Assembly: GCA_015277795.1 (NCBI GenBank)
Contig: CP063848.1
Location: forward strand, 2,232,001-2,296,000
Reading direction: 5' to 3'
From: Massilia sp. UMI-21
Lineage (GTDB): Bacteria > Pseudomonadota > Gammaproteobacteria > Burkholderiales > Burkholderiaceae_D
DNA length: 64,000 bases
The translations under genes and the position numbers were made by a program. Positions 1-64,000 of this stretch are shown here, piece after piece; position 1 is the first letter of the stretch, and every line of letters starts with the position of its first letter. The notes under the pieces were generated by a model. It was not told where the DNA came from. It saw nothing but the letters and a program-made list of their open reading frames with translations, and ran no database searches.

Positions 1-545
1 TTGGTCGGCTGCCACTTCACCAAGAGCTCATAGCGCCCGTCGCCGTCGAGGTCGGCGGCCGAACCGTCGTTCACCCCGTAGCTGTAGGCTTCGCCGGAGG
101 GCGTGACGCCGTCCGCCGGCTTGCGCAGGGGGATGCGCAGGAAGGACTGCGGCCAGGCCGCCACCGGTGCGGCGGCGTCCGCGCGCTCGCGCCCCTCGTG
201 CACTGCGCGCACGCTGTAGGCCGCGCCCGGGCGTGCGCCGGCGTCGACCAGGTTGGTGGCGGCCAGCGGCTGCCCGTTGATGCGCACGCCGTCGCGGTAG
301 ACGTTGAAGGTGGTGGCCGGGTCGTCCTGGCCGAGGGCGCGCCAGCTCACGAAGTTGCCGTCGTCGGTGCGCAGTGCGAGCACGCCGCGGTCGAGCCGTT
401 CGAGCTGCCTGTCGCCGGGCCCGGTGCGGGCGGCCTGCGTAGCGGCGGATTGGGTGCCTGTCGTGCTGCAGGCGCTGCAGGCAAGGGCCAGCAGGCCGAG
501 GCCGATGCTGCGCTGCAGCGTGGATGTGTCTGTGTTGGATGCCAT
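1..545 (-). CDS. Rhamnogalacturonan lyase-like lipoprotein (N-terminal part, runs off window)
   Basis: Only the first 181 codons are inside the window; the gene continues past base 1. The ATG at 545 has AGGA about 6 nt upstream. The N-terminus is a hydrophobic segment (SIGLGLLALACSACS) with lipobox-like cysteines, so a lipoprotein signal peptide is likely. The mature part has the sequence style of family PL11 rhamnogalacturonan endolyases (YesW/RhiE type): an Ig-like stretch with FNVYRDGVRING, then SYGVNDGSAADLDGDGRYE and VKWQP, the start of the beta-propeller. Such enzymes cleave the rhamnogalacturonan I backbone of pectin outside the cytoplasm. The catalytic region is not visible, so activity cannot be judged. 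It is divergent from lldD. Confidence 0.75.
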   Translation of the reverse strand, partial: MASNTDTSTLQRSIGLGLLALACSACSTTGTQSAATQAARTGPGDRQLERLDRGVLALRTDDGNFVSWRALGQDDPATTFNVYRDGVRINGQPLAATNLVDAGARPGAAYSVRAVHEGRERADAAAPVAAWPQSFLRIPLRKPADGVTPSGEAYSYGVNDGSAADLDGDGRYELLVKWQPT

Positions 546-848
546 GGTGTCCTGGTCGCTGGTCGAGGAGCCTGCATTCGAGTATTCATTTGCCACGGCG
601 GCAGTGTCAACCAGCCGGTTGTCGCAGGCCCCATTTAATCAGGCGCGTGAGCGAATGCGGCCGGCTGTCCATACAGCGGGGCGCGCAGCGCGCGCCGGCG
701 CGGCTTGTGATCATCGGCCGATCACCGACCGATCAACGCGCCCATCAACGCGCCGATCAACGCGCTGATCGATCCGTGGCCGGCGATGGACGCTGATGCG
801 CGCCGCGGCATACACTGTGCGCATTCGATTCGCACATCTCTTCCCTAC
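546..848. other. Intergenic region, divergent lyase/lldD
   Basis: About 300 bases without a credible gene between two divergent starts. It contains the 12-bp tandem repeat listed separately and a weak promoter-like pair facing lldD: TGGACG at 787-792 and TACACT at 811-816, 18 bp apart and each 4/6 to consensus. Nothing else was recognised. Confidence 0.5.
709..766. repeat. Tandem 11-12 bp repeats upstream of lldD
   Basis: Five consecutive units begin GATCA or CATCA: 709-719, 720-730, 731-742, 743-754 and 755-766. The last three are near-identical 12-mers of the form GATCAACGCGCC. They end 82 bp before the lldD start codon. They could be operator iterons or a neutral satellite; the sequence does not say which. 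Confidence 0.6.
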
Positions 849-1982
849 ATGATCATCTCGTCCGCCACCGACTTCCGCGAAGCGGCCCGCCGCCGGCTGC
901 CGCCCTTCCTGTTCCATTACCTCGATGGCGGCGCCGGCGCCGAGCAGACCCTGCGCAGCAATGTCGACGACCTGCAGGCGGTCAAGCTGCGCCAGCGCGT
1001 GCTGCGCGGGTCCGAGCAGCTGGACCTGGGCGTGCAGTGGTTCGGCCAGGATTATGCCTTGCCGATCGCGCTGGCGCCGGTCGGCCTGACCGGCATGTAT
1101 GCGCGGCGCGGCGAGGTGCAGGCGGTGCGCGCCGCCTGCCGGCGCAACATCCCCTTCATCCAGTCCACCGTGTCGGTGTGTCCGCTGGCCGAGGTGGCGG
1201 CCCAGGCCGCGCAGCCGATCTGGTTCCAGCTGTACGTACTGAAGGACCGCGGCTTCATGCGCGACGTGATGCGCCGCGCCTGGGAGCTGGGCGCCACCAC
1301 CCTGGTGTTCACGGTGGACATGCCGGTGCCGGGCGCACGCTACCGCGACGCCCACAGCGGCATGAGCGGTCCGAACGGCCCGCTGCGGCGCGTGCTGCAG
1401 GCCGTCACCCATCCGCGCTGGGCGCTGGACGTGGGCGTGCTGGGGCGCCCGCACGACCTCGGCAACATCTCGGCCTACCGCGGCAACGCCACCGGCCTGG
1501 CCGACTACATCGGCTGGCTGGGAGCGAACTTCGACCCCGGCATCGCCTGGCCCGACCTGCAGTGGATCCGCGACGAGTGGCAGGGCAAGCTGGTCATCAA
1601 GGGCATCCTCGACCCGGAAGACGCGCGCGCTGCGCTGGCCTTCGGCGCCGATGGCATCGTGGTGTCGAACCACGGCGGGCGCCAGCTGGACGGGGCGCCG
1701 TCCACGGCCAGCGCGCTGCCCGGCATCGCCGCCGAAGTGAAAGGCAAGATGGCGATCTTCGCCGACGGCGGGGTGCGCACCGGGACCGACGTGTTCCGCA
1801 TGCTGGCGCTGGGCGCGGACGGCGTGCTGATCGGCCGCGCGTTTGTCTATGCGCTGGCCACGCAGGGCCAGGCCGGGGTCGAGCGCCTGCTGGCGATCAT
1901 GGAGAAGGACCTGCGCACCAACATGGTCCTGACCGGCGTGCAGAAGGTAGGCGATATCGGGCCGCATCTGCTGGCGCGCTAG
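849..1982 (+). CDS. lldD: L-lactate dehydrogenase (FMN-dependent, quinone-linked)
   Basis: A 377-residue alpha-hydroxy-acid dehydrogenase that oxidises L-lactate to pyruvate at the inner membrane and passes electrons to quinone. It follows E. coli LldD almost throughout: MIISSATDF start, [55 protein letters not shown], the substrate/FMN motif [10 protein letters not shown], and [13 protein letters not shown] near the C-terminus. An upstream in-frame ATG at 786 exists. I chose 849 because it matches the family N-terminus exactly, although no clear Shine-Dalgarno sequence precedes it. No LldP permease or LldR regulator lies beside it. It stops just before a palindromic repeat. Confidence 0.95.
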
Positions 1983-1995
1983 GGATATTCCGCTT

Positions 1996-2101
1996 GTAGG
2001 GTGGTCGGCTCCGCCGACCGCGCGTTCAACCGGCTGCCAGGTAGCCGTGACACGATTCATCGGGGATTTGAACGCGCGGTCGGACAAGCCGACCACCCTA
2101 C
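1996..2101. repeat. REP-like inverted repeat (GTAGGGTGG family)
   Basis: Two 34-bp arms, 1996-2029 and 2068-2101, match in inverted orientation at 31 of 34 positions, around a 38-bp centre. Both outer ends read GTAGGGTGGTCGGC inward. Each arm can also fold on itself (GGTCGGC/GCCGACC). It sits between convergent lldD and the DUF3422 gene, so it could work as a bidirectional terminator. A shorter relative occurs at 62651-62681. Confidence 0.8.
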
Positions 2102-2119
2102 GGAAATGCGCGCGGCTGG

Positions 2120-3442
2120 CTAGTGCCCGCGCCGCCCGATGCGGTGGTGCACCCGCCGCTGCGCCAGCCACACGCCGGCGGCCACGATCGGCACCAGCAC
2201 GCCCAGCGCCAGGTCCGGATCGAGCGGCAGGCCGGCCGCCTTGGCCGCCTTGCCGGCGTAGCCGAGCAGGCCCACCAGGTAGTAGGAAATCGCGGCCACC
2301 GACAGGCCTTCGACCGCCAGCTGCAGGCGCAACTGCTGGGCGGCGCGGGCGTTCATCGATTCCAGGATGCGGCGGTTCTGCAGTTCCTGCGCGATGCCGA
2401 CCCGGGTACGCAGCAGGTCGTTGCTGTCGGCGATGCGCCGTCCCAGGGCCTCCTGGCGCGCGCTGACCGCGTCGCAGGTGTGCATCGCCGGGGCCAGCCG
2501 GCGTTCCATGAATTCTTCCACGGTGGGCGTGCCCTCGATGCGGGTTTCGCGCAATTCCTCGATGCGCGCCTTGACGATGCCGAAATAGGCCTTCGAGGCC
2601 GAGAAGCGGTAGCCGTTGTCGAGCACCAGCTTTTCCAGGCGTGCGGCCAGCCGGGTGATCTGCTCCAGCAGGCGCTGCTCGTCCTGCGCCCCTGCATCGG
2701 GCGCCATGTCGGTGGCGACCATGGCGCTGGCCAGGCCGGCGAGCTCGGCCTCGATGCGGTCGAGCTCCATGCCCACCGTGCGCGCGGCCGGCAGCCCGAG
2801 CAGGGCCATCATGCGGTAGGTTTCGATCTCGAGCAGGCGCTGTACCAGGCGGCCGCCCTGCAGGTGGCGCATGCCGAGGTCGCGGATCACGAAGCGGCTG
2901 AAGCCGTCGGCCTGGATGGCGAAATCGGTCCACAGTTCCGCGCCCTGCATGACCGAGGAGCCGGCCAGCCCGCTGCGCTCGAATACCGCGCTCAGGCGCG
3001 CGGCATCGGCCTCGCCCTTGACCAGGACCACGTGGGCGGCCGCCATCAGGCTGCCTTCCAGGCTCCCCAGCCAGACCGCCGGCAGGTAGGACAGCGGCAT
3101 GTGGGCGAAGGCCTCGTGCACCGCCAGTTGCGGCGACAGGGGCGAGGCCACGGTGTAGGTCGCGAATTCGGTATGGCATTCCCATTTCAGGCGGAAGCTG
3201 CCGAAGTCGTGGTAGAAGTGGTTGCTGCCCGGGCCCGGAGCGGCGACGCCGAAATGCCCGCACAGCCCGGCCAGCAACTGGTGCTGGGAATGCGCCTGCG
3301 GCGGCCCGGCTTCGCCGCCGTGGCAGACCGCCAGGTGGGTGATCGCCTCGGGGCCGTCGAGCCGCATGAAGGGCCGCGAATGGAGTTCTGCCGCAAGCGG
3401 CACGCGCAAGGGGTGGTTCAGCGATACGTTGAAGTCTCTCAA
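2120..3442 (-). CDS. DUF3422 family membrane protein
   Basis: About 440 residues with the DUF3422 pattern: NHPLRVPLAAELHSRPF at the N-terminus, then NHFYHDFGSFRLKWECHTEF, a central predicted coiled region, and two hydrophobic segments near the C-terminus (LSVAAISYYLVGLLGYAG and LALGVLVPIVAAGVWLA). Function is unknown; the C-terminal hairpin suggests inner-membrane anchoring. The start is uncertain. The open frame reaches ATG codons at 3538 and 3493, but family similarity begins only near NHPLR, and a TTG at 3442 has GAGAGAG about 6 nt upstream, so I chose it. It lies upstream of the slipin/nfeD pair on the same strand, 157 bp away. Confidence 0.85.
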   Translation of the reverse strand: MRDFNVSLNHPLRVPLAAELHSRPFMRLDGPEAITHLAVCHGGEAGPPQAHSQHQLLAGLCGHFGVAAPGPGSNHFYHDFGSFRLKWECHTEFATYTVASPLSPQLAVHEAFAHMPLSYLPAVWLGSLEGSLMAAAHVVLVKGEADAARLSAVFERSGLAGSSVMQGAELWTDFAIQADGFSRFVIRDLGMRHLQGGRLVQRLLEIETYRMMALLGLPAARTVGMELDRIEAELAGLASAMVATDMAPDAGAQDEQRLLEQITRLAARLEKLVLDNGYRFSASKAYFGIVKARIEELRETRIEGTPTVEEFMERRLAPAMHTCDAVSARQEALGRRIADSNDLLRTRVGIAQELQNRRILESMNARAAQQLRLQLAVEGLSVAAISYYLVGLLGYAGKAAKAAGLPLDPDLALGVLVPIVAAGVWLAQRRVHHRIGRRGH

Positions 3443-3599
3443 TCGGCTCTCTCTCGGTAGGGACAGCGCTGGCTGTATTGACCAGTATGCCATTACCCGC
3501 CGATTCGCGTGATGGGTCAAGCGATTGGGCCGGAACACTCAGGATCTTGAGCAAACCTGCGCGGAACCTGCGCGAAGTGCCGGCTGCGCGATCGGCAGC

Positions 3600-4370
3600 T
3601 CAGTCGCGACTCTTGAGCGAACCCCCCAGCACGCCTGCCAGCACGTCCACCGGCAGCGGGAAGACGATGGTCGAGGATCTGTCGCCGGCGATCGAACTGA
3701 GGGTCTGCAGGTAGCGCAACTGCATCGCGCCCGGCTGCTTTGCCAGGACCTGTGCGGCCTGCTGCAGTTTTTCCGAGGCCTGCAATTCGCCTTCGGCGTG
3801 GATCACCTTGGCCCGCCGCTCGCGCTCGGCCTCGGCCTGGCGGGCGATGGCGCGCACCATCGATTCGTCGAGGTCGACGTGCTTGATCTCGACGTTGGCC
3901 ACCTTGATGCCCCAGGCGTCGGTCTGGGCGTCGAGCACTTGCTGGATGTCGAGGTTGAGGCGCTCGCGTTCGGCCAGCATCTCGTCGAGCTCGTGCTTGC
4001 CCAGCACGGAGCGCAGGGTGGTCTGGGCCAGCTGGCTGGTGGCCTCCATGAAGTTGGCGACCTGGATGATGGCGCGCTCGGGATCGACCACGCGGAAGTA
4101 GATCACCGCGTTGACCTTGACCGAGACGTTGTCGCGCGAGATCACGTCCTGGGTCGGCACGTCGAGCACGATGGTGCGCAGGTCGACCCGCACCATCTGC
4201 TGCAGGACCGGGATCAGGATGATCAGGCCCGGACCCTTCACGCCCACGAAACGGCCGAGCTGGAACACGACGCCGCGCTCGTATTCGCGCAGCACGCGGA
4301 TCGACGACGCCAGCAGTGCCAGCAACAGGATGAAGAGGGCGGCCAAGCCGATACTGAATCCGGGGATCAT
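3600..4370 (-). CDS. Slipin / stomatin-like SPFH (band 7) protein
   Basis: A 256-residue stomatin-family protein: one N-terminal membrane segment ([18 protein letters not shown]), then the SPFH domain with [34 protein letters not shown] and [15 protein letters not shown], then a coiled region rich in A, E, R and Q. Such proteins oligomerise on the inner face of the membrane and scaffold lipid microdomains. The start ATG overlaps the stop of the upstream nfeD gene by four bases (ATGA), which implies translational coupling. This is the usual slipin/NfeD partnership, in which the NfeD protease processes or binds the slipin C-terminus. Confidence 0.92.
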
Positions 4371-5812
4371 GGGTACTCCTGGAAGATGTTGGTGTTGTCG
4401 GTGTGGGGAACGACTTCCAGCCGCAGGCCGTTGCGGCCGACGACGCGGACGATCTGCTCCGGATGCAGGGGGCTGCTGCAGACGGCCTGCCACAACTCGC
4501 CTTCGATCCGCACCCATGCTTCGTGGGGGTGGTGCCGGCGCGTCCGTTCCACGGTGCACAGGGCGCCGATCATGGCGGCGGCGCCGCTGGCGACCGGAAG
4601 GCGGCGGGTCCTGAGCGCCAGCCGTACGATCCCGAACAGCAGCAGGGCGCTGCCGATCGCCAGCGTGCCGACCAGGCCGGGCGGGATGCCGTAGCCGGGC
4701 AGTTCGGTGTCGATCAGCATCAGCGCGCCCGCGACGAAGGCGGCGATGCCGCCCAGGCCGAGGATGCCGAAACTGGGCAGGAAGGCCTCGGCGCCCATGA
4801 AGGCCAGGCCCAGCACGATCAGGGCCAGGCCGGCATAGTTCACCGGCAGCAGCTGCAGGGCGTACAGGCCGAGCAGCAGGCAGATCGCACCGATGACGCC
4901 CGGTGCGATCGCGCCCGGATTCATGAACTCGAATACCAGGCCGTAGATGCCGATCGTCATGAGGAGCAGGGCGACGCTGGGATTGGCGATCGCTCCCAGG
5001 ACGCCGGTGCGCCAGTCGGGTGCGTATGCGTTGAGCGCGGCGCCCTGCGTGGCCAGGCGCCGCGGCTGGCCCAGCACGTCGACGGTGCGGCCGTCGAGGC
5101 GGGCCAGCAGGGTCGCGACGTCCGGGGCCAGCACGTCGATGACTTGCATGCGCAGGGCTTCCTCGGCGGTGAGGCTGACCGATTCGCGCACCGCGCGCTC
5201 GGCCCAGTCGGCGTTGCGCCCGCGCAGCTGGGCCAGGCCGCGCAGGTAGGCGGCGGCATCGTTCATCTGCTTGGCGGCCATGGGCGAGGCCGGCTCCGCA
5301 CGGGGCGGCGCGTCTTTCTTGCCGTCGGCGGCGGGCGGCTGTCCGGCGGGGGCGGGCGGCGACAGCCCGATCTCGACCGGGGTGGCCGCGCCGACGTTGG
5401 TGCCGGGCGCCATGGCGGCGACGTGGCTCGCATACAGGATATAGGTGCCGGCGCTGGCGGCGCGCGCGCCGCTGGGCGCCACCCAGGCGACCACCGGCAC
5501 GGGGGAGGCCAGGATGGCCTTGATCATGCTGCGCATCGAGGTGTCGAGGCCGCCCGGCGTGTCCATCTGGAGGATCAGCAGGCTGTGGCCGAGCGTTGCC
5601 GAACGCTGGATGCCGCGCACCACGTGGTCGGCGCTGGCCGGGCCGATGGCGCCATCGATGGTGATGAGGCCGACGGCCACGGGGCGGGGTGCGATGGCAG
5701 GCGCGAAAGCGGATGCCGGCGTGGATGGCAGTAGTGCCAGCAGCACTGCCAGCAGCGCCGCCAGCATGGCCACCAGCGTGCCTGCAGCCGAAGCGGGTTT
5801 GTGACACCTCAC
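4367..5812 (-). CDS. nfeD: NfeD-family membrane-bound serine protease (long form)
   Basis: 481 residues. N-terminal signal/membrane segment ([19 protein letters not shown]), a ClpP-like protease domain ([35 protein letters not shown], then [11 protein letters not shown] with the probable nucleophile serine and a later conserved K in [15 protein letters not shown]), several membrane helices, and a C-terminal OB-fold region ([13 protein letters not shown]). Long-form NfeD proteins cleave a stomatin partner, here the next gene. An Ala/Pro-rich insert ([15 protein letters not shown]) lies inside the protease domain. I chose the GTG start at 5812 because GGAGG lies 5 nt upstream; a later ATG would cut into the signal segment. 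Confidence 0.9.
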
Positions 5813-5904
5813 CTTCGCCTCCCCATGCGCGGATCCCGGCCCCGGACTGGACCGGTGAAGGAGTTGGACAACTGTCGCGCGCCGCGTGTTCCCGCGGCGC
5901 GCCG

Positions 5905-6381
5905 TCAATGGCCGTAGCTTAGCACGCGCAGCAGCTTCCAATCCCCTTTGTCGCGTTCCCACACCATCGAGAAGCCATAGACCGAACATTCCTCGGCGGC
6001 CGTCGGCGTGGGCCTGTTGCAGAAACGGTGTTTCCCGATATGCATGGCATGCATGGGGCCGGCCGGGAAGATGGCCACGGTTTCCGGCATGGCGACACGC
6101 CGGATCCGGTTCGGCGCCCGGAAGTTCTTCTCGAAGATGGCGATGTTCTCGGCATAACCGGTGAGACCGCTGCTGTCGTGGTAGAACTCGAGGCGCGGGC
6201 TGAAGCCGGCCTTGAGCGGCGCAATATCGCGATCGTTCAGCCCCCCGAACAGGCGCGCGTCGGCCGCGGTGATCTCGGCTGCGAGCCGTTCCTGCGCCGG
6301 TTCCGGCGCCGGTTCCGCTGCCGCAGCCACCGGCGCGGTGGCTGCTCCGGCCAGGCACAGTACTGCCAGTAACTTGTCCAT
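5905..6381 (-). CDS. Secreted NTF2-like (DUF4440-type) protein
   Basis: 158 residues: a signal peptide ([20 protein letters not shown]), a linker rich in P and E, then a single compact domain with the DUF4440/NTF2 fold pattern ([54 protein letters not shown] at the end). Proteins of this type are small periplasmic or secreted cone-shaped folds of unknown ligand. The start ATG at 6381 was preferred over an upstream in-frame ATG because it places the signal peptide at the N-terminus. It is divergent from the YjjG-type gene. Confidence 0.8.
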
Positions 6382-6569
6382 TGGATATCTTTCGCCAGTC
6401 GAAAAACCGCAGTTTGCCGCCGCGCCCGGCGCGGCGCACGGCGAATCCGACGGATCGACGCGCCGCAGGGACGAGCGGGGCAAAAGCCGGGACCGGCGGG
6501 ACGCAGGCCGCGATACCGTCGGGGAGTGCGTGCTACCATGCAGCTTGGCAACTATGGTTGGCGGCAACA

Positions 6570-7289
6570 GTGAAACACCGATTATTCCTCTTCGACCTGG
6601 ACGACACCCTGCTCGATTTCCGGGCCTCGGAACGGCTTTCTTTCCTGCGCACCGTGCGCGCGCTCGGCGTCGACGGACCGGCCGAGGGGCTGTTCCAGCA
6701 GTACCAGGCGATCAATATGGCGCTCTGGCGCGCCTTCGAGGCGGGTACGGTGTCGAAGGAGCTGCTCAAGGTCGAGCGCTTCCGCCGCACGTTCGCGCAG
6801 AACGGCCTGGCGCTGGACCCGGAGCAGGCCAGTGCGCTCTACCTGGAATCGCTGTCGGAGACGGTGGTGCTGGTCGAGGGCGCCGGGCCCCTGTGCGCCG
6901 CGCTGAGCGCGGTCGGCGAGATCGGGGTGATCACCAACGGCGTGCAGCAGATCCAGCACCGGCGCATCGCCAGTTCGGGCCTGGGCGACTACATTGCGTT
7001 TGTCGCGACCTCGGAAGCCTGCGGCCACGCCAAGCCGGACCCGCGCTTCTTCGAGTATGCCGTGCGGATGGCGCGCGCCCGGCCGTTTGCCAAAGACGAC
7101 ACCATCATCGTCGGCGACCGGCTCGACGCCGACATTCTCGGCGCCAACCGTTTCGGCATCGACAGCTGCTGGTTCAACCCGGACCGCCTGAGCAATGACA
7201 CGGCGGCGCTGCCCACCTTCGAGGTGGCCAGCCTGGACCGGGTGCTGCCCATGCTGCAGTCCCTGGCGGCCGCCGAACCGGCCGGCTGA
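6570..7289 (+). CDS. yjjG: HAD-superfamily pyrimidine 5'-nucleotidase, YjjG type
   Basis: 239 residues. HAD motif I is FDLDDTLLDF (nucleophile and acid aspartates), motif II GVITNGVQQIQ, motif III the lysine in GHAKPDPRFFEYA, and motif IV IIVGDRLDADILGANRFG. The cap region YQAINMALWRAFEAG matches the YjjG subgroup, which dephosphorylates non-canonical or excess pyrimidine nucleoside monophosphates in the cytoplasm. The start is a GTG at 6570; the frame is open to 6381, but the extra N-terminal residues are low-complexity and precede the motif I strand. The Shine-Dalgarno sequence is weak. Confidence 0.88.
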   Translation: MKHRLFLFDLDDTLLDFRASERLSFLRTVRALGVDGPAEGLFQQYQAINMALWRAFEAGTVSKELLKVERFRRTFAQNGLALDPEQASALYLESLSETVVLVEGAGPLCAALSAVGEIGVITNGVQQIQHRRIASSGLGDYIAFVATSEACGHAKPDPRFFEYAVRMARARPFAKDDTIIVGDRLDADILGANRFGIDSCWFNPDRLSNDTAALPTFEVASLDRVLPMLQSLAAAEPAG

Positions 7290-7360
7290 GCGGACATCCT
7301 GGCGTGCCCGGCCTGCCGCGCGACGGTGCTATGCTCGAGCATCCATCCCCGGAGGCGACC

Positions 7361-7783
7361 ATGCAGACCACACCCGTCCATCGCAGCCACGACGACCTCG
7401 GCAAGCTGATCTTGCGCATCGTGCTTGCGGTCTTGCTGCTGTTCCACGGTTTTTCCAAGATCAGTGGTGGCGTCGGCTTCATTGCCGACATGCTGCAGAA
7501 GGCGGGATTGCCGGAGCTGTTCGCCTACGGCGTGTATATCGGCGAAGTCGTGGCGCCGCTGCTGATCCTGGTGGGCCTGTACACGCGCGCGGCGGTCATC
7601 ATCGTGGCGATCAACATGGTGGTCGCGCTGCTGCTGGTGCACACCGGCGAATTCTTCACCCTGTCCGATACCGGCGGCTGGGCGCTGGAACTGCAGGGCA
7701 TGTACCTGGGCAGCGCGATCGCGCTGGCCTTCCTGGGGGCGGGGCGCTACAGCCTGGGCAGCCCGGCCGGGCGCTTTAATTAA
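7361..7783 (+). CDS. DoxX-family membrane protein
   Basis: 140 residues with four hydrophobic segments: LILRIVLAVLLLFHGFSKI, LFAYGVYIGEVVAPLLILVG, AAVIIVAINMVVALLLVH and YLGSAIALAFLGAG. The FHGFSKI motif near the N-terminus and the compact four-helix layout are those of the DoxX family, inner-membrane proteins linked loosely to redox balance. GGAGG lies 5 nt before the ATG at 7361. It ends just before a strong hairpin shared with the convergent methyltransferase gene. Confidence 0.85.
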   Translation: MQTTPVHRSHDDLGKLILRIVLAVLLLFHGFSKISGGVGFIADMLQKAGLPELFAYGVYIGEVVAPLLILVGLYTRAAVIIVAINMVVALLLVHTGEFFTLSDTGGWALELQGMYLGSAIALAFLGAGRYSLGSPAGRFN

Positions 7784-7792
7784 TGTCGCGGC

Positions 7793-7820
7793 CGCATGAA
7801 TCGCAGTGGCGATTCATGCG
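7793..7820. terminator. Bidirectional terminator hairpin
   Basis: A perfect 12-bp stem (CGCATGAATCGC, 7793-7804; complement 7809-7820) with loop AGTG, placed between the convergent doxX-type and methyltransferase genes. No long T run follows on either side, so strength is uncertain. Confidence 0.6.
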
Positions 7821-7838
7821 CCTGGTTCATCAAACGGC

Positions 7839-8774
7839 TCAGTGCCTGATTGCGTGCAGCCACACCGCCGCGATCCGTTCCACCTCCTCGTAGCCCGGCT
7901 CGCCCAACTGGCCGCCGAAGATGTCCGGGTCCAGCTCCTCGTAGCTCCAGTGGCCGCACTGGGCCTCCAGGGCCGGCCGGATCGCTTCCAGGAACGCGTC
8001 GGCGGCGCCGGTGATCGCCACGCCGGTGTACAGCATCAGGCTGCCGCCGCGGCGCAGCCGTCCCAGGCTTTCCTTCACGATCTGTACCGACAGTTCGGCG
8101 CCGTGCATGCCGCCGCCGTGGCGGTAGGGCAGTTCGCAGGGGTCGAGCACGTATGGCGGGTTCGAGACGATCAGGTCGAAGTCGCCGTCCAGGCTGTCGA
8201 ACAGGTTGCTGTGGCAGGCGTGCAGGTTGTCGAGCCCGGCCAACTGCGCATTCACCACCGTCAGGGCCAGCGCCCGGGTATTGATGTCGGCCCCGGTCAC
8301 TTCGGCATGCGGGAAATGGCGCGCGATCGCCAGCGCCCCGGCGCCGCCGCCGCAGCCGATATCCAGCGCCCGGGTCGGCCCCGAGCCGAGCCAGGGGAAG
8401 GCGCGCCCCATGGTGCCGACGAAGCGGTAGGTGTCGGGACCGAAGAAGACCGCGTCCTCGTCGGTGGTCGGGTAGGCCGAGTGGAACACCAGCAGTTCGC
8501 CCAGCGTCGAGGCGCGCAGCGTCGAGCGCAGCAGGGCGCCGTCGGGCGCGACGATGCGGGCTTCGTGCATCAGGGCCAGCAGTTCCGGCGCAACATCCTC
8601 TGGCGCGAAGGGGCGGCTCCAGCCGAAGATGCCGCGCAAATCATGGGCGCGCTCGTTGCCGGGGCGGCGGTTGATGCGGCGGTGCGTGGACGGGCTTACC
8701 GTAATAAAGCGGTAATCGTGCTCGCGCAGGTAGCGGCCGAGCGTGACGAGGGCTTGGGCATGTGGACTGGTCAT
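7839..8774 (-). CDS. SAM-dependent methyltransferase, HemK/PrmC-like
   Basis: 311 residues. SAM-binding motif I ALDIGCGGGAGALAIA, acidic motif TGADINTRAL, and the catalytic motif SNPPYV typical of methyltransferases that modify an amide or exocyclic amino nitrogen (HemK/PrmC, RsmC type). The N-terminal ~100 residues form a separate domain with no recognised signature. The substrate is not evident; PrmC proper is normally next to prfA, which is absent here, so this is a paralogue of unknown target. I chose ATG 8774 because the open frame upstream of it lacks any similarity. Confidence 0.8.
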   Translation of the reverse strand: MTSPHAQALVTLGRYLREHDYRFITVSPSTHRRINRRPGNERAHDLRGIFGWSRPFAPEDVAPELLALMHEARIVAPDGALLRSTLRASTLGELLVFHSAYPTTDEDAVFFGPDTYRFVGTMGRAFPWLGSGPTRALDIGCGGGAGALAIARHFPHAEVTGADINTRALALTVVNAQLAGLDNLHACHSNLFDSLDGDFDLIVSNPPYVLDPCELPYRHGGGMHGAELSVQIVKESLGRLRRGGSLMLYTGVAITGAADAFLEAIRPALEAQCGHWSYEELDPDIFGGQLGEPGYEEVERIAAVWLHAIRH

Positions 8775-8951
8775 GCGTCCAGCGTCGCATGCCTGCGGCG
8801 GCGCTGCTGTGCGCCAGCTAACGCAGCGTCTTAGCATGCACAAAGGACATGCACACAGGAAATTGCCACTGCTATGTGAATATGCGAACAGTCCGCGCCG
8901 CCGCCGCTGGCCATACTGGCCTGCAGGAGAGCTGACAACAAGGGGCGAGGA

Positions 8952-9140
8952 ATGGCAGGCAGGGATCGAAGCGAACGACCGCAGGGCCGGATCGAGCGCG
9001 AACTCGCGCGCGAGCACCGCGAGCGTGCGCTGCACGACGACGAGCGCAGCGGCCTGGCGGCAATGGAAGAGGAATTCCGGCTGAAGGATGCGCGCGAGCG
9101 CGTCGACACCGGCAACCTGAAACGGCAGCCGGGACGTTGA
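8952..9140 (+). CDS. Small hypothetical charged protein
   Basis: 62 residues, very rich in Arg, Glu and Asp (REHRERALHDDERSG, EEEFRLKDARERVD), predicted mostly helical, with no membrane segment. GGGGCGAGGA lies directly before the ATG, and the gene ends 32 bp before the YpfJ gene, so the two may be co-transcribed. Function is unknown. The short length leaves some doubt that it is expressed. Confidence 0.5.
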   Translation: MAGRDRSERPQGRIERELAREHRERALHDDERSGLAAMEEEFRLKDARERVDTGNLKRQPGR

Positions 9141-9172
9141 CCGGCCAATGACGAACGACGAGGAGGGCCGCG

Positions 9173-10033
9173 ATGAAATGGGAAGGTGATCGACAGAGCG
9201 ACAACGTGGACGACCGCCGCGGCGGCGGCGGTTTCGGCGGCTTCGGCGGCAAGACGGTGGGCATCGGGACGCTGGTCATCGCGCTCATCGGCAGCGCGCT
9301 GTTCGGCATCGATCCGAGCGTCATCCTCGGCGGCGGCGGCGGGCCGGTTGCGGTGCAGCAGGGCCAGCAGGGGCAGCGCGCGCCCGCGAACGACCGCGAG
9401 ACCCAGTTCGTGAAAACCACGCTGGCCTACACCGAAGACGTCTGGGCGCAGGTGTTCAGCGCCCAGGGCGCGCAATACCAGCCCACCATCCTGACCCTGT
9501 TCGAGGGGGGCGTCCAGACCGCCTGCGGCACCGGGCGCAGCGCGACCGGCCCGTTCTATTGCCCGGCAGACCAGCGCGTCTACATCGACCTCGATTTCTT
9601 CCGCCTGATGGAGCAGCGCTTCAAGGTGGCCGGCGAATTCGCCCAAGCCTACGTGATCGCGCACGAGGTCGGCCACCACGTCCAGAACCTGCTCGGTATT
9701 TCGGACCAGGTCCACAACGCCCAGCAGCGCGCTTCCGAAGGCGAAGCCAACGCCTTGTCGGTGCGCCTGGAACTGCAGGCCGACTGCTTTGCCGGCCTGT
9801 GGGCCAACCGTACCAACCAGCGCGAGCAGATCCTCGAGAAAGGGGACGTCGAAACCGCCCTGGCCGCCGCCACCGCGATCGGCGACGACGCCCTGCAACG
9901 CCGCTCGCAGGGCACCGTGGTGCCGGATTCGTTTACCCACGGCAGCTCGGCCCAGCGGGTGCGCTGGTTCACGCGCGGCCTGGAGACCGGCAGCGTCGAG
10001 GGGTGCAATACCTTCGAGGCGCGCCAGCTGTGA
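9173..10033 (+). CDS. ypfJ: Neutral zinc metallopeptidase, YpfJ family
   Basis: 286 residues. N-terminus MKWEGDRQSDNVDDRRG followed by a Gly-rich stretch and one membrane segment (VGIGTLVIALIGSALFGI), then a periplasmic domain with CGTGRSATGPFYCPADQ, YIDLDFF and the zinc motif AYVIAHEVGHHVQNLLG (HExxH at about 164-168), followed by LELQADCFAGLWA, which supplies the third ligand region. This matches the YpfJ (Zn peptidase M48-like, putative neutral zinc metallopeptidase) family. The physiological substrate is unknown. Good Shine-Dalgarno sequence GAGGAGGG. Confidence 0.92.
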   Translation: MKWEGDRQSDNVDDRRGGGGFGGFGGKTVGIGTLVIALIGSALFGIDPSVILGGGGGPVAVQQGQQGQRAPANDRETQFVKTTLAYTEDVWAQVFSAQGAQYQPTILTLFEGGVQTACGTGRSATGPFYCPADQRVYIDLDFFRLMEQRFKVAGEFAQAYVIAHEVGHHVQNLLGISDQVHNAQQRASEGEANALSVRLELQADCFAGLWANRTNQREQILEKGDVETALAAATAIGDDALQRRSQGTVVPDSFTHGSSAQRVRWFTRGLETGSVEGCNTFEARQL

Positions 10034-10223
10034 TCGGCAATATCGTGGCCATGTAGGACAAATTCCCGTTGAGCGTGCAGCAGCCTCGAAACGCCGCCAA
10101 AACGCCCTGTTCGTTTCCGTGCGCGTATCGCAATCCTTAGCGTTCTGACATAACGTGTGGCCACGCAGCCCGTCGAGCAGGCGGGCGACCTGAACCCGTT
10201 GTGAACATCATCGAGGAGGAGTT

Positions 10224-11408
10224 ATGCTGGCAATGAACTACCGCGGACCCTATCGCGTCCGTGCCGATCACAAGCCCGACCCTGTCATCGAGCACCCCGG
10301 TGACGCCATCGTGCGCGTCACCCGCTCCTGCATCTGCGGCTCGGACCTGCACCTCTACCATGGCATGGTGCCCGACACCCGCGTCGGCCATACCTTTGGT
10401 CACGAGTTCATCGGCGTGGTCGAGGACATCGGTTCCGGCGTGCAGAACCTGAAGGTCGGCGACCGGGTGCTGGTGCCCTTCAACCTGTTCTGCGGTTCCT
10501 GCTTCTACTGCCAGCGCGAATTGTTCGGCAATTGCCACAACACGAATCCGGAAGCGACCGCGGTCGGCGGCATCTACGGCTACTCGCATACCGCGGGCGG
10601 CTACGACGGCGGCCAGGCCGAGTACGTACGCGTTCCGATGGCCGACGTCGGTCCCTACCTGATTCCCGACGACATCCATGACGACGACGCCGTGCTGCTG
10701 ACCGACGCGCTGCCGACCGGCTACCAGGCCGCCGAGATGGGCGACATCGCCGAAGGCGACACCGTGGTGGTGTTCGGCGCCGGCCCGGTCGGCATCTTCG
10801 CGGCCAAGTCGGCCTGGCTGATGGGCGCCGGGCGCGTGATCGTGGTCGACTGCGTCGATTACCGGCTCGAGTTCGTCAAGCGCTTTGCGCAGTGCGAGAC
10901 CGTGAACTTCCTCGAAGTGAAGGACATGGCCCTGCACATCAAGAAGATGACCGACTGGATGGGCGCCGACGTCTGCATCGACGCGGTCGGCTGCGACGCT
11001 TCGGGCAACCTGACCCAGACCATCACCGGGCGCCTCATGAAAGCCCAGGCCGGCGCGGCGACCGTGCTGCACTGGTGCATCAATTCGGCGCGCAAGGGCG
11101 GCAACGTGTCGATCGTCGGCGTCTACGGACCGACCTTCAACGCGGTTCCGATCGGTAACGCGGTCAACAAGGGCCTGACCCTGCGCATGAACCAGGCCAG
11201 CGTCAAGCGCCACCTGCCGCGCTTGATCGAGCACATCCGCGCCGGCCGCATCGATCCGAAACAGATCATCACGCACCGCATTCCGCTCGAAGAGGTGGGC
11301 GACGCCTACCATATCTTCTCGAGCAAGCTCGACAACTGCATCAAGCCCATCCTGATCCCGCCGAGCGCCAACCAGGTGCGCGCGGTCACGGCCAGCGCCA
11401 CGCACTAA
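10224..11408 (+). CDS. Zinc-dependent alcohol dehydrogenase (MDR family)
   Basis: 394 residues of the medium-chain dehydrogenase/reductase family. Catalytic zinc site SCICGSDLHLYHG and GHEFIGVVEDIG; structural zinc cysteines in NLFCGSCFYCQRELFGNC; Rossmann fingerprint VVVFGAGPVGIFAAK followed by an acidic end of strand 2 (IVVDCVDYR), so NAD(H) is likely. It resembles the glutathione-independent formaldehyde dehydrogenase branch, but the alcohol or aldehyde substrate cannot be assigned. Strong Shine-Dalgarno sequence GAGGAGGAG before the ATG. It is followed after 9 bp by a His-rich protein gene, probably in the same transcript. Confidence 0.88.
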   Translation: MLAMNYRGPYRVRADHKPDPVIEHPGDAIVRVTRSCICGSDLHLYHGMVPDTRVGHTFGHEFIGVVEDIGSGVQNLKVGDRVLVPFNLFCGSCFYCQRELFGNCHNTNPEATAVGGIYGYSHTAGGYDGGQAEYVRVPMADVGPYLIPDDIHDDDAVLLTDALPTGYQAAEMGDIAEGDTVVVFGAGPVGIFAAKSAWLMGAGRVIVVDCVDYRLEFVKRFAQCETVNFLEVKDMALHIKKMTDWMGADVCIDAVGCDASGNLTQTITGRLMKAQAGAATVLHWCINSARKGGNVSIVGVYGPTFNAVPIGNAVNKGLTLRMNQASVKRHLPRLIEHIRAGRIDPKQIITHRIPLEEVGDAYHIFSSKLDNCIKPILIPPSANQVRAVTASATH

Positions 11409-11417
11409 GGAGCAAAC

Positions 11418-12047
11418 ATGGAAACACGCAAGGAAGACACCGCGCATCACCATCACGGCCACGATCACCAGCATGGCCACCTGCAGATGCACCCGTCGCA
11501 AGGCCACCTGGAACCGCGCCGTCCGTCGCGCGAAGCGCTCTCGCACATCCAGGGCTGGGGCGCCGACCTCGACCGCAAGAACCGTCCGGCGGTGCCGATG
11601 GAGCGCACCCCGCCGCGCTTCATCGACGCCAAGCCGGGCGATCCGCCGCAGCAGCCGGAAACCGTCGAGGTGCTGGTCTCGCCCGAGCGGCCCGGCATCA
11701 CGCCGATCTTCGGCACCGCCCAGCCGCCCTCGGGGCTGTCGGGCATGATCCGGCGCCTGGCCTTCAAGTCCACCGAGAACGACCTGCGGCACTGGATGCT
11801 GCTGTTGCTGGCCGACCGCATCAACGTGGTCGAAGGCATCGCGGAAGACCTGGCGCGCGGGCATGTTCCCAACATCCTGGGCGAGATGGGCATCAAGGCC
11901 GAAATGAAGCACAACCCGGCCGGGCTGGCGAAGAAGGTGGCGATCACCGCGGCGGTGGTCGGCACGGCGGTGTACCTGATGAAGCGCCGCGACCGCGGGG
12001 ACAGCCGACACGACGGCGACCGCTACGGCGAACGCTACTACCGCTAG
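11418..12047 (+). CDS. Conserved hypothetical protein with His-rich N-terminus
   Basis: 209 residues. The first 25 carry a histidine cluster (HHHHGHDHQHGHLQMH) that could bind Zn, Ni or Cu. A Pro-rich middle follows, then a conserved-looking helical segment (ENDLRHWMLLLLADRINVVEGIAEDLARG contains it, given here in parts: ENDLRHWMLLLLADR, INVVEGIAEDLARG), a possible C-terminal membrane helix (VAITAAVVGTAVYLM) and a basic tail. It begins 9 bp after the alcohol dehydrogenase stop with GGAG before the ATG, so it is probably translated with it. Function is unknown; a metal-handling or membrane-tethering role is only a guess. It overlaps the convergent PepSY gene by 4 bp. Confidence 0.75.
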   Translation: METRKEDTAHHHHGHDHQHGHLQMHPSQGHLEPRRPSREALSHIQGWGADLDRKNRPAVPMERTPPRFIDAKPGDPPQQPETVEVLVSPERPGITPIFGTAQPPSGLSGMIRRLAFKSTENDLRHWMLLLLADRINVVEGIAEDLARGHVPNILGEMGIKAEMKHNPAGLAKKVAITAAVVGTAVYLMKRRDRGDSRHDGDRYGERYYR

Positions 12048-13321
12048 GCGCGCTCGACCCTGTCGTCCAGCCCGCCTGCCCCGTCGGCACCCAATGCCGG
12101 CTGGGGCGCGCGCGGCGCTGGCCGCTTGCCGGCCGCCGCGGCCACGGCCACGGCCGGCCTCTTGCGCTTGGCCGGCTTGCGGCGGAACTTGATCCAGACC
12201 ACCAGGCCGGTGATGAAGAAGAGCAGGGGGCTCAGGCCCACCACGCTGACCAGGATGCGTCCGGCCGCGCCGAAGGCTTCGCCGGTATGCAGCGGGTACA
12301 AGGTGCCGACCAACCAGTCGCCGCCGCGCGCTGCCAACGGATCGATCGCGCGCAGCACCGCGCCGCTGCCGGCGTCCACGCTGACGCGGGTGGCGCCCGG
12401 GCCTCGGCGCAGTTCGCCCGGCTGGCGCACCCGCACTTCGTAGGGCTGCTCCGGCTTGGCCGGCATGCCGATGCGCGACACCCGGCCCTCGGGGTAGCGC
12501 GCCTGCGCCGCCGCCATCGCGGCGCCCGCGTCGATGCGCGGCGCGTCCTGCGGGCTGGCGTTGACCAGCTTGTCGTGTTTTGTCAGCGGCGCGGCCGCGC
12601 GAATCGCCGGCGTGACCCAGTCCGGCATATTGAAATACACCCCCGAGAAGCCCAGTACCAGCAGCACCGGCGCCACGTAGAAGCCGGCCGCGCGGTGCAG
12701 CTGGAAGCTGAACTTCGGCCAGTTGGCCCCACGGCGCACCGTGATCGCATGCCAGAACGCCGACAGGGTCAGTGTCGGCCACCACACCACGATCCCGGTC
12801 AGGGTGAGCAGCACCAGGGCCAGGCCCTGCACCGCAATCACCAGCTTGCCGGCGTCGCCGAGCATCAGGTAGCGGTGCAGGTGGAACAGGGTCGGCATCA
12901 GGAGCGGCCGCGACAGGCCGGCTTCGCCCCAGTTGCGTTCGCCCAGCACCGCCAGGCTGCCCGGGTCGACCATGACCTGGCGCGTCACGCCCTGCGTCCA
13001 GTTCGACGACGGTTTTTCCGGCCGGTACCATGCCACGTAAACATCCCCATGCACTTCCGGCAGGAACAGGGTATCGGGCCGCCCGTAGCGCTGATCGTTC
13101 GCCAGGCGGGCAGCCACCGCGGCCACCTGCGCCGGCGTGGGGCGCGCCTGCGCACCGGCCACCGCGCCCACGGGCGGCGCCACCTGCAGCAGGCCCGGAT
13201 TGAGCCAGGCGTCGAGCTCATGGCGCCAGCCGATGACAGTGCCGGTGAGGCCTTGCAGGACCAGGATGGTGCCGAAAATCAGGCCGGCCCAGAGGTGAAC
13301 GGTACGGATGAGCGGTTTCAT
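12044..13321 (-). CDS. PepSY-domain membrane protein (PiuB-like, iron uptake)
   Basis: 425 residues: an N-terminal membrane helix with conserved His (IRTVHLWAGLIFGTILVLQG), a first periplasmic PepSY-like segment, central helices (LVIAVQGLALVLLTLTGIVVWW and FYVAPVLLVLGFSGVY), a second PepSY region (AAMAAAQARYPEGRVSRIGMP) and a last helix (ILVSVVGLSPLLFFITGLVVW). This is the PepSY-associated TM family, often found beside TonB receptors and proposed to reduce or release iron from siderophores at the inner membrane. It is divergent from a TonB receptor with Fur-like boxes between, consistent with iron control. Confidence 0.88.
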   Translation of the reverse strand: MKPLIRTVHLWAGLIFGTILVLQGLTGTVIGWRHELDAWLNPGLLQVAPPVGAVAGAQARPTPAQVAAVAARLANDQRYGRPDTLFLPEVHGDVYVAWYRPEKPSSNWTQGVTRQVMVDPGSLAVLGERNWGEAGLSRPLLMPTLFHLHRYLMLGDAGKLVIAVQGLALVLLTLTGIVVWWPTLTLSAFWHAITVRRGANWPKFSFQLHRAAGFYVAPVLLVLGFSGVYFNMPDWVTPAIRAAAPLTKHDKLVNASPQDAPRIDAGAAMAAAQARYPEGRVSRIGMPAKPEQPYEVRVRQPGELRRGPGATRVSVDAGSGAVLRAIDPLAARGGDWLVGTLYPLHTGEAFGAAGRILVSVVGLSPLLFFITGLVVWIKFRRKPAKRKRPAVAVAAAAGKRPAPRAPQPALGADGAGGLDDRVERA

Positions 13322-13342
13322 GCGCTGAATGATAACCGAAAT

Positions 13343-13355
13343 GAGAATGATTCTC
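13343..13355. promoter_or_regulatory. Fur-box-like palindrome 1
   Basis: GAGAATGATTCTC is a perfect 5-bp inverted repeat around TGA and resembles the core of the Fur consensus GATAATGATAATCATTATC. It lies 22 bp before the PepSY start codon in the divergent promoter region. Confidence 0.65.
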
Positions 13356-13371
13356 GATCTTGCTCTCTTAT

Positions 13372-13388
13372 ATGATAACGATTATCAT
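13372..13388. promoter_or_regulatory. Fur-box-like palindrome 2
   Basis: ATGATAACGATTATCAT is a perfect 7-bp inverted repeat around CGA and closely matches the Fur consensus core. It lies 37 bp before the TonB receptor start codon. With the site at 13343 it gives each divergent gene its own likely iron-responsive operator. Confidence 0.8.
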
Positions 13389-13424
13389 TCAGGAATTCCT
13401 GTTGAGTAAGTCTATCCCACATCC

Positions 13425-15587
13425 ATGAACAACAAGACGCCGATCAAGCCGCTCAAGACCCTGCCCGCCGCCGTTGCCACCGCCTGCATGCTGATGGCCA
13501 TGGCGCCTGCCGCCGCCCAGGAACAGCAGCGCGACGCCGAGAAGGAACAGGACCTCGCCTCGGTGGTCGTCACCGCCACCCGCACCGCCAAGGCCGTGGA
13601 CAAGATCCCGGGCGCGGTCTCGGTGATCACCCAGCAGGAACTGGCGACCCAATACCTGATCGCGGACGATCCGTCGCAAGCCCTGGCCACCTATGTGCCG
13701 GGCTATGCGCCGAGCCGCCAGAAAATGACCTCGACCGGCGAATCGCTGCGCGGCCGCCAGCCGCTGATCCTGTTCGACGGCATCCCGCAATCGAACCCGC
13801 TGCGGGCCGGCATGCGCGAAGGGTATTTTGCCGATAGCGCCATCATCGAACGCATCGAAGTGATCAACGGCGCCTCGGCGATGCAGGGCATGGGCGCCAC
13901 CGGCGGCATCATCAACTACATCACCAAGACCCCGCGCACCCCGGGCACCACCTATACGCTCAACACCCGCCTGTCGAGCCAGTTCGAGTCCGACAGCCTG
14001 GACTGGAAAACCGGCCTGACCGTGAGCCACAAGTCGGAAGCCTTCGACATGCTGGCCTATGCCAGCGTGCAGCGGCGCGGCATGGGCTACGACGGCCATG
14101 GCCGCCGCATCGGCCTGGACGCGGTGCAGGGCGACACCATGGATTCGCGCGGCAATGACCTGTTCCTGAAGATCGGCAAGTCCTTCGGCGCCCAACGCCT
14201 GCAGCTCAGCCTGAACCGCTTCGACCTGCAGGGCGACGGCGACTACCGCAGCGAGCCGGGCGTACTGGCCGAGGGCGTCCCGACCAGTTCCGTGCCCGGC
14301 ACGCCGCCTGGCATGCCGCCACGCAACAAGGTGCGCAGCGCCAGCATCGACTACCGCCACGCCGACCTGGCCGGCGGCAGCCTGAGCGCGCAGCTGTTCA
14401 GCCACGATTTTTCGTCGCTGTACGGCGCCACCAAGACCGCCACTTTCCAGGACGTGCGCATCGCCCCTGCCGGCAGCCTGTACGACCAGTCGGAAGTCGT
14501 GGCCGACAAGCTGGGCGCGCGGGTCACCTGGGTGCGCCCGGACCTGCTGGTGCAGGGCCTGGAGCTGACCGCCGGCCTCGACTGGCTGAAAGATCACACC
14601 CAACAGCGCCTGGCGGCCACCGGCCGTACCTGGGTGCCCGAGCTGAAGTTCCGTTCGCTGGCGCCGTTCGCCCAGCTCGAATACGAATTCGGCCCGGTGA
14701 CCGTGCGCGGCGGCCTGCGCTACGAAGACGCGAAACTCGAGGTCGATACCTACACCACCCTGGCCGCCTACGGCAGCCGCAGTGTCGAGGGCGGTTCGGC
14801 CGAGTTCTCGAAGTCGGTGAAAAACATCGGCGCCGTGTGGCGTTTCGCCCCCGGATGGTCGGCCTTCGTCGGCAGTTCGGAAGGCTTCGGGCTGCCCGAC
14901 GCCGGCCTGGTGCTGCGCGGCGTGACCCTGCCGAACCAGTCGGTCTCGAGCCTGATCAGCCTGCAGCCGATCATTACCCGCAACAATGAAGTCGGCATCA
15001 ATTGGCGCGGCCGGCAGGGCCAGTTCGGCCTGTCGCGCTACGACTCGCGCTCCAAGCTCGGCAGCGTGATCCGCATTACCGCAGCCGGCATCGGCCTGGT
15101 CGAGCGGGTGCCGACCACGGTCAAGGGCTGGGAAGCGAATGCCGAGTGGCGCCCGACCAGGGAGGTGAGCGTGTTCGGCACCTGGGCCACCACCGACGGC
15201 AAGACCGCGGCCACCCAGGGCGCGCCGATGGACCTCGACCTCGGCGCCCGTTCGCAAGGTCCGGACAAGGCGGTGCTGGGCGCCAACTGGAAGTTCCAGC
15301 CCCAGGCCCAGTTGCGCCTGCAGGCCACCCACCTGCGCGACCGCGACATCAACATCGGACGCCGGGTCGGCACCAGCAAGCTGGAAGAGCACTTCAAGGG
15401 CTACACCCTGGTCGATGTCGCCGCGACCTGGGAGACCGCCTACGGACGCATCGGCCTGAGCCTGGAGAACCTGTTCGACAAGTACTACGTCGGCTACTAC
15501 TCGCAGTCGGCCTCCGCGGTGGATGTCAACGCCACCTACGCCGGCCGCGGCCGCACGCTGGCGCTGAGCTGGAACCGCGGCTTCTGA
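13425..15587 (+). CDS. TonB-dependent outer-membrane receptor (siderophore type)
   Basis: 720 residues. Signal peptide ending APAAAQ; TonB-box-like DLASVVVTATRT; plug domain with IPGAVSVITQQEL, LRGRQPLILFDGIPQ and IERIEVINGASAMQGMGATGG; then a long beta-barrel ending in an aromatic residue (LALSWNRGF). It imports a ferric chelate or similar ligand across the outer membrane using TonB energy. The Fur-like site upstream and the divergent PepSY protein argue for an iron siderophore, but the ligand is not identifiable. The Shine-Dalgarno sequence is weak. A UUCG hairpin follows the stop. Confidence 0.92.
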   Translation: MNNKTPIKPLKTLPAAVATACMLMAMAPAAAQEQQRDAEKEQDLASVVVTATRTAKAVDKIPGAVSVITQQELATQYLIADDPSQALATYVPGYAPSRQKMTSTGESLRGRQPLILFDGIPQSNPLRAGMREGYFADSAIIERIEVINGASAMQGMGATGGIINYITKTPRTPGTTYTLNTRLSSQFESDSLDWKTGLTVSHKSEAFDMLAYASVQRRGMGYDGHGRRIGLDAVQGDTMDSRGNDLFLKIGKSFGAQRLQLSLNRFDLQGDGDYRSEPGVLAEGVPTSSVPGTPPGMPPRNKVRSASIDYRHADLAGGSLSAQLFSHDFSSLYGATKTATFQDVRIAPAGSLYDQSEVVADKLGARVTWVRPDLLVQGLELTAGLDWLKDHTQQRLAATGRTWVPELKFRSLAPFAQLEYEFGPVTVRGGLRYEDAKLEVDTYTTLAAYGSRSVEGGSAEFSKSVKNIGAVWRFAPGWSAFVGSSEGFGLPDAGLVLRGVTLPNQSVSSLISLQPIITRNNEVGINWRGRQGQFGLSRYDSRSKLGSVIRITAAGIGLVERVPTTVKGWEANAEWRPTREVSVFGTWATTDGKTAATQGAPMDLDLGARSQGPDKAVLGANWKFQPQAQLRLQATHLRDRDINIGRRVGTSKLEEHFKGYTLVDVAATWETAYGRIGLSLENLFDKYYVGYYSQSASAVDVNATYAGRGRTLALSWNRGF

Positions 15588-15605
15588 TCGAAGCTTGACC
15601 GGCAG

Positions 15606-15625
15606 GCGGACGCTTCGGCGTCCGC
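15606..15625 (+). terminator. Terminator hairpin after TonB receptor
   Basis: Perfect 8-bp stem GCGGACGC/GCGTCCGC with the stable loop TTCG, 18 bp after the receptor stop codon, followed by a moderately T-rich stretch (TTCGCATTTCTGT). Confidence 0.65.
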
Positions 15626-15744
15626 TTCGCATTTCTGTCCCCTGCGCGCAGTAGAGTTGCGCTCAAGCAAATACTTTCTGCTGAGCTCGTCCAAACTGTC
15701 CGATGGGCGGCCCAAGGGGGCCGCGGTTCCCGGACGGAGACGAG

Positions 15745-17541
15745 ATGACAACGCACACCACTTTCCCGGCAGCGCTGCTCGGCGCCGCCTTGTTGCTCCT
15801 GCCGTATTGCGCGCCGGCCGCGCCGACGATGAGCCCGCCGGCCAGCCTGAGCGCCAAGGCCAGGTCTTCCGTCCTGGCCCAGTTGCTGGCACAGCGCCAG
15901 GCCAAGGGCCTGGACGCCGACCACCACTACCGGATCACCGCCTACCATCCGGGCGCCAACGGCACCCAGATCCTGCGCGCCGCCCACACCTGGAAGGGCC
16001 TGCGCGTGTTCGGCTCCGATTCGGTCGTGGTGCTCGACAAGTCGGCGAAGGTGCTGTCCGAATCCGCCTCCGAGCGCCGCCAGGACCTGGGCGTGGGAAG
16101 CGCCAACCGCCTGGGCGCGCTGACCGCGAGCTTCTCCGTCCAGCCGCAGATCAACGGCAAGGCCGCAATCGCGGCCGCGCTGGCCTCGCTGGCGCCGACC
16201 CTGGGACAGAATGCGGTGCACGTGGTCAAGCCGGGCGCCGAACTGCTGATCTACCCGGTGATGCGCATGCAGCGCGTGGTCGGGGCCGGCGCCAAGGAAG
16301 AAGCGGAGCTGAACGCGCTCGACGTGCAGGACGTGGTGGAGCGCTATGAACTGGCCTACCTGGTACGCACCCGCATGCGCCTGGGCGAGCAGCCGGTGTA
16401 TTTCGACACGATCGTCAGCGCGCGCGACGCCGCCGTGCTCGACCAGTGGAACATGCTGCAGACCGTGATCGGGGTGGGAAGAAGCCAGTACAGCGGCGAG
16501 GTCCCGGTCAGCACCACGCTGAGCAAGGGCAGCTACCAGATGCTCGACCCCGAGCGCGGCAAGGGCGGCACCTTTGGCGCGATGGCGATCACCAATGCCA
16601 ACAACGGCACCAGCGCCGGCAAGGTCTATACCAACGCCACCAATGTCTGGGGCGACGGCAAGCAGTTCGTGGAGGGCGGCAGCACCACCGGCGCGAACGG
16701 GCAGACGGCGGCGGTCAACGCCATGTGGGGCCTGATGAACACCTACGACGCGCACAAGAATGTGCTGGGCTGGCTCTCGCTGGACGGCAAGGACACGGCC
16801 ACCTACATTGCCGCCCACGTCAACCGCGGCTATGACAACGCCTACTACAGCGACACCTGCCGCTGCATGTTCATCGGCGACGGCAGCTATTTCACGAGCC
16901 TGGGCGCGATCGACGTCATCGGCCACGAGATGGGCCACGGCGTCACCGCGGCCACCTCGAACCTGATCTATTCGGGCGAATCGGGCGGCTTGAACGAATC
17001 CAGTTCGGACATCGCCGGCGAGGTGGTGGAAGCCTACGCGCGCGCCGGCGGCAAGGGCGACAGCTTTCCGGACGAAGGCAACGACTGGCAACTGGGGACC
17101 GAAATCAGCCGCAACGCCACGCCGCTGCGCTGGATGCACCGCCCCAGCAAGGACGGCAACAGCCCGGACGCCTGGAGCACGTCGCTGCGGCGCCTCGATG
17201 TGCACTACAGCAGCGGTCCGAACAACCGCATGTTCTACTTCCTGGCACGGGGCTCGCGCGATGACAGCGCGGGCGACTATTACAGCAAATACCTGGTCAA
17301 GCAGCCCAAGGCGATGACCGGCATCGGCACCGACAAGGCCTTCCGCATCTGGTTCCATGCGAATACGACCAAGTTCACCTCGTCCACCAACTACGCCGAT
17401 GCGCGCGCCAGGATGATCGAGGCGGCCGAAGAGCTGTACGGCAAGGAGAGCCGGGAGGCAGTGGCCGTGCGGCGCGCCTATGCCGCCATCAATGTCGGCG
17501 CCGACGTGGACGAGCCGGGCGCGGTCGCCTCGCCCTATTGA
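15745..17541 (+). CDS. Secreted M4-family (thermolysin-like) metallopeptidase
   Basis: 598 residues: signal peptide (LLGAALLLLPYCAPAAP), an FTP/PepSY-type propeptide, then the M4 catalytic domain. Zinc motif GHEMGHG (His394 and His398, catalytic Glu395) and the glutamate ligand in GGLNESSSDI (about 418). NNRMFYFLARG and the later TSSTNYADARARM also fit the family. Such enzymes are exported, self-process the propeptide, and degrade proteins outside the cell. The chosen ATG at 15745 has GGAG at about -9; the upstream ATG at 15703 adds residues before the signal peptide. It converges on the M23 peptidase gene with a 7-bp overlap. Confidence 0.93.
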   Translation: MTTHTTFPAALLGAALLLLPYCAPAAPTMSPPASLSAKARSSVLAQLLAQRQAKGLDADHHYRITAYHPGANGTQILRAAHTWKGLRVFGSDSVVVLDKSAKVLSESASERRQDLGVGSANRLGALTASFSVQPQINGKAAIAAALASLAPTLGQNAVHVVKPGAELLIYPVMRMQRVVGAGAKEEAELNALDVQDVVERYELAYLVRTRMRLGEQPVYFDTIVSARDAAVLDQWNMLQTVIGVGRSQYSGEVPVSTTLSKGSYQMLDPERGKGGTFGAMAITNANNGTSAGKVYTNATNVWGDGKQFVEGGSTTGANGQTAAVNAMWGLMNTYDAHKNVLGWLSLDGKDTATYIAAHVNRGYDNAYYSDTCRCMFIGDGSYFTSLGAIDVIGHEMGHGVTAATSNLIYSGESGGLNESSSDIAGEVVEAYARAGGKGDSFPDEGNDWQLGTEISRNATPLRWMHRPSKDGNSPDAWSTSLRRLDVHYSSGPNNRMFYFLARGSRDDSAGDYYSKYLVKQPKAMTGIGTDKAFRIWFHANTTKFTSSTNYADARARMIEAAEELYGKESREAVAVRRAYAAINVGADVDEPGAVASPY

Positions 17542-18269
17542 GCCGCGACGGCCTGGCGGTCCGACATCAGTGGATAGGGATTGATCGGCGTCCCTTTCCA
17601 CCACAGCTTCTCGGGCGTCAGCTCGAACACCGCGAAATGCAGGTGCGGCGCGTTCGGGGCGGCGTTGCCGGTCACGCCGACATAGCCGATCACGTCGCCG
17701 CGCTTGAGGTCCATGCCTTCCTCGATGCCGTCGGCGTAGCGGTCCAGGTGGGCGTAGTAGTAGGCGTATTTCTCGCTCGGGTCGAACTGGTACAGGGTGG
17801 TGCCGCCCGGCTTGCTGGCGAACAGCTTGGCCACCTTGCCGTCGGCGGCGGCCAGCACCGGCGTGCCTTTCGGCGCCATGATGTCCAGGGCTTCGTGCTG
17901 GCGCTGCGTGCCGCGCGGCTGCTCATAGGTGTCGCTCAGGCCGGCGAGCTTCAGGCCCTGCACCGGCACCAGGAGCTTGCCGTGGACGGCGGCGGCGGCG
18001 GCATCGGCCGGGGCCTGCGCCGTGCTCGTGGTCGCGCCAGCCGTGGCCGGGCCGGAAGACGGCCGCAGGGGCAGTTCGACGTCGCTGAGGTCGGCCTGCA
18101 CCATCGGCGGGCCGGGCAACTGCGGATCGATCTGCGCAGCCGGCACGCCGGCCGGCGCCTCCGTCCTCGCCACCGCCGGCGCCGGGTCGTCGGGCACGGC
18201 GCGCAACAGAACGAACAGTCCGCCGGCGCCGACCAGCACGCCGAGCACGAAGCTCATCAGCCATTTCAT
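17535..18269 (-). CDS. M23-family peptidase (LytM-like), membrane anchored
   Basis: 244 residues: N-terminal membrane segment (SFVLGVLVGAGGLFVLLRAV), a Pro/Ala-rich linker, then an M23 domain with the metal ligands HEALDIMAPKGTPV (H and D) and HLHFAVF, plus GDVIGYVGVTGNAAPNAPH. M23 proteins are peptidoglycan endopeptidases, or catalytically inactive activators; here H-x3-D and HxH are all present, so activity is expected. GGAGGATGAC directly precedes the ATG. It lies 28 bp after the L,D-transpeptidase gene on the same strand, so a two-gene cell-wall operon is likely. Confidence 0.9.
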   Translation of the reverse strand: MKWLMSFVLGVLVGAGGLFVLLRAVPDDPAPAVARTEAPAGVPAAQIDPQLPGPPMVQADLSDVELPLRPSSGPATAGATTSTAQAPADAAAAAVHGKLLVPVQGLKLAGLSDTYEQPRGTQRQHEALDIMAPKGTPVLAAADGKVAKLFASKPGGTTLYQFDPSEKYAYYYAHLDRYADGIEEGMDLKRGDVIGYVGVTGNAAPNAPHLHFAVFELTPEKLWWKGTPINPYPLMSDRQAVAAQ

Positions 18270-18297
18270 GTCATCCTCCGTCGGCTTGTCGTGGGTG

Positions 18298-19305
18298 TCA
18301 GCTTTCCAGTTCGACCTCGAGCCCTGCGCTGACCGCACCCGCCACTTCGGCGGCGCTCCAGTTGGTCAGGCGGATGCAGCCGTGCGACTCGGTCTTGCCG
18401 ACGTGGGCCGGCACCGGCGTGCCGTGGATCCCGTAGTGTTCCTTGGACAGGTCGATCCAGACCACGCCGACCGGGTTGTTCGGTCCAGGCGGCACCTTGG
18501 CCTTCTTGTCTCCCGGTTCGGCGTCCCAGAACAGCTTCGGGTTGTAGTGATAGGTCGGGTTGGCGTGCACGCCGTTGACTTTCCAGGTGCCGATCGGCAG
18601 CGGGTCGTTGGCGCTGCCGGTCGATACCGGGTACTGGGCGAGCAGGGCGCCGCCGGCGTCGAACAATTGCAGCACCTTGGGGCCTTCCTTGACCACGATC
18701 TTCGCCGCCTTCGGCAGCGGCTGCTTGCCGTGCACGTTGGGCACCATGATCTGCTCGCCGGCGCGGCTGAAATCCTTGCCCGGGTTCAGGGCGTCCAGCA
18801 TGGCGGGCTTGGCATGGAACTTCTCGCCCAGGCCTTCGAGCACGTTTTCGTACCCCAGTTCGGGCAGCTTGGCCTTGTCCATCATGTCGTCCGGCACCGC
18901 ACGGAAGGGCCCGGCCACATCGGCTTCGACCAGCGTATAGGTCACCAGATGCGGGCTGTTGTCGGTGTTCAGGGCGTTCCAGGTGGCCTCGTCCAGCTTG
19001 CCGCTCACCGGCAGCTTGCGCATCGCCTGGAAGGTGTTCAAGGCCTGCCGCATATTGGAACCGTAGGCCCCGTCGATCTCGCCCGGCGAGAGGTTGGCGC
19101 GGTCGAGCAGGACCTGGGCCCGCAGGTTGCGTTCGAATTCTGCCTTTCTGGCATCAGCCGGGCTGAGCGCTGCGCCGGCCTCGGCGGCGGGCTGAGCCGC
19201 AGCAGGGCTGGCCTGCGGCGCCGGGGCCGGGGACTGCTGTGCCTGGGCCAGGGGAAGGGCGCCCAGCAGGGCGGCGCAGAGGGGAAGTGCGTGCAATTTA
19301 CTCAT
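18298..19305 (-). CDS. L,D-transpeptidase (YkuD) with peptidoglycan-binding domain
   Basis: 335 residues: signal peptide (LCAALLGALPLAQAQ), Ala/Pro-rich linker, a peptidoglycan-binding-like helical domain (GEIDGAYGSNMRQALNTFQ), a LysM-like segment (NPGKDFSRAGEQIMVPN), and a C-terminal YkuD domain with the catalytic motif HYGIHGTPVPAHVGKTESHG and CIRL (His and the nucleophilic Cys in SHGCIR). It would make 3-3 crosslinks or attach lipoproteins to peptidoglycan in the periplasm. The start at 19305 gives a proper signal peptide; a longer frame to 19386 does not. It precedes the M23 gene. Confidence 0.92.
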   Translation of the reverse strand: MSKLHALPLCAALLGALPLAQAQQSPAPAPQASPAAAQPAAEAGAALSPADARKAEFERNLRAQVLLDRANLSPGEIDGAYGSNMRQALNTFQAMRKLPVSGKLDEATWNALNTDNSPHLVTYTLVEADVAGPFRAVPDDMMDKAKLPELGYENVLEGLGEKFHAKPAMLDALNPGKDFSRAGEQIMVPNVHGKQPLPKAAKIVVKEGPKVLQLFDAGGALLAQYPVSTGSANDPLPIGTWKVNGVHANPTYHYNPKLFWDAEPGDKKAKVPPGPNNPVGVVWIDLSKEHYGIHGTPVPAHVGKTESHGCIRLTNWSAAEVAGAVSAGLEVELES

Positions 19306-19429
19306 GATAGTTTCCTGCAAGTCTAGCTTTTGGAAAGCCCAGAGTAGGCGTCGCCCGGCGGTGGGTCTGTGCGAGAACGAACTCAAGCGACCTGGCCGGG
19401 CTCGACCGAATGCAGGCTACAATCGCCCC

Positions 19430-19720
19430 ATGACCCGCCATACCATCGTGCTCCAGCCTGCCGGTTTCGCCGTCGAGGCGGACCCGGACACTAGCATCCT
19501 CCATGCCTGCGAAGCGGCGGGCATCGACCTGCCCAGTTCCTGCCGCAACGGCAGTTGCCGCACCTGCATCTGCCGTGTGAAGAGCGGCGCGGCGGCTCAC
19601 CTGACCGAGTGGCCGGGCCTGTCTTTCGAGGAAAAGCGCGAAGGCTGGATCCTGCCCTGCGTGGCGGTGGCGCGCGGCGCGCTCGAGATCGAGGCGCCGC
19701 TGGCGCGCCGGCTTCCCTAG
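19430..19720 (+). CDS. [2Fe-2S] ferredoxin, plant type
   Basis: 96 residues with the plant-type cluster motif: cysteines 38, 43 and 46 in SSCRNGSCRTC and the fourth in LPCVAVA (about 77). It is a small soluble electron carrier; no partner reductase or oxygenase is adjacent. The ATG at 19430 fits the family N-terminus; the longer frame upstream overlaps the divergent transpeptidase gene. Its stop overlaps the convergent hydrolase gene by 4 bp. Confidence 0.9.
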   Translation: MTRHTIVLQPAGFAVEADPDTSILHACEAAGIDLPSSCRNGSCRTCICRVKSGAAAHLTEWPGLSFEEKREGWILPCVAVARGALEIEAPLARRLP

Positions 19721-20631
19721 GGGGAGGGACGGCCGAGCGCGCGCTCGATCACCGCCAGCACTTGCGCCCAAGCATGCGAGCTGGCGGCGGCTTCGTCGTA
19801 GTGGCTGGCGCCCGGCAGGATCACCACCTCGGCATGGTCGCCCGCCTTGTGTGCGCGCGCCGCATAGTCCCGCGCCACGCGCGGCGGTGAAATCGTGTCC
19901 AGCTCGCCGGTGACCAGCCAGGTGCGGCTGCCATTGGGCATCAACTCCGCCGCATTGGTATCGACGAAGACGTCGGGCCGTCCGGGACCGGGCGTGCCGG
20001 CCAGTTCGGCGGTGTCGCGCCCGCAGCTGGACTTGATCAATGTTGCCTCGTTGCGCAGGTCGGCCAGGCCGCCCAGGCTGACCACGGCCGGCACCTTCAG
20101 CTGCCCGGTGCGATACAGCGGGCTGCCGGTCGGGATGCGTTCGCGCCCCGCCAGCCACTGCACCAGCTGGCCGCCGGCCGAGTGCCCGACCGCCACCAGC
20201 CGCTCGAGGTCGAGCGGGTAGTGCGCCGCCTGGGCCGCCAGCAGCGCGAGCGCGGCCTGCATGTCCTGGTAGGTGCCGGGATAGCCGCCGCCCGCTTCGT
20301 CGGTGCGCCGGTACTCGACGTTCCAGACCGCGATGCCGCGTGCCGCCAGCGCCCCGGCCATGTTGCGCAGTTGGGTGATGCCGCCGAACTTGCTGGTCCA
20401 GCAGCCGCCGTGCACCAGCACGGCCACCGGGAACGGGCCGCTGCCGGACGGCAGGAACAGCTCCGCATATTGCGAGGGCGCCTCGCCATAGGAGAGGCGG
20501 GCGGTCGGCGCCGGGCCGGACAGGGCGAGGTAGTCGGCCAGTATCATGGGGGTGGCGGCGGATGCGGCGTGGATGCCGCCTGCGAACAGGGCGGCCAGCA
20601 GGAGCGGACGGAGGTGCGGACGAAGGTGCAT
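19717..20631 (-). CDS. Secreted alpha/beta hydrolase (esterase/lipase-like)
   Basis: 304 residues: signal peptide (LLLAALFAGGIHAASAA), oxyanion-hole motif VLVHGGCW, nucleophile elbow VAVGHSAGGQLVQW, a late acid in VTGELDTISPP and a probable catalytic His in GASHYDEAA. This is the BD-FAE/lipase-like alpha/beta-hydrolase fold, probably periplasmic or secreted. Substrate is unknown; small esters or feruloylated sugars are possible. A linker with CGRDTAELAGTPGPG lies between the last strands. Confidence 0.85.
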   Translation of the reverse strand: MHLRPHLRPLLLAALFAGGIHAASAATPMILADYLALSGPAPTARLSYGEAPSQYAELFLPSGSGPFPVAVLVHGGCWTSKFGGITQLRNMAGALAARGIAVWNVEYRRTDEAGGGYPGTYQDMQAALALLAAQAAHYPLDLERLVAVGHSAGGQLVQWLAGRERIPTGSPLYRTGQLKVPAVVSLGGLADLRNEATLIKSSCGRDTAELAGTPGPGRPDVFVDTNAAELMPNGSRTWLVTGELDTISPPRVARDYAARAHKAGDHAEVVILPGASHYDEAAASSHAWAQVLAVIERALGRPSP

Positions 20632-20773
20632 GATCGGACTTGAAATAGTTGAGCTGCCACTATACCGAGGATGCCGGGTCCGATCCAGCGTGCGCCCGCA
20701 CGATTGAAAAACCCGGCATGCGCATCCATGCTAGGCTGCATCTACATGCAATCACGTCAACAAGGAGGATGCA

Positions 20774-20959
20774 ATGAGCCAATCGAAATCCGGTGGTAAC
20801 GAGACCAACAAGCAATCGGACCACCTGTCCGAAGAAGAAATGGCCAAGCAACGCGCTGGCCAGAATACCGACAAGAGCAGCCACAACCACATGTCGAACG
20901 TCAAGGCGGGCAAGCACGAAGGTGCCGGCGGCGGCGCGAAGCAGAAACATCATGGCTGA
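20774..20959 (+). CDS. Small hydrophilic protein, unknown function
   Basis: 61 residues, highly polar with no hydrophobic core (NETNKQSDHLSEEEMAKQR, ending GAGGGAKQKHHG), so probably disordered. AAGGAGG lies 6 nt before the ATG, one of the best ribosome-binding sites in the window, which argues the gene is real. It resembles small stress-related, KGG-like or general hydrophilic proteins in composition only. Confidence 0.7.
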   Translation: MSQSKSGGNETNKQSDHLSEEEMAKQRAGQNTDKSSHNHMSNVKAGKHEGAGGGAKQKHHG

Positions 20960-21037
20960 GTGAACGCACGGGGGGCGCCGCCCTCCGTGCCGCCGGACCC
21001 GACGGGTCCGGTTCATATCCAACCCGAGAGGCTGACC

Positions 21038-21232
21038 ATGACTACGCTTGCACAAGAGAACAAGCTGCACGGTTCATCCCCCGTGCACGCCCACAGTACC
21101 CCTGAACCGGATCAGCCCGACCCGACCCCGGCGCCCGATCCGCGCCCCCCGGTGCCGGACGACGTGCCCGATCCGGTCAACGCGCCGGTCGGAGACCCGC
21201 GTTTGCCCGAGCCCCCTATCCGGGCAGATTGA
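21038..21232 (+). CDS. Small Pro/Asp-rich protein
   Basis: 64 residues. The second half is almost entirely Pro, Asp and short side chains (PDPTPAPDPRPPVPDDV, PDPVNAPVGDPRLPEPP), so extended and acidic. GAGAGGCTGACC precedes the ATG at 21038. It lies 79 bp after the 61-residue gene and may share its transcript. Function is unknown. Confidence 0.6.
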   Translation: MTTLAQENKLHGSSPVHAHSTPEPDQPDPTPAPDPRPPVPDDVPDPVNAPVGDPRLPEPPIRAD

Positions 21233-21255
21233 TCCCTGTCCTTGCCGAAGCTTGC

Positions 21256-21285
21256 CCCGCCCGCCGCAGTCCGCGTGCGGGCGGG
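21256..21285. terminator. Possible terminator hairpin
   Basis: Perfect 9-bp stem CCCGCCCGC/GCGGGCGGG with a 12-nt loop, 24 bp after the Pro-rich gene. There is no T run, so it may be Rho-assisted or only structural. Confidence 0.45.
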
Positions 21286-21304
21286 CTGTGCGTTTGGCAA
21301 TGGT

Positions 21305-21356
21305 GGAAGTGGATGCCGGAAGTGGCTGCCCGAAGCGGCTGCCGGAAGCGGCTGCC
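21305..21356. repeat. Four tandem 13-bp repeats
   Basis: Units at 21305, 21318, 21331 and 21344 of the form GGAAGYGGMTGCC, each differing from its neighbour by one or two bases. They lie in the space after the Pro-rich gene, before a convergent small gene. Confidence 0.8.
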
Positions 21357-21409
21357 GGCAGCCGTGCCGGGAGGTGACCGGCCGCGATGGGCCGGCGTCG
21401 AGTGGGTGG

Positions 21410-21607
21410 CTAGCCGCGGGCCTCGTCCGGGGCGCCGGAGGATCCCTGGCTGGGCTGGGCTCCCGATGGCGGCAGCGGGGGAATCTCGCGGATCATTGCT
21501 TCGGTTTCCAGTTCTCCAGGCGATTTCTCACCGCTGCCGATGTCTGCTTCGTGGAACACATTGCCGCCTTTCGCGGCGGGATCGACTTGGCGGGTCGGGT
21601 GGTTCAT
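21410..21607 (-). CDS. Small hypothetical protein
   Basis: 65 residues, polar (MNHPTRQVDPAAKGGNVFHE, later SGEKSPGELETEAMIREIPP). TGGAG lies about 6 nt before the ATG at 21607. No membrane segment or known motif. The isolated, well-spaced ribosome-binding site and non-random composition favour a real gene. Confidence 0.55.
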   Translation of the reverse strand: MNHPTRQVDPAAKGGNVFHEADIGSGEKSPGELETEAMIREIPPLPPSGAQPSQGSSGAPDEARG

Positions 21608-21730
21608 GGTCTACTCCAGTGGTTAAACGATAGGACGATCCTAGCAGGGCCACCCGGGCGTCGGCGCGCGGCAGGCACGCTGCCGGCGGCCCGCCCGATC
21701 CACGTCATGCTCCTGACACTTTTGCCTGCC

Positions 21731-21736
21731 TATAAT
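21731..21736 (+). promoter_or_regulatory. Consensus -10 hexamer TATAAT
   Basis: A perfect TATAAT lies 38 bp before the start of the 45-residue membrane protein gene. No convincing -35 hexamer is found at 16-18 bp, so this is a candidate only. Confidence 0.4.
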
Positions 21737-21773
21737 GGCCGGAACGAGAACGGACGCGACGCTGGAGGAGACC

Positions 21774-21911
21774 ATGGGCCATACCTTGTACGACACGATC
21801 TACCTGGGCCGCGGGCGGCTGTTTTACTCGGGCCGGGCCCGCCTGGTGCTGGTGCTGGGTGCTGCGGCCGGTGCCGGCCTCGGCTGGCTGGCCCTGCGCG
21901 CATTGCGCTGA
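21774..21911 (+). CDS. 45-residue single-span membrane protein
   Basis: A short gene read directly from the DNA: MGHTLYDTIYLGRGRLFYSG, a hydrophobic helix (LVLVLGAAAGAGLGWLALRA) and a stop at 21909-21911. GGAGGAG lies 3 nt before the ATG and a perfect TATAAT lies upstream. The positively charged residues before the helix suggest an N-in orientation. No family was recognised. Confidence 0.6.
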   Translation: MGHTLYDTIYLGRGRLFYSGRARLVLVLGAAAGAGLGWLALRALR

Positions 21912-21971
21912 GGCTTGCTCTAGGGCGGCGCGCCCGGTACCATGACGCGCCCTGCCCGAAAAGAAAGCAAA

Positions 21972-22349
21972 ATGAAGAACGAACAACTGACAACGGACGA
22001 ATACGACGCCCTCGAACTGGTACGCCGCGGCGTCAAGCGCGACAGCGCGGGCGCCTGCGTGGGACGCAATGCCAAGCGCCTGTCGGGATTGAAGATGCTC
22101 GAATACACCCGCGACGGGCGTATCGTGCTGACTGAAAAAGGACAGCAGGTGCTGTTCCTGCGCCGCTGCGTGAACACCCTGACGGCGCTGGCCGGCGATC
22201 CGCAGGCGCCGGTCGACGGCGACGTGGGCCGCTTCCTGAGCCTCAAGTCGCATATCGCACCGCTCGAGGAAGGCGGCTATGCCCTGACCGACAAGGGCCG
22301 CGAAACGCTGGACGACATCACGCGCCAGCAACAGCAACAGCGCCGTTGA
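21972..22349 (+). CDS. Conserved hypothetical protein, possible winged-helix
   Basis: 125 residues. Two similar helical segments each end in a short basic or beta-like stretch: KMLEYTRDGRIVLTEKGQQV and GGYALTDKGRETLDDI. The phrase LTEKGQ/LTDKGR is typical of winged-helix wings, so the protein may contain two such motifs, but no family was recognised. It ends in a poly-Gln/Arg tail. The ATG at 21972 was preferred over 21942 because of spacing from the preceding gene. Confidence 0.65.
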   Translation: MKNEQLTTDEYDALELVRRGVKRDSAGACVGRNAKRLSGLKMLEYTRDGRIVLTEKGQQVLFLRRCVNTLTALAGDPQAPVDGDVGRFLSLKSHIAPLEEGGYALTDKGRETLDDITRQQQQQRR

Positions 22350-22436
22350 GGCGCTGCCGTCGCCAGCGAACGCCGCCGCCTCGGGCGTGCGGCGCGCCTG
22401 ACTGGTGCGCTTGGTGGGTGCGCTCCCTTGCTGCGC

Positions 22437-22676
22437 CTAGTTGGCGCGGCGGCGATTCGGATACACCAGCACCCTTACCGCCACTTCGGCCGGCACGTTC
22501 ATCGTCGCCAGGAATTCCGCCGCGCGTTGCAGTCCGAGGGTCGGGACCGAGGCCACCGCCTGGTTGACCAGGTCGCGTGTGCGGATGTCGGTGCGCTGCC
22601 GCTTGATCCTGGCGTCGCCCGCGCTGCCCGCGCTCGCGGTCAGGGCCGTCAACTCAGCGCTATCATTGATTATCAT
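22437..22676 (-). CDS. Small hypothetical protein
   Basis: 79 residues; N-terminal half polar and basic (DARIKRQRTDIRTRDLVNQA), C-terminal half with FLATMNVPAEVAVRVLVYP and a basic tail. No recognised domain. The ribosome-binding site is weak. It is downstream of the large CHASE-GGDEF-EAL gene on the same strand, but 125 bp of AT-rich DNA separates them. Confidence 0.5.
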   Translation of the reverse strand: MIINDSAELTALTASAGSAGDARIKRQRTDIRTRDLVNQAVASVPTLGLQRAAEFLATMNVPAEVAVRVLVYPNRRRAN

Positions 22677-22802
22677 AAATATCCGTATGTCTGGGGTTGC
22701 TAAAGAGACACGGCTATTTTAAGGCTAACAATGTTGAAATAGCCACAAATAAATGTCGGCAAGGCAGCTAATTTGCTGAATGTGTCCAGATATTGCGCTA
22801 GA

Positions 22803-25691
22803 TCAAGCCGGAACTGACTGCGCGCCGGCTTTCATCGGTATCGCCGGCGTCGTTTCCGTCATCTTGTGGCGCGGCGGGGGCAAGGCGCGACCCTGTACCA
22901 GCAACTGCCTGAATTCCTCGGCCGCCAAAGGCTTGCTGAAGAAATAGCCCTGCATTTCGTCGCAACCATGGCTGCGCAGGTAGTCGAGTTGCTCGGCGGT
23001 TTCGACGCCTTCCGCGATCACGGCCAGCTTCAGGTTGTGGGCCAGCGCAATGATCGAGGTCACGATCGCGGCGTCGTTGGCATCGTGGGTGATGTCGGCA
23101 ACGAAGGAGCGGTCGATCTTGAGCACGTCGATCGGGAAGCGCGACAGGTAGGACAGGCTCGAGTAGCCGGTGCCGAAATCGTCGATCGACAGGTTCACGC
23201 CCAGCGACTTCATGCGGTGCAGCAGTTCCACGGCCGGCGTCACGTCGCTCATGAACAGGCTTTCGGTCAGCTCGATCTCGAGGCAGCTCGGGTCGAGCAT
23301 GGTGTCGACCAGGACCGATTCCAGGCTGGCGATCAGGTCGGCCGCGCCGAACTGGCGCGCCGACAGGTTCACCGCCACCCGCAGTCGGCCCAGGCCGGCA
23401 TCCTGCCAGGCCTTGTTCTGGGCGCAGGCGGTGCGCATCACCCAGGCGCCGATTTGGACGATCAGGCCGGTTTCCTCGGCGATGCCGATGAAGCGGCTCG
23501 GAGGCACCATGCCCAGTTCCGGATGTTTCCAGCGGATCAGCGCTTCCATGCCGACGATCTGGCCCGTCTTCAGGTCCACCTGCGGTTGGTAGTGCAGTAC
23601 GAATTCGTTGCGCTCGAGGGCGTTGCGCAGCGCGCTTTCGATGCGCACGCGCTCCAGCGATTCCTCGTTCATGGCCGGGGTGTAGAACTGGAAGTTGTTG
23701 CGCCCCAGTTTCTTGGCGCTGTACATCGCGATGTCGGCGTGCTCGATCAGGCTGTCGGCCGGCGTGCCTTCGCTCGGGTACACGGCCACGCCGATCGAGC
23801 AGGTCACGAAGAATTCCTTGGTGCCGAGCATGACCGGCTGGGCCACCGAATCCATCACGCGCTGCACGATCTCGGCGCACAAGGGCTCGTCGTGCTGCTC
23901 CGACAGGATCACCACGAACTCGTCGCCGGACAGGCGCGCCACGGTGTCGGTGTCGCGCAGCGAGCCGGTCAGGCGGGCCGCCACCGTCATCAGGAGCACG
24001 TCGCCGGCCTTGTGACCCATCGAGTCGTTGACGAACTTGAAGCGATCCAGGTCGATCAGCATCACCCACATCGGGCGCCCGCTGCGGTTGGCGTAGGCGA
24101 TCGCCTGGCCGAGGCGGTCCTGCAGCAGCGAGCGGTTGGGCAGGCCGGTGAGCACGTCGTGCTGGGCCACGTGGTGCACGCGCTGTTCGGTGAGTTTGCG
24201 TTCGGTGATGTCGCTGCCGGTGCCGCGGTAGCCCGCCAGCGCGCCGGCGTCGTCGAACACCGGCTGGCCGTTGACGCAGAACCAGCGGGTATCGCCATGC
24301 TCGTCGACGACCTTGTATTCGAGGTTGGCGAAGGGTTCGTGCGCCTTCACTTGCGCCATGTGGGCGCGCCCGACCTCGGTATCGAGCAGCGCGGGGACGT
24401 ATTCCCAGCGCGTTTTGCCGAGCACGGTTTCCACCGCGAGGCCGGCCTTTTCGGTGAAGCCGCCGGTGACCATGGTGAAACGCAGCTCGCGGTCCTGTTC
24501 CCAGTACCAGTCCGAGGACATCGATACCAGCTGGCGGAAGCGCTGCTCGCTCTGTTGCAGGGCGCGCTCGGCGCGCTCGCGCGCCGCCATGTCCTCGACC
24601 AGGCGGCGGTTGGTGCGGCGCAGGTCGGCGGTGCGCTGGCGCACCAGTTGCTGCACCTTGCGGGCGCGCTGGCCGGAGGCTTGCACGAAGGCCGTGCCCA
24701 GCAGGGTCATCAGGATGCCGCCCACCAGCAGGGCGCTCGAGGCCATGTGGTCCTGCAGGAAGGGACGCGGGGCGCTGGCCACCTCGATCCGCCATGGCTT
24801 GCCGGCAATGCGAAGCAGCCTGCTGCCATGCCCGGCATGGCCGGGCGCCAGGAAGCCGGCCAGCCAGCTGTCGCCTGGCCTGCCGGTTTCGCCGGTGGAG
24901 AACATCAGGTTGCCAGGGCTGGCAAGCTCGCCGGCGTAGACCGAGACGAAGATGTCGCTGGTGTTGTCGCGCGGGTCGAGCAGGCCGGTATTGGCGAGCG
25001 AAGCGCGTACCAGTTCGGGCCCGCGGATCACCACCGCGGTGTCGCCCGCGAGCATGCCCTGGCGGTCGAACACCGGCATGATCAGTTCGAAAGCCGGCTG
25101 CTGGCGTTCGTCCTGAGCCAGCTGGAGCAGGTCGGTCGCGGCGGCGCGGCCGTCGGCGCGGGCCAGCGCCAGTGCGCTCATCACCTGGGCGTTCTGGGTA
25201 ATGTTCAGGCCGAAGGCGCGTTCGTTGCCGGCCATCGGTTCGATGAAATCGACGATGTGGTAGCGGGCCCGCTGGGGCGCCGCGACCAGGCCCTTGGGCG
25301 TCAGTTCGGTGAACACGGTGCCCGGCCGGACCCGCTGCAGTTCGCGTTCGACGGCGGCGCGCGCTTCGCCCGGCACGATGCGGTGGAAATTAAACGCCTG
25401 GATGTAGCGGTGGCGCTGCAGCAGGGCCGCGGTGAAGTCGCGGAACTGTTCGCGACTGACCGGCTCGCCGCGTGCGAACAACTGGTTGGTCACGGTCAGC
25501 ACTTCGACCGCCTGGTCGATGCCCTGGCGCACCGCCGCCACGCGCTCGTCGGCGCGCTGGGCGAACTCGAGCGCCATATTGTCGTACTCGAGGTGGCTCA
25601 CCCCCAGGAACAGGGCGCCGGACGCGGCAAGGCCGCCCCCGAGCGTGAGGGCTGCCGCGAGAGTCAGCGACAGGGGCAGGCGAAGCGGCAT
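22803..25691 (-). CDS. CHASE-PAS-GGDEF-EAL c-di-GMP signalling protein
   Basis: About 962 residues: signal/membrane segment (LTLAAALTLGGGLAASGALF), a periplasmic CHASE domain (about 40-300; RYIQAFNFHRIVPGE), second membrane helix (ALLVGGILMTLLGTAFV), a coiled coil, a PAS domain (SSDWYWEQDRELRFTMV), GGDEF (LSGDEFVVILSE, a usually functional variant) and EAL (GMEALIRWKHPELG, IELTESLFM, IDDFGTGYSSLSYLSRF). EAL catalytic residues appear intact, so c-di-GMP hydrolysis is likely; the GGDEF part may be active or regulatory. An extracellular ligand would be sensed by CHASE. I chose ATG 25691, which begins the signal segment; the frame opens to 25739. Confidence 0.93.
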   Translation of the reverse strand: MPLRLPLSLTLAAALTLGGGLAASGALFLGVSHLEYDNMALEFAQRADERVAAVRQGIDQAVEVLTVTNQLFARGEPVSREQFRDFTAALLQRHRYIQAFNFHRIVPGEARAAVERELQRVRPGTVFTELTPKGLVAAPQRARYHIVDFIEPMAGNERAFGLNITQNAQVMSALALARADGRAAATDLLQLAQDERQQPAFELIMPVFDRQGMLAGDTAVVIRGPELVRASLANTGLLDPRDNTSDIFVSVYAGELASPGNLMFSTGETGRPGDSWLAGFLAPGHAGHGSRLLRIAGKPWRIEVASAPRPFLQDHMASSALLVGGILMTLLGTAFVQASGQRARKVQQLVRQRTADLRRTNRRLVEDMAARERAERALQQSEQRFRQLVSMSSDWYWEQDRELRFTMVTGGFTEKAGLAVETVLGKTRWEYVPALLDTEVGRAHMAQVKAHEPFANLEYKVVDEHGDTRWFCVNGQPVFDDAGALAGYRGTGSDITERKLTEQRVHHVAQHDVLTGLPNRSLLQDRLGQAIAYANRSGRPMWVMLIDLDRFKFVNDSMGHKAGDVLLMTVAARLTGSLRDTDTVARLSGDEFVVILSEQHDEPLCAEIVQRVMDSVAQPVMLGTKEFFVTCSIGVAVYPSEGTPADSLIEHADIAMYSAKKLGRNNFQFYTPAMNEESLERVRIESALRNALERNEFVLHYQPQVDLKTGQIVGMEALIRWKHPELGMVPPSRFIGIAEETGLIVQIGAWVMRTACAQNKAWQDAGLGRLRVAVNLSARQFGAADLIASLESVLVDTMLDPSCLEIELTESLFMSDVTPAVELLHRMKSLGVNLSIDDFGTGYSSLSYLSRFPIDVLKIDRSFVADITHDANDAAIVTSIIALAHNLKLAVIAEGVETAEQLDYLRSHGCDEMQGYFFSKPLAAEEFRQLLVQGRALPPPRHKMTETTPAIPMKAGAQSVPA

Positions 25692-25823
25692 GGAGATTCC
25701 AGAATATATCCGTGAGCAAGACTTGCCAGCAGGCATCAATACGCGAAGTGTGTCACATCCGCAGGCGGTTCGGCAAACAAAATGTCGCGCGTACTTACCG
25801 ATGTTGCATGCCGCGAAGCCGCC

Positions 25824-26603
25824 TCAGCCTTGTCGTCTTGACAGGCATCCAACCACCAGGCGGGCCAGCAGGCGGTTGAGCAGGGCCGCACCGAGGCCGC
25901 GGTTGCCGAGCGTATCGCGCAGTAGTCGCAGGCCCTGGCCGGCGCCCGCGCCCTTGTGCATCGGGCGCTGTGCAAACAGGATCTGGTTGTTGCCGGCGAT
26001 GCCAGACAGCCAACAGGCGTGGCTGTCGAAGGCTGCGCGTAAACGTTGCACCGCAGATACATAGTCGGGATCATAGGTGAAGATATTAGCCGCCAGTACG
26101 CCGCCGGGTCGCAAGGCGCGCCGGCAGTCGGCATAAAAGGCCGCGCTCGACAGGGCAGGGGGCAGGCCGGCGGCGTCGAAGCCGTCCACCAGCAACACGT
26201 CGGCAATGGCGGTATCCGAGCGCGCCAGCCAGTCGGCCGCATCGCAGTGCAGCACCCGCAGCCGCGCGTCGTCGGGCGGCACCTGGAACTGCTGGCGCAG
26301 CGCAATCACGTCGGCCCGCAGCTCCAGCACGGTGATGCGGGCCTGCGGAAAGTGGCGATGACAAAATTTTGCCAGCGAACCGCCGCCGAGGCCGACCATG
26401 ACGATGTGGCGCGGACGCGGCGCCAGCAGGGCGAAGCACATCATGGCGCGCGCATAGGGCAGGACCAGCGCGCTCGGACGCGACAGGCGCATTTCGCTCT
26501 GGATGTCGCCGGGCGTGAATTCCAGCGTACGGCGGTCGCCCCGGGTGGAGACGATCGGCGCAGGCGGCACTTGCCGGGACGGAGGAAACTCGGGCGGGGG
26601 CAT
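25824..26603 (-). CDS. Spermidine synthase-like (SAM-fold) protein
   Basis: 259 residues with the spermine/spermidine synthase fold: EFTPGDIQSEMRLSRPSAL, glycine-rich nucleotide site HIVMVGLGGGSLAKF, acidic strand end VLELRADVIAL, and VLLVDGFDAAGLPP. These proteins are a common proteobacterial branch near SpeE, but the polyamine-site residues cannot be confirmed by eye, so the product may not be spermidine. The start at 26603 matches relatives beginning just before PPEFPP; the frame extends further upstream. Confidence 0.82.
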   Translation of the reverse strand: MPPPEFPPSRQVPPAPIVSTRGDRRTLEFTPGDIQSEMRLSRPSALVLPYARAMMCFALLAPRPRHIVMVGLGGGSLAKFCHRHFPQARITVLELRADVIALRQQFQVPPDDARLRVLHCDAADWLARSDTAIADVLLVDGFDAAGLPPALSSAAFYADCRRALRPGGVLAANIFTYDPDYVSAVQRLRAAFDSHACWLSGIAGNNQILFAQRPMHKGAGAGQGLRLLRDTLGNRGLGAALLNRLLARLVVGCLSRRQG

Positions 26604-26711
26604 GGTGCCAGTATAGTGGAGCTCCCGGCCCGAGGGGGCGCCGGCCCCCTTTGGCTTGTTCAGCGGCATCGCTTTCTGATAAGCTGACCATCCGAACAAT
26701 AGGACTGCCCC

Positions 26712-26987
26712 ATGTTCCTGGACCATCCTTCCATCACCGCCACCAATGCCCAGACCGAGCCCGACCGTCTCGAGCGCCTGCAGCGCGTCTACGGCTACGT
26801 GATGGGCCTGGCCGACAGCGCGGGCAATGCCGGCTTCGTCGACAAGCTGACCCAGCTGCACGACCACAAGGGCACGCTGATCGTGTTCTGGCATGCGCCG
26901 CCCAGCGCCGAAGAACAGGACTATTTCAGCCGCGCCTGGGCCAGCAAGGTTGGCGACGGCACGACCCTGGTCGAACACGAATACTGA
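26712..26987 (+). CDS. Hypothetical protein
   Basis: 91 residues, soluble, with LERLQRVYGYVMGLADSAGN and GTLIVFWHAPPSAEEQDYF; a mixed alpha/beta single domain with no known signature. AGGA precedes the ATG. It lies 15 bp upstream of the GGDEF gene and is probably co-transcribed with it. Confidence 0.7.
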   Translation: MFLDHPSITATNAQTEPDRLERLQRVYGYVMGLADSAGNAGFVDKLTQLHDHKGTLIVFWHAPPSAEEQDYFSRAWASKVGDGTTLVEHEY

Positions 26988-27002
26988 GGCGGGACCGAAC
27001 CC

Positions 27003-28175
27003 ATGACGAACCTGGACGCGACCACGATGGTGCTGGTGTTGGCCTTGGGCAACCTGACCCTGTGCGCGCTGCTGACCTTCTTCGACCACGGGCCCGCCCG
27101 CCCGCCGGCGCTCGGCGCCTGGTCATTGTCGAAACAGATCCAGGCCGGCGCCTGGACCCTGCTGGCTCTGGGCGGCGCAGGCGTCGTGCCCGAGTTGCTG
27201 GCGCTGCCGGGCGGCTATGCGCTGCTGCTCGCGGGCGTCGCCGTCGAGGCCGGCGCCTCCTGGCAAGAGGCCGGCCACGACGGCTGGCGCCGTCCCACGA
27301 TGCTGGCGGCCGGCCTGGCGATCGGGGTGTTTTTCGTCTGTTACCTGATCGACGAGCAAGGCTTGCGCAGCCTCGCCGCTTCGCTGCTGCTCGGCGCCCT
27401 GTACCTGAACGTCGCGGCGGCGCTCGGCGCAGGCTGGCGCCAGGCCAGCCTGCTGCGGCGCTTCCTGGCCCTGGTCACCGGCGTGCTGGCACTGCTGGTG
27501 GCGGCGCGCGGCCTGTCGGTCCTGCTGCTGCCGGGCGGCTGGCGCTGGCTCTCGAGCGATCTGCTGCACCAGCTCTCCAGCGCCGCGCTCTACCTCCTGA
27601 TGCTGGTCAACGCCTTCGGCATGCTGCTGCTGGGGCGCGAACGTGCCGGCCGCGAACTGGCGCGCCTCGAAGTGGTCGACCCGCTCACCGACGTGCCGAA
27701 CCGGCGCGGCTTCTTCAACGCGCTGGCGCCCTGGATGGCGCTGGCGCGCCGCCCCGGCCTGCCCACCGCCCTGGTGGTGCTCGACCTCGACCAGTTCAAG
27801 CGCGTCAACGACGGCTACGGCCACCCGGCCGGCGACGCCGTGCTGCGCCACGTGGTGGAACTGTGCAAGCGCCAGCTGCGCGACTCCGACCTGGTGGGGC
27901 GCCTGGTGGGCGTCGAGTTCGCGATCCTGCTGCCGCGCACCAGGCTCGACGAGGCGACCCTGGTGGCCGAGCGCATCCGGGCGGCGATCGCCAGCTCGCC
28001 GGTCAAGAGCGAGCGCGCCATGATCGCCATGACCGCCAGCTTCGGCGTCACCGTGATCCGTCCGGAAGACAGCACCGTGACCCTGTTCCAGCGCGCCGAC
28101 GACGCCCTGCGCGCGGCCAAGGAGGCGGGGCGCAACCGGGTCAGCCAGGCGGTGCCGGCGCCGGTCGAGGTGTAG
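27003..28175 (+). CDS. Membrane protein with degenerate GGDEF domain
   Basis: 390 residues: about six to seven hydrophobic segments in the first ~210 residues (for example MVLVLALGNLTLCALLTFF and LGALYLNVAAALGAG), then a GGDEF domain (VVDPLTDVPNRRGFFNAL, VVLDLDQFKRVNDGYGHPAG). The signature is altered: the usual GG(D/E)EF reads VGVEF in DLVGRLVGVEFAILLPRT, losing the first Gly and the acidic catalytic residue. Diguanylate cyclase activity is therefore unlikely; it may be a c-di-GMP or GTP-sensing membrane protein. It follows a small hypothetical gene by 15 bp. Confidence 0.9.
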   Translation: MTNLDATTMVLVLALGNLTLCALLTFFDHGPARPPALGAWSLSKQIQAGAWTLLALGGAGVVPELLALPGGYALLLAGVAVEAGASWQEAGHDGWRRPTMLAAGLAIGVFFVCYLIDEQGLRSLAASLLLGALYLNVAAALGAGWRQASLLRRFLALVTGVLALLVAARGLSVLLLPGGWRWLSSDLLHQLSSAALYLLMLVNAFGMLLLGRERAGRELARLEVVDPLTDVPNRRGFFNALAPWMALARRPGLPTALVVLDLDQFKRVNDGYGHPAGDAVLRHVVELCKRQLRDSDLVGRLVGVEFAILLPRTRLDEATLVAERIRAAIASSPVKSERAMIAMTASFGVTVIRPEDSTVTLFQRADDALRAAKEAGRNRVSQAVPAPVEV

Positions 28176-28329
28176 GGAAGGGGCGTGCAGGCCAGGTTGC
28201 GGTGCCGCACCGGTCCGCGGTGGGAATTGGTGACTTTTTGTGCGCCGGGACGGTGCTATGCTCGCCCGACCTATCGTTTCGCGACCGGTCCGGCGGCTTT
28301 GTCCGCGGCGGCCCGGCTGCTTTCTGCAC

Positions 28330-29061
28330 ATGTTGAACAATCTGCTGGCGCTGTTCCTGCTGCTCGTCTTCCCCGCGCTGAATCTCTGGCGCTCGCTGCG
28401 CCCGAAGAAAGACCGGCCGCCGCGTCCGTTGCTACGCCGCTATTGGACCATGAGCTGGCACTCGCTGGCCTTGCTGGGCCTGCTCTGGGTCGGCGCCTGG
28501 CAGGCAGGCTACACCCCGCGCCAGCTCGGCTTTGATCTTCCACTCTCGCGTGCCGGCGCCTGGGGCCTGGCGGGTGCAGTGCTCCTGCTGGCCGGCCTGG
28601 TCGTTGCCGGCAAGCTGATCGAGCGTCGCAAGACGCCGCAGGCACGTGCCGAGGACGAACGCAAGATGCTGAACGCATCGATGCCCTGGCCACGGAACCG
28701 GGCCGAAGCCCTGGCATTCGGGGCAAGCATGCTGGTCATGACGGCCGGCTGGGAAGTGCTCTATCGCGGCTTCCTGCTCCTGCTGCTGACGCCGCTCACT
28801 GGCCTGCCCCTGGCGGTCATTGCTTCCGCCCTGGCCTATGGCATCGGACATGGCTACACAAGCCCGAAGCAGCTTGCCGCTTCCGTCATCTCGGCCTTCA
28901 TCTTCACGATCGCCTACGCCTGGACCCAGAGTCTATGGTGGCTGATACTCATCCATATCGGTTTGCCCCTGAGCGTGGTCCCGGCAGTGATCCGTGCCCA
29001 TGGCCGCCGCGAGGCCGCGAACGCGCGTGAAGGGCAGCTGGGTTCGCCGGCCGGGGCCTGA
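28330..29061 (+). CDS. CPBP-family intramembrane protease-like protein
   Basis: 243 residues, six or more membrane helices. Motif 1 of the CPBP (Abi/Rce1) family normally reads EExxxR; here it is WEVLYRGF, so the first Glu is Trp while the second Glu and Arg remain. Motif 2 is present as YGIGHGYTSPKQ and motif 3 as LIHIGLPLS. Family members cleave peptides in the membrane or act in bacteriocin immunity. Loss of the first glutamate leaves activity uncertain. The ATG at 28330 begins the first helix; the frame upstream is Arg/Pro-rich and unlikely. Confidence 0.85.
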   Translation: MLNNLLALFLLLVFPALNLWRSLRPKKDRPPRPLLRRYWTMSWHSLALLGLLWVGAWQAGYTPRQLGFDLPLSRAGAWGLAGAVLLLAGLVVAGKLIERRKTPQARAEDERKMLNASMPWPRNRAEALAFGASMLVMTAGWEVLYRGFLLLLLTPLTGLPLAVIASALAYGIGHGYTSPKQLAASVISAFIFTIAYAWTQSLWWLILIHIGLPLSVVPAVIRAHGRREAANAREGQLGSPAGA

Positions 29062-29129
29062 TCCGGCCCATCCGCCAGCCACCGTGATGTCTTCACCCCT
29101 TCCGCGGTTGCTATTCATAGAAGGAATCA

Positions 29130-29309
29130 ATGTTTAACTTCTTTCATCCAAGGCCGGTCATCGACGGCCGTGCAGTGGCGGTAGCGGTTGTCGAGCAAAA
29201 GGCATCGGCCCGGCAGGAGACACGGACGCTGGTCGTGGATACGCGGCGGCCCGCGCCCGGCGAACCCACTGCGGCGCGGGCGGGCGGAGAAGGACACATC
29301 GGGCCCTGA
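29130..29309 (+). CDS. Possible 59-residue protein
   Basis: A short frame read from the DNA: MFNFFHPRPVIDGRAVAVAV, then a polar Arg/Ala/Glu-rich tail ending EGHIGP. AAGGAATCA directly precedes the ATG, a good ribosome-binding site. It fills most of the 290-bp gap between the CPBP gene and the next hypothetical gene. No family was recognised, and coding is not certain. Confidence 0.4.
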   Translation: MFNFFHPRPVIDGRAVAVAVVEQKASARQETRTLVVDTRRPAPGEPTAARAGGEGHIGP

Positions 29310-29353
29310 CAAGCTAGCCGTTTCCGATCACGCCAACCAGCCTTTCAACTGCC

Positions 29354-29791
29354 ATGGACTTTCAGCTCACGATTCAGCTGCTGCTTGAAGACGATGGCCT
29401 GCTGACCATCGAGGGCCACGCCGCGAGCTGGGGCTTTGCCGGCAGCACCCAGGTGTACACCAGCTACCGCGCGCTGGAGCAATGGGCCGGCGCACTGGAA
29501 GGGCTCGCGCTGGTCGCCGGCCAGGCCGTCGGCTTCGAGGCGGGCGGCCGGGACAGCTATGCCTATCTGGGCGTCACGGTGTCCGTCCTCGATGCGACAG
29601 GGCATTGCGTGTGCAGCGTGGCGATCGAGTCGAACGAGAAGCACAGCTTCGAGAGCTGGAACAAGCTGGCGCTCGACTTCCGTACCGAACCGAGCGCGCT
29701 CGACCGCTTTGTCCGCGAGCTCAAGACCTTGATCCGCGCGCGCCAGGGCACGGCGCGCCTGCCCGGCACCGATCACCGCCCAGCCGGGTAG
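29354..29791 (+). CDS. Hypothetical protein
   Basis: 145 residues, soluble, predominantly beta in the first two thirds (IQLLLEDDGLLTIEGHAASW, SYAYLGVTVSVLDATG) with a terminal helix (DRFVRELKTLIRARQ). Acidic and not obviously secreted. No known family was recognised. The Shine-Dalgarno sequence is weak. Confidence 0.65.
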   Translation: MDFQLTIQLLLEDDGLLTIEGHAASWGFAGSTQVYTSYRALEQWAGALEGLALVAGQAVGFEAGGRDSYAYLGVTVSVLDATGHCVCSVAIESNEKHSFESWNKLALDFRTEPSALDRFVRELKTLIRARQGTARLPGTDHRPAG

Positions 29792-29889
29792 CAGGCAGCC
29801 CAGCTTCGCGACCGGCGCCACGCCGTCGCGTCACATGCCGGTCATATCGCCGACGTATCCTGCGGCATCGTCGCCGCCGGAGTCCCCCC

Positions 29890-30834
29890 ATGATGCCTTC
29901 ACCTCCCGCCCTGTCCCGCTACGCCGCAGTCGAACTCGGTTCCGACAGTTTCCGCCTGCATGTCGGGCGCATCGAGCACGACGAGCTGGTGCTGGAGGCG
30001 ACGCTATGCGAGCGGATCGCGCTGGCCGCTTCCTTCGACGAGGACGGCAGCCTGTGCGAAGCGGCGATGCGGCGCGCGCTGGCCTGCCTGCGCACATTCG
30101 CGCAGGTGCTCGAGGCCTGGCGTCCACAGGCGGTGCGGGTGGTCGCCACCGCGGCGTTCCGCACGGCGCGCAATGCCGAGGTATTCCTGCCCGCCGCCGA
30201 AGGGGCGCTGCGGCGGCCGATCGAACCGATCGCCGGCGACGAGGCCGGGCGCCTGGTCTACCTGGGCGTGGCCAGCACGCTCGATGCTGCGGCGGCGCCG
30301 GGCGACCCGCAGCGCCTGGTGCTCGATATCGGCGCCGCCTCGACCGAACTGGTGCTGGGGCGGGGCGCCGCCATCGAACGGATCGAGTCGCTCCGGATCG
30401 GCGCGGTGCGCCAGAGCCTGAGCTTCTTCGCCGACGGCCGCATCGATGCGGCCGGCTTCGATGCCGCCGTGCGCTCCGGGCGCAGCCGCTTCGCCGACAC
30501 CGCCTTCGCCGGGCGCAGCTGGCCGCTCGCCTATGGCGCCTGCGGCACCGTGCGCGCACTCAGCGAGATCGCGCACGCGGAAGGCCTGGGTGGCGGCCGC
30601 CTGGGCCGGGACTGCCTGCAGGCCCTGCGCGCGCGGTTCCTGGATGCCGGCCACGTGGCGCGGGTGCGGCTGGCCTGGCCGGCCGCGGCGCGTGCCCCGC
30701 ACCTGGCCGGCGGCCTGGCGCTGCTGGTCGCGCTGATGGAAGAGTGTGGCGTGGCCGACGTGCTGCCGGTTCACGCCGGCCTGCGGGTGGGCGCGCTGTG
30801 GGACCTGCACCGCCGTGCCGGCGCCGGCGCCTGA
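29890..30834 (+). CDS. Ppx/GppA-family phosphatase
   Basis: 314 residues of the ASKHA-fold exopolyphosphatase/guanosine pentaphosphatase family: YAAVELGSDSFRLHVGRIE (phosphate-1 motif), VRVVATAAFRTARNAEVFL, the acidic catalytic region IAGDEAGRLVYLG, and LVLDIGAASTELVLG (phosphate-2 motif), then AYGACGTVRALSEIA. It is shorter than E. coli Ppx and lacks the C-terminal HD-like domain, as many proteobacterial paralogues do. It would hydrolyse polyphosphate or pppGpp in the cytoplasm. Start at 29890 (MMPSP); the open frame extends upstream without similarity. Confidence 0.88.
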   Translation: MMPSPPALSRYAAVELGSDSFRLHVGRIEHDELVLEATLCERIALAASFDEDGSLCEAAMRRALACLRTFAQVLEAWRPQAVRVVATAAFRTARNAEVFLPAAEGALRRPIEPIAGDEAGRLVYLGVASTLDAAAAPGDPQRLVLDIGAASTELVLGRGAAIERIESLRIGAVRQSLSFFADGRIDAAGFDAAVRSGRSRFADTAFAGRSWPLAYGACGTVRALSEIAHAEGLGGGRLGRDCLQALRARFLDAGHVARVRLAWPAAARAPHLAGGLALLVALMEECGVADVLPVHAGLRVGALWDLHRRAGAGA

Positions 30835-30931
30835 CTGTCGTTTTCAGGATGGCGTCCTTCTTTTTACTGTTTTTTAGAAACTTCTGGTGGCATACTCCTG
30901 TTGTTCGATCAACCATGCTCCCACTGTTTCC

Positions 30932-31785
30932 ATGCGCCGCTTCCTCCTGTCCGCGTTGGCCGCGTTGGCCGCTTGTTGCCTGGTGCAAGTCCATGCCCTG
31001 GCCGGTCCCCGTGGGCACATCGGCCTGTGCTTCGAGCGCCAGGAAGTGCGTCCCTGGCGCACGCTCGATGGCGGCGGGCTGAACTTCGAACTGCTGGCCG
31101 AGGTGGCCAGGCGCACCGGCGTCACCTTCGACTACCAGAGCATGCCCTGGAAGCGTTGCCTCGAGCAGCTCAAGGCCAACCAGGTCGGCGGCGCGTTCGC
31201 GGTCAGCTTCAACCGCGAACGCATGGCGCTCGGGGCGTATCCAGGCGTGGCCGCGGGCGCGCCGGAGCCGCGCGCCGACCCGTCCAAGCGCATGCATACC
31301 GATACCTACATGCTGGTGCGGCGCCGCGGCAGCCGGCTCGACTGGGACGGCAAGGCCTTCCGCAACCTGCACGGACGGATCGGCTTCCAGCTCGGCTATT
31401 CGGTGGGCGACTTCCTGCGCGCCCAGGGTGTCGCGACCGACGAGGGCAGCCAGCGTGCCGACGAGCTGGCGCAGAAGCTGATCGCGGGACGCCTGGCCGG
31501 CGCCGCGCTCGGCGGCGGCGACGCCGCGCGCCTGATGCGCGGGCCCTACGGCAAGCGGCTCGAACTGCTGCCGGTGCCGCTGGTCGAAAAACCGTATTTC
31601 CTGGTGCTCTCGAGCGCCCTGGTCGCCAGCCGGCCGCAGCTGGCCGCACGCCTGTGGGAGGCGGTCGAGCAGGTGCGCACCAGCCCGGCCTACCGCAAGC
31701 GCGAGCAGCAGGAACTGGGCGTGCGCCGGCTGGGCAGCCAACTCCGCGGCCGCAGCGGCAAGCAGGGCGGCAAGCTTGAGGCTTG

Positions 31786-31786
<1 letters not shown>
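30932..31786 (+). CDS. Periplasmic solute-binding protein (family 3-like)
   Basis: 284 residues: signal peptide ([20 protein letters not shown]), then a bacterial family-3 solute-binding fold ([57 protein letters not shown]). It stops inside a 1-bp overlap with the downstream hybrid kinase (TGATG), so it is probably the periplasmic sensor partner of that kinase rather than a transporter component; no permease is near. Ligand unknown. Confidence 0.85.
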
Positions 31787-34910
<3,124 letters not shown>

Positions 34911-34914
<4 letters not shown>

Positions 34915-35839
34915 ATGCCCTCAAGGACAAGGCGCAGGCACAGCCGTACCGGCCGACGGTCCTGATCGTCGACGACACGCCCGACAACATCATGCTGCTG
35001 TCGCGCCTGCTGAAAGACAAGTACCACACCAAGGTGGCCACCCGCCGATCCTGTTCGCGCGCGTCTCGACCCACCTGACCCTGCGCGCGGCGCGCAAGCA
35101 GCTGGCGGAGCACAACCAGCACCTGGAGCGCATGGCGCGGCAGCGCACCGCGCAGCTGCTGCTGATGCAGGAAGCGCTGATCCTGGCGATGGGCGCGATG
35201 GCCGAGACCCGCGACGGCGAGGCGGGCGAGGGCGGCGGGGCCAACCACATCCGCCGCACCCAGCACTACATGCGGGCGCTGGCCATGAAGCTGCGCAGCC
35301 ATCCGCGCTTTGCCGCCAGCCTGAGCGACGAGAACATCGAATTGATGACCAGGTCGGCGCCGCTGCACGACATCGGCAAGGTCGCGATCCCCGACCGCAT
35401 CCTGCAGCACCAGGGCAAGCTCGACCCCGAGGAGTTCGAGGTGATGAAGCTGCACGCGGCCTATGGGCGCGACACCATCATGCTGGCCGAGAAGCACCTG
35501 GGCGGCAGCAACAGCTTCCTGATGTTCGCGCGCGAGATCGCCCATTCGCACCAGGAGAAATGGGACGGCAGCGGCTATCCGGAAAACCTGAGCGGCGAGG
35601 CGATCCCGCTGTCGGCGCGCCTGATGGCGGTGGCCGACGTCTACGACGCGCTGATCTCGCGCCGCGTGTACAAGCCGCCCTTCACCCACGCCCAGTCGCT
35701 CGAGATCATGGCGCAGGGACGCGGCACCCACTTCGATCCGGACGTGCTGGACGCCTTCTTCGCGCTGGAAGCGGAATTCCGGCGCATCGCCCAGGAATTC
35801 GCCGACGCGGACGAACTGGCCGGGCAGGATGCAGGCTGA
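34911..35839 (+). pseudogene. REC-HD-GYP response regulator, broken by internal deletion
   Basis: From ATG 34911 the frame gives the start of a receiver domain (VLIVDDTPDNIMLLSRLLKD, then YHTKVA) and stops at 35076-35078 after 55 codons. In another frame, from about 35040, the protein resumes at PPILFARVSTHLTLRAARKQ, which is the last helix of a receiver domain, then runs through a full HD-GYP domain (LHDIGKVAIPDRI, HSHQEKWDGSGYP) to 35839. About 70 residues including the phospho-acceptor Asp are missing and the frame is shifted. The HD-GYP half could still be made from an internal start. It overlaps the hybrid kinase by 4 bp. It could be a true deletion or an assembly error. Confidence 0.85.
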
Positions 35840-35883
35840 GCGGCATTCGCAGCGCGGCCGGCTGCGCGTTCAACAGGACCATG

Positions 35884-35913
35884 TTGGCAGTCGTGGCGTA
35901 AATCGACTATATT
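35884..35913 (+). promoter_or_regulatory. Sigma-70-like promoter for the H1-like gene
   Basis: TTGGCA (35884-35889) and TATATT (35908-35913), each 5/6 to consensus, separated by 18 bp, about 30 bp before the ATG at 35943. Confidence 0.6.
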
Positions 35914-35942
35914 GTTTAGCTTGTTGAACGATGGAGCCAGTC

Positions 35943-36470
35943 ATGCCCAGGAAGTCGGCTGCCGTGACGGCGGCAGCGAAGGGGAGCGCGCGCACCGCGG
36001 CCGCCCCGGCAAGAGTCGCACTCAAGCCCGCGCTCAAGCCCGCGCCCAAGCCCGCGGCGAAGTCCGCAAGGAAGCCGGCCATTCCCAAGCCGGCAGGGGC
36101 CGCCAGGTCGGCGCCACCCACGACCGCCAAACCGGCCGTCAAGTCAGCCGTGAAGGCGGCGGCGAAGTCGCTGGCCGCGCCCGCGCCGAAGCGCGCCGCG
36201 CGCAAGGCGCCCGCCGCGGCGCTTCCGGTGCGCGACGCCGCCGCCGCCCGGCCGGCACTGGTGCGCGACAGTTTCACCATGCCCGAGCAGGAATACGCCG
36301 TGCTTGCCGACGTCAAGCAGGCCTGCCTGCGCGCCGGCATCGATGTCAAGAAGAGCGAACTGCTGCGCATCGGCGTGGCCCTGCTGGGCCAGGTCGACAT
36401 CGCCACCCTCAAGTCGGTGCTGGCAGCGCTGCCCCAGCTCAAGACCGGGCGGCCTCCGGCTGCACCGTAG
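35943..36470 (+). CDS. Histone H1-like Lys/Ala/Pro-rich protein with conserved C-terminus
   Basis: About 175 residues. The first ~100 are low-complexity Lys/Ala/Pro repeats (KPALKPAPKPAAKSARKPA) resembling the AlgP/H1 C-terminal tail, which binds DNA non-specifically. The last ~70 residues are ordinary protein (RDSFTMPEQEYAVLADVKQA, VKKSELLRIGVALLGQ), a compact helical segment possibly a ribbon-helix-helix-like or oligomerisation module. A nucleoid-associated role is inferred from composition only. TGGAG precedes the ATG at 35943. A strong hairpin follows. Confidence 0.75.
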   Translation: MPRKSAAVTAAAKGSARTAAAPARVALKPALKPAPKPAAKSARKPAIPKPAGAARSAPPTTAKPAVKSAVKAAAKSLAAPAPKRAARKAPAAALPVRDAAAARPALVRDSFTMPEQEYAVLADVKQACLRAGIDVKKSELLRIGVALLGQVDIATLKSVLAALPQLKTGRPPAAP

Positions 36471-36477
36471 CGCTTCC

Positions 36478-36504
36478 CGCGCCCCACGGTCTATGTGGGG
36501 CGCG
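36478..36504. terminator. Terminator hairpin between convergent genes
   Basis: Perfect 10-bp stem CGCGCCCCAC/GTGGGGCGCG with a 7-nt loop, between the H1-like gene (ends 36470) and the convergent HTH gene (ends 36541). No T run. Confidence 0.55.
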
Positions 36505-36540
36505 GCGATGCGGCGCAGCCATCGGGGGAATGATCGGACG

Positions 36541-36828
36541 CTAGTGGATCGAGGCGCTGGTCAGTTCCTTCAGTTCGCGGATCGGGATGTTCGATTTCTC
36601 GTGCATGCGCAGCAGTATCGTCGCACCGACGTTGAGCTTGCGGTGGCGAATCTTGCTGATGATCGGCGGCTGCACCTCGAGCACGCGGCACAGCTCGGCA
36701 TCGTTCTTGAGTTGCATGCGCTCGATCAGGGTGTCGAGCAGTTTATTGGGCACGAAGCTCGACGGTTCCAGGGCGCGAGCCCGGTGCATCGCGGCGAGCA
36801 TTTCCTGTTTTTTCTGTCGTACGCTCAT
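36541..36828 (-). CDS. Small helix-turn-helix protein (XRE-like)
   Basis: 95 residues, all-helical. The segment KNDAELCRVLEVQPPIISKI followed by RHRKLNVGATILLRMHE has the layout of a lambda-repressor-type helix-turn-helix (A-x3-G/E-V-x5-I-S). A basic N-terminus (MSVRQKKQEMLAAMHRARAL) precedes it. It is probably a DNA-binding regulator; target unknown. It is divergent from nothing immediately adjacent, but the ABC operon ends upstream on the same strand. Confidence 0.75.
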   Translation of the reverse strand: MSVRQKKQEMLAAMHRARALEPSSFVPNKLLDTLIERMQLKNDAELCRVLEVQPPIISKIRHRKLNVGATILLRMHEKSNIPIRELKELTSASIH

Positions 36829-37005
36829 GTTGCTTCTCCGAATATGTAAACATGGATTCGGGACGGATCGACTGTTCTGGAAATAAGCCCTGCCTGTTGT
36901 GATCGGCTATTTGTGGCGGGTCGTTGTGATATTACTACGATTGTGTCATGCGCGATTCACGAATAGAGCGTAACGTGCTGTAACAGCGGTCTTTCTTCCT
37001 GGAAT

Positions 37006-37650
37006 TTAAGCTAATTTCAATCCGGAACGTGTCAATAGCAGGATCTGGTCGGCCATGGCGGCCGCGGCGTGGGAGTGGGTGACCATGATGGCGCCGGCGC
37101 CGCTCAGGCGGGTCTCGCGGCGCAGCAGGGACAGGATGCCCTGGGCGGTCTCGGGATCGAGGTTGCCGGTCGGTTCGTCGGCCAGCAGCAGGGCGGGGCG
37201 GTGCACCAGGGCCCGCGCGATCGCCACCCGCTGCAGTTCGCCGCCGGAGAGCTGGCGCGGGAAATCATTGCCGCGCCCGCCGAGGCCGACGGCGTCCAGC
37301 ATCTCGTCGGCGCGGGTATCGGGGCTGCGGTTGAGCAGCAGCGGCAGCGCCACGTTCTGGCGCAGCGTCAGGTGCGGCAGCACGTGGAAGGCCTGGAAGA
37401 TGAAGCCCATGCGGGTGCGGCGCAGGCGCGTGGCGGCCGTGTCGTCGAGGGTCGACATCGGCGTGCCGTCCACGATCACCTGGCCGCCGTCCGGCGTGTC
37501 CAGGCCGGCGATGATGTTCAGCAAGGTCGACTTGCCGACCCCCGACTCGCCCATGATGGCGACGAATTCGCCGGCGCGGAAGCTGTGCGACAGCCCGGAC
37601 AGGACGCTGCGCCCGCCGTAGGTCTTGGTCAGGTTGTCGAGGACGAGCAT
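37006..37650 (-). CDS. ABC transporter ATPase, LolD/MacB-like (orphan)
   Basis: 214 residues with all ABC motifs: Walker A GESGVGKSTLLN, Q-loop FIFQAFHVLPHLT, signature LSGGELQRVAIARAL, Walker B LLLADEPTGNLDPET, H-loop VTHSHAAA. The TGNLDPET phrase and overall length place it with the LolD/FtsE/MacB group, which works with FtsX-type permeases; none is present here. It is the last gene of the selenate-type ABC operon, 54 bp after the second permease, with AAGGAAACC before the ATG. It may serve another permease or be a second ATPase for this operon. Confidence 0.88.
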   Translation of the reverse strand: MLVLDNLTKTYGGRSVLSGLSHSFRAGEFVAIMGESGVGKSTLLNIIAGLDTPDGGQVIVDGTPMSTLDDTAATRLRRTRMGFIFQAFHVLPHLTLRQNVALPLLLNRSPDTRADEMLDAVGLGGRGNDFPRQLSGGELQRVAIARALVHRPALLLADEPTGNLDPETAQGILSLLRRETRLSGAGAIMVTHSHAAAAMADQILLLTRSGLKLA

Positions 37651-37704
37651 GGTTTCCTTTGGCGGCCGGTTATCTGATCTTCAGCGTGGTCTTGGGCGGG
37701 GTCT

Positions 37705-38505
37705 TCAGCGGGTCAGTACGCGGCGCAGCGCGAAGCTGAGCGCGTCCACCGCCGCCACCAGCAGCAGCATCGCGATCACGACCGTGGCCGCGCGCTGCAT
37801 CTGGAACAGCGACAGATGGTATTTCAGCATCTGGCCGAGGCCGCCGGCGCCCACCACGCCCAGCACAGCGGCGGCGCGGATGTTGTTCTCCCAGCGGTAC
37901 AGGGTATAAGACAGCATTTGCGGCAGGGCCTGCGGCAAGGTCGCGTACAGGAAGGCCGCCAAGGGCGCGGCGCCGTTGGTGCGCAGGCTCGCTTCCGGCA
38001 GCGGCTCGACGTTTTCCAGGGCATCGGCGAACAGGCGGCCCAGCACCCCGCTGGTGTGCGCGGCCAGCGCCAGGGTGCCGGCGAACGGACCGAGGCCGGC
38101 CGCGACCAGCAGCAGCGCGGCCCATACCAGTTCCGGAATCGAGCGCAGGACGTTCAGCACGATGCGGACCGCGCCGCGCAGGACCGCGCCCAGGCGCCCG
38201 GCCGCCGGCAGCGCCAGCGCCATGCCGCCGGCCACCGCGAGCAGGGTCCCCACCAGCGACATGGCCAGGGTCTCCCACAGGGCGACGAAGGTTTTCGACA
38301 GGAAGGCCGGACCGGTCTCGGGCGGCGTGAAGCCGGCCAGGAATTCGGTCATCGAGCTCACCGCCTCGGGCGTGAAGAAGGCGGCCCACTGCAGCGGCAG
38401 CGAGGCGAAGCTGGCCGCCACCAGCACCAGCAGCGCGCCCAGCAGCACCAGGGTGCCGGTGGCGCGCGGCGGCGGCGGCGGCAGCGAAGACGGCGCCGGC
38501 TTCAT
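37705..38505 (-). CDS. ABC permease, PhnE-like (second of pair)
   Basis: 266 residues with about six membrane helices and the permease EAA-type loop ending (LRTNGAAPLAAFLYATLPQA, then LYRWENNIRAAAVLGVVGAG). It is a PhnE-family inner-membrane permease for oxyanions such as phosphonate, phosphite or, here, probably selenium oxyanions. The N-terminus is Pro-rich (PAPSSLPPPPPRATG). It overlaps the first permease by 4 bp (ATGA), so the two are probably made as a heterodimer. Confidence 0.88.
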   Translation of the reverse strand: MKPAPSSLPPPPPRATGTLVLLGALLVLVAASFASLPLQWAAFFTPEAVSSMTEFLAGFTPPETGPAFLSKTFVALWETLAMSLVGTLLAVAGGMALALPAAGRLGAVLRGAVRIVLNVLRSIPELVWAALLLVAAGLGPFAGTLALAAHTSGVLGRLFADALENVEPLPEASLRTNGAAPLAAFLYATLPQALPQMLSYTLYRWENNIRAAAVLGVVGAGGLGQMLKYHLSLFQMQRAATVVIAMLLLVAAVDALSFALRRVLTR

Positions 38506-39326
38506 CCCAGCCTCCGGCGCAGCAGTTTCGAGACCAGGTCGGCCAGCGCCACCAGCAGCACGAACACGATCAGGATGGTGGATACCTCGCCGCCCGCCAT
38601 CATGCGGGTGGACTCCTCCATGCGCTGGCCGAGGCCGCCGGCGCCCACGAAGCCCATCACCGCCGAGCCGCGGATCGCGCACTCCCAGCGGTAGACGGTG
38701 TAGGACACCAGTTCGGCGCTGGATTCGGGCAGGGCGCCGTACAGCAGGGCCGGCAGGCGCCCGCTGCCGTTGGCCAGCAGCGACTCGAGCGCGTGCGCGC
38801 TCGAGGACTCCAGGATTTCGGCGTACACCTTGGCCAGCATGCCGGAATAGGTCAGGGCGATCGCCAGCACGCCGGCGGTGGGGCCCAGCCCGACGATGCG
38901 CACGAACAGCAGCGCCCACACCAGTTCCGGGACGCTGCGCAGCAGCACCAGCACCCAGCGCAGCAGTTGGCGCGCCAGGGCGGCAACCGGGCGCATGCGC
39001 CCGGTGCCGAGGCGCGAGATCGACAGCCGCTCGCTGATGAGCATGGTGGCGGGAACGGCGCCCAGCAGCGCCAGGCTCAGGCCGGCGGTGGCGATCGCCA
39101 CCGTCTGCCAGGTCTCGCGCAGCACCAGCGCCAGGAATTCGGCCCCGAACTCGGGGCGCAGGAAGTCGGACAGGAACATCGCCGCCGCCGACAGGCTTTG
39201 CGGGTCGAACAGCAGCCAGGGCTTGAATTCGCTCGCCGTCAGCATCGGCCACAGCAGCAGCAGGCAGACCAGCGTGGCGCCGACTCGGCCGCGCCAGGCC
39301 GGATCGGGATGCAGCGCGCGGGTCAT
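38502..39326 (-). CDS. ABC permease, PhnE-like (first of pair)
   Basis: 274 residues; PhnE-family permease with helices such as GATLVCLLLLWPMLTA and WVLVLLRSVPELVWALLFV and the conserved cytoplasmic loop with YTVYRWECAIRGSAVMGFVG. Its stop overlaps the second permease start by 4 bp and its own start overlaps the ATPase stop by 1 bp. This tight packing indicates one transporter. See the binding protein for the proposed substrate. Confidence 0.88.
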   Translation of the reverse strand: MTRALHPDPAWRGRVGATLVCLLLLWPMLTASEFKPWLLFDPQSLSAAAMFLSDFLRPEFGAEFLALVLRETWQTVAIATAGLSLALLGAVPATMLISERLSISRLGTGRMRPVAALARQLLRWVLVLLRSVPELVWALLFVRIVGLGPTAGVLAIALTYSGMLAKVYAEILESSSAHALESLLANGSGRLPALLYGALPESSAELVSYTVYRWECAIRGSAVMGFVGAGGLGQRMEESTRMMAGGEVSTILIVFVLLVALADLVSKLLRRRLG

Positions 39327-40144
39327 CAGAAGCAGGCGCCGACGGCGATGCGGTCGGGCGATTCGTGCGGAGGCCGCGAAGCGGATTGCACCGCGTCGTT
39401 CTCGTACAGGGCCGCGATCATGGCGTCGCTGACCGCGCCGGTCGGGGCGTCGAACACGATGCGTCCGGCGCGCAGGCCGACCAGGCGCGGAAAGTGGGCG
39501 CGCGCCATCTCGACCTGGTGCAGGCTGCACACCAGGGCGGCATTGCGGCTGCCCGCCTCCTGCTGCAGGGTGGCCAGGGTATGCCGGGCCAGCGCCGGGT
39601 CGAGCGCGGAGATCGGTTCGTCGACCAGCAGGGCTTCGGCGCTGGAGAGCAGCAGGCGCGCCAGGCCGCAGCGCTGGCGCTCGCCGCCGGACAGGCGGTC
39701 GACGCGCGCATACAGCTTGTCGCCCAGGCCGAAGCGCGCCAGGGCGGCGTGCGCGGCATCCGGGTCGCTCGGGCGCACCAGCGAGGCGAAGGCCTGCCAC
39801 AGGCTCATGTGGGGCAGGCGCGCGGCCAGCACCGCGGTCACCACGCGCTGGCGCGGCGGCAGCGGCGGCGTCTGCGGCGCCAGGAACAGGCGCGCGCGCA
39901 GCCGGTGGCGGGCCGCCTGCGGCAAGGCCCACGGGTCTTGCCCGAAGACCGAAAAATCGCCCTGGGCCGGACGGTGGGCACAGGCGAGGGTGGCGAGCAG
40001 GGTGGTCTTGCCGGCGCCCGAGGGGCCGATCAGGGCCAGCTGCTCGCCGGGTGCGACGACCAGGTCGAGGGCGGAGAGGGCGGGCGCGGTGTCGCGCGCC
40101 GCCGCCAGATGCCGTACCGTCAGTTTCTCGAGGCGAAAAGTCAT
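39326..40144 (-). CDS. ABC ATPase, PhnC-like
   Basis: 272 residues: Walker A GPSGAGKTTLLATL, signature LSGGERQRCGLARLL, Walker B ALLVDEPISALDP, H-loop CSLHQVEMARAHFPRLVGLR. It is of the PhnC type that energises oxyanion import with the adjacent permease pair. C-terminal extension of about 30 residues (SASRPPHESPDRIAVGACF) is unusual and probably disordered. Start ATG 40144 is 20 bp after the binding-protein stop. Confidence 0.88.
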   Translation of the reverse strand: MTFRLEKLTVRHLAAARDTAPALSALDLVVAPGEQLALIGPSGAGKTTLLATLACAHRPAQGDFSVFGQDPWALPQAARHRLRARLFLAPQTPPLPPRQRVVTAVLAARLPHMSLWQAFASLVRPSDPDAAHAALARFGLGDKLYARVDRLSGGERQRCGLARLLLSSAEALLVDEPISALDPALARHTLATLQQEAGSRNAALVCSLHQVEMARAHFPRLVGLRAGRIVFDAPTGAVSDAMIAALYENDAVQSASRPPHESPDRIAVGACF

Positions 40145-40164
40145 CGCGTCCGCTGCCCTCTTGA

Positions 40165-41052
40165 CTACTTCAGCAGGCCGGCATTGCGCGCCGCCGCTTC
40201 GATGGCGCGGTAGTTCGCCGCCTTGGTCGGGATGAACTTGGTGGCGCGCTGCAGTTCCAGGATCTGCTTGCCTTCCGGGGTGGACGGGTCCAGCGCCAGG
40301 AAAGCGTCGGTGATTTTCTTCTGCAGGGCCGGGTTCATGTCGCTGCGCACGGTCCAGTTGTAGTCGTAGTAGCCCGGCGTGGTGTAGAACACCCGCACCA
40401 CCTTCGGATCCACCTTCTTGGCCTCGATCAGCTTGTCCCACACCGAGATGTTGAGGGCGCCGGCATCGACCTTGCCGCCCGCGACCGCGGCCACGGTGGC
40501 GTCATGCGCGCCCGAGAAGGCGATGCGCTTGAGATCGGTATCCGGGTCAATCTTGGCCGCCAGCAGGTAGGAGCGCGGCATCAGGTGGCCCGAGGTCGAG
40601 GATTCCGAACCGAAGGACAGGGTCTTGCCCTTCAGGTCTTCCAGCTTGTTGATCGACGGGTTGGTGGTGATGAACACCGAGCGGAACTTCTCGTCCTCGG
40701 CGCGCTGCACCAGCGGGGTCACCTGGCCCTTGCTGCGTACGTCCGCCTGCACGAAGGTGAAGCCGCCGAACCAGACCATGTCGATCTTGCGGTTGATCAG
40801 GCCTTCGACCGAGGCCGCGTAGTCGGTCACCGGGGTGAACTCGACCTTCAGGCCGGTCGCCTTGGCCAGGTAGTCGCCCAGCGGCTTGAACTTGCGCTGC
40901 AGTTCGGTCGGGGCTTCGTCGGGAATTGCCGAGACGCGCAGCACGCCGGGGGTATTCTGGGCAGCGGCGCCGCCGGCAGCGAACATCAGGCCGGCCGACA
41001 AGGTGGCAGCGAACATGGTTTTCAACATACGCGAAGGCGAGAACAGGGTCAT
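40165..41052 (-). CDS. Periplasmic binding protein, putative selenate type (PhnD family)
   Basis: 295 residues: signal peptide (LKTMFAATLSAGLMFAAGGA), then a PhnD-type oxyanion-binding fold: LRVSAIPDEAPTELQRKFKP, TPVTDYAASVEGLINRKIDM, WFGGFTFVQADVRSKGQVTP, SFGSESSTSGHLMPRSYLL. The IPDEAPTEL and WFGGFTFVQA phrases recall the branch named 'putative selenate ABC transporter binding protein', defined from its co-occurrence with selD; selD is 6.9 kb away here. Phosphite or phosphonate remains possible without a ligand assay. It leads the operon and is divergent from egtD. Confidence 0.85.
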   Translation of the reverse strand: MTLFSPSRMLKTMFAATLSAGLMFAAGGAAAQNTPGVLRVSAIPDEAPTELQRKFKPLGDYLAKATGLKVEFTPVTDYAASVEGLINRKIDMVWFGGFTFVQADVRSKGQVTPLVQRAEDEKFRSVFITTNPSINKLEDLKGKTLSFGSESSTSGHLMPRSYLLAAKIDPDTDLKRIAFSGAHDATVAAVAGGKVDAGALNISVWDKLIEAKKVDPKVVRVFYTTPGYYDYNWTVRSDMNPALQKKITDAFLALDPSTPEGKQILELQRATKFIPTKAANYRAIEAAARNAGLLK

Positions 41053-41262
41053 GGCGTCTTTCTTGTTAGTGACTGGAGTTAAATAGCGGAAACAAAGCGG
41101 ACACGCTGAACCGGGGTCGTCGTGCCCGCACGCCAGGCGGAAACGGCAAATGGCCGAATTCCGCTATGATGGCAAAAACGGCAACTCAGGTCCGGTCGAT
41201 CAGGTCCGGGAATACAAGCTTGGCAACCAAGCCAGGCCGCACGGCGCGGCGTGGCGGCACGA

Positions 41263-42246
41263 ATGATAACGCTTATGCACATCTCCTGCACGGAAGACCG
41301 CCCGCGCGCCGTCAACGCCCATGTGGCGGACGAACTGCACACGGGGCTCCAGGCGCAAGACGCCTGGATCTCACCGAAGTTCCTGTACGACGCGCTCGGC
41401 TCCCGGCTGTTCGAAGCCATCTGCGAGCTGCCCGAGTACTATCCGACGCGCACCGAGGCGGCCATCTTCGCGCGCCACGGCGCCGAGATCGCGCGCGTGG
41501 CCGGCAGCGGCACCACCCTGGTCGACCTGGGTGCGGGCAACTGCGCCAAGGCTGCTGCGCTGTTCCCCTTGCTGGCCCCCGCCCAGTACGTGGCGGTCGA
41601 CATCTCGGCCGAGTTCCTGTACGAGGCGCTCGAGCGCCTGCGCCTGCGCTTCCCGCACATCGACATGGAAGCGCTGGGCATGGACTTTTCCAGCCGCTTC
41701 GAGCTGCCGCCCCGGGTACGGGCCGAGCGCCGCCTGTTCTTCTATCCCGGCTCATCGATCGGCAACTTCACGCCGGACGAGGCCGGCGCCTTCCTGCAGC
41801 GCCTGCGCGCCCAGTGCGGGCCCGACGGCGGCGTGCTGATCGGCGTCGACCTGGCCAAGGACAAGGCCACCCTCGATGCCGCCTACGACGACGCGCTCGG
41901 CGTCACCGCCGCCTTCAACCTGAACCTGCTGCGCCACGTGAACCACCTGGTCGATGCCGATTTCGACATCCGCGCCTGGCGCCACCACGGTTTCTACAAC
42001 CCGGAACGCGGCCGCGTCGAGATGCACCTGGAAGCGGTGCGCCGCCAGGAGGTGCACTGGCGTTGCGGCGAGCAGGCCTGTTCGCGCGTGTTCGAGCCGG
42101 GCGATCGCATCCACACCGAGAACAGCTACAAGTACCAGCAGGCCGATGCCATCGCGCTGCTGGAGCGTTCCGGGTTCGAGGCCACGCGCGTGTGGACCGA
42201 CCCGCAGCGCTGGTTCGCGGTGATCCACGCACAGGCGGTCGGCTGA
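41263..42246 (+). CDS. egtD: L-histidine N(alpha)-methyltransferase (hercynine synthase)
   Basis: About 327 residues. FLYDALGSRLFEAICELPEY and YPTRTEAAIF at the N-terminus, SAM motif TTLVDLGAGNCAKAAALFP, FFYPGSSIGNFTPDEAGAFL and HTENSYKYQQADAIALLE are EgtD signatures. It trimethylates histidine to hercynine, the common precursor of ergothioneine and selenoneine, in the cytoplasm. The ATG at 41263 follows GGCGG; GTG 41251 and ATG 41275 are alternatives. Its stop overlaps the egtB start (TGATG-type, 1 bp), so the two enzymes are coupled. Divergent from the selenate-type ABC operon. Confidence 0.95.
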   Translation: MITLMHISCTEDRPRAVNAHVADELHTGLQAQDAWISPKFLYDALGSRLFEAICELPEYYPTRTEAAIFARHGAEIARVAGSGTTLVDLGAGNCAKAAALFPLLAPAQYVAVDISAEFLYEALERLRLRFPHIDMEALGMDFSSRFELPPRVRAERRLFFYPGSSIGNFTPDEAGAFLQRLRAQCGPDGGVLIGVDLAKDKATLDAAYDDALGVTAAFNLNLLRHVNHLVDADFDIRAWRHHGFYNPERGRVEMHLEAVRRQEVHWRCGEQACSRVFEPGDRIHTENSYKYQQADAIALLERSGFEATRVWTDPQRWFAVIHAQAVG

Positions 42247-43487
42247 TGGGCATCGGGCAGCGCGAAGACCTCCTGCATGCCTACGACCGGGTACGCCGGC
42301 GCTCGCTCGAGATCGCCGCGCCCTTGTCGAGCGAGGATTGCTGTGCCCAGTCGATGCCCGACGCCAGTCCGGTCAAGTGGCACCTGGCGCACACCACCTG
42401 GTTCTTCGAGACCTTCATCCTCGAGGCGCATGAGGCAGGCTTCAGTCCTTTCCACCCGGCTTTCCGGATGCTGTTCAATTCCTACTACAACGGCATTGGC
42501 GCCAAGCATCCGCGTCCCCAGCGCGGCCTGCTCACCCGCCCGTCGCTCGACGACGTGCTGGCCTACCGCGCGGACGTCGACCGCCGCATCGCCCGCCTGC
42601 TGGCGGCCGGCGCCGAAGCTGCCGTGGCCGGCCTGCTGGAGCTGGGCCTGCAGCACGAGCAGCAGCACCAGGAACTGATGCTGACCGACGTCAAGCACCT
42701 GCTGGCCCAGAATTCCCTGTACCCGGCCTATGCGCCGCAAGCGATGGACGCGGGGGTGGCGCCGGAGCCGGCCGCATGGATCGCGTTCGACGGCGGCCTG
42801 GCCGAAATCGGCTACGACGGCAGCGGCTTTTGCTTCGACAACGAGTTGCCGCGCCACCGTACCTACGTCGCCCCCTTCGAACTGGCCTCGCGCCTGGTCA
42901 CCAACGGCGAGTACCTGGAATTCATCGACGCGGGCGGCTACCGCGACCCGGCGCTGTGGCTGGCCGAGGGCTGGGACCGCGTGTGCAGCGGCGAGATCAC
43001 GCATCCGCTGTACTGGATCGCCGGCGAAGGCGGCGCCTGGCGCGAATTCACGCTGCACGGCGTACAGGCGCTCGACCTGGCGCGTCCGGTCACCCACGTC
43101 TCGCTGTACGAAGCGGACGCGTATGCGCGCTGGCGCGCCACCCGCCAGCCCGGCCTGCGCCTGCCGACCGAGGCCGAGTGGGAGTTCGCCGCGCGCCAGG
43201 CGACGCTGGCCGGCGGCGCCCTGCATCCGGCCGCAGCCGACGGCGAGGGCCTGCTGCAGATGTTCGGGGCCTGCTGGCAGTGGACTAGCAGCAGCTACGC
43301 GCCTTACCCCGGCTATGCGCCCGCCGCGGGCGCCATCGGCGAGTACAACGGCAAGTTCATGGTCAACCAGTACGTGCTGCGCGGTTCATCCTGCGCCACG
43401 CCCGAGGGCCATGCGCGCGCCAGCTACCGCAACTTCTTTCCGTCCGGGGCGCGCTGGCAGTTCACCGGGATCAGGCTGGCGCGATGA
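42246..43487 (+). CDS. egtB: EgtB-family iron-dependent sulfoxide (or selenoxide) synthase
   Basis: 413 residues: an N-terminal DinB-like domain with the iron-site motifs VKWHLAHTTWFFETF and LGLQHEQQHQELMLTDVKHL, then a formylglycine-generating-enzyme-type domain ending ASYRNFFPSGARWQFTGIRL. It is of the EgtB subgroup commonly paired with EgtD. The reaction joins a thiol (gamma-glutamylcysteine or cysteine) to hercynine. The related SenA enzyme uses a selenosugar instead; a SenB-type gene is 6.5 kb away, so either donor is possible and cannot be settled by eye. It overlaps YihY by 4 bp. Confidence 0.9.
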   Translation: MGIGQREDLLHAYDRVRRRSLEIAAPLSSEDCCAQSMPDASPVKWHLAHTTWFFETFILEAHEAGFSPFHPAFRMLFNSYYNGIGAKHPRPQRGLLTRPSLDDVLAYRADVDRRIARLLAAGAEAAVAGLLELGLQHEQQHQELMLTDVKHLLAQNSLYPAYAPQAMDAGVAPEPAAWIAFDGGLAEIGYDGSGFCFDNELPRHRTYVAPFELASRLVTNGEYLEFIDAGGYRDPALWLAEGWDRVCSGEITHPLYWIAGEGGAWREFTLHGVQALDLARPVTHVSLYEADAYARWRATRQPGLRLPTEAEWEFAARQATLAGGALHPAAADGEGLLQMFGACWQWTSSSYAPYPGYAPAAGAIGEYNGKFMVNQYVLRGSSCATPEGHARASYRNFFPSGARWQFTGIRLAR

Positions 43488-44419
43488 GTCGTCGCAGGAG
43501 CTGGCGCGAGCGCCTGCTGGACCAGCGCGCGAACGCCTGGATCCTGGCCCATCCGCTGGCCTTCTTCCTGCAGGTGATCCGGGCGTTCCGTGCCAACCAG
43601 GGCCTGTTGCTGGCGGGCGCGGTCGCCTACTACGCGCTGCTGTCGATCGTGCCTTTCCTGATGCTGGTGGTGGTGGCGCTGTCGCACTTCATTGACCAGG
43701 CCGAACTGCTCGACACCCTGCAGCGCTATATCGGGCTACTGGTGCCGGGACAGACCCAGCCGATCGTGGCCGAGGTGGCGCATTTCCTCGAGAACCGCGA
43801 GCTGATCACCTGGCTGCTGGCGGTCACGATGCTGTTTTTCAGTTCGCTGGCCTTCACGGTGCTGGAGAACGCGATGAGCGTGATCTTCGTGCACCGGGTA
43901 GCGGTGCGGCGCCGCCATTTCCTGGTGTCGGCGGTGCTTCCGTACTGCTACATCCTGGCGCTGGGACTGGGGGTCATGATCGTGACCCTGGTGGCGGGCA
44001 CGCTGGAAGTGCTGGGCCGCGAAAGCGTCTGGCTGTTCGGCTACCAGTGGTCGCTGGGCGGCGTGTCCGGCGCGCTGCTCTACCTGCTCGGGCTGTGCGG
44101 CGAGATCCTGGTGCTGACCTCGATCTACCTGGTGATGCCGGTCGGGCGCCTGTCGCTGTGGCACGCGCTGGTCGGCGGCATCAGCGCGGCGCTGCTATGG
44201 GAGATGGCGCGCCATGTGCTGGTCTGGTACTTCTCGACCCTGTCGCAGGTGAACGTCGTCTATGGTTCGATGACGACCGCAATCGTGGTGATGTTCAGCC
44301 TCGAGATCGCTGCCACGCTGCTGCTGCTGGGCGCCCAGGTGATCGCCGAATACGAGCGCGTCGGGCATGGCCTGACCGAGCGGCCGGCCGAGCCGCTGCA
44401 CACGGATCCGCCGGCCTGA
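43484..44419 (+). CDS. YihY/BrkB-family inner-membrane protein
   Basis: 311 residues with six hydrophobic segments (LLAGAVAYYALLSIVPFLML, WLLAVTMLFFSSLAFTVLEN, YCYILALGLGVMIVTLVAGT and others) and the family phrase VNVVYGSMTTAIVVMFSLEI. YihY/BrkB proteins are inner-membrane proteins of uncertain transport role. Its start overlaps the egtB stop (ATGA), so it is translated with the ergothioneine-type genes; a role in export of the product is speculation. The IS element lies 45 bp after its stop. Confidence 0.88.
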   Translation: MSRRRSWRERLLDQRANAWILAHPLAFFLQVIRAFRANQGLLLAGAVAYYALLSIVPFLMLVVVALSHFIDQAELLDTLQRYIGLLVPGQTQPIVAEVAHFLENRELITWLLAVTMLFFSSLAFTVLENAMSVIFVHRVAVRRRHFLVSAVLPYCYILALGLGVMIVTLVAGTLEVLGRESVWLFGYQWSLGGVSGALLYLLGLCGEILVLTSIYLVMPVGRLSLWHALVGGISAALLWEMARHVLVWYFSTLSQVNVVYGSMTTAIVVMFSLEIAATLLLLGAQVIAEYERVGHGLTERPAEPLHTDPPA

Positions 44420-44456
44420 CCAAGCGGGTACGAAAACGTCGGTAGGAAAGCGCCGG

Positions 44457-44464
44457 TAGGAAAA
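44457..44464. repeat. Target-site duplication, left copy
   Basis: TAGGAAAA, identical to 45534-45541, directly flanks the left end of the IS element. Eight bases is the usual duplication length of the IS1595 family. Confidence 0.9.
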
Positions 44465-45533
44465 GGCGCTGTTACCTTTATCTATTGATGACCCCGATTG
44501 CGATGCGTAAGAACTGTTCCGCAGCAATTACCTGCGCGCGGTCGAGCACCCGGTGCCAGCCGAGGTAATTCGGCAGGTAGCGCGATGCCACGCCGCGAAA
44601 GCGGGCCAGCCAGTCGCGCAGACGCTGATGGAAAGCGTTGACGTTCTGGACGTGGAGGGCGTTGCCAGCGTCACGGCGCACGCGCACGCCGGCGCGCAAG
44701 TTCACCGCCTGGTGGGCGATCCCATGTTTGCGTGAAAACGCCCGGTAGGCAGCGTTGGCGTCGCTGACCAGGAGTGCTTGCCGGTCGAGCCTGGGCAGCA
44801 GGTGGCGTTCCAGGTGCGCCGTCTTCAAGGCCCCGCGCCCGACCAATGCGCCGATGGTCTGCCTGGCGCGGTCGCGTGCCACCAGGATGCAGTCGAGCTC
44901 GTTCGAGATGCCGCGTTTGCGCGCCGCGCCGCCACGCTTTCTCGGCGCCCGGTCCAGCTTGCGCGCGCCCTTTTGCGATTCCAGGATGAACATTTCATCG
45001 GCCTCGACGATGCCGCTCAGTTGCTCTGGTTGGTCGTGCTTGACCCGGTCGACGAAGCGGTGGCGCCAGCGAAACGCGGTGTTGCGATGCACGCCGACAT
45101 CAAGGGCGGCGCGGCGCACCGATTTGGCCCCGATCAATGCGTCCAGGTAGTCGAGCCATTTTTCGCGCAGCCGCAGCCGCGCAAAAGGCGTGCCGCTCAG
45201 GTCGTTGAAGCTGCGGCCGCATTCCCGGCAGCGGTAGCGCTGCAGGCCATTGGCATGGCCGTGCCGGTAGCAGCGCGTGCAGGCGCAGCGCGGACACGCG
45301 CGTTGGGGTGCGCGGATCTGCTCGATGAGGGCGACGATCCGGTCCAGCCCTGCGGCCGGATGCAATGCCGCCAGTGTTTGTTGGCGCTGCGCCCCGTTCA
45401 GCGCGGGCAGCCGCGCGAACCACTTCCTGAAGCTGGGTGTTTTCACGGCCGCTTCCTGTCGATGGAGACAGGTGTTCGACCAGGGAGATGCTCAGCAGTT
45501 CAGCCCTCATCCATAGTTAACGCTGACAGAGCC
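44465..45533 (-). mobile_element. Complete IS1595-family insertion sequence
   Basis: 1069 bp with terminal inverted repeats: the left end begins GGCGCTGTTACCTTTATCTAT, and the right end, read inward, GGCTCTGTCAGCGTTAACTA, matching at about three quarters of positions. Perfect 8-bp duplications TAGGAAAA flank both ends. It carries one intact transposase gene. The intact frame and perfect duplication indicate a recent, probably still functional insertion, located between yihY and the DUF2589 operon without breaking a recognisable gene. Confidence 0.92.
44478..45446 (-). CDS. IS1595-family transposase
   Basis: 322 residues: an N-terminal zinc ribbon (CPRCACTRCYRHG and YRCRECGRSFNDLSGTPF), helix-turn-helix (SVRRAALDVGVHRNTAFRWR), then the DDE-type catalytic domain (GIVEADEMFILESQKG, LVSDANAAYRAFSRKHG, and NVNAFHQRLRDWLARFRGVA with the characteristic N/H/K region). 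The layout and the ISXO2-like catalytic domain identify the IS1595 family. It fills almost all of the element and is uninterrupted. Confidence 0.93.
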   Translation of the reverse strand: MKTPSFRKWFARLPALNGAQRQQTLAALHPAAGLDRIVALIEQIRAPQRACPRCACTRCYRHGHANGLQRYRCRECGRSFNDLSGTPFARLRLREKWLDYLDALIGAKSVRRAALDVGVHRNTAFRWRHRFVDRVKHDQPEQLSGIVEADEMFILESQKGARKLDRAPRKRGGAARKRGISNELDCILVARDRARQTIGALVGRGALKTAHLERHLLPRLDRQALLVSDANAAYRAFSRKHGIAHQAVNLRAGVRVRRDAGNALHVQNVNAFHQRLRDWLARFRGVASRYLPNYLGWHRVLDRAQVIAAEQFLRIAIGVINR

Positions 45534-45541
45534 TAGGAAAA
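45534..45541. repeat. Target-site duplication, right copy
   Basis: TAGGAAAA, identical to 44457-44464, immediately after the right inverted repeat. Confidence 0.9.
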
Positions 45542-45666
45542 TGCTGGTACCGTTCCGTACTTGCGGTTTGTCAATTTATATCTGGAAAGCAATGGCACAG
45601 TAAGGTCTTGCGCAGACGTTTGGGCTAGCTCAATCGGGTGCGAGAACAAACTTATTGGGAGATGCC

Positions 45667-45912
45667 ATGAGCCAAACTGTCGCCCTCGTCCTTCCCCTGC
45701 CGGTCGCGCTGGCGCTGGTCGTCGTGCTGCTCGTGCTGCTGGCGCTGAGCGCGGTCGCACTGTCCTTGCGCAAACAGGCGCAGGTCCGGGCTCCGGCCGG
45801 CGCTGGCGGCGAGGTGGCCGCCTGGACCCCTGAAGCCGAGGGCTTCCGCCTCGGCCACCTGCACATCGACGGCCTGGCCGAGCTGTCCGGCCCGCAGCGC
45901 CGCCTGCGCTGA
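45667..45912 (+). CDS. Small single-span membrane protein heading DUF2589 operon
   Basis: 81 residues: one long hydrophobic helix near the N-terminus (VALVLPLPVALALVVVLLVL), a basic segment, then a polar tail (TPEAEGFRLGHLHIDGLAEL). GGGAG lies 6 nt before the ATG. It is 18 bp upstream of the first DUF2589-like gene and probably opens a four-gene operon. It could be a membrane anchor for the soluble proteins that follow; this is inference. Confidence 0.7.
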   Translation: MSQTVALVLPLPVALALVVVLLVLLALSAVALSLRKQAQVRAPAGAGGEVAAWTPEAEGFRLGHLHIDGLAELSGPQRRLR

Positions 45913-45930
45913 TCCTGGAGGAACCGACCC

Positions 45931-46440
45931 ATGTCGATCAAGCTGGGCGGCCTGCTGGCCGGCGTCAAGCGCGCGGTCGTCGACGCGCACCGCAGCGTCT
46001 CCGAGCAGCACATGGAGGAACTGGCGCAGTACTTCGTGCCCGCGCCGGGGCAGAAGGCCGACCTGCAATTCCCCGACGGCCAATGGGAGGCGCGCAGCGT
46101 CGTCATGCAGGTCCCGCACGAGGCCAGCCGCAACGGCAAGGTGTCGATCGAGCGGCGCGACGTGCATGTTCCCCTGATTACCCTGCTGCCGCTGCGTAGC
46201 CACGTGATCGAGCGCGTCGAGCTCCTGACCACGCTCGACTTTTCGCTGGCGCCGCCACTGTCCGACGCCGAGGCGCGCGGCGAGGCCGACCTGCCGCCCG
46301 ACATCACCGTCAAGCTCGGCCACAAGGGGCCGCATAGCGCCGAAGTGAAGATCGTCGTGCATGCCGCCGACCTGCCGCCGGGCTACGCCCGCCTGGTCGG
46401 CGCCTACGAAAAAGTCCTGAACGCGCAGCTTCCCACCTGA
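45931..46440 (+). CDS. DUF2589-like protein A
   Basis: 169 residues, soluble. N-terminus SIKLGGLLAGVKRAVVDAHR with a helical start, then a mainly beta region with VHVPLITLLPLRSHVIERVE, the 'VPLxTLxP...I..V' phrase typical of DUF2589 proteins. No signal peptide or catalytic motif. Paired with a second, longer DUF2589 protein 65 bp downstream, suggesting that the two form hetero-oligomers. Function of the family is unknown. The assignment to the family rests on phrase similarity and is moderate. Confidence 0.7.
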   Translation: MSIKLGGLLAGVKRAVVDAHRSVSEQHMEELAQYFVPAPGQKADLQFPDGQWEARSVVMQVPHEASRNGKVSIERRDVHVPLITLLPLRSHVIERVELLTTLDFSLAPPLSDAEARGEADLPPDITVKLGHKGPHSAEVKIVVHAADLPPGYARLVGAYEKVLNAQLPT

Positions 46441-46505
46441 GGGCGCGCCCCGGCTTCCACCCCGCGGGATGCTGCATCCCGCATCCAACCCAGAAGGAGA
46501 AGAGA

Positions 46506-47207
46506 ATGGCAGACAGCATCGATGGCGGCCTGGTAAGCATGGCCCAGCAGTTCTCCGGCTTGCCGATGGACTCGCTGATCGGCGGCCCGCTGCAGGCGGC
46601 GGCCAGTGCCCAGCAGGGCCTGGCGATGACCCAGACCCAGTACATCCTGAACACCGGCTTCAACCAGACCAAGGACGCCAACGGCCAGATCACCTACACC
46701 CCGATCACCGCCAGCATCGCCATGGGCCAGAGCCAGCCGGTGATCGCGGCCGACGGCAAGGTGAGCACGGCCGATTCGCACCTGAACGTCGATTTCCCGA
46801 TCATCACCATGGTGCCGATCCCCTCGCTGGCGGTGACCTCGGTCGACATCGCCTTCGACATGGAGGTCAAGTCGAGCTACACCCACGAGACCGATGCCGA
46901 AACCTCGTCCAAGACCCAGGAACAGGGCTCCTTCGACGCCAAGGCGGGCTGGGGCTGCTTCTCGGTCGAGGTCAAGGGCTCGGTCTCGCACGACTCCTCG
47001 CAGTCGAATTCGGACAAGCAGACCTACCAGAAGAGCAACGATGCCAAGTACCACGTCGAGGTGAAGGCCGAACAGCAGCCGATCCCGGAAGGCATCAAGA
47101 TGCTGCTCAAGATGTTCGGCGATAACATGACCATGAAGCCGATCATGGCCGGCGGGCAGCCCCAGCAGCAAAACACGCAGCAATCGATCCCTGCGCCGCA
47201 CGCATAA
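46506..47207 (+). CDS. DUF2589 protein B
   Basis: 233 residues. QQFSGLPMDSLIGGPLQAAA at the N-terminus, then LNVDFPIITMVPIPSLAVTS and VDIAFDMEVKSSYTHETDAE are clear DUF2589 signatures. A Ser/Asp/Lys-rich stretch (SVSHDSSQSNSDKQTYQKSN) and a Gln-rich C-terminal tail follow (PQQQNTQQS). Good Shine-Dalgarno sequence (AGAAGGAGAAGAGA). No signal peptide, so cytoplasmic or exported by another route. It lies between protein A and a DUF1906 gene in the same orientation. Function is unknown. Confidence 0.8.
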   Translation: MADSIDGGLVSMAQQFSGLPMDSLIGGPLQAAASAQQGLAMTQTQYILNTGFNQTKDANGQITYTPITASIAMGQSQPVIAADGKVSTADSHLNVDFPIITMVPIPSLAVTSVDIAFDMEVKSSYTHETDAETSSKTQEQGSFDAKAGWGCFSVEVKGSVSHDSSQSNSDKQTYQKSNDAKYHVEVKAEQQPIPEGIKMLLKMFGDNMTMKPIMAGGQPQQQNTQQSIPAPHA

Positions 47208-47240
47208 ACCGGCATCGATCGTCATCGAGGGAGGGGAGAG

Positions 47241-47876
47241 ATGGCCACGCCAACGAGCGCACAGACAGGCTTCGACACCGCGCTGCAACTGACCCGCCAT
47301 GCGCAGGCCTTGCGCGCGCAGGGGATCGATTTCGTGATGCGCTACTACAGCCACAATACGGCGAAGAACCTGGGACCGGTCGAAGCGCGGGCCCTGGCGG
47401 CGGCCGGACTGCGCCTGGGGGCGGTCTGGGAAAGCGCCGGCACCCACGCCGGCTACTTCAGCCGCGCCCAGGGCCAGGCCGACGGCGCCGGTGCGCTGGC
47501 GCTGGCGCGCGCGGTCGGGCAGCCGGCCGGGTCGAGCATTTATTTCGCGGTCGACTACGACCCGTCCCAGGCCGACCTCGACGGTCCGGTGGCCGATTAC
47601 TTCGCCGGGGTCACCTCGGCCCTGGGCTGCGGCTACCGCATCGGCGTCTACGGATCGGGCATGTGCTGCGGCTACCTGCTCGAGCGCGGGCAGGCCGACT
47701 GCACCTGGCTGTCGCAATCGACCGGCTTCGCCGGATCGAAAGCCTTTGCCCAGGCCCTGCGCTACGACCTGATCCAGGCGCTGCCGAAAACCATCGCGCT
47801 GGACGGCTGCACGCTGGATGTCGATCCCGACAGCACCAATCCGGCCGGCGATCCCGGGCTGTTCCAGCCGGGCTGA
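47241..47876 (+). CDS. DUF1906 glycoside-hydrolase-like protein
   Basis: 211 residues with the DUF1906 (Rv2525c-like, GH25-like TIM barrel) pattern: GFDTALQLT, GIDFVMRYYSHNTAKNLGPV, LGAVWESAGTHAGYFSRAQG, SIYFAVDYDPSQADLDGPVA, IGVYGSGMCCGYLLERG, and DGCTLDVDPDS at the end. Acidic residues are present at the mouth positions expected for a lysozyme-like barrel. Unlike actinobacterial relatives it has no Tat or Sec signal, which suggests cytoplasmic use or release by lysis or a dedicated system. Last gene of the DUF2589 operon; convergent with selD. Confidence 0.82.
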   Translation: MATPTSAQTGFDTALQLTRHAQALRAQGIDFVMRYYSHNTAKNLGPVEARALAAAGLRLGAVWESAGTHAGYFSRAQGQADGAGALALARAVGQPAGSSIYFAVDYDPSQADLDGPVADYFAGVTSALGCGYRIGVYGSGMCCGYLLERGQADCTWLSQSTGFAGSKAFAQALRYDLIQALPKTIALDGCTLDVDPDSTNPAGDPGLFQPG

Positions 47877-47880
47877 CACC

Positions 47881-47897
47881 GCTGGCGGGCCGCCAGC
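47881..47897. terminator. Terminator-like hairpin between convergent operons
   Basis: Stem GCTGGCG/CGCCAGC (7 bp) with loop GGC, between the DUF1906 stop (47876) and the selD stop (47928). No T run. Confidence 0.4.
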
Positions 47898-47927
47898 CGG
47901 CACTCAAGCGACAGGTTCTGCCGAACT

Positions 47928-48983
47928 TCAGCCGACCTTCACGCCGGGCGCGCCCGCTTCCATGCGCCCGATCACCGCCGCCTCGCCGAAGCCTTCGCGG
48001 GCGAACAGCCCCAGCACCTCGTCCACGCTCGCCGGGTCGCACGAGACCAGCAGGCCGCCGGAGGTCTGCGGGTCGGTCAGCAGGGCGCGCTGGGCCGGTG
48101 TGATGGCGGCGCCCAGTGCCACCTCCTGGCCGTAGGCGTCCCAGTTGCGCCCGGAGGCGCCGGTGAAGAAGCCGTCCTGCGCCAGTTGCAGCACGCCCGG
48201 CAGCAGCGGCACCTTGTCCATCTCGAGCGTGGCCGTCAGGCGCGCGCCGCGCGCCAGTTCCAGCAGGTGGCCGAGCAGGCCGAAGCCGGTAACGTCGGTC
48301 AGCGCATGCACGCCCGGCATTTCGGCCAGCAGGCGTCCCGGCTTGTTCAGCTTGGTGGTGTTGGCGATCATCGCCGCATAGCCTTCCTCGCCCAGCGCAT
48401 CCTTCTTCAGCGCCGCCGACAGCACGCCCACGCCGAGCGGCTTGCCGAGCACCAGCAGGTCGCCGGCGCGGGCGTCCGCATTGCGCTTGACCTTCGACGG
48501 ATGCACCAGGCCCATCACCACCAGGCCGTAGATCGGCTCGACCGAATCGATGGTATGACCGCCGGCGATCGGAATGCCGGCGTCGGCGCACACGGATTCG
48601 CCGCCGCGGATGATCTGGCCGATGGTCTCGAGCGGCAGCTTGTTGACCGGCATGCCGACCAGGGCCAGTGCCATGATCGGCGTGCCGCCCATCGCATACA
48701 CGTCCGAGATCGCATTGGTGGCGGCGATGCGGCCGAAGTCGAAGGGGTCGTCGACGATCGGCATGAAGAAGTCGGTGGTGGCGATCAGGGCCTGCTCGTC
48801 GTTGAGCTTGTAGACGGCGGCGTCGTCGGCGGTCTCGATGCCGACCATCAGCTCTTTCGGCACCGGGAAGCCGGTCGACTTGTTCAGGATTTCGGCCAGC
48901 ACCCCCGGCGCGATCTTGCAGCCGCAGCCGCCGCCGTGCGAGAACGAGGTGAGTTTGATGGGTTGGTCGTTCGTCGTGCTCAT
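47928..48983 (-). CDS. selD: Selenide, water dikinase (selenophosphate synthase)
   Basis: 351 residues: KLTSFSHGGGCGCKIAPGVL with the catalytic Cys20 and Lys23 (Cys, not selenocysteine), DDAAVYKLNDEQALIATTDF, DPFDFGRIAATNAISDVYAM, GGTPIMALALVGMP, GGHTIDSVEPIYGLVVMG and the C-terminal DPQTSGGLLVS. It makes selenophosphate from selenide and ATP. It is 12 bp downstream of a SenB-type gene on the same strand, which puts it in the role called SenC in selenoneine clusters. No selA, selB or mnmH is in the window. Confidence 0.96.
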   Translation of the reverse strand: MSTTNDQPIKLTSFSHGGGCGCKIAPGVLAEILNKSTGFPVPKELMVGIETADDAAVYKLNDEQALIATTDFFMPIVDDPFDFGRIAATNAISDVYAMGGTPIMALALVGMPVNKLPLETIGQIIRGGESVCADAGIPIAGGHTIDSVEPIYGLVVMGLVHPSKVKRNADARAGDLLVLGKPLGVGVLSAALKKDALGEEGYAAMIANTTKLNKPGRLLAEMPGVHALTDVTGFGLLGHLLELARGARLTATLEMDKVPLLPGVLQLAQDGFFTGASGRNWDAYGQEVALGAAITPAQRALLTDPQTSGGLLVSCDPASVDEVLGLFAREGFGEAAVIGRMEAGAPGVKVG

Positions 48984-48995
48984 CGATAGGTTCCT

Positions 48996-49982
48996 TCAGT
49001 GTCGGGCCGCGCGGGGCGCGGAAAGAAAAAGATTATCCACCATGTCGCGCAGCGCCGCTTGCTCCACGCTTGGGGCGAACAGGGCGGCGCGGGCCGCGCA
49101 CTGGCGCCGCAGCAGGTCGTCGAAGGCGGCGTCGCCGATCATCCGGTCGATCAGCCGGGCCAGCGCGGCGGCGTCGCCCGCGGGAAAGTAGCCGGCGTAG
49201 TCCTCGCCCAGCATGCCGCGGTTGCCGCCGATATCGGATGCCAGCACCGGCACGCCGCTGGTAACCGCTTCGATGATGACGTTGGCGCCGCCCTCCATGC
49301 GCGAGGTGATCGCCATCGCGCGGCAACGCTTGAGGCGCTGGCGCGCGGCCGCGTGGGGCAGGGCGCCGAGCCAGCGGTAGCGCGGATTGGCCGCCTGCGC
49401 TTGCATCGCGGCCTGGCCCAGCATGGGATCGAGCGCGCCGCCGATGTGCAGCAGCCGCGCCGCAGGGTGGGTGACCAGGGCGGCGGCGTGGAGGTAGGTG
49501 AGCGGGTCTTTCTCGTCGCGCAGGTGGCCGATCATGCAGATGTCGGCATGGCGCGGCGCCGCCCCGCGGACGTGGGCGCGCAGGCTGGGGGCCGACTGGT
49601 AGATGACGCGCGCCTTCGGGTGCAGCCGCGGCGGCAGCAGGGCCAGGCCGGCCGGCTGCAGCAGCACCAGCGCATCGGCGCGCTCGAGCGAGGCACGCGC
49701 CTGCGGGTCCTTGGCGATGTCGCGATAGAGGTCGGTGCCGGTCAGGACCAGCACCGATGGCCGGTCGGGATGGGCGTGCGTGAATGCGGCAAGCGCGGCC
49801 GCCGAGCGGCGCGCATGCAGGGCGATCATGAGGTCCGGCGCCTGGTCCGGGCGCGTCCAGTCGCCCGCCACGTCCACGCGATAAGCGCTGCGCAAGAAGC
49901 GCGCCCAGCGGCTCGCGGTTTGCCAGTTGCCGTTGTTCTCGCGGGCGGTGGCGGGGCTGACGATGAGGATGTGCTTGCGCAC
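48996..49982 (-). CDS. senB: SenB-type glycosyltransferase (probable selenosugar synthase)
   Basis: 328 residues, family-1 GT-B fold: KHILIVSPATARENNGNWQT, LMIALHARRSAAALAAF, SVLVLTGTDLYRDIAKDPQA, VIYQSAPSLRAH, and the C-terminal EGGANVIIEAVTSGVPVLAS with the E-x7-E donor-site motif. These phrases match the glycosyltransferase branch found next to selD, characterised in other bacteria as SenB, which uses selenophosphate and a UDP-sugar to form a C-Se bond. GTG start at 49982 with GGAG 8 nt upstream; the longer frame lacks similarity. It overlaps nothing and precedes selD by 12 bp. Identification is by eye. Confidence 0.88.
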   Translation of the reverse strand: MRKHILIVSPATARENNGNWQTASRWARFLRSAYRVDVAGDWTRPDQAPDLMIALHARRSAAALAAFTHAHPDRPSVLVLTGTDLYRDIAKDPQARASLERADALVLLQPAGLALLPPRLHPKARVIYQSAPSLRAHVRGAAPRHADICMIGHLRDEKDPLTYLHAAALVTHPAARLLHIGGALDPMLGQAAMQAQAANPRYRWLGALPHAAARQRLKRCRAMAITSRMEGGANVIIEAVTSGVPVLASDIGGNRGMLGEDYAGYFPAGDAAALARLIDRMIGDAAFDDLLRRQCAARAALFAPSVEQAALRDMVDNLFLSAPRAARH

Positions 49983-50044
49983 CGGCGGGTCTCCAGAAAA
50001 CGCTGGCCTGCGATTATAGCCGGGGCTGTGCGCTCCCGGCAGAC

Positions 50045-50074
50045 GAAAAAAATGGCTGCCCGAGGGCAGCCATT
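50045..50074 (-). terminator. Intrinsic terminator, ancestrally of rhlE
   Basis: Read on the minus strand: 10-bp stem AATGGCTGCC/GGCAGCCATT, loop CTCG, followed by a run of seven T. This is the best Rho-independent terminator in the window. It now lies 1.9 kb from the rhlE stop because a group II intron has inserted between them; the same hairpin with TTCTTCAT after it on the plus strand is the likely intron target. Confidence 0.8.
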
Positions 50075-50483
50075 CTTCATGGTGCGCCCAGCATGGGCGC
50101 ACTCCTGCGGGTGAAAGTCCTGCCGCGAGCTGACCACAGTGAGCGAAGTGAAGCGCAACTGCATGAGGGTAACCGAGTGTGGGAAGGAAGCGTGGATCGT
50201 AAATCATGAGCCGAGGAACACGAATCGCATAGAAGGCGTTGCCGATCAGGGCGAGCGGGCCATGAACCGCAAAGCTCTTGTGGTCAAGGAGAGGTGGCGT
50301 AGATGCGGCGGTTGTGTGATGAAGGAGTGCGGCCCTTACCTGGGGACGCCCCGCCTTGTGCCTGAAAGGGCGACGAAAAAAAAATCGGAGCGGGGTCTCA
50401 GCAGAGGTCATAGTAGTTGGAGGTAGCGCTGGGAAGGCTCGACTCCGCCGACGAAGGACCGAACGAGTAGGAGTGAATCCGAT

Positions 50484-51851
50484 ATGTCGATGCAGAAGGC
50501 ACAGCGTCAGATGCCCGCAAACGCGGGGCGGGAAGCCGTAGGGCAAGGTGAAGCCATGCTCGATGCTTTCAGCGACGAAGCGTTCTGCCCGCGGCATGCA
50601 ACCGGAGGCACGGGGTCAGCGTTGCTGCAAGCGGCGCTGACGACAGAGAACCTGCGGCGGGCGTTCAAGCGTGTGCGTGCCAACAAGGGAGCGGCTGGCG
50701 TGGATGGACTGGACATTGACCAGACCTCGCGTCTGCTGGCAACCGAGTGGCCTCACATACGAGAACAACTGTTGGCAGGGACGTACCGGCCCAGTCCGGT
50801 ACGTCGGGTGACGATTCCGAAGCCCGACGGTGGCGAGCGCGAGCTTGGCATCCCGACGGTGACGGATCGGCTGATCCAGCAAGCACTATTACAGGTGGTG
50901 CAACCGATCCTTGATCCCACTTTCAGCGAGCATAGCTACGGCTTCCGACCGGGCAGGCGTGCGCAGGATGCGGTATTAGCCGCTCAGGCATACGTCCAGT
51001 CCGGGCTGAGAATCGTGGTGGACGTGGACCTGTCGAAGTTCTTCGACCGGGTCAACCATGACATCCTGATCGACCGCTTGAAGAAACGCATCGACGACGC
51101 TGGAGTGATCCGGCTGGTCCGTGCCTATCTGAACAGCGGCATCATGGAGCATGGTGTAGTACAGGAACGGAACGAAGGAACGCCGCAAGGCGGTCCATTG
51201 AGTCCGCTGCTTGCCAACGTCATGCTCGATGAAGTGGACAAGGAACTGGAACGGCGCGGCCATCGCTTTGCGCGCTACGCCGACGACGCGAACGTCTATG
51301 TTCGTAGCGTGCGTGCGGGCCAGCGGGTGATGAGGCTGCTGCGGCGCTGCTATGCCAGACTGCACCTCGTGGTCAACGAAGGCAAGAGCGCCGTGGCCAG
51401 CGTCTTTGGCCGCAAGTTCCTCGGCTACAGCCTGTGGGTGGGGCGTGGGGGCGAAGTCAAACGCAAGGTGGCGGAAAAGCCGTTGCAAGCGTTTAAACAA
51501 CGCATCAGGGAGCTAACCCGCCGATCTGGTGGGCGTAGCATGCCGGATGTGGTGCAGGGACTTCGTTCCTATATGCTGGGTTGGAAAGGGTACTTCCAGT
51601 TGGCGCAAACCCCAAAGGTATGGCGCGGACTCGATGAATGGTTGCGGCACAGGCTGCGGGCTATCCAGCTCAAGCACTGGAAGCGCGGAAGCACCATGTA
51701 TCGGGAGCTCCTTAAACTTGGGGCTTGGCCGTCGGCAGCGAGGCACGTAGCGGCGAACAGCCGCCGCTGGTGGCACAACAGCGATAGGTTACTCAAAACA
51801 GTGATGACTATCGGCTATTTCGACCGACTCGGTGTACCTCGCCTGTCTTGA
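50484..51851 (+). CDS. ltrA: Group II intron reverse transcriptase/maturase
   Basis: 455 residues. RT motifs: VRANKGAAGVDGLDIDQTSR, RRVTIPKPDGGERELGIPTV, FSEHSYGFRPGRRAQDAV, VDVDLSKFFDRVNHDILIDR, GTPQGGPLSPLLANVMLDEV, and the catalytic YADD in FARYADDANVYVRS (about 265). A maturase (X) domain follows (WKGYFQLAQTPKVWRGLDEW). There is no recognisable C-terminal HNH endonuclease, consistent with introns that use nascent DNA targets. Frame is intact, so splicing and mobility are possible. It lies inside intron domain IV. Confidence 0.93.
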   Translation: MSMQKAQRQMPANAGREAVGQGEAMLDAFSDEAFCPRHATGGTGSALLQAALTTENLRRAFKRVRANKGAAGVDGLDIDQTSRLLATEWPHIREQLLAGTYRPSPVRRVTIPKPDGGERELGIPTVTDRLIQQALLQVVQPILDPTFSEHSYGFRPGRRAQDAVLAAQAYVQSGLRIVVDVDLSKFFDRVNHDILIDRLKKRIDDAGVIRLVRAYLNSGIMEHGVVQERNEGTPQGGPLSPLLANVMLDEVDKELERRGHRFARYADDANVYVRSVRAGQRVMRLLRRCYARLHLVVNEGKSAVASVFGRKFLGYSLWVGRGGEVKRKVAEKPLQAFKQRIRELTRRSGGRSMPDVVQGLRSYMLGWKGYFQLAQTPKVWRGLDEWLRHRLRAIQLKHWKRGSTMYRELLKLGAWPSAARHVAANSRRWWHNSDRLLKTVMTIGYFDRLGVPRLS

Positions 51852-51865
51852 CCTCAACTACTCGA

Positions 51866-51897
51866 ACCGCCCGGTGCGGACCCGCATGCCGGGTGGT
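51866..51897 (+). ncRNA. Group II intron domain V
   Basis: A 32-nt hairpin: lower stem ACCGCCCGG (51866-51874) with CCGGGTGGT (51889-51897), two-nucleotide bulge TG, upper stem TGCG/CGCA and loop GACC. Position 15 nt after the maturase stop and before the domain VI helix is as expected. Confidence 0.75.
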
Positions 51898-51951
51898 GTG
51901 GCAGGGGAGCGGCCCTCAGGGCCGTCCCCTATGCCGATCAGACTTCAACGA

Positions 51952-53607
51952 TCAGTATTCGCCGAAGCTGCGGCGAACGCCGTCGGCCGAGCGCGGGTGC
52001 GCCGACTTGGCGTAGCCGCCTTCACGGCGGGCGCCTTCCGGGCGGTTGCCACGGTAGCCGCCTTCGCGCGAGGTCCGGCTATCCGGAGCGCCTGCCGGCG
52101 CGCCTTCGCGCGGGGCCGCGTCACGGCGGAAGCCGCCTTCACGCTGCGGACGGTCGCCGTAGCCGCCGGTGCGCGGGGCGCCGTAGCCTTCACGCGGGCC
52201 ACGGGTATCCGGGCCGCGGTCTGCATAGCGGCTTTCGGCAGGGCGCGCGTAGCCGGCTTCGCGTGGTGCGCGGTCGGCATAGCCGCCTTCGCGCGGCGCG
52301 CCGTAGCCCGGCTTGGCGAAGCTGCGCTGGCCCGGCTTGGCGGCATTGCGGCCGTCGCCCGGCTTCCAGCCCGGACGGCTGGCCGAACGGGTCGGGGCGC
52401 TACGCTTCGGCTCGAAGCCTTCCACCACGTCGACCGGGATCGACTGCTTGGTGAAGCGTTCGATGCGCTTGACGTTCATGCCTTCGGCGTGGTTCACCAG
52501 CGAGATCGCCAGGCCGTTGCGGCCTGCGCGGCCGGTACGGCCGATGCGGTGCACGTAGTCCTCGGGGAACTTCGGCAGGTCGTAGTTCACCACGTGGGTG
52601 ATGGTCGGCACGTCGATGCCGCGGGCGGCGACGTCGGTCGCCACCAGCACGCGCACCTGGCCGCGGCGCATGCTGTCCAGGGTGCGGTTGCGCGCGCCCT
52701 GGTGCATGTCGCCGTGCAGGGCGGCGGCCGCGAAGCCGGCGATGTTCAGGCGGTCGGCGATCATGTCGGCATCGCGCTTGGTCGCGGTGAACACCACGGC
52801 CTGGTCCATGCTTTCGTCACGCAGCAGGTGGTCGAGCAGGCGGTTCTTGTGCGACAGGTCGTCGACGAAGTGCACCTTCTGGACGATGTTCTCGTGGCGG
52901 TTGGCCGCGCTCAGGATCTGGATCGTCTGCGGGTTGCGGGTGATGCGGCGCGCCATGTTGCCCACCACGCCGTCCAGCGTGGCCGAGAACAGCATGGTCT
53001 GGCGGGTTTCCGGCGTGGCGGCGACGATCTTCTCGATGTCTTCGATGAAACCCATGTCCAGCATGCGGTCGGCTTCGTCCAGCACCAGGATCTCGAGCTG
53101 CGAGAAGTCGATCTTGCCCGACTCCATGTGGTCGATCAGGCGGCCCGGGGTCGCCACCAGGATTTCCGGGTTCTTCGACAGCAGTTGCATCTGCTTCGGA
53201 TAGGGCATGCCGCCCAGGATCGACACGGCGCGGATGCGGCGCATGTCGGAAGTATATTGTTCGGTCGCGGTGGTCACCTGCAGTGCCAGCTCGCGGGTCG
53301 GGGTCAGGACCAGCATTTTCGGCTGGGCCGGGGTGAAACGGACGCGTTCGCCGCGGGCGCGCGCCGACTGGGCGTTCTGCGCAGGGGTGCGGGATTGCGC
53401 AGCCGGTTCCGCATTGGCCAGCTTGTGCAGGGCCGGCAGCATGAATGCCGCGGTCTTGCCCGAGCCGGTCTGCGAGGACACCAGCAGGTCACGGCCGGCG
53501 ATGCCGGCGGGGATGGCCTGCTCCTGCACCGGGGTCGGCTTGGTATAGCCGGCGGTGGCAACTGCCTTGACGAGCGACGCGTGTAAACCTAGTGCTTCAA
53601 AACTCAT
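51952..53607 (-). CDS. rhlE: DEAD-box RNA helicase, RhlE-like
   Basis: 551 residues: Q-motif region YTKPTPVQEQAIPAGIAG, Walker A SSQTGSGKTAAF, VLTPTRELALQV, VATPGRLIDHME, LVLDEADRMLDMGF (DEAD), LFSATLDG, HGDMHQGARNRTL, VATDVAARGIDVPT and YVHRIGRTGRAGR. The last ~150 residues are Gly/Arg/Tyr/Pro-rich repeats (units such as YGAPREGGYADR), longer than usual, likely an RNA-binding disordered tail. It remodels RNA, often in the cold or in ribosome assembly. The ATG at 53607 matches MSFEALG. Its terminator has been displaced by an intron. Confidence 0.93.
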   Translation of the reverse strand: MSFEALGLHASLVKAVATAGYTKPTPVQEQAIPAGIAGRDLLVSSQTGSGKTAAFMLPALHKLANAEPAAQSRTPAQNAQSARARGERVRFTPAQPKMLVLTPTRELALQVTTATEQYTSDMRRIRAVSILGGMPYPKQMQLLSKNPEILVATPGRLIDHMESGKIDFSQLEILVLDEADRMLDMGFIEDIEKIVAATPETRQTMLFSATLDGVVGNMARRITRNPQTIQILSAANRHENIVQKVHFVDDLSHKNRLLDHLLRDESMDQAVVFTATKRDADMIADRLNIAGFAAAALHGDMHQGARNRTLDSMRRGQVRVLVATDVAARGIDVPTITHVVNYDLPKFPEDYVHRIGRTGRAGRNGLAISLVNHAEGMNVKRIERFTKQSIPVDVVEGFEPKRSAPTRSASRPGWKPGDGRNAAKPGQRSFAKPGYGAPREGGYADRAPREAGYARPAESRYADRGPDTRGPREGYGAPRTGGYGDRPQREGGFRRDAAPREGAPAGAPDSRTSREGGYRGNRPEGARREGGYAKSAHPRSADGVRRSFGEY

Positions 53608-53987
53608 GTGTACTTTTACTTTCGGAATTAAATCATGATCGCGCGTGTCAAGATGACGAGCGCAAAATAGCAACGCGAACCAACACTACGAAATGACTCA
53701 GAAATGAAAGAAATTTCGGCACAAAAGCTTTGCGCCGGGACGGTGTCTGGATGCTGACACGCAGGGCGGGAGGGCTTTTTAAGGAGGGCGACCGTTTGTC
53801 GCCAAGGCTTGCGATGCTGCTTGTTGTAGTACGGTGAACTGCTGCGTCCGGTCTGTGTTGGACGTTCTATTGCAGCGCACAAACGACACTATACAGGAGT
53901 TTGAAAAAGTCTGCACGCGACCGCAAGGTGATGCGGCCGGGAAAAGGAGGCGTTTAAGGCCGGCCTAAGCGCCGGCCTTGATGTGGA
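53608..53987. other. Gene-free region upstream of rhlE
   Basis: About 380 bases without a convincing gene. It holds the rhlE leader, with a perfect TTGACA on the minus strand (53646-53651) but no well-spaced -10, an AT-rich segment, and the hairpin after mltD (listed separately). An 84-codon frame here has no good start signal and looks random. Confidence 0.5.
53956..53979 (-). terminator. Terminator hairpin after mltD
   Basis: Perfect 9-bp stem AAGGCCGGC/GCCGGCCTT with a 6-nt loop, starting 8 bp after the mltD stop on the minus strand. Confidence 0.6.
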
Positions 53988-55340
53988 TCAACGATGCTTG
54001 CGCTTGGCAGAGGTGTTGCGCGCAATGCGCTTGCGCGAGGAGCGCGCCTTCGATTTGTAGCGCGAGGCCGAGGCCTTCACGCGCGGACTGCGTTCTGCCT
54101 CGAAGGCCAGCACCGCATTGTCGATGATGTTCTCGGCGATGTCGCCGGCCTGCGAGGCGGACGCCTTCGGCACCAGGATGGTCGAGCCGGCCTTGACGGT
54201 CGACCGTGCCGGGATGTTGTTGGCCTGGCGGATGACTTCCGGGGTGGTGCCGAATTTCGATGCCAGCGCAGTGATGCTGGTGCGCGCCTTGGTGATCTTG
54301 TGCGTGGTCCAGCTCGACAGTTCGCGACCCCACTGGGCCAGGTTCAGCTGGAATTTCTCGGCATTCGCCTTCGGCAGCAGGATCTTGGTCTTCTCGCCAC
54401 CGATGATGACCGGCTTCTTGAATTGCGGATTGAGCGCCTTGAATTCGTCGAGCGACATCTCGGCCAGCTGGGCGGCGACGGCGACATCGATGTCGCTGGT
54501 CTTGTCGATGGCGGTGAAGTAGGGCTGGTTGTCGATCGCCGGCAGGGCCACGTTGTACTGGGCCGGATTGGCGACGATGTTCTTGACCGCCTGCAGCTTC
54601 GGCACGTAGTTGCGGGTCTCGAGCGGCATGAGTTCGGCCAGGCTGTCGAAGTCGGTCGGCTTGCCGAGCGCCTGGTTGTGCTTGACGATGCGCTGGATGT
54701 TGCCTTCGCCCCAGTTATAGGCCGCCAGGGCCAGCTGCCAGTCGCCGAACATGGTGTACAGGCGCTGCAGGTAGCTCAGGGCCGCGTCGGTCGACGCCAG
54801 CACGCCGCGGCGCTCGTCCTTGAACATGTTCTGCTTCAGGTCGTAGTCCTTGCCGGTGCCCGGCACGAACTGCCACAGGCCGGCCGCGTTGGCGGTCGAC
54901 AGGGCTTGCGGGTTGAAGGCGGATTCGATGACCGGCAGCAGGGCCAGTTCGGTCGGCATGCCGCGCTTCTCGAGTTCCTGGACAATATGGAAGAGATAAG
55001 GCGAGGCACGGCCGGAGATGCGCTTGAGGCTGTCCGGATGGGCGCTGTAGGCCCGGGTGTGGCGGCTGACCAGGCTGTTGTCGAGGTCGGGGATCGCATA
55101 ACCGCTGCGGATGCGGCCCCAGACATCGGTTTCCCTGTAGTCGTCCGCTTTCAGCAGGCCCGGCGCCAGGGGCGCGGCAGGGCGGGCATTGAGCGCGTTG
55201 GCGAGCGCAGGGACGGTCGACGCCGGAGCGCCTGCCGATGCCGCGTCGTCCATCGCGTGGGCGAGCGGGGCGGTGAGCGGGGAGGTGGCCAGCAGTGCCA
55301 GCGCGGCAGTCGCTACGGTCTTGCGGATCATGTCGTGCAT
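53988..55340 (-). CDS. mltD: Membrane-bound lytic murein transglycosylase D
   Basis: About 450 residues: signal peptide (TVATAALALLATSPLTAPLA), then a MltD-type SLT domain: RHTRAYSAHPDSLKRISGRA, ALLPVIESAFNPQALSTANA (catalytic Glu in VIESAFNP), AGLWQFVPGTGKDYDL, LALAAYNWGEGNIQRIVK. A C-terminal LysM (KITKARTSITALASKFGTTP, VIRQANNIPARSTVKAGSTI) binds glycan, and the tail is very basic (RYKSKARSSRKRIARN). No lipobox is evident, so unlike E. coli MltD it may not be a lipoprotein. The ATG at 55340 has GGAAAG upstream. Confidence 0.9.
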   Translation of the reverse strand: MHDMIRKTVATAALALLATSPLTAPLAHAMDDAASAGAPASTVPALANALNARPAAPLAPGLLKADDYRETDVWGRIRSGYAIPDLDNSLVSRHTRAYSAHPDSLKRISGRASPYLFHIVQELEKRGMPTELALLPVIESAFNPQALSTANAAGLWQFVPGTGKDYDLKQNMFKDERRGVLASTDAALSYLQRLYTMFGDWQLALAAYNWGEGNIQRIVKHNQALGKPTDFDSLAELMPLETRNYVPKLQAVKNIVANPAQYNVALPAIDNQPYFTAIDKTSDIDVAVAAQLAEMSLDEFKALNPQFKKPVIIGGEKTKILLPKANAEKFQLNLAQWGRELSSWTTHKITKARTSITALASKFGTTPEVIRQANNIPARSTVKAGSTILVPKASASQAGDIAENIIDNAVLAFEAERSPRVKASASRYKSKARSSRKRIARNTSAKRKHR

Positions 55341-55682
55341 CGCTTTCCAATGTTGCATCCGAGAACGGATGTACTGGTCAAGTGGAGCAGTGTACGTAGT
55401 CATGCTCGCGTCAGTCAAGGACTATGTCCAGCTCGTTACAAATTTCTTTCCGCTGGGAATTCCGATGAATTGACATCATGAAAACGGATATTGCCGGGAA
55501 ATGCCGGCCTGATCGCCGATATTTCCTGCGCGCGCCTGCGCCGGAGCGGCGGCGGCGGAGCATGCGGCTTCTCATCCGTTTCCCTCGTAGCCTAGCTGGC
55601 CGAGGCTGTCAATCTATGAGGGCACGCAAAGTGTGCGTACAATCCGGCATCCGCCTAGCGCGCTTTCCTCCATTTGTTATCC
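55341..55682. other. Divergent intergenic region, mltD / DUF1415
   Basis: About 340 bases. Besides the mltD promoter candidate it contains TACAAT at 55638-55643 facing the DUF1415 gene, without a clear -35 box. Open frames in it have no ribosome-binding site and look random. Confidence 0.45.
55389..55418 (-). promoter_or_regulatory. Candidate sigma-70 promoter of mltD
   Basis: On the minus strand TTGACT (55418-55413) and TACACT (55394-55389) are 18 bp apart. Transcription would begin near 55382, leaving about 40 nt of leader before the ATG at 55340, which supports that start over the longer frame. Confidence 0.45.
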
Positions 55683-56252
55683 ATGAGTACGCCAAACCCG
55701 AACGCCGACGACGATGCGATCGTCGCTGCCACCCGCCGCTGGCTGGAGCGGGCCGTCATTGGCCTGAACCTGTGCCCCTTCGCCAAATCGGTCTATGTCA
55801 AGGAGCAGGTGCGCTACGTCGTCTCGAGCGCCACCACGCCCGAAGCGCTGCTCGAGCAGCTGATGGACGAGCTGCAATTGCTGTCGGATACACCGAGCGA
55901 ACAGGTCGACACGACCCTGCTGGTCCATCCCTTCGTGCTGAACGATTTCGAGGATTACAACGAGTTCCTGGATGTGGCCGATGCCGCCGTCGAGGACATG
56001 CAGCTCGACGGCGAGCTGCAGGTGGCGAGCTTCCACCCGGACTACCAGTTCGCCGACACCGATCCCAACGACATCGCGAACTACACCAACCGGGCGCCGT
56101 ATCCGATCCTGCACCTGCTGCGCGAGGACAGCATCGACCGCGCGGTCGAGGCCTTCCCGGAAGCGTCCGAGATCTTCGAGAAGAATATCGACACCATGGA
56201 ACGGCTCGGCCATGAAGGCTGGGACAAGCTCGATGTCGGACCGGCACGCTGA
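55683..56252 (+). CDS. DUF1415 family protein
   Basis: 189 residues with DUF1415 signatures: ATRRWLERAVIGLNLCPFAK near the N-terminus, LLVHPFVLNDFEDYNEFLDV, VASFHPDYQFADTDPNDIAN, YTNRAPYPILHLLREDSI. Cytoplasmic protein of unknown function widespread in proteobacteria. Its 3' end overlaps the DUF1289 gene by 20 bp in another frame, so the two are co-transcribed. Confidence 0.9.
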   Translation: MSTPNPNADDDAIVAATRRWLERAVIGLNLCPFAKSVYVKEQVRYVVSSATTPEALLEQLMDELQLLSDTPSEQVDTTLLVHPFVLNDFEDYNEFLDVADAAVEDMQLDGELQVASFHPDYQFADTDPNDIANYTNRAPYPILHLLREDSIDRAVEAFPEASEIFEKNIDTMERLGHEGWDKLDVGPAR

Positions 56253-56442
56253 TCCGGCGGCGCTGCCGCCGCGTCCGGACACTCCCTGCGTGGCGGTGTG
56301 CTCGACCACCTTCGACGAAATCTGCCGCGGCTGCGGGCGCAGCGTGGCAGAAGTGGCGAACTGGGTGTCGATGAACGCCGAGGAAAAAGAGCGCGTGTGG
56401 GTGCGCATCCTGGCGCAGGGCTACCCGCGCAGGAATTCCTGA
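56233..56442 (+). CDS. DUF1289 family small protein
   Basis: 69 residues with the DUF1289 cysteine pattern TPCVAVCSTTFDEICRGCGR, followed by SVAEVANWVSMNAEEKERVW. The four cysteines suggest metal or Fe-S binding, not shown. It overlaps the end of the DUF1415 gene by 20 bp, a common arrangement of these two families. Confidence 0.88.
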   Translation: MSDRHADPAALPPRPDTPCVAVCSTTFDEICRGCGRSVAEVANWVSMNAEEKERVWVRILAQGYPRRNS

Positions 56443-56458
56443 TCTTCCGACAATCCTG

Positions 56459-56965
56459 TCAGAGCCCCAGGAAGTCGCGCTTCCCGATCGGCACGCCGTT
56501 GTGACGCAGGATCGCGTAGGCGGTCGTCACGTGGAAGAAGAAATTCGGCAGCACGAAGCTGGTCAGGTAGTCGTCGCCGCGCTCGAAATGGCGGGCGCGC
56601 TCGCCGGCGCCGTGGGTGACGGGGCGTTCGCCGGCCGCGTCGAACGCGGCGTGCGGCAGCGATTCGATGAAGCCCAGGGTCTTGGTGATGCGCTGCTGCA
56701 GCTCGACGAAACTCTGCTCCGTGTCGTCGTAGCGCGGCACTTCCTGGCGGGCCAGGCGCGCGCTCGCGCCCTTGGCGAAGTCGGTCGCGATCAGGACCTG
56801 GCCGACCAGCGGGAACATGTCCGGGTACAGGCGCGCCTGCAACAGGGCGTCCGGCTCGATCTTGTGCTGCTGGGCATGCGCCTCGGCTTTCTCCAGCACC
56901 GCGCCCAGCGCGCGCAGCATTTTCTGGAACACCGGAACCGACGCGGTGTACATGGACAGGCTCAT
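56459..56965 (-). CDS. DUF1993 family protein
   Basis: 168 residues, helical DinB-like fold: SLSMYTASVPVFQKMLRALG, LYPDMFPLVGQVLIATDFAK, ETMSL start context, and PNFFFHVTTAYAILRHNGVP at the end. These are DUF1993 signatures; function unknown. The ATG at 56965 has AGGGGA upstream. Confidence 0.88.
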   Translation of the reverse strand: MSLSMYTASVPVFQKMLRALGAVLEKAEAHAQQHKIEPDALLQARLYPDMFPLVGQVLIATDFAKGASARLARQEVPRYDDTEQSFVELQQRITKTLGFIESLPHAAFDAAGERPVTHGAGERARHFERGDDYLTSFVLPNFFFHVTTAYAILRHNGVPIGKRDFLGL

Positions 56966-57175
56966 AGTTTCCCCTTTGAAAGATTCAATCATAACAAGTC
57001 TTGTCGCGTCCTGCCGACACCTGCGCAGGCGGCAAGCCGGGGGGCGGGTTCAAGTTGATGACTCTTGGACATGTAACATGCATAATCAAGCAATTCCATT
57101 GCTGCATGTCATTGTCCGCACCTCATTTTCATAGACTAATCCCTGCCGCGCGGCGGGGCTCAGGCCCACTATCCG

Positions 57176-60100
57176 ATGTCCCTGCCACGCTTTTCACGCC
57201 GCGCCGTCCGCACCAGGCTGCGCAAGCTGTATGGCCGCTCGATCCATGGCGCGCTGCTGCTGGCGGTGTTCATCGGCCTGGCCGTGCCTGCCGTTGTCGG
57301 CAGCTACTTCCTGGTCGCGGTGCAGGAGCGCGAATCGGCCGCCGGCACCATGAACGACGCGCTGCAGCGCAATGCCGACCTGCTTGCGCTCGCGCTGCGG
57401 GAATCATTATGGGACATGAATCTCGAAGCGGCGAGTGCGCTGGTCGATTCCTTCGTGCGCGACCCGGCCGTGGTGCATGTCGCGGTGCGCGACCTGTCGC
57501 AGAACGAGTTCATCAGCCGGCACGCGGGCGTGGTGGAGGGCGCGCGTCTGTATCGCGCCGAACGCGACATCGTCGTGCGCGGCCAGGCCATCGGTCATGT
57601 GCTGATCGAAATGGACGACCACCTCAGCCAGCAGGAACTACGCCGCAAGCAGCGCAACTATGCGGTGGTGCTGGCGGTTCAGCTGGCGGTGTCGCTGCTC
57701 CTGATCGCACTGCTGATCAGGCGCCGCCTGCTGCGCCCGCTGCGCACGCTCACCGGCTTTTCCGACCGCCTGGCGCGCGGCGACTTCGACACCCCGCTGG
57801 CGCTCCCCGCCGACGACGAGCTGGGGCGCCTGGGGGGCCAGATGGAGCGCATGCGCATGGCGATCGGCCAGCTGTTCGCCGACATCGGCCGCCGCGAAGA
57901 GCAGTTCCGCACCATCGTCGCGCAGGTGCCGGGCGCCGTGTTCCGCTCGCGCCCCGGCGGCCAGATCGATTTCGTCAGCGAGGCCATCGAAGGCATCTCG
58001 GGCTACCCGGCCGAGCGTTTCATGCTGGCCACGACCGACGACTGGGCCGATATCATCCATCCGGAAGACCGGCGCATGCACCGCTACCTGGCCAAGCAGG
58101 CGCTGCTGGCCGGCAGCCGCTACGAAATCGAATACCGCATCATCGACGCCGGAGGCATCGAGCGCTGGGTGCTGGAGACCGGCCAGCCGCAGGGCGCATG
58201 GGACAGCGCCGACTTCCGCATCGACGGCATCATCTACGACATCAGCGAGCGCAAGCACGACGAGATGCGCATCGAGGCCCTGCTCACCGAGCAGGGTGCG
58301 ATTCTGGATAACGTCATGTTCGGCGTGCTGTTCGTGCGCGAGCGCCGCATCGTCTCGGCCAACCGGCGCGCCGAAGCCCTGTTCGGCTATGCCGAGGGCG
58401 GCATGGCGGGCGGTTCGGCCGAGATCCTGTTCCCCGGCCGCGCCGGCGACGGCCGCCCGTGGTTCGAACGAAGCCCGAAGATGGCGGGCGGCCCCGATGC
58501 CGGCGAAGAGATCCAGTTCCGGCGCCGCGACGGCAGCGTGTCCTGGCTGCTGGTGAGCGGATGCCCGCTCGACAGCGCCCGCCCCGACGACGGCAGCATC
58601 TGGGTGTTCGCCGACATCACCGAGCGCAAGCTGGCCGACGAAAAGCTGCGCCTGTCGGCCACCGTGCTGGAACACATCGCCGACGGCGTGATGGTGCTCG
58701 ACGTGGACGGCCGCGTGGTGGCCATCAACCCCGCCTACACCCGGATCACCGGCTACACCGAACGCGAAGCGCTGGGCCAGCAGTCGACGCTGATGCGCGC
58801 CGGCCAGCACGAGGCCGCGTTCCACCAGGAGCTGCGGCGCGACCTGGCCGAGCGCGGCTTCTGGCGCGGCGAGATCTGGGAAACCCGCAAGAACGGCGAG
58901 GTGTACCTCGAAGCGCTGACCGTGTCGAGCGTGCACGACGAGGCCGGCGGGCTGGCGCATTATGTCTGCGTGTTCAGCGACATCACCAAGGCCCGGGAAT
59001 CGCAGGACAAGCTCGACCACCTGGCCCACCACGATCCGCTCACCGCGCTGCCGAACCGCCTGCTGTTCCACGATCGCCTGCAGCATGCCATGGTCCGCGC
59101 CGCGCGCGAAAGCGAGCAGCTGGCGGTGCTGTTCATCGACCTGGACCGCTTCAAGAACGTCAACGACACCCTGGGTCACCACGTGGGCGACGAACTGCTC
59201 AAGCAGGTGGCAGGCGCGCTGGCCCGCTGCCTGCGCGAGGGCGATACGCTGGCGCGCCTGGGCGGCGACGAGTTCATCGTGCTGCTGGAGGATGTCAAGG
59301 GGGCCTTCGGTGCGGTGCAGGTGGCCGAGAAGCTGATGCTGCTGTTCGAGCAGCCGTTCACCGTGTCCGGCCATGAGCTGTTCGCTACCTGCAGCGTCGG
59401 CATCAGCCTGTTCCCGCAGGACGCCCAGGATTTGAACATGCTGGTGCGTAACGCCGACGTCGCGATGTACCAGGCCAAGGCGCGCGGCCGCAACGGCTAC
59501 CAGTTCTATGCGCCGTCGATGGGCGGCGAGGGCGTGGAGCGCCTGCGCCTGGAGGCGCTGCTGCGCCGCGCGATCGACAAGCAGGAGATCTTCCTCCACT
59601 ACCAGCCGCAGGTCGACATCGACAGCGGCCGCCTGGTCGGGGTCGAGGCGCTGGTGCGCTGGGACAGCCCGGAACTGGGCGCGGTGCCGCCGGCGCGTTT
59701 CATCCCGGTAGCCGAGGACATGGGCTTCGTCAGCCAGCTGGGCCAGTGGGTGCTGGTCGAGGCCTGCCACCAGATGCGCCGCTGGGACCAGGCCGGCCTG
59801 CGGGTGCCGAAGATGGCGGTCAACCTGTCGGTGCGCCAGTTCGAGCGCGGCAGCGTGGCGCCGCTGGTCGCCGCGGCCCTGCGCGACAGCGGGCTCGAGG
59901 CGGCGCGCCTGCAGCTGGAAGTGACCGAGTCGGTGATCATGCATACCGGCGACGCGCTCGAGTACATCAACGATTTGCGCGCGGTCGGGGTCGGGCTGGC
60001 GATCGACGACTTCGGCACCGGTTATTCTTCGCTGGCCTACCTCAGCCAGTTGCCGGTCCAGACCCTGAAGATCGACCGCAGCTTCATCCAGGACATCGCG

Positions 60101-60358
60101 CTCGACGGCAACGATGCCGCGATCGCGGTCGCGATCATCCAGCTCGGCAAGAGCATGAACCTGGCGGTGGTGGCCGAAGGCGTGGAGAACGAAGAACAGG
60201 CCGCCTTCCTGCTGCAGCATGGCTGCCGCCTGGCGCAGGGCTACCTCTACAGCCGCCCGGTGGCGCCGGAAGATATACTGTCGCGCTGGAAGCAGAACCA
60301 ACAACAAGGTCATGATGAAACGAACGCGCCCCGTGCACCCCGAGCAAGCGAAACCTGA
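57176..60358 (+). CDS. HAMP-PAS-GGDEF-EAL c-di-GMP signalling protein
   Basis: 1060 residues: membrane helix (ALLLAVFIGLAVPAVVGSYF), periplasmic sensor, second helix (VVLAVQLAVSLLLIALLI), HAMP (TGFSDRLARGDFDTPLAL), three PAS/PAC segments (about 240-620), GGDEF with intact LGGDEFIVLLED, and EAL with intact EALVRWDSPELG, LEVTESVIMHTG and IDDFGTGYSSLAYLSQL. Both cyclase and phosphodiesterase sites look functional, so direction is probably set by the sensor domains. Its 3' end overlaps the next gene by 47 bp. Confidence 0.93.
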   Translation: MSLPRFSRRAVRTRLRKLYGRSIHGALLLAVFIGLAVPAVVGSYFLVAVQERESAAGTMNDALQRNADLLALALRESLWDMNLEAASALVDSFVRDPAVVHVAVRDLSQNEFISRHAGVVEGARLYRAERDIVVRGQAIGHVLIEMDDHLSQQELRRKQRNYAVVLAVQLAVSLLLIALLIRRRLLRPLRTLTGFSDRLARGDFDTPLALPADDELGRLGGQMERMRMAIGQLFADIGRREEQFRTIVAQVPGAVFRSRPGGQIDFVSEAIEGISGYPAERFMLATTDDWADIIHPEDRRMHRYLAKQALLAGSRYEIEYRIIDAGGIERWVLETGQPQGAWDSADFRIDGIIYDISERKHDEMRIEALLTEQGAILDNVMFGVLFVRERRIVSANRRAEALFGYAEGGMAGGSAEILFPGRAGDGRPWFERSPKMAGGPDAGEEIQFRRRDGSVSWLLVSGCPLDSARPDDGSIWVFADITERKLADEKLRLSATVLEHIADGVMVLDVDGRVVAINPAYTRITGYTEREALGQQSTLMRAGQHEAAFHQELRRDLAERGFWRGEIWETRKNGEVYLEALTVSSVHDEAGGLAHYVCVFSDITKARESQDKLDHLAHHDPLTALPNRLLFHDRLQHAMVRAARESEQLAVLFIDLDRFKNVNDTLGHHVGDELLKQVAGALARCLREGDTLARLGGDEFIVLLEDVKGAFGAVQVAEKLMLLFEQPFTVSGHELFATCSVGISLFPQDAQDLNMLVRNADVAMYQAKARGRNGYQFYAPSMGGEGVERLRLEALLRRAIDKQEIFLHYQPQVDIDSGRLVGVEALVRWDSPELGAVPPARFIPVAEDMGFVSQLGQWVLVEACHQMRRWDQAGLRVPKMAVNLSVRQFERGSVAPLVAAALRDSGLEAARLQLEVTESVIMHTGDALEYINDLRAVGVGLAIDDFGTGYSSLAYLSQLPVQTLKIDRSFIQDIALDGNDAAIAVAIIQLGKSMNLAVVAEGVENEEQAAFLLQHGCRLAQGYLYSRPVAPEDILSRWKQNQQQGHDETNAPRAPRASET

Positions 60359-62654
60359 GGACGGTGGATCCCCGCGCGGCGCCCGGCGCGGCCTGGGCCG
60401 GCGCGGATTCCTGCTGGGCGGCGTGCTCGCCGGGGGCGCCCTGCTGGTGGGCTGGGGCGTGCAGCCGCCGCGCCAGCGCCTGCATACGGCAAGTCCGCTC
60501 GCGCTCGGCGGCGACACGGTGGCGCTGAACGGCTGGATCGCGATCGCGCCCGACGGCGCGGTCTCGGTGGTGGTGCCGCGCAGCGAGATGGGACAGGGCG
60601 TGCACACCGCGCTGCCGATGCTGGTGGCCGAGGAACTGGACGTGCCGCTGGCCGCGGTGCGCATCGCCCAGGCGCCGATCGACAAGATCTTCGCCAACCT
60701 CACCGTGCTGCGCGAAAACCTGCCTTTCCACCCCGACGACACCGGCAGCGCGCGCCAGGGCGCCCAGTGGCTGATGGCCAAGCTGGGCCGCGAGCTGGGC
60801 ATCATGTTCACCGGCGGCTCCACCAGCGTCAAGGATGCCTGGATGCCGATGCGCGAGGCGGGCGCGGTGGCGCGCGCCATGCTGGTCAAGGCCGCGGCCG
60901 AGGAGTGGCAGGCGCCGGTGGCGCGCCTGCGCACCGAGGATGGCTTCGTGCTGCATCCGGACGGCCGTCGGGCAGGCTATGGCGCGCTCGCGGCGCGGGC
61001 GGCGCGGGTCGGCGCCGGCATCGACGGCAGCGACGTGCGGCTGAAGGAGCCGGGCGAATTCCGGCTGATCGGCAAGCCGCTGCCGCGCCTGGACAGCGCG
61101 TCCAAGGTGAACGGCGCCGCGCGCTTCGGCATCGACGCGCGCGTGCCGGGCATGGTCTACGCCGCGGTCAAGATGGCGCCCGTGCCCGGCGCCCGGATGA
61201 CCGGCTTCGATGCAGGCGCGGCGCGCGCGATGCCGGGGGTGTTGCAGGTGGTGCCGATGGCGGGGCTGCCGGGCGCGGACGACGGATTCGGCGCCGGCGC
61301 CGCGGTGCTCGCCACCAGCTGGTGGCAGGCGCACCAGGCGGTGCAGGCGCTGGTGCTCGAATGGGAGGCGGGCGCCGGCGCCGGCCTCTCCACCGAGTCG
61401 GTGTTCGAGGAATTCACGCGCGCCCTCGACCAGGAAAGCGGCTACGTCTACCACGAAACCGGCACCCAGGACGTGGCCGGCGCCGCGGTCACGGTGACGG
61501 CCGAGTACCGCGCGCCCTTCCTGGCGCATGCGGCGATGGAGCCGCTCAATTGCACCGCCCGGTTCGCGGACGGCAAGCTGCGCCTGTGGGCCTCGACCCA
61601 GGTGCCGAGCGTCGCCGTGGACGTGGCCGCGCGCGTGGCCGGCATCGACCGCGAGCACGTGGCGATCGAGGTGATGCTGCTGGGCGGCGGCTTCGGCCGG
61701 CGGCTGGAAACCGACATGGTGGCGCAGGCGGTGACGGTGGCGATGGCGGCCGGCGGGCGCCCGGTGCAGCTGATCTGGAGCCGCGAGGACGACACCACCC
61801 ACGACGTCTATCGCCCCGCCGCGCTGGCGCGCTTTCGCGCCCACCTCGACGCCCAGGGCAACATCCTGGCCTGGGACAACAAGTCGGCCAGCGGCGCCAT
61901 CGGCCACCAGTACTTCCCACGCAATCTCGGGCTGCCGGGCGTGGGGCCGGACAAGACCACGGCCGAGGGCGAGTACGACATGCAGTATGCGATCGCCAAC
62001 CAGCGCATCGCCCACGTGATCGTCGACAGCCCGGTTCCGCTCGGCTACTGGCGTTCGGTGGGCCATTCGCACAATGCCTTCTTCAAGGAGGGCTTCATCG
62101 ACGAGCTGGCCCATGCCGCGCGGCGCGATGGCGTGGCGTTCCGGCGCGCGCTGCTGCGCGGGCATCCGCGCGCGCTGGCGGCGCTGGAGGCCGCGGTGGC
62201 GCGCGCCGGCCAGCCGCCGGCAGGGCGGGCGCATGGCGTGGCGCTGCACCGCTCCTTCGGCAGCACCGTGGCCCAGGTGGCCGAAGTCTCCGTGGAAGGC
62301 GGGCAGATCCGCGTGCACCGCGTGGTGTGCGCGATCGACTGCGGGCTGGTGGTGAACCCGAACATCGTGGCGCAGCAGGTGGAATCCGGCGTGCTGTTCG
62401 GGCTGTCGGCGGCCCTGTACGGCGAGATCACGTTCAAGGAGGGCCGGGTGCAGCAGTCGAACTTCGGCGATTATCCGGTGCTGCGCATGAACGAAGCGCC
62501 GCCCGTGGAGACCATCGTGATGCCCAGCAGCGCGCATCCGGAAGGCGTGGGCGAGCCGGCGGTGCCGCCGATCGCGCCGGCGGTGGCGGCGGCCGTGTTC
62601 AAGCTCACCGGACAGCGGCTGCGCAGCCTGCCGCTGCGCCTGGCGCAGGAGTAG
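60312..62654 (+). CDS. Molybdopterin-dependent oxidoreductase large subunit (IorB-like)
   Basis: 780 residues: a twin-arginine-like signal (GLGRRGFLLGGVLAGGALLV), then the xanthine-dehydrogenase-type molybdopterin domains: VVVPRSEMGQGVHTALPMLV, FTGGSTSVKDAWMPMREAGA, MEPLNCTARF, LGGGFGRRLETDMVAQAV, and a C-terminal GEPAVPPIAPAVAAAVF. It resembles the beta subunit of isoquinoline 1-oxidoreductase and periplasmic aldehyde oxidases. The [2Fe-2S] alpha subunit and cytochrome usually encoded beside it are absent. AAGG precedes the ATG, which lies inside the upstream GGDEF-EAL gene. The stop codon is inside a palindromic repeat. Confidence 0.9.
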   Translation: MMKRTRPVHPEQAKPEDGGSPRGARRGLGRRGFLLGGVLAGGALLVGWGVQPPRQRLHTASPLALGGDTVALNGWIAIAPDGAVSVVVPRSEMGQGVHTALPMLVAEELDVPLAAVRIAQAPIDKIFANLTVLRENLPFHPDDTGSARQGAQWLMAKLGRELGIMFTGGSTSVKDAWMPMREAGAVARAMLVKAAAEEWQAPVARLRTEDGFVLHPDGRRAGYGALAARAARVGAGIDGSDVRLKEPGEFRLIGKPLPRLDSASKVNGAARFGIDARVPGMVYAAVKMAPVPGARMTGFDAGAARAMPGVLQVVPMAGLPGADDGFGAGAAVLATSWWQAHQAVQALVLEWEAGAGAGLSTESVFEEFTRALDQESGYVYHETGTQDVAGAAVTVTAEYRAPFLAHAAMEPLNCTARFADGKLRLWASTQVPSVAVDVAARVAGIDREHVAIEVMLLGGGFGRRLETDMVAQAVTVAMAAGGRPVQLIWSREDDTTHDVYRPAALARFRAHLDAQGNILAWDNKSASGAIGHQYFPRNLGLPGVGPDKTTAEGEYDMQYAIANQRIAHVIVDSPVPLGYWRSVGHSHNAFFKEGFIDELAHAARRDGVAFRRALLRGHPRALAALEAAVARAGQPPAGRAHGVALHRSFGSTVAQVAEVSVEGGQIRVHRVVCAIDCGLVVNPNIVAQQVESGVLFGLSAALYGEITFKEGRVQQSNFGDYPVLRMNEAPPVETIVMPSSAHPEGVGEPAVPPIAPAVAAAVFKLTGQRLRSLPLRLAQE

Positions 62655-62681
62655 GGTGGGCGGCAGAGCCGCCCACCCTAC
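62651..62681. repeat. GTAGGGTGG-family palindrome (terminator-like)
   Basis: Perfect 14-bp stem GTAGGGTGGGCGGC/GCCGCCCACCCTAC with loop AGA. The TAG stop of the IorB-like gene (62652-62654) is formed by the repeat itself. It shares its outer sequence with the repeat at 1996-2101 and lies between convergent genes. Confidence 0.85.
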
Positions 62682-63097
62682 GCCGCCAGCAAAGTCCGCA
62701 GGTTGCAGTCGCGCTGCCAGGCGCGCCGCTCTTCGCTGGAGGTCGCCAGGCGCGCCAGTTCCTCGGGCGCGACGGCGGCCTGGGCATGCACCAGGCGGTC
62801 GGCCACGGCGCCGTCGGGCAGCATGGTGCCGAAGAAGGCCACGGTGTCGCCGCGCTGCACCAGCAGGGTCGGGAAGTTGTCGACGTCCAGGTCGCCGACG
62901 ATGTCGGCCTGGTCTTCGATGTCGATCCAGACGAAGGTCTTGTCGGGGTGGCGCAGGGCCAGTTCCTCGAAGGTGGCGCGGTAGGACGAGCAGGTGCCGC
63001 ACCAGGCGGCGCACAGGCAGGCGACGACCAGGGCGTCGCTCTCGAAGGCGGCGGCAACGGCCGCGCGGTTGTCGGAATCCAGGGTCAGGCTTTGCAT
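62678..63097 (-). CDS. Thioredoxin-family protein
   Basis: 139 residues: VVACLCAAWCGTCSSYRATF with the active site WCGTC, then FVWIDIEDQADIVGDLDVDN and FPTLLVQRGDTVAFFG (cis-Pro after F). Extra cysteines (LCAAWC) are unusual. Cytoplasmic by sequence. It would reduce disulfides of unknown partners. Its 3' end touches the palindromic repeat shared with the convergent gene. Confidence 0.9.
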   Translation of the reverse strand: MQSLTLDSDNRAAVAAAFESDALVVACLCAAWCGTCSSYRATFEELALRHPDKTFVWIDIEDQADIVGDLDVDNFPTLLVQRGDTVAFFGTMLPDGAVADRLVHAQAAVAPEELARLATSSEERRAWQRDCNLRTLLAA

Positions 63098-63180
63098 GAG
63101 CCGGATTGTACCGTGTGTTTCCGCGCCGTGCGGCGGCCGGCGCCGTGGCCTGTGGCCGGTCGAGGGGGTAAAATAACGCC

Positions 63181-63909
63181 ATGTCCAAGATTCTCGCTAT
63201 TGAAACCTCGTCCGAGCTCGCCTCCTGCGCGCTGCTCGACGGCGATCACGTCATCGCCCGTTCCACGTCCGGCGTGCGCACCCATTCGCAATCGGTCCTG
63301 CCGATGGTGCAGGAACTGCTGCGCGAAGCCGGCATCGCCCTGGCGGACTGCGACGCCATCGCCTTCGGGGCTGGTCCGGGCTCGTTCACCGGCGTGCGTA
63401 CGGCCTGCGGCGTGGCCCAGGGCCTGGCCTTCGGCGCCGGCCTGCCGGTGCTGCCGCTGGTGACGCTCGAAGCGATGGCCGAAACCTGCCGCGCCCGCAC
63501 CGGCGCCACCGAGGTGCTGGCCGTGCTGGACGCGCGCATGGGCGAGGTCTACTGGGCCCAGTACCGTCACGACGCCACGCGCGGCGCCTGGATCGAGGTC
63601 GCCGCCCCCGCGCTGTGCGCGCCGCAAGACCTGGAGCCGGTTCCGGCAGAAGGCCTGGCGGCCTGCGGCAACGGTTTCGCCGCCTATCCGGATGCCTTCG
63701 CCGGCAAGCCGTTCGCCCTTGGCGCGCTGGACGACATCCTGCCGCACGCGCGCGAACTGGCGCTGCTGGGCGCGCCGGCCCTGGCCGCCGGCCTGGGCGT
63801 GCCGGCGGCCCAGGCCCAGCCGCTCTACCTGCGCAACAAGGTCGCGTACACCAGCGCCGAACGCCAGGCCATCAATGCGGCGAACCTCGCAGTGAAGGCC
63901 GGGGCATGA
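63181..63909 (+). CDS. tsaB: tRNA threonylcarbamoyladenosine biosynthesis protein TsaB
   Basis: 242 residues: KILAIETSSELASCALLDGD, HSQSVLPMVQELLREAGIAL, AFGAGPGSFTGVRTACGVAQ and LDARMGEVYWAQYRHD are TsaB signatures. It supports TsaD in making t6A37 on ANN-decoding tRNAs. The ATGA overlap with the next gene (rimI) is the common tsaB-rimI arrangement. Confidence 0.95.
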   Translation: MSKILAIETSSELASCALLDGDHVIARSTSGVRTHSQSVLPMVQELLREAGIALADCDAIAFGAGPGSFTGVRTACGVAQGLAFGAGLPVLPLVTLEAMAETCRARTGATEVLAVLDARMGEVYWAQYRHDATRGAWIEVAAPALCAPQDLEPVPAEGLAACGNGFAAYPDAFAGKPFALGALDDILPHARELALLGAPALAAGLGVPAAQAQPLYLRNKVAYTSAERQAINAANLAVKAGA

Positions 63910-64000
63910 CGCTCGTGCAGGACAGCTTCGGCCTGGCCTTCGCGCCGATGCGGCCGGGCGACGTGGACGAGGTCCATGCGCTCGAATGCAGCGTGTTTCC
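63906..64000 (+). CDS. rimI: RimI-type GNAT acetyltransferase (start only)
   Basis: The first 31 codons before the window ends: MTLVQDSFGLAFAPMRPGDV, then DEVHALECSVFP, the start of a GNAT acetyltransferase (RPGDVDEVHALE pattern). It overlaps the tsaB stop by 4 bp, the usual position of rimI, which acetylates the N-terminus of ribosomal protein S18. Confidence 0.85.
   Translation, partial: MTLVQDSFGLAFAPMRPGDVDEVHALECSVF

Follow-up and report, generated by a model that had tools for sequence, protein, structure and literature searches.

We suggest that the senB-selD locus of Massilia sp. UMI-21 very likely serves the synthesis of selenoneine, a selenium antioxidant, and of ergothioneine, and that senA has been displaced from it. 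The senABC genes were described as one cluster, found by looking beside selD (PMC9814287), and the selenoneine cluster is known from Variovorax paradoxus (Kayrouz 2022, as summarised in PMC9814287). As in V. paradoxus, SenB and SelD/SenC are encoded side by side in the window (the whole 64,000-nt stretch of DNA analysed here), and a SenA of the same family is encoded in the genome; unlike in V. paradoxus, the window cluster is without senA, and egtD-egtB and a TIGR04553 transporter lie nearby.

Gene identities were assigned with NCBIfam models and their curated cut-offs, with Pfam, an Rfam RNA model and solved chains as further bases (Table 1). The open reading frames of the transporter, egtD-egtB and senB/selD are present where the initial annotation had placed them, and the binding protein, EgtD, EgtB, SelD and SenB all score above the curated cut-offs. 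The insertion sequence and the unrelated operon said to split the region are an IS1595-type transposase gene and genes for two DUF2589 proteins and an Rv2525c-like protein. The senB gene precedes selD by 12 bp on the same strand. Comparison with related Massilia showed that the same block recurs across the genus with its order kept (mapped neighbourhoods), so the grouping is not due to chance.

Table 1. Features of the locus. Positions are those of the whole window; positions given in the text as C1 or G000 are chromosomal.
Feature	Position	Strand	Basis
LolD/FtsE-like ABC ATPase, neighbour	37006..37650	-	LolD 194 bits, below cut-off
Permease 2, PhnE-like	37705..38460	-	TIGR01097 240.4 bits, above cut-off 216.7; start not fixed, ORF list gives a longer frame
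Permease 1, PhnE-like	38502..39332	-	TIGR01097 184 bits, below cut-off 216.7
ABC ATPase, PhnC-like	39326..40144	-	TIGR02315 174 bits, below cut-off 266; cassette order conserved
Periplasmic binding protein, TIGR04553 'putative selenate ABC transporter substrate-binding protein'	40165..41052	-	406.6 bits, cut-off 250; PF12974
egtD, histidine N-alpha-methyltransferase (hercynine)	41263..42246	+	TIGR03438 378.7 bits, cut-off 290.9
egtB, ergothioneine sulfoxide synthase	42243..43487	+	TIGR03440 555.7 bits, cut-off 360
BrkB-like membrane protein, conserved neighbour	43484..44419	+	PF03631; mapped neighbourhoods
IS1595-type transposase	44478..45446	-	PF12762
Variable insert: DUF2589 x2 (45931-46440, 46506-47207), Rv2525c-like protein (47241-47876)	45931..47876	+	
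selD/senC, selenophosphate synthetase	47928..48983	-	NF002098 544 bits (cut-off 299), TIGR00476 435 bits
senB, selenosugar synthase	48996..49988	-	TIGR04348 414.8 bits, cut-off 300
Group II intron	50163..51851	+	RNA match 50163-50333 (RF02001, 104.6 bits) and reverse-transcriptase ORF 50484-51851 (assigned by eye); outer ends not set

A genome search for senA outside the window found one true SenA (G000:C1:565047-566201; 507.5 bits on NF041186, cut-off 420). Its gene lies outside the cluster, 1.71 Mb from the senB-selD locus, and adjoins a ttcA-like gene (PP-loop domain). No separate complete senABC cluster was found: this genome yielded a single SenB and a single SelD in the genus searches. 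Given this distant SenA, the route from import through SelD and SenB to SenA, with hercynine from EgtD, is probably complete, its last gene being unlinked. In the window, the slot between senB and a DEAD helicase, which is the senA site in relatives, is occupied by a group II intron. Where genomes have no local senA, the stretch from the helicase to senB yielded no convincing senA remnant (best E 0.006).

The initial annotation had taken the joint presence of transporter, EgtD and SenB/SelD as the odd part of this locus. However, other genera carry the same genes together, plus senA. The compact locus of Duganella, Janthinobacterium fluminis and Massilia glaciei has the same genes in the same order as the window, except that it retains senA divergent from senB, and senA, senB, selD, egtB, egtD and the binding protein gene occur together in L145, L146, L147, L149, L153, L171, L173 and L219. 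Co-location of the sen, egt and transporter genes is therefore older, and what stands out is that senA is not next door. Of 74 SenB genomes sampled outside the genus, 71 have senA adjoining senB; within the genus, among the 43 genomes with SenB above the cut-off, senA is adjacent in 21, split in 13 and absent in nine, some of these counts, in and outside the genus, having been taken by eye from coordinates. G151 and G064 had been candidates for SenB genomes without SenA and were dropped after L216 and L215 were examined: in L216, SenA adjoins senB (two stretches, 521.8 bits; overlooked at a strict E-value), and in L215 a SenA-like protein scores 411.9 bits, with egtD between its gene and senB.

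Split senA genes occupy nine or ten different neighbourhoods in 15 genomes. At one such site, the sister genome G003 holds both flanks of the senA of G027, with a gap of 200 bp versus 1.36 kb. The dispersed SenA proteins keep the motifs HExMHxEA (15/15) and GHxAWF (14/15; G007 has GHTIWF), and SenA omega was 0.225-0.350 in eight pairs, 12 chosen pairs having been taken for SenA rather than all pairs. (In the omega analysis of EgtB, the value for G009/G053 was an artefact of a wrong gene and was excluded.) The first SenA tree held 36 of 37 proteins (G021 fell below the score filter and was included in the second), and the SenB tree 43 of the 45 extracted from 46 matches (that of G025 was not fetched). 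No description of a dispersed senA was found in the literature searched, which did not extend to the original sen paper, and none was found that joins any two of senABC, selenoneine and Massilia.

Under the proposed scheme, the ABC importer would take up a selenium oxyanion, which would then be reduced to selenide. SelD would convert this to selenophosphate, and SenB would couple the selenium to a UDP-sugar. EgtD would turn histidine into hercynine, which the local EgtB would join with cysteine toward ergothioneine and which the distant SenA, encoded behind the ttcA-like gene, would combine with the selenosugar to give the predicted product, selenoneine. SelD may additionally feed tRNA 2-selenouridine via MnmH/SelU, which is encoded in the same genome (C1:2776298) and in 59 of 61 genus genomes. 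Originally, senA and senB would have stood divergently at this locus; senA then appears to have left it in this part of Massilia, where its copies are now scattered and the gene is repeatedly absent, while senB-selD stayed. Of the selenoneine reading first offered for this region, the identities of SenB, EgtD, EgtB and the transporter family hold, the local EgtB as SenA does not, and the substrate (selenate) and product (selenoneine) are predictions.

The SenA step had been assigned to the EgtB of this locus. By family model, that protein is an ergothioneine EgtB and not SenA: it scores 555.7 bits on the EgtB model and 391.4 on NF041186, below the cut-off of 420, and its nearest solved relatives are EgtB (Cabther) and related chains (8qf6, 6qki and 6o6l; 445 bits) as against 98 bits for SenA (8ryz). 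That it nonetheless makes selenoneine from the SenB selenosugar, and hence replaces SenA in SenA-less genomes too, is very improbable. EgtB does come near the SenA cut-off, here and in three other genomes among the matches listed (404-409 bits), and SenA-less genomes encode no further SenA-like protein save one 44-bit partial match in G017. But a separate true SenA exists in the same genome, so the local EgtB is not credited with this step, and the EgtB proteins of SenA-less G003 and SenA-bearing G027 share 95% identity, the former thus bearing no mark of change.

SenB belongs, as first proposed, to the TIGR04348 family, and matches solved SenB (8k5u, 8jjn, 8jjq and 8fbx) at 283-290 bits. Passages of PMC10891094 and PMC10702425 give its catalytic residues as K158, R155, N20/T23 and E231; these are conserved in the window SenB when it is aligned to 8k5u, the numbering being transferred by hand count. 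Across the genus, R..K is kept in 45/45 SenB sequences, NNGN..T in 42/45 and EGG..V..EA in 43/45. The misses comprise incomplete genes in G035 and G038, a T-to-S change in both G004 and G042, and EGG to EAG in G045; contig ends do not simply explain the incomplete senB of G035.

It is quite conceivable, though we lean against it, that SenA-less genomes lost senA only recently and that their senB is a relic in the course of being lost. Fitch counting gives 10 senA changes on a tree of 41 of the 61 genomes (the others were not fetched or had no usable SelD, EgtB or EgtD), so that many absences would be young; the tree draws on the locus's own genes, and support falls below 60% at several nodes. 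G038 has a broken senB, and for each of the 22 pairs computed (chosen pairs, not all) omega was higher for SenB than for SelD, which makes SenB the looser gene in every class. Against this, SenB scores above the cut-off in nine of the ten SenA-less genomes that have any senB, and its omega in the SenA-less sister pair G010/G019 (0.205) lies within the range of pairs with senA (0.163-0.447). SenB of SenA-less genomes thus looks constrained, which suggests a use of the selenosugar other than selenoneine. A bolder proposal, which we rate as rather doubtful, is that in SenA-less Massilia the selenosugar may be an end product or feed an unknown enzyme, forming a second, SenA-independent small-molecule selenium pathway with selenoneine as an optional branch toggled by gain or loss of a wandering senA. 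This species group shows that the selenosugar genes can be kept where senA, the last gene, has moved away or is missing, and such species are natural test cases for whether selenosugars have a role of their own.

The transporter was correctly placed in the putative-selenate family, the TIGR04553 model having the status 'hypothetical equivalog', and it may, judging from family membership, import a selenium oxyanion with selenate as substrate. That it is a mere neighbour taking up phosphite, phosphonate or another anion is unlikely. The solved chains nearest to its binding protein are of the phosphonate/phosphite kind (7s6g, 196 bits) and its permeases are PhnE-like; yet the binding protein reaches 406.6 bits on TIGR04553 versus 166.6 on PhnD, below the PhnD cut-off of 261.1, and the cassette adjoins sen genes in several genera, TIGR04553 being confirmed beside them in the five loci tested. 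This linkage makes a selenium importer directly testable. No binding study of a TIGR04553 protein surfaced in the portion of the literature that the search covered, and among papers on TIGR04553 or 'selenate ABC transporter' none concerned selenoneine by title. In ten genus genomes the transporter and selD occur with neither senB nor senA; therefore, the transporter's link is not exclusively with selenoneine. The cassette occurs in 35 of 61 genus genomes, never with a local senA, but a rule of mutual exclusion was rejected because related genera carry both. The ABC operon described initially retains its binding protein, one ATPase and two permeases; the LolD/FtsE-like ATPase is a separate gene, found beside egtD in 39/39 mapped egtD loci, 11 of them without the cassette, and hence not part of the selenate-type transporter.

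A promoter and terminator scan gave sites no more numerous than in shuffles. The IS1595-type transposase had no match in other mapped neighbourhoods (tblastn, E 1e-15). As a candidate defence system, the DUF2589 insert was set aside, its three proteins having no PADLOC match. Both DUF2589 genes are also present in two other mapped neighbourhoods (L076 and L078), and one of them in L086.

In the selenoneine pathway, SelD (SenC) produces selenophosphate, SenB (the selenosugar synthase, TIGR04348) produces a selenosugar, and SenA couples the selenosugar with hercynine (PMC9814287; PMC10891094; PMC10702425). The initial annotation described a dispersed locus for selenium uptake and selenoneine/ergothioneine synthesis in the window; the open reading frames it claimed are present, and five identities were borne out by curated models (see table). 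A PhnC-like ATPase, followed by two PhnE-like permeases, comes after the gene of the putative selenate ABC binding protein (TIGR04553). The senB and selD genes are 12 bp apart on the same strand, and the interval between brkB and selD holds an IS1595-type transposase, two DUF2589 genes and an Rv2525c-like gene. The genes of the locus are presumably expressed together, and the strain would be expected to make selenoneine. Upstream of senB-selD, in the opposite orientation, a group II intron occupies the slot filled by senA in relatives, and may influence the transcription of senB.

Features of the selenium and ergothioneine locus in the window
Feature	Coordinates	Remark
ABC ATPase	37006-37650	last in conserved locus order
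TIGR04553 binding protein	40165-41052	over curated cut-off
EgtD	41263-42246	over curated cut-off
EgtB	42243-43487	over curated cut-off
SelD	47928-48983	over curated cut-off
SenB	48996-49988	over curated cut-off
Group II intron	50163-51851	between senB and DEAD helicase

Judged by its model scores, the local EgtB is not SenA. It reaches 555.7 on the EgtB model (cut-off 360) and 391.4 on the SenA model (NF041186; cut-off 420), and matches the solved structures of EgtB and SenA with 445 and 98 bits, respectively. The idea that it performs the SenA step is therefore given up, and a search of the whole genome (5.30 Mb, a single contig, C1) located the true SenA elsewhere. A single protein exceeds the SenA cut-off (507.5 bits; C1:565047-566201); its gene is 1.71 Mb from senB, and it matches solved SenA (8ryz, 8k5i) with 296 bits and EgtB with 165. 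Only 46 bp separate this senA from a preceding same-strand putative ttcA, and a folB-like reading frame is next; both labels were assigned by eye, that of ttcA being backed by a PP-loop domain. EgtB of the local type would be expected to use cysteine. Since MnmH/SelU is also encoded (C1:2776298), SelD has a tRNA use as well. At the level of sequence, the pathway enzymes of this genome are identified.

We searched a draw of 61 genomes of the genus (Massilia/Telluria) and mapped a subset of neighbourhoods. Matches over cut-off were obtained for SenB in 43, SenA in 37, TIGR04553 in 35, EgtB in 60, SelD in 59 and MnmH in 59, genomes without SelD or MnmH being less than 88% complete. The gene order, which the initial annotation had proposed to compare among related Massilia, is kept in the mapped loci as helicase, senB, selD, a variable gap, brkB, egtB, egtD, the transporter (where present) and an ABC ATPase. 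The gap differs by genome (e.g. in neighbourhoods L074, L077, L102 and L089), containing a ~400-aa glycosyltransferase-like protein, a GGDEF-like protein (both labelled by eye) or a DUF2589 set. Because the last ABC ATPase occurs in all 39 mapped egtD loci, 11 of which have no transporter, its counterpart in the window is removed from the ABC operon originally drawn, which stands for the binding protein, its ATPase and two permeases.

Among the 43 genus genomes with SenB over cut-off, 21 are compact (senA beside senB, divergent, with no TIGR04553), 13, including the window's genome, are split (senA elsewhere), and 9 keep senB with no senA. A helicase lies on the far side of senA in eight of nine mapped compact loci, the ninth being incomplete in sequence. 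Three more genomes have a partial SenB: G025 (fragmented, 84% complete) and G035, with senA elsewhere, and G038, with a broken senB and no senA. In G035, senB is in two pieces on two contigs (L097, L098). One piece lies at the end of its contig, whereas the other continues into low-complexity sequence and unrelated genes, which probably reflects a misassembly. In the G038 locus (L096), one permease and the egtB start look damaged, as does senB, reflecting either whole-locus decay or sequencing errors. The transporter is present in all 25 split, SenA-less and partial-SenB genomes (13 + 9 + 3). Ten genus genomes have the transporter and selD without senB or senA, and four have only selD and egtB; in the remaining genome, G006 (83% complete), senA adjoins a senB truncated by a contig end.

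The absence of senA from the SenA-less genomes is genuine. Completeness is given as 100% for all nine, and a search for SenA-like proteins at E values up to 1e-5 gave, in these and G038, only EgtB (143-175 bits), except for a 44-bit partial match in G017. At the senA site of G027, its sister G003 keeps both flanks around a 200-bp gap instead of 1.36 kb, which fits either loss in G003 or gain in G027. The omega values (a dN/dS-type measure, by NG86) of SenB in 22 pairs were 0.205-0.343 for SenA-less (n=5), 0.163-0.428 for compact (n=6), 0.273-0.447 for split (n=5) and 0.194-0.364 for mixed pairs (n=6), SelD being more constrained than SenB in every pair. The most telling pair is G010/G019, sisters both without senA, whose losses could have been separate, after divergence. 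For SenA (12 pairs), omega was 0.225-0.350 in dispersed (n=8) and 0.088-0.363 in compact pairs (n=4). Of the SenB catalytic motifs, R..K and EGG..V..EA occur in 10/10 genomes without senA and NNGN..T in 8/10, the exceptions being G038 (broken gene) and G004 (T-to-S). The genus has EGGANV, whereas the published SenB has EGGAHV (PMC10891094).

The dispersed senA genes of 15 genomes are spread over ten neighbourhoods, or nine if two sites flanking one ABC gene are counted as one; in L115 and L121, from two genomes, senA stands on opposite sides of the same SbmA/BacA-like ABC transporter gene. A tree of SenA divides the dispersed copies into two groups, one of twelve copies beside compact Massilia copies (support 89), the other uniting G005, G021 and G035 with a single split copy from each of G182 and G243 (support 95). 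Branching inside the twelve-copy group disagrees with the locus tree (41 genus genomes), so that senA transfer between lineages appears likely, at modest tree supports. On this locus tree, which is midpoint-rooted, derives from the locus's own genes and has support below 60% at several nodes, senA presence needs 10 changes, senB 3 and the cassette 3.

A draw of 245 genomes from the family contained 88 with SenB, of which 74 lie outside the genus. There, senA is directly beside senB by coordinates in 70 of the 74 (71 once G151 was inspected), so that the split and, above all, SenA-less states are concentrated in this genus, as far as these draws go. G064 has a SenA-like protein just under the cut-off (411.9 bits), with egtD between its gene and senB; the split state recurs in G182 and G243, both from a single other genus, which each have two SenA proteins over cut-off, none of them encoded near senB. 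Twenty-nine genomes outside the genus had a protein over the SenA cut-off with no SenB match, many of them from one genus with scores of 448-477 bits; either the model admits a sister EgtB group, or an orphan SenA uses another donor. Among named relatives (80 loci kept of 98), the fullest locus, with senA, senB-selD, egtB-egtD and the binding protein together, was found in Duganella, Janthinobacterium fluminis, Massilia glaciei and Massilia sp. CF038; these loci hold senA, whereas that of the window has it 1.71 Mb away. The pathway and its protein families are already known. What varies here is senA, which is dispersed and repeatedly missing where senB-selD is retained; no description of this variant was found in the literature searched, the original senABC paper lying outside that scope.

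Five binding proteins from other loci (Duganella radicis, Ramlibacter aquaticus, Limnohabitans, Halomonas korlensis and a Limnohabitans-like locus in an Akkermansia-titled contig) all exceeded the TIGR04553 cut-off (348-402 bits), their genes being 1.2 to 8.6 kb from senB. The strongest argument for a selenium importer, which would carry selenate or selenite, is this proximity in several genera. The contig titled Akkermansia muciniphila (L189) has a sen locus of the Limnohabitans type and is probably misbinned.
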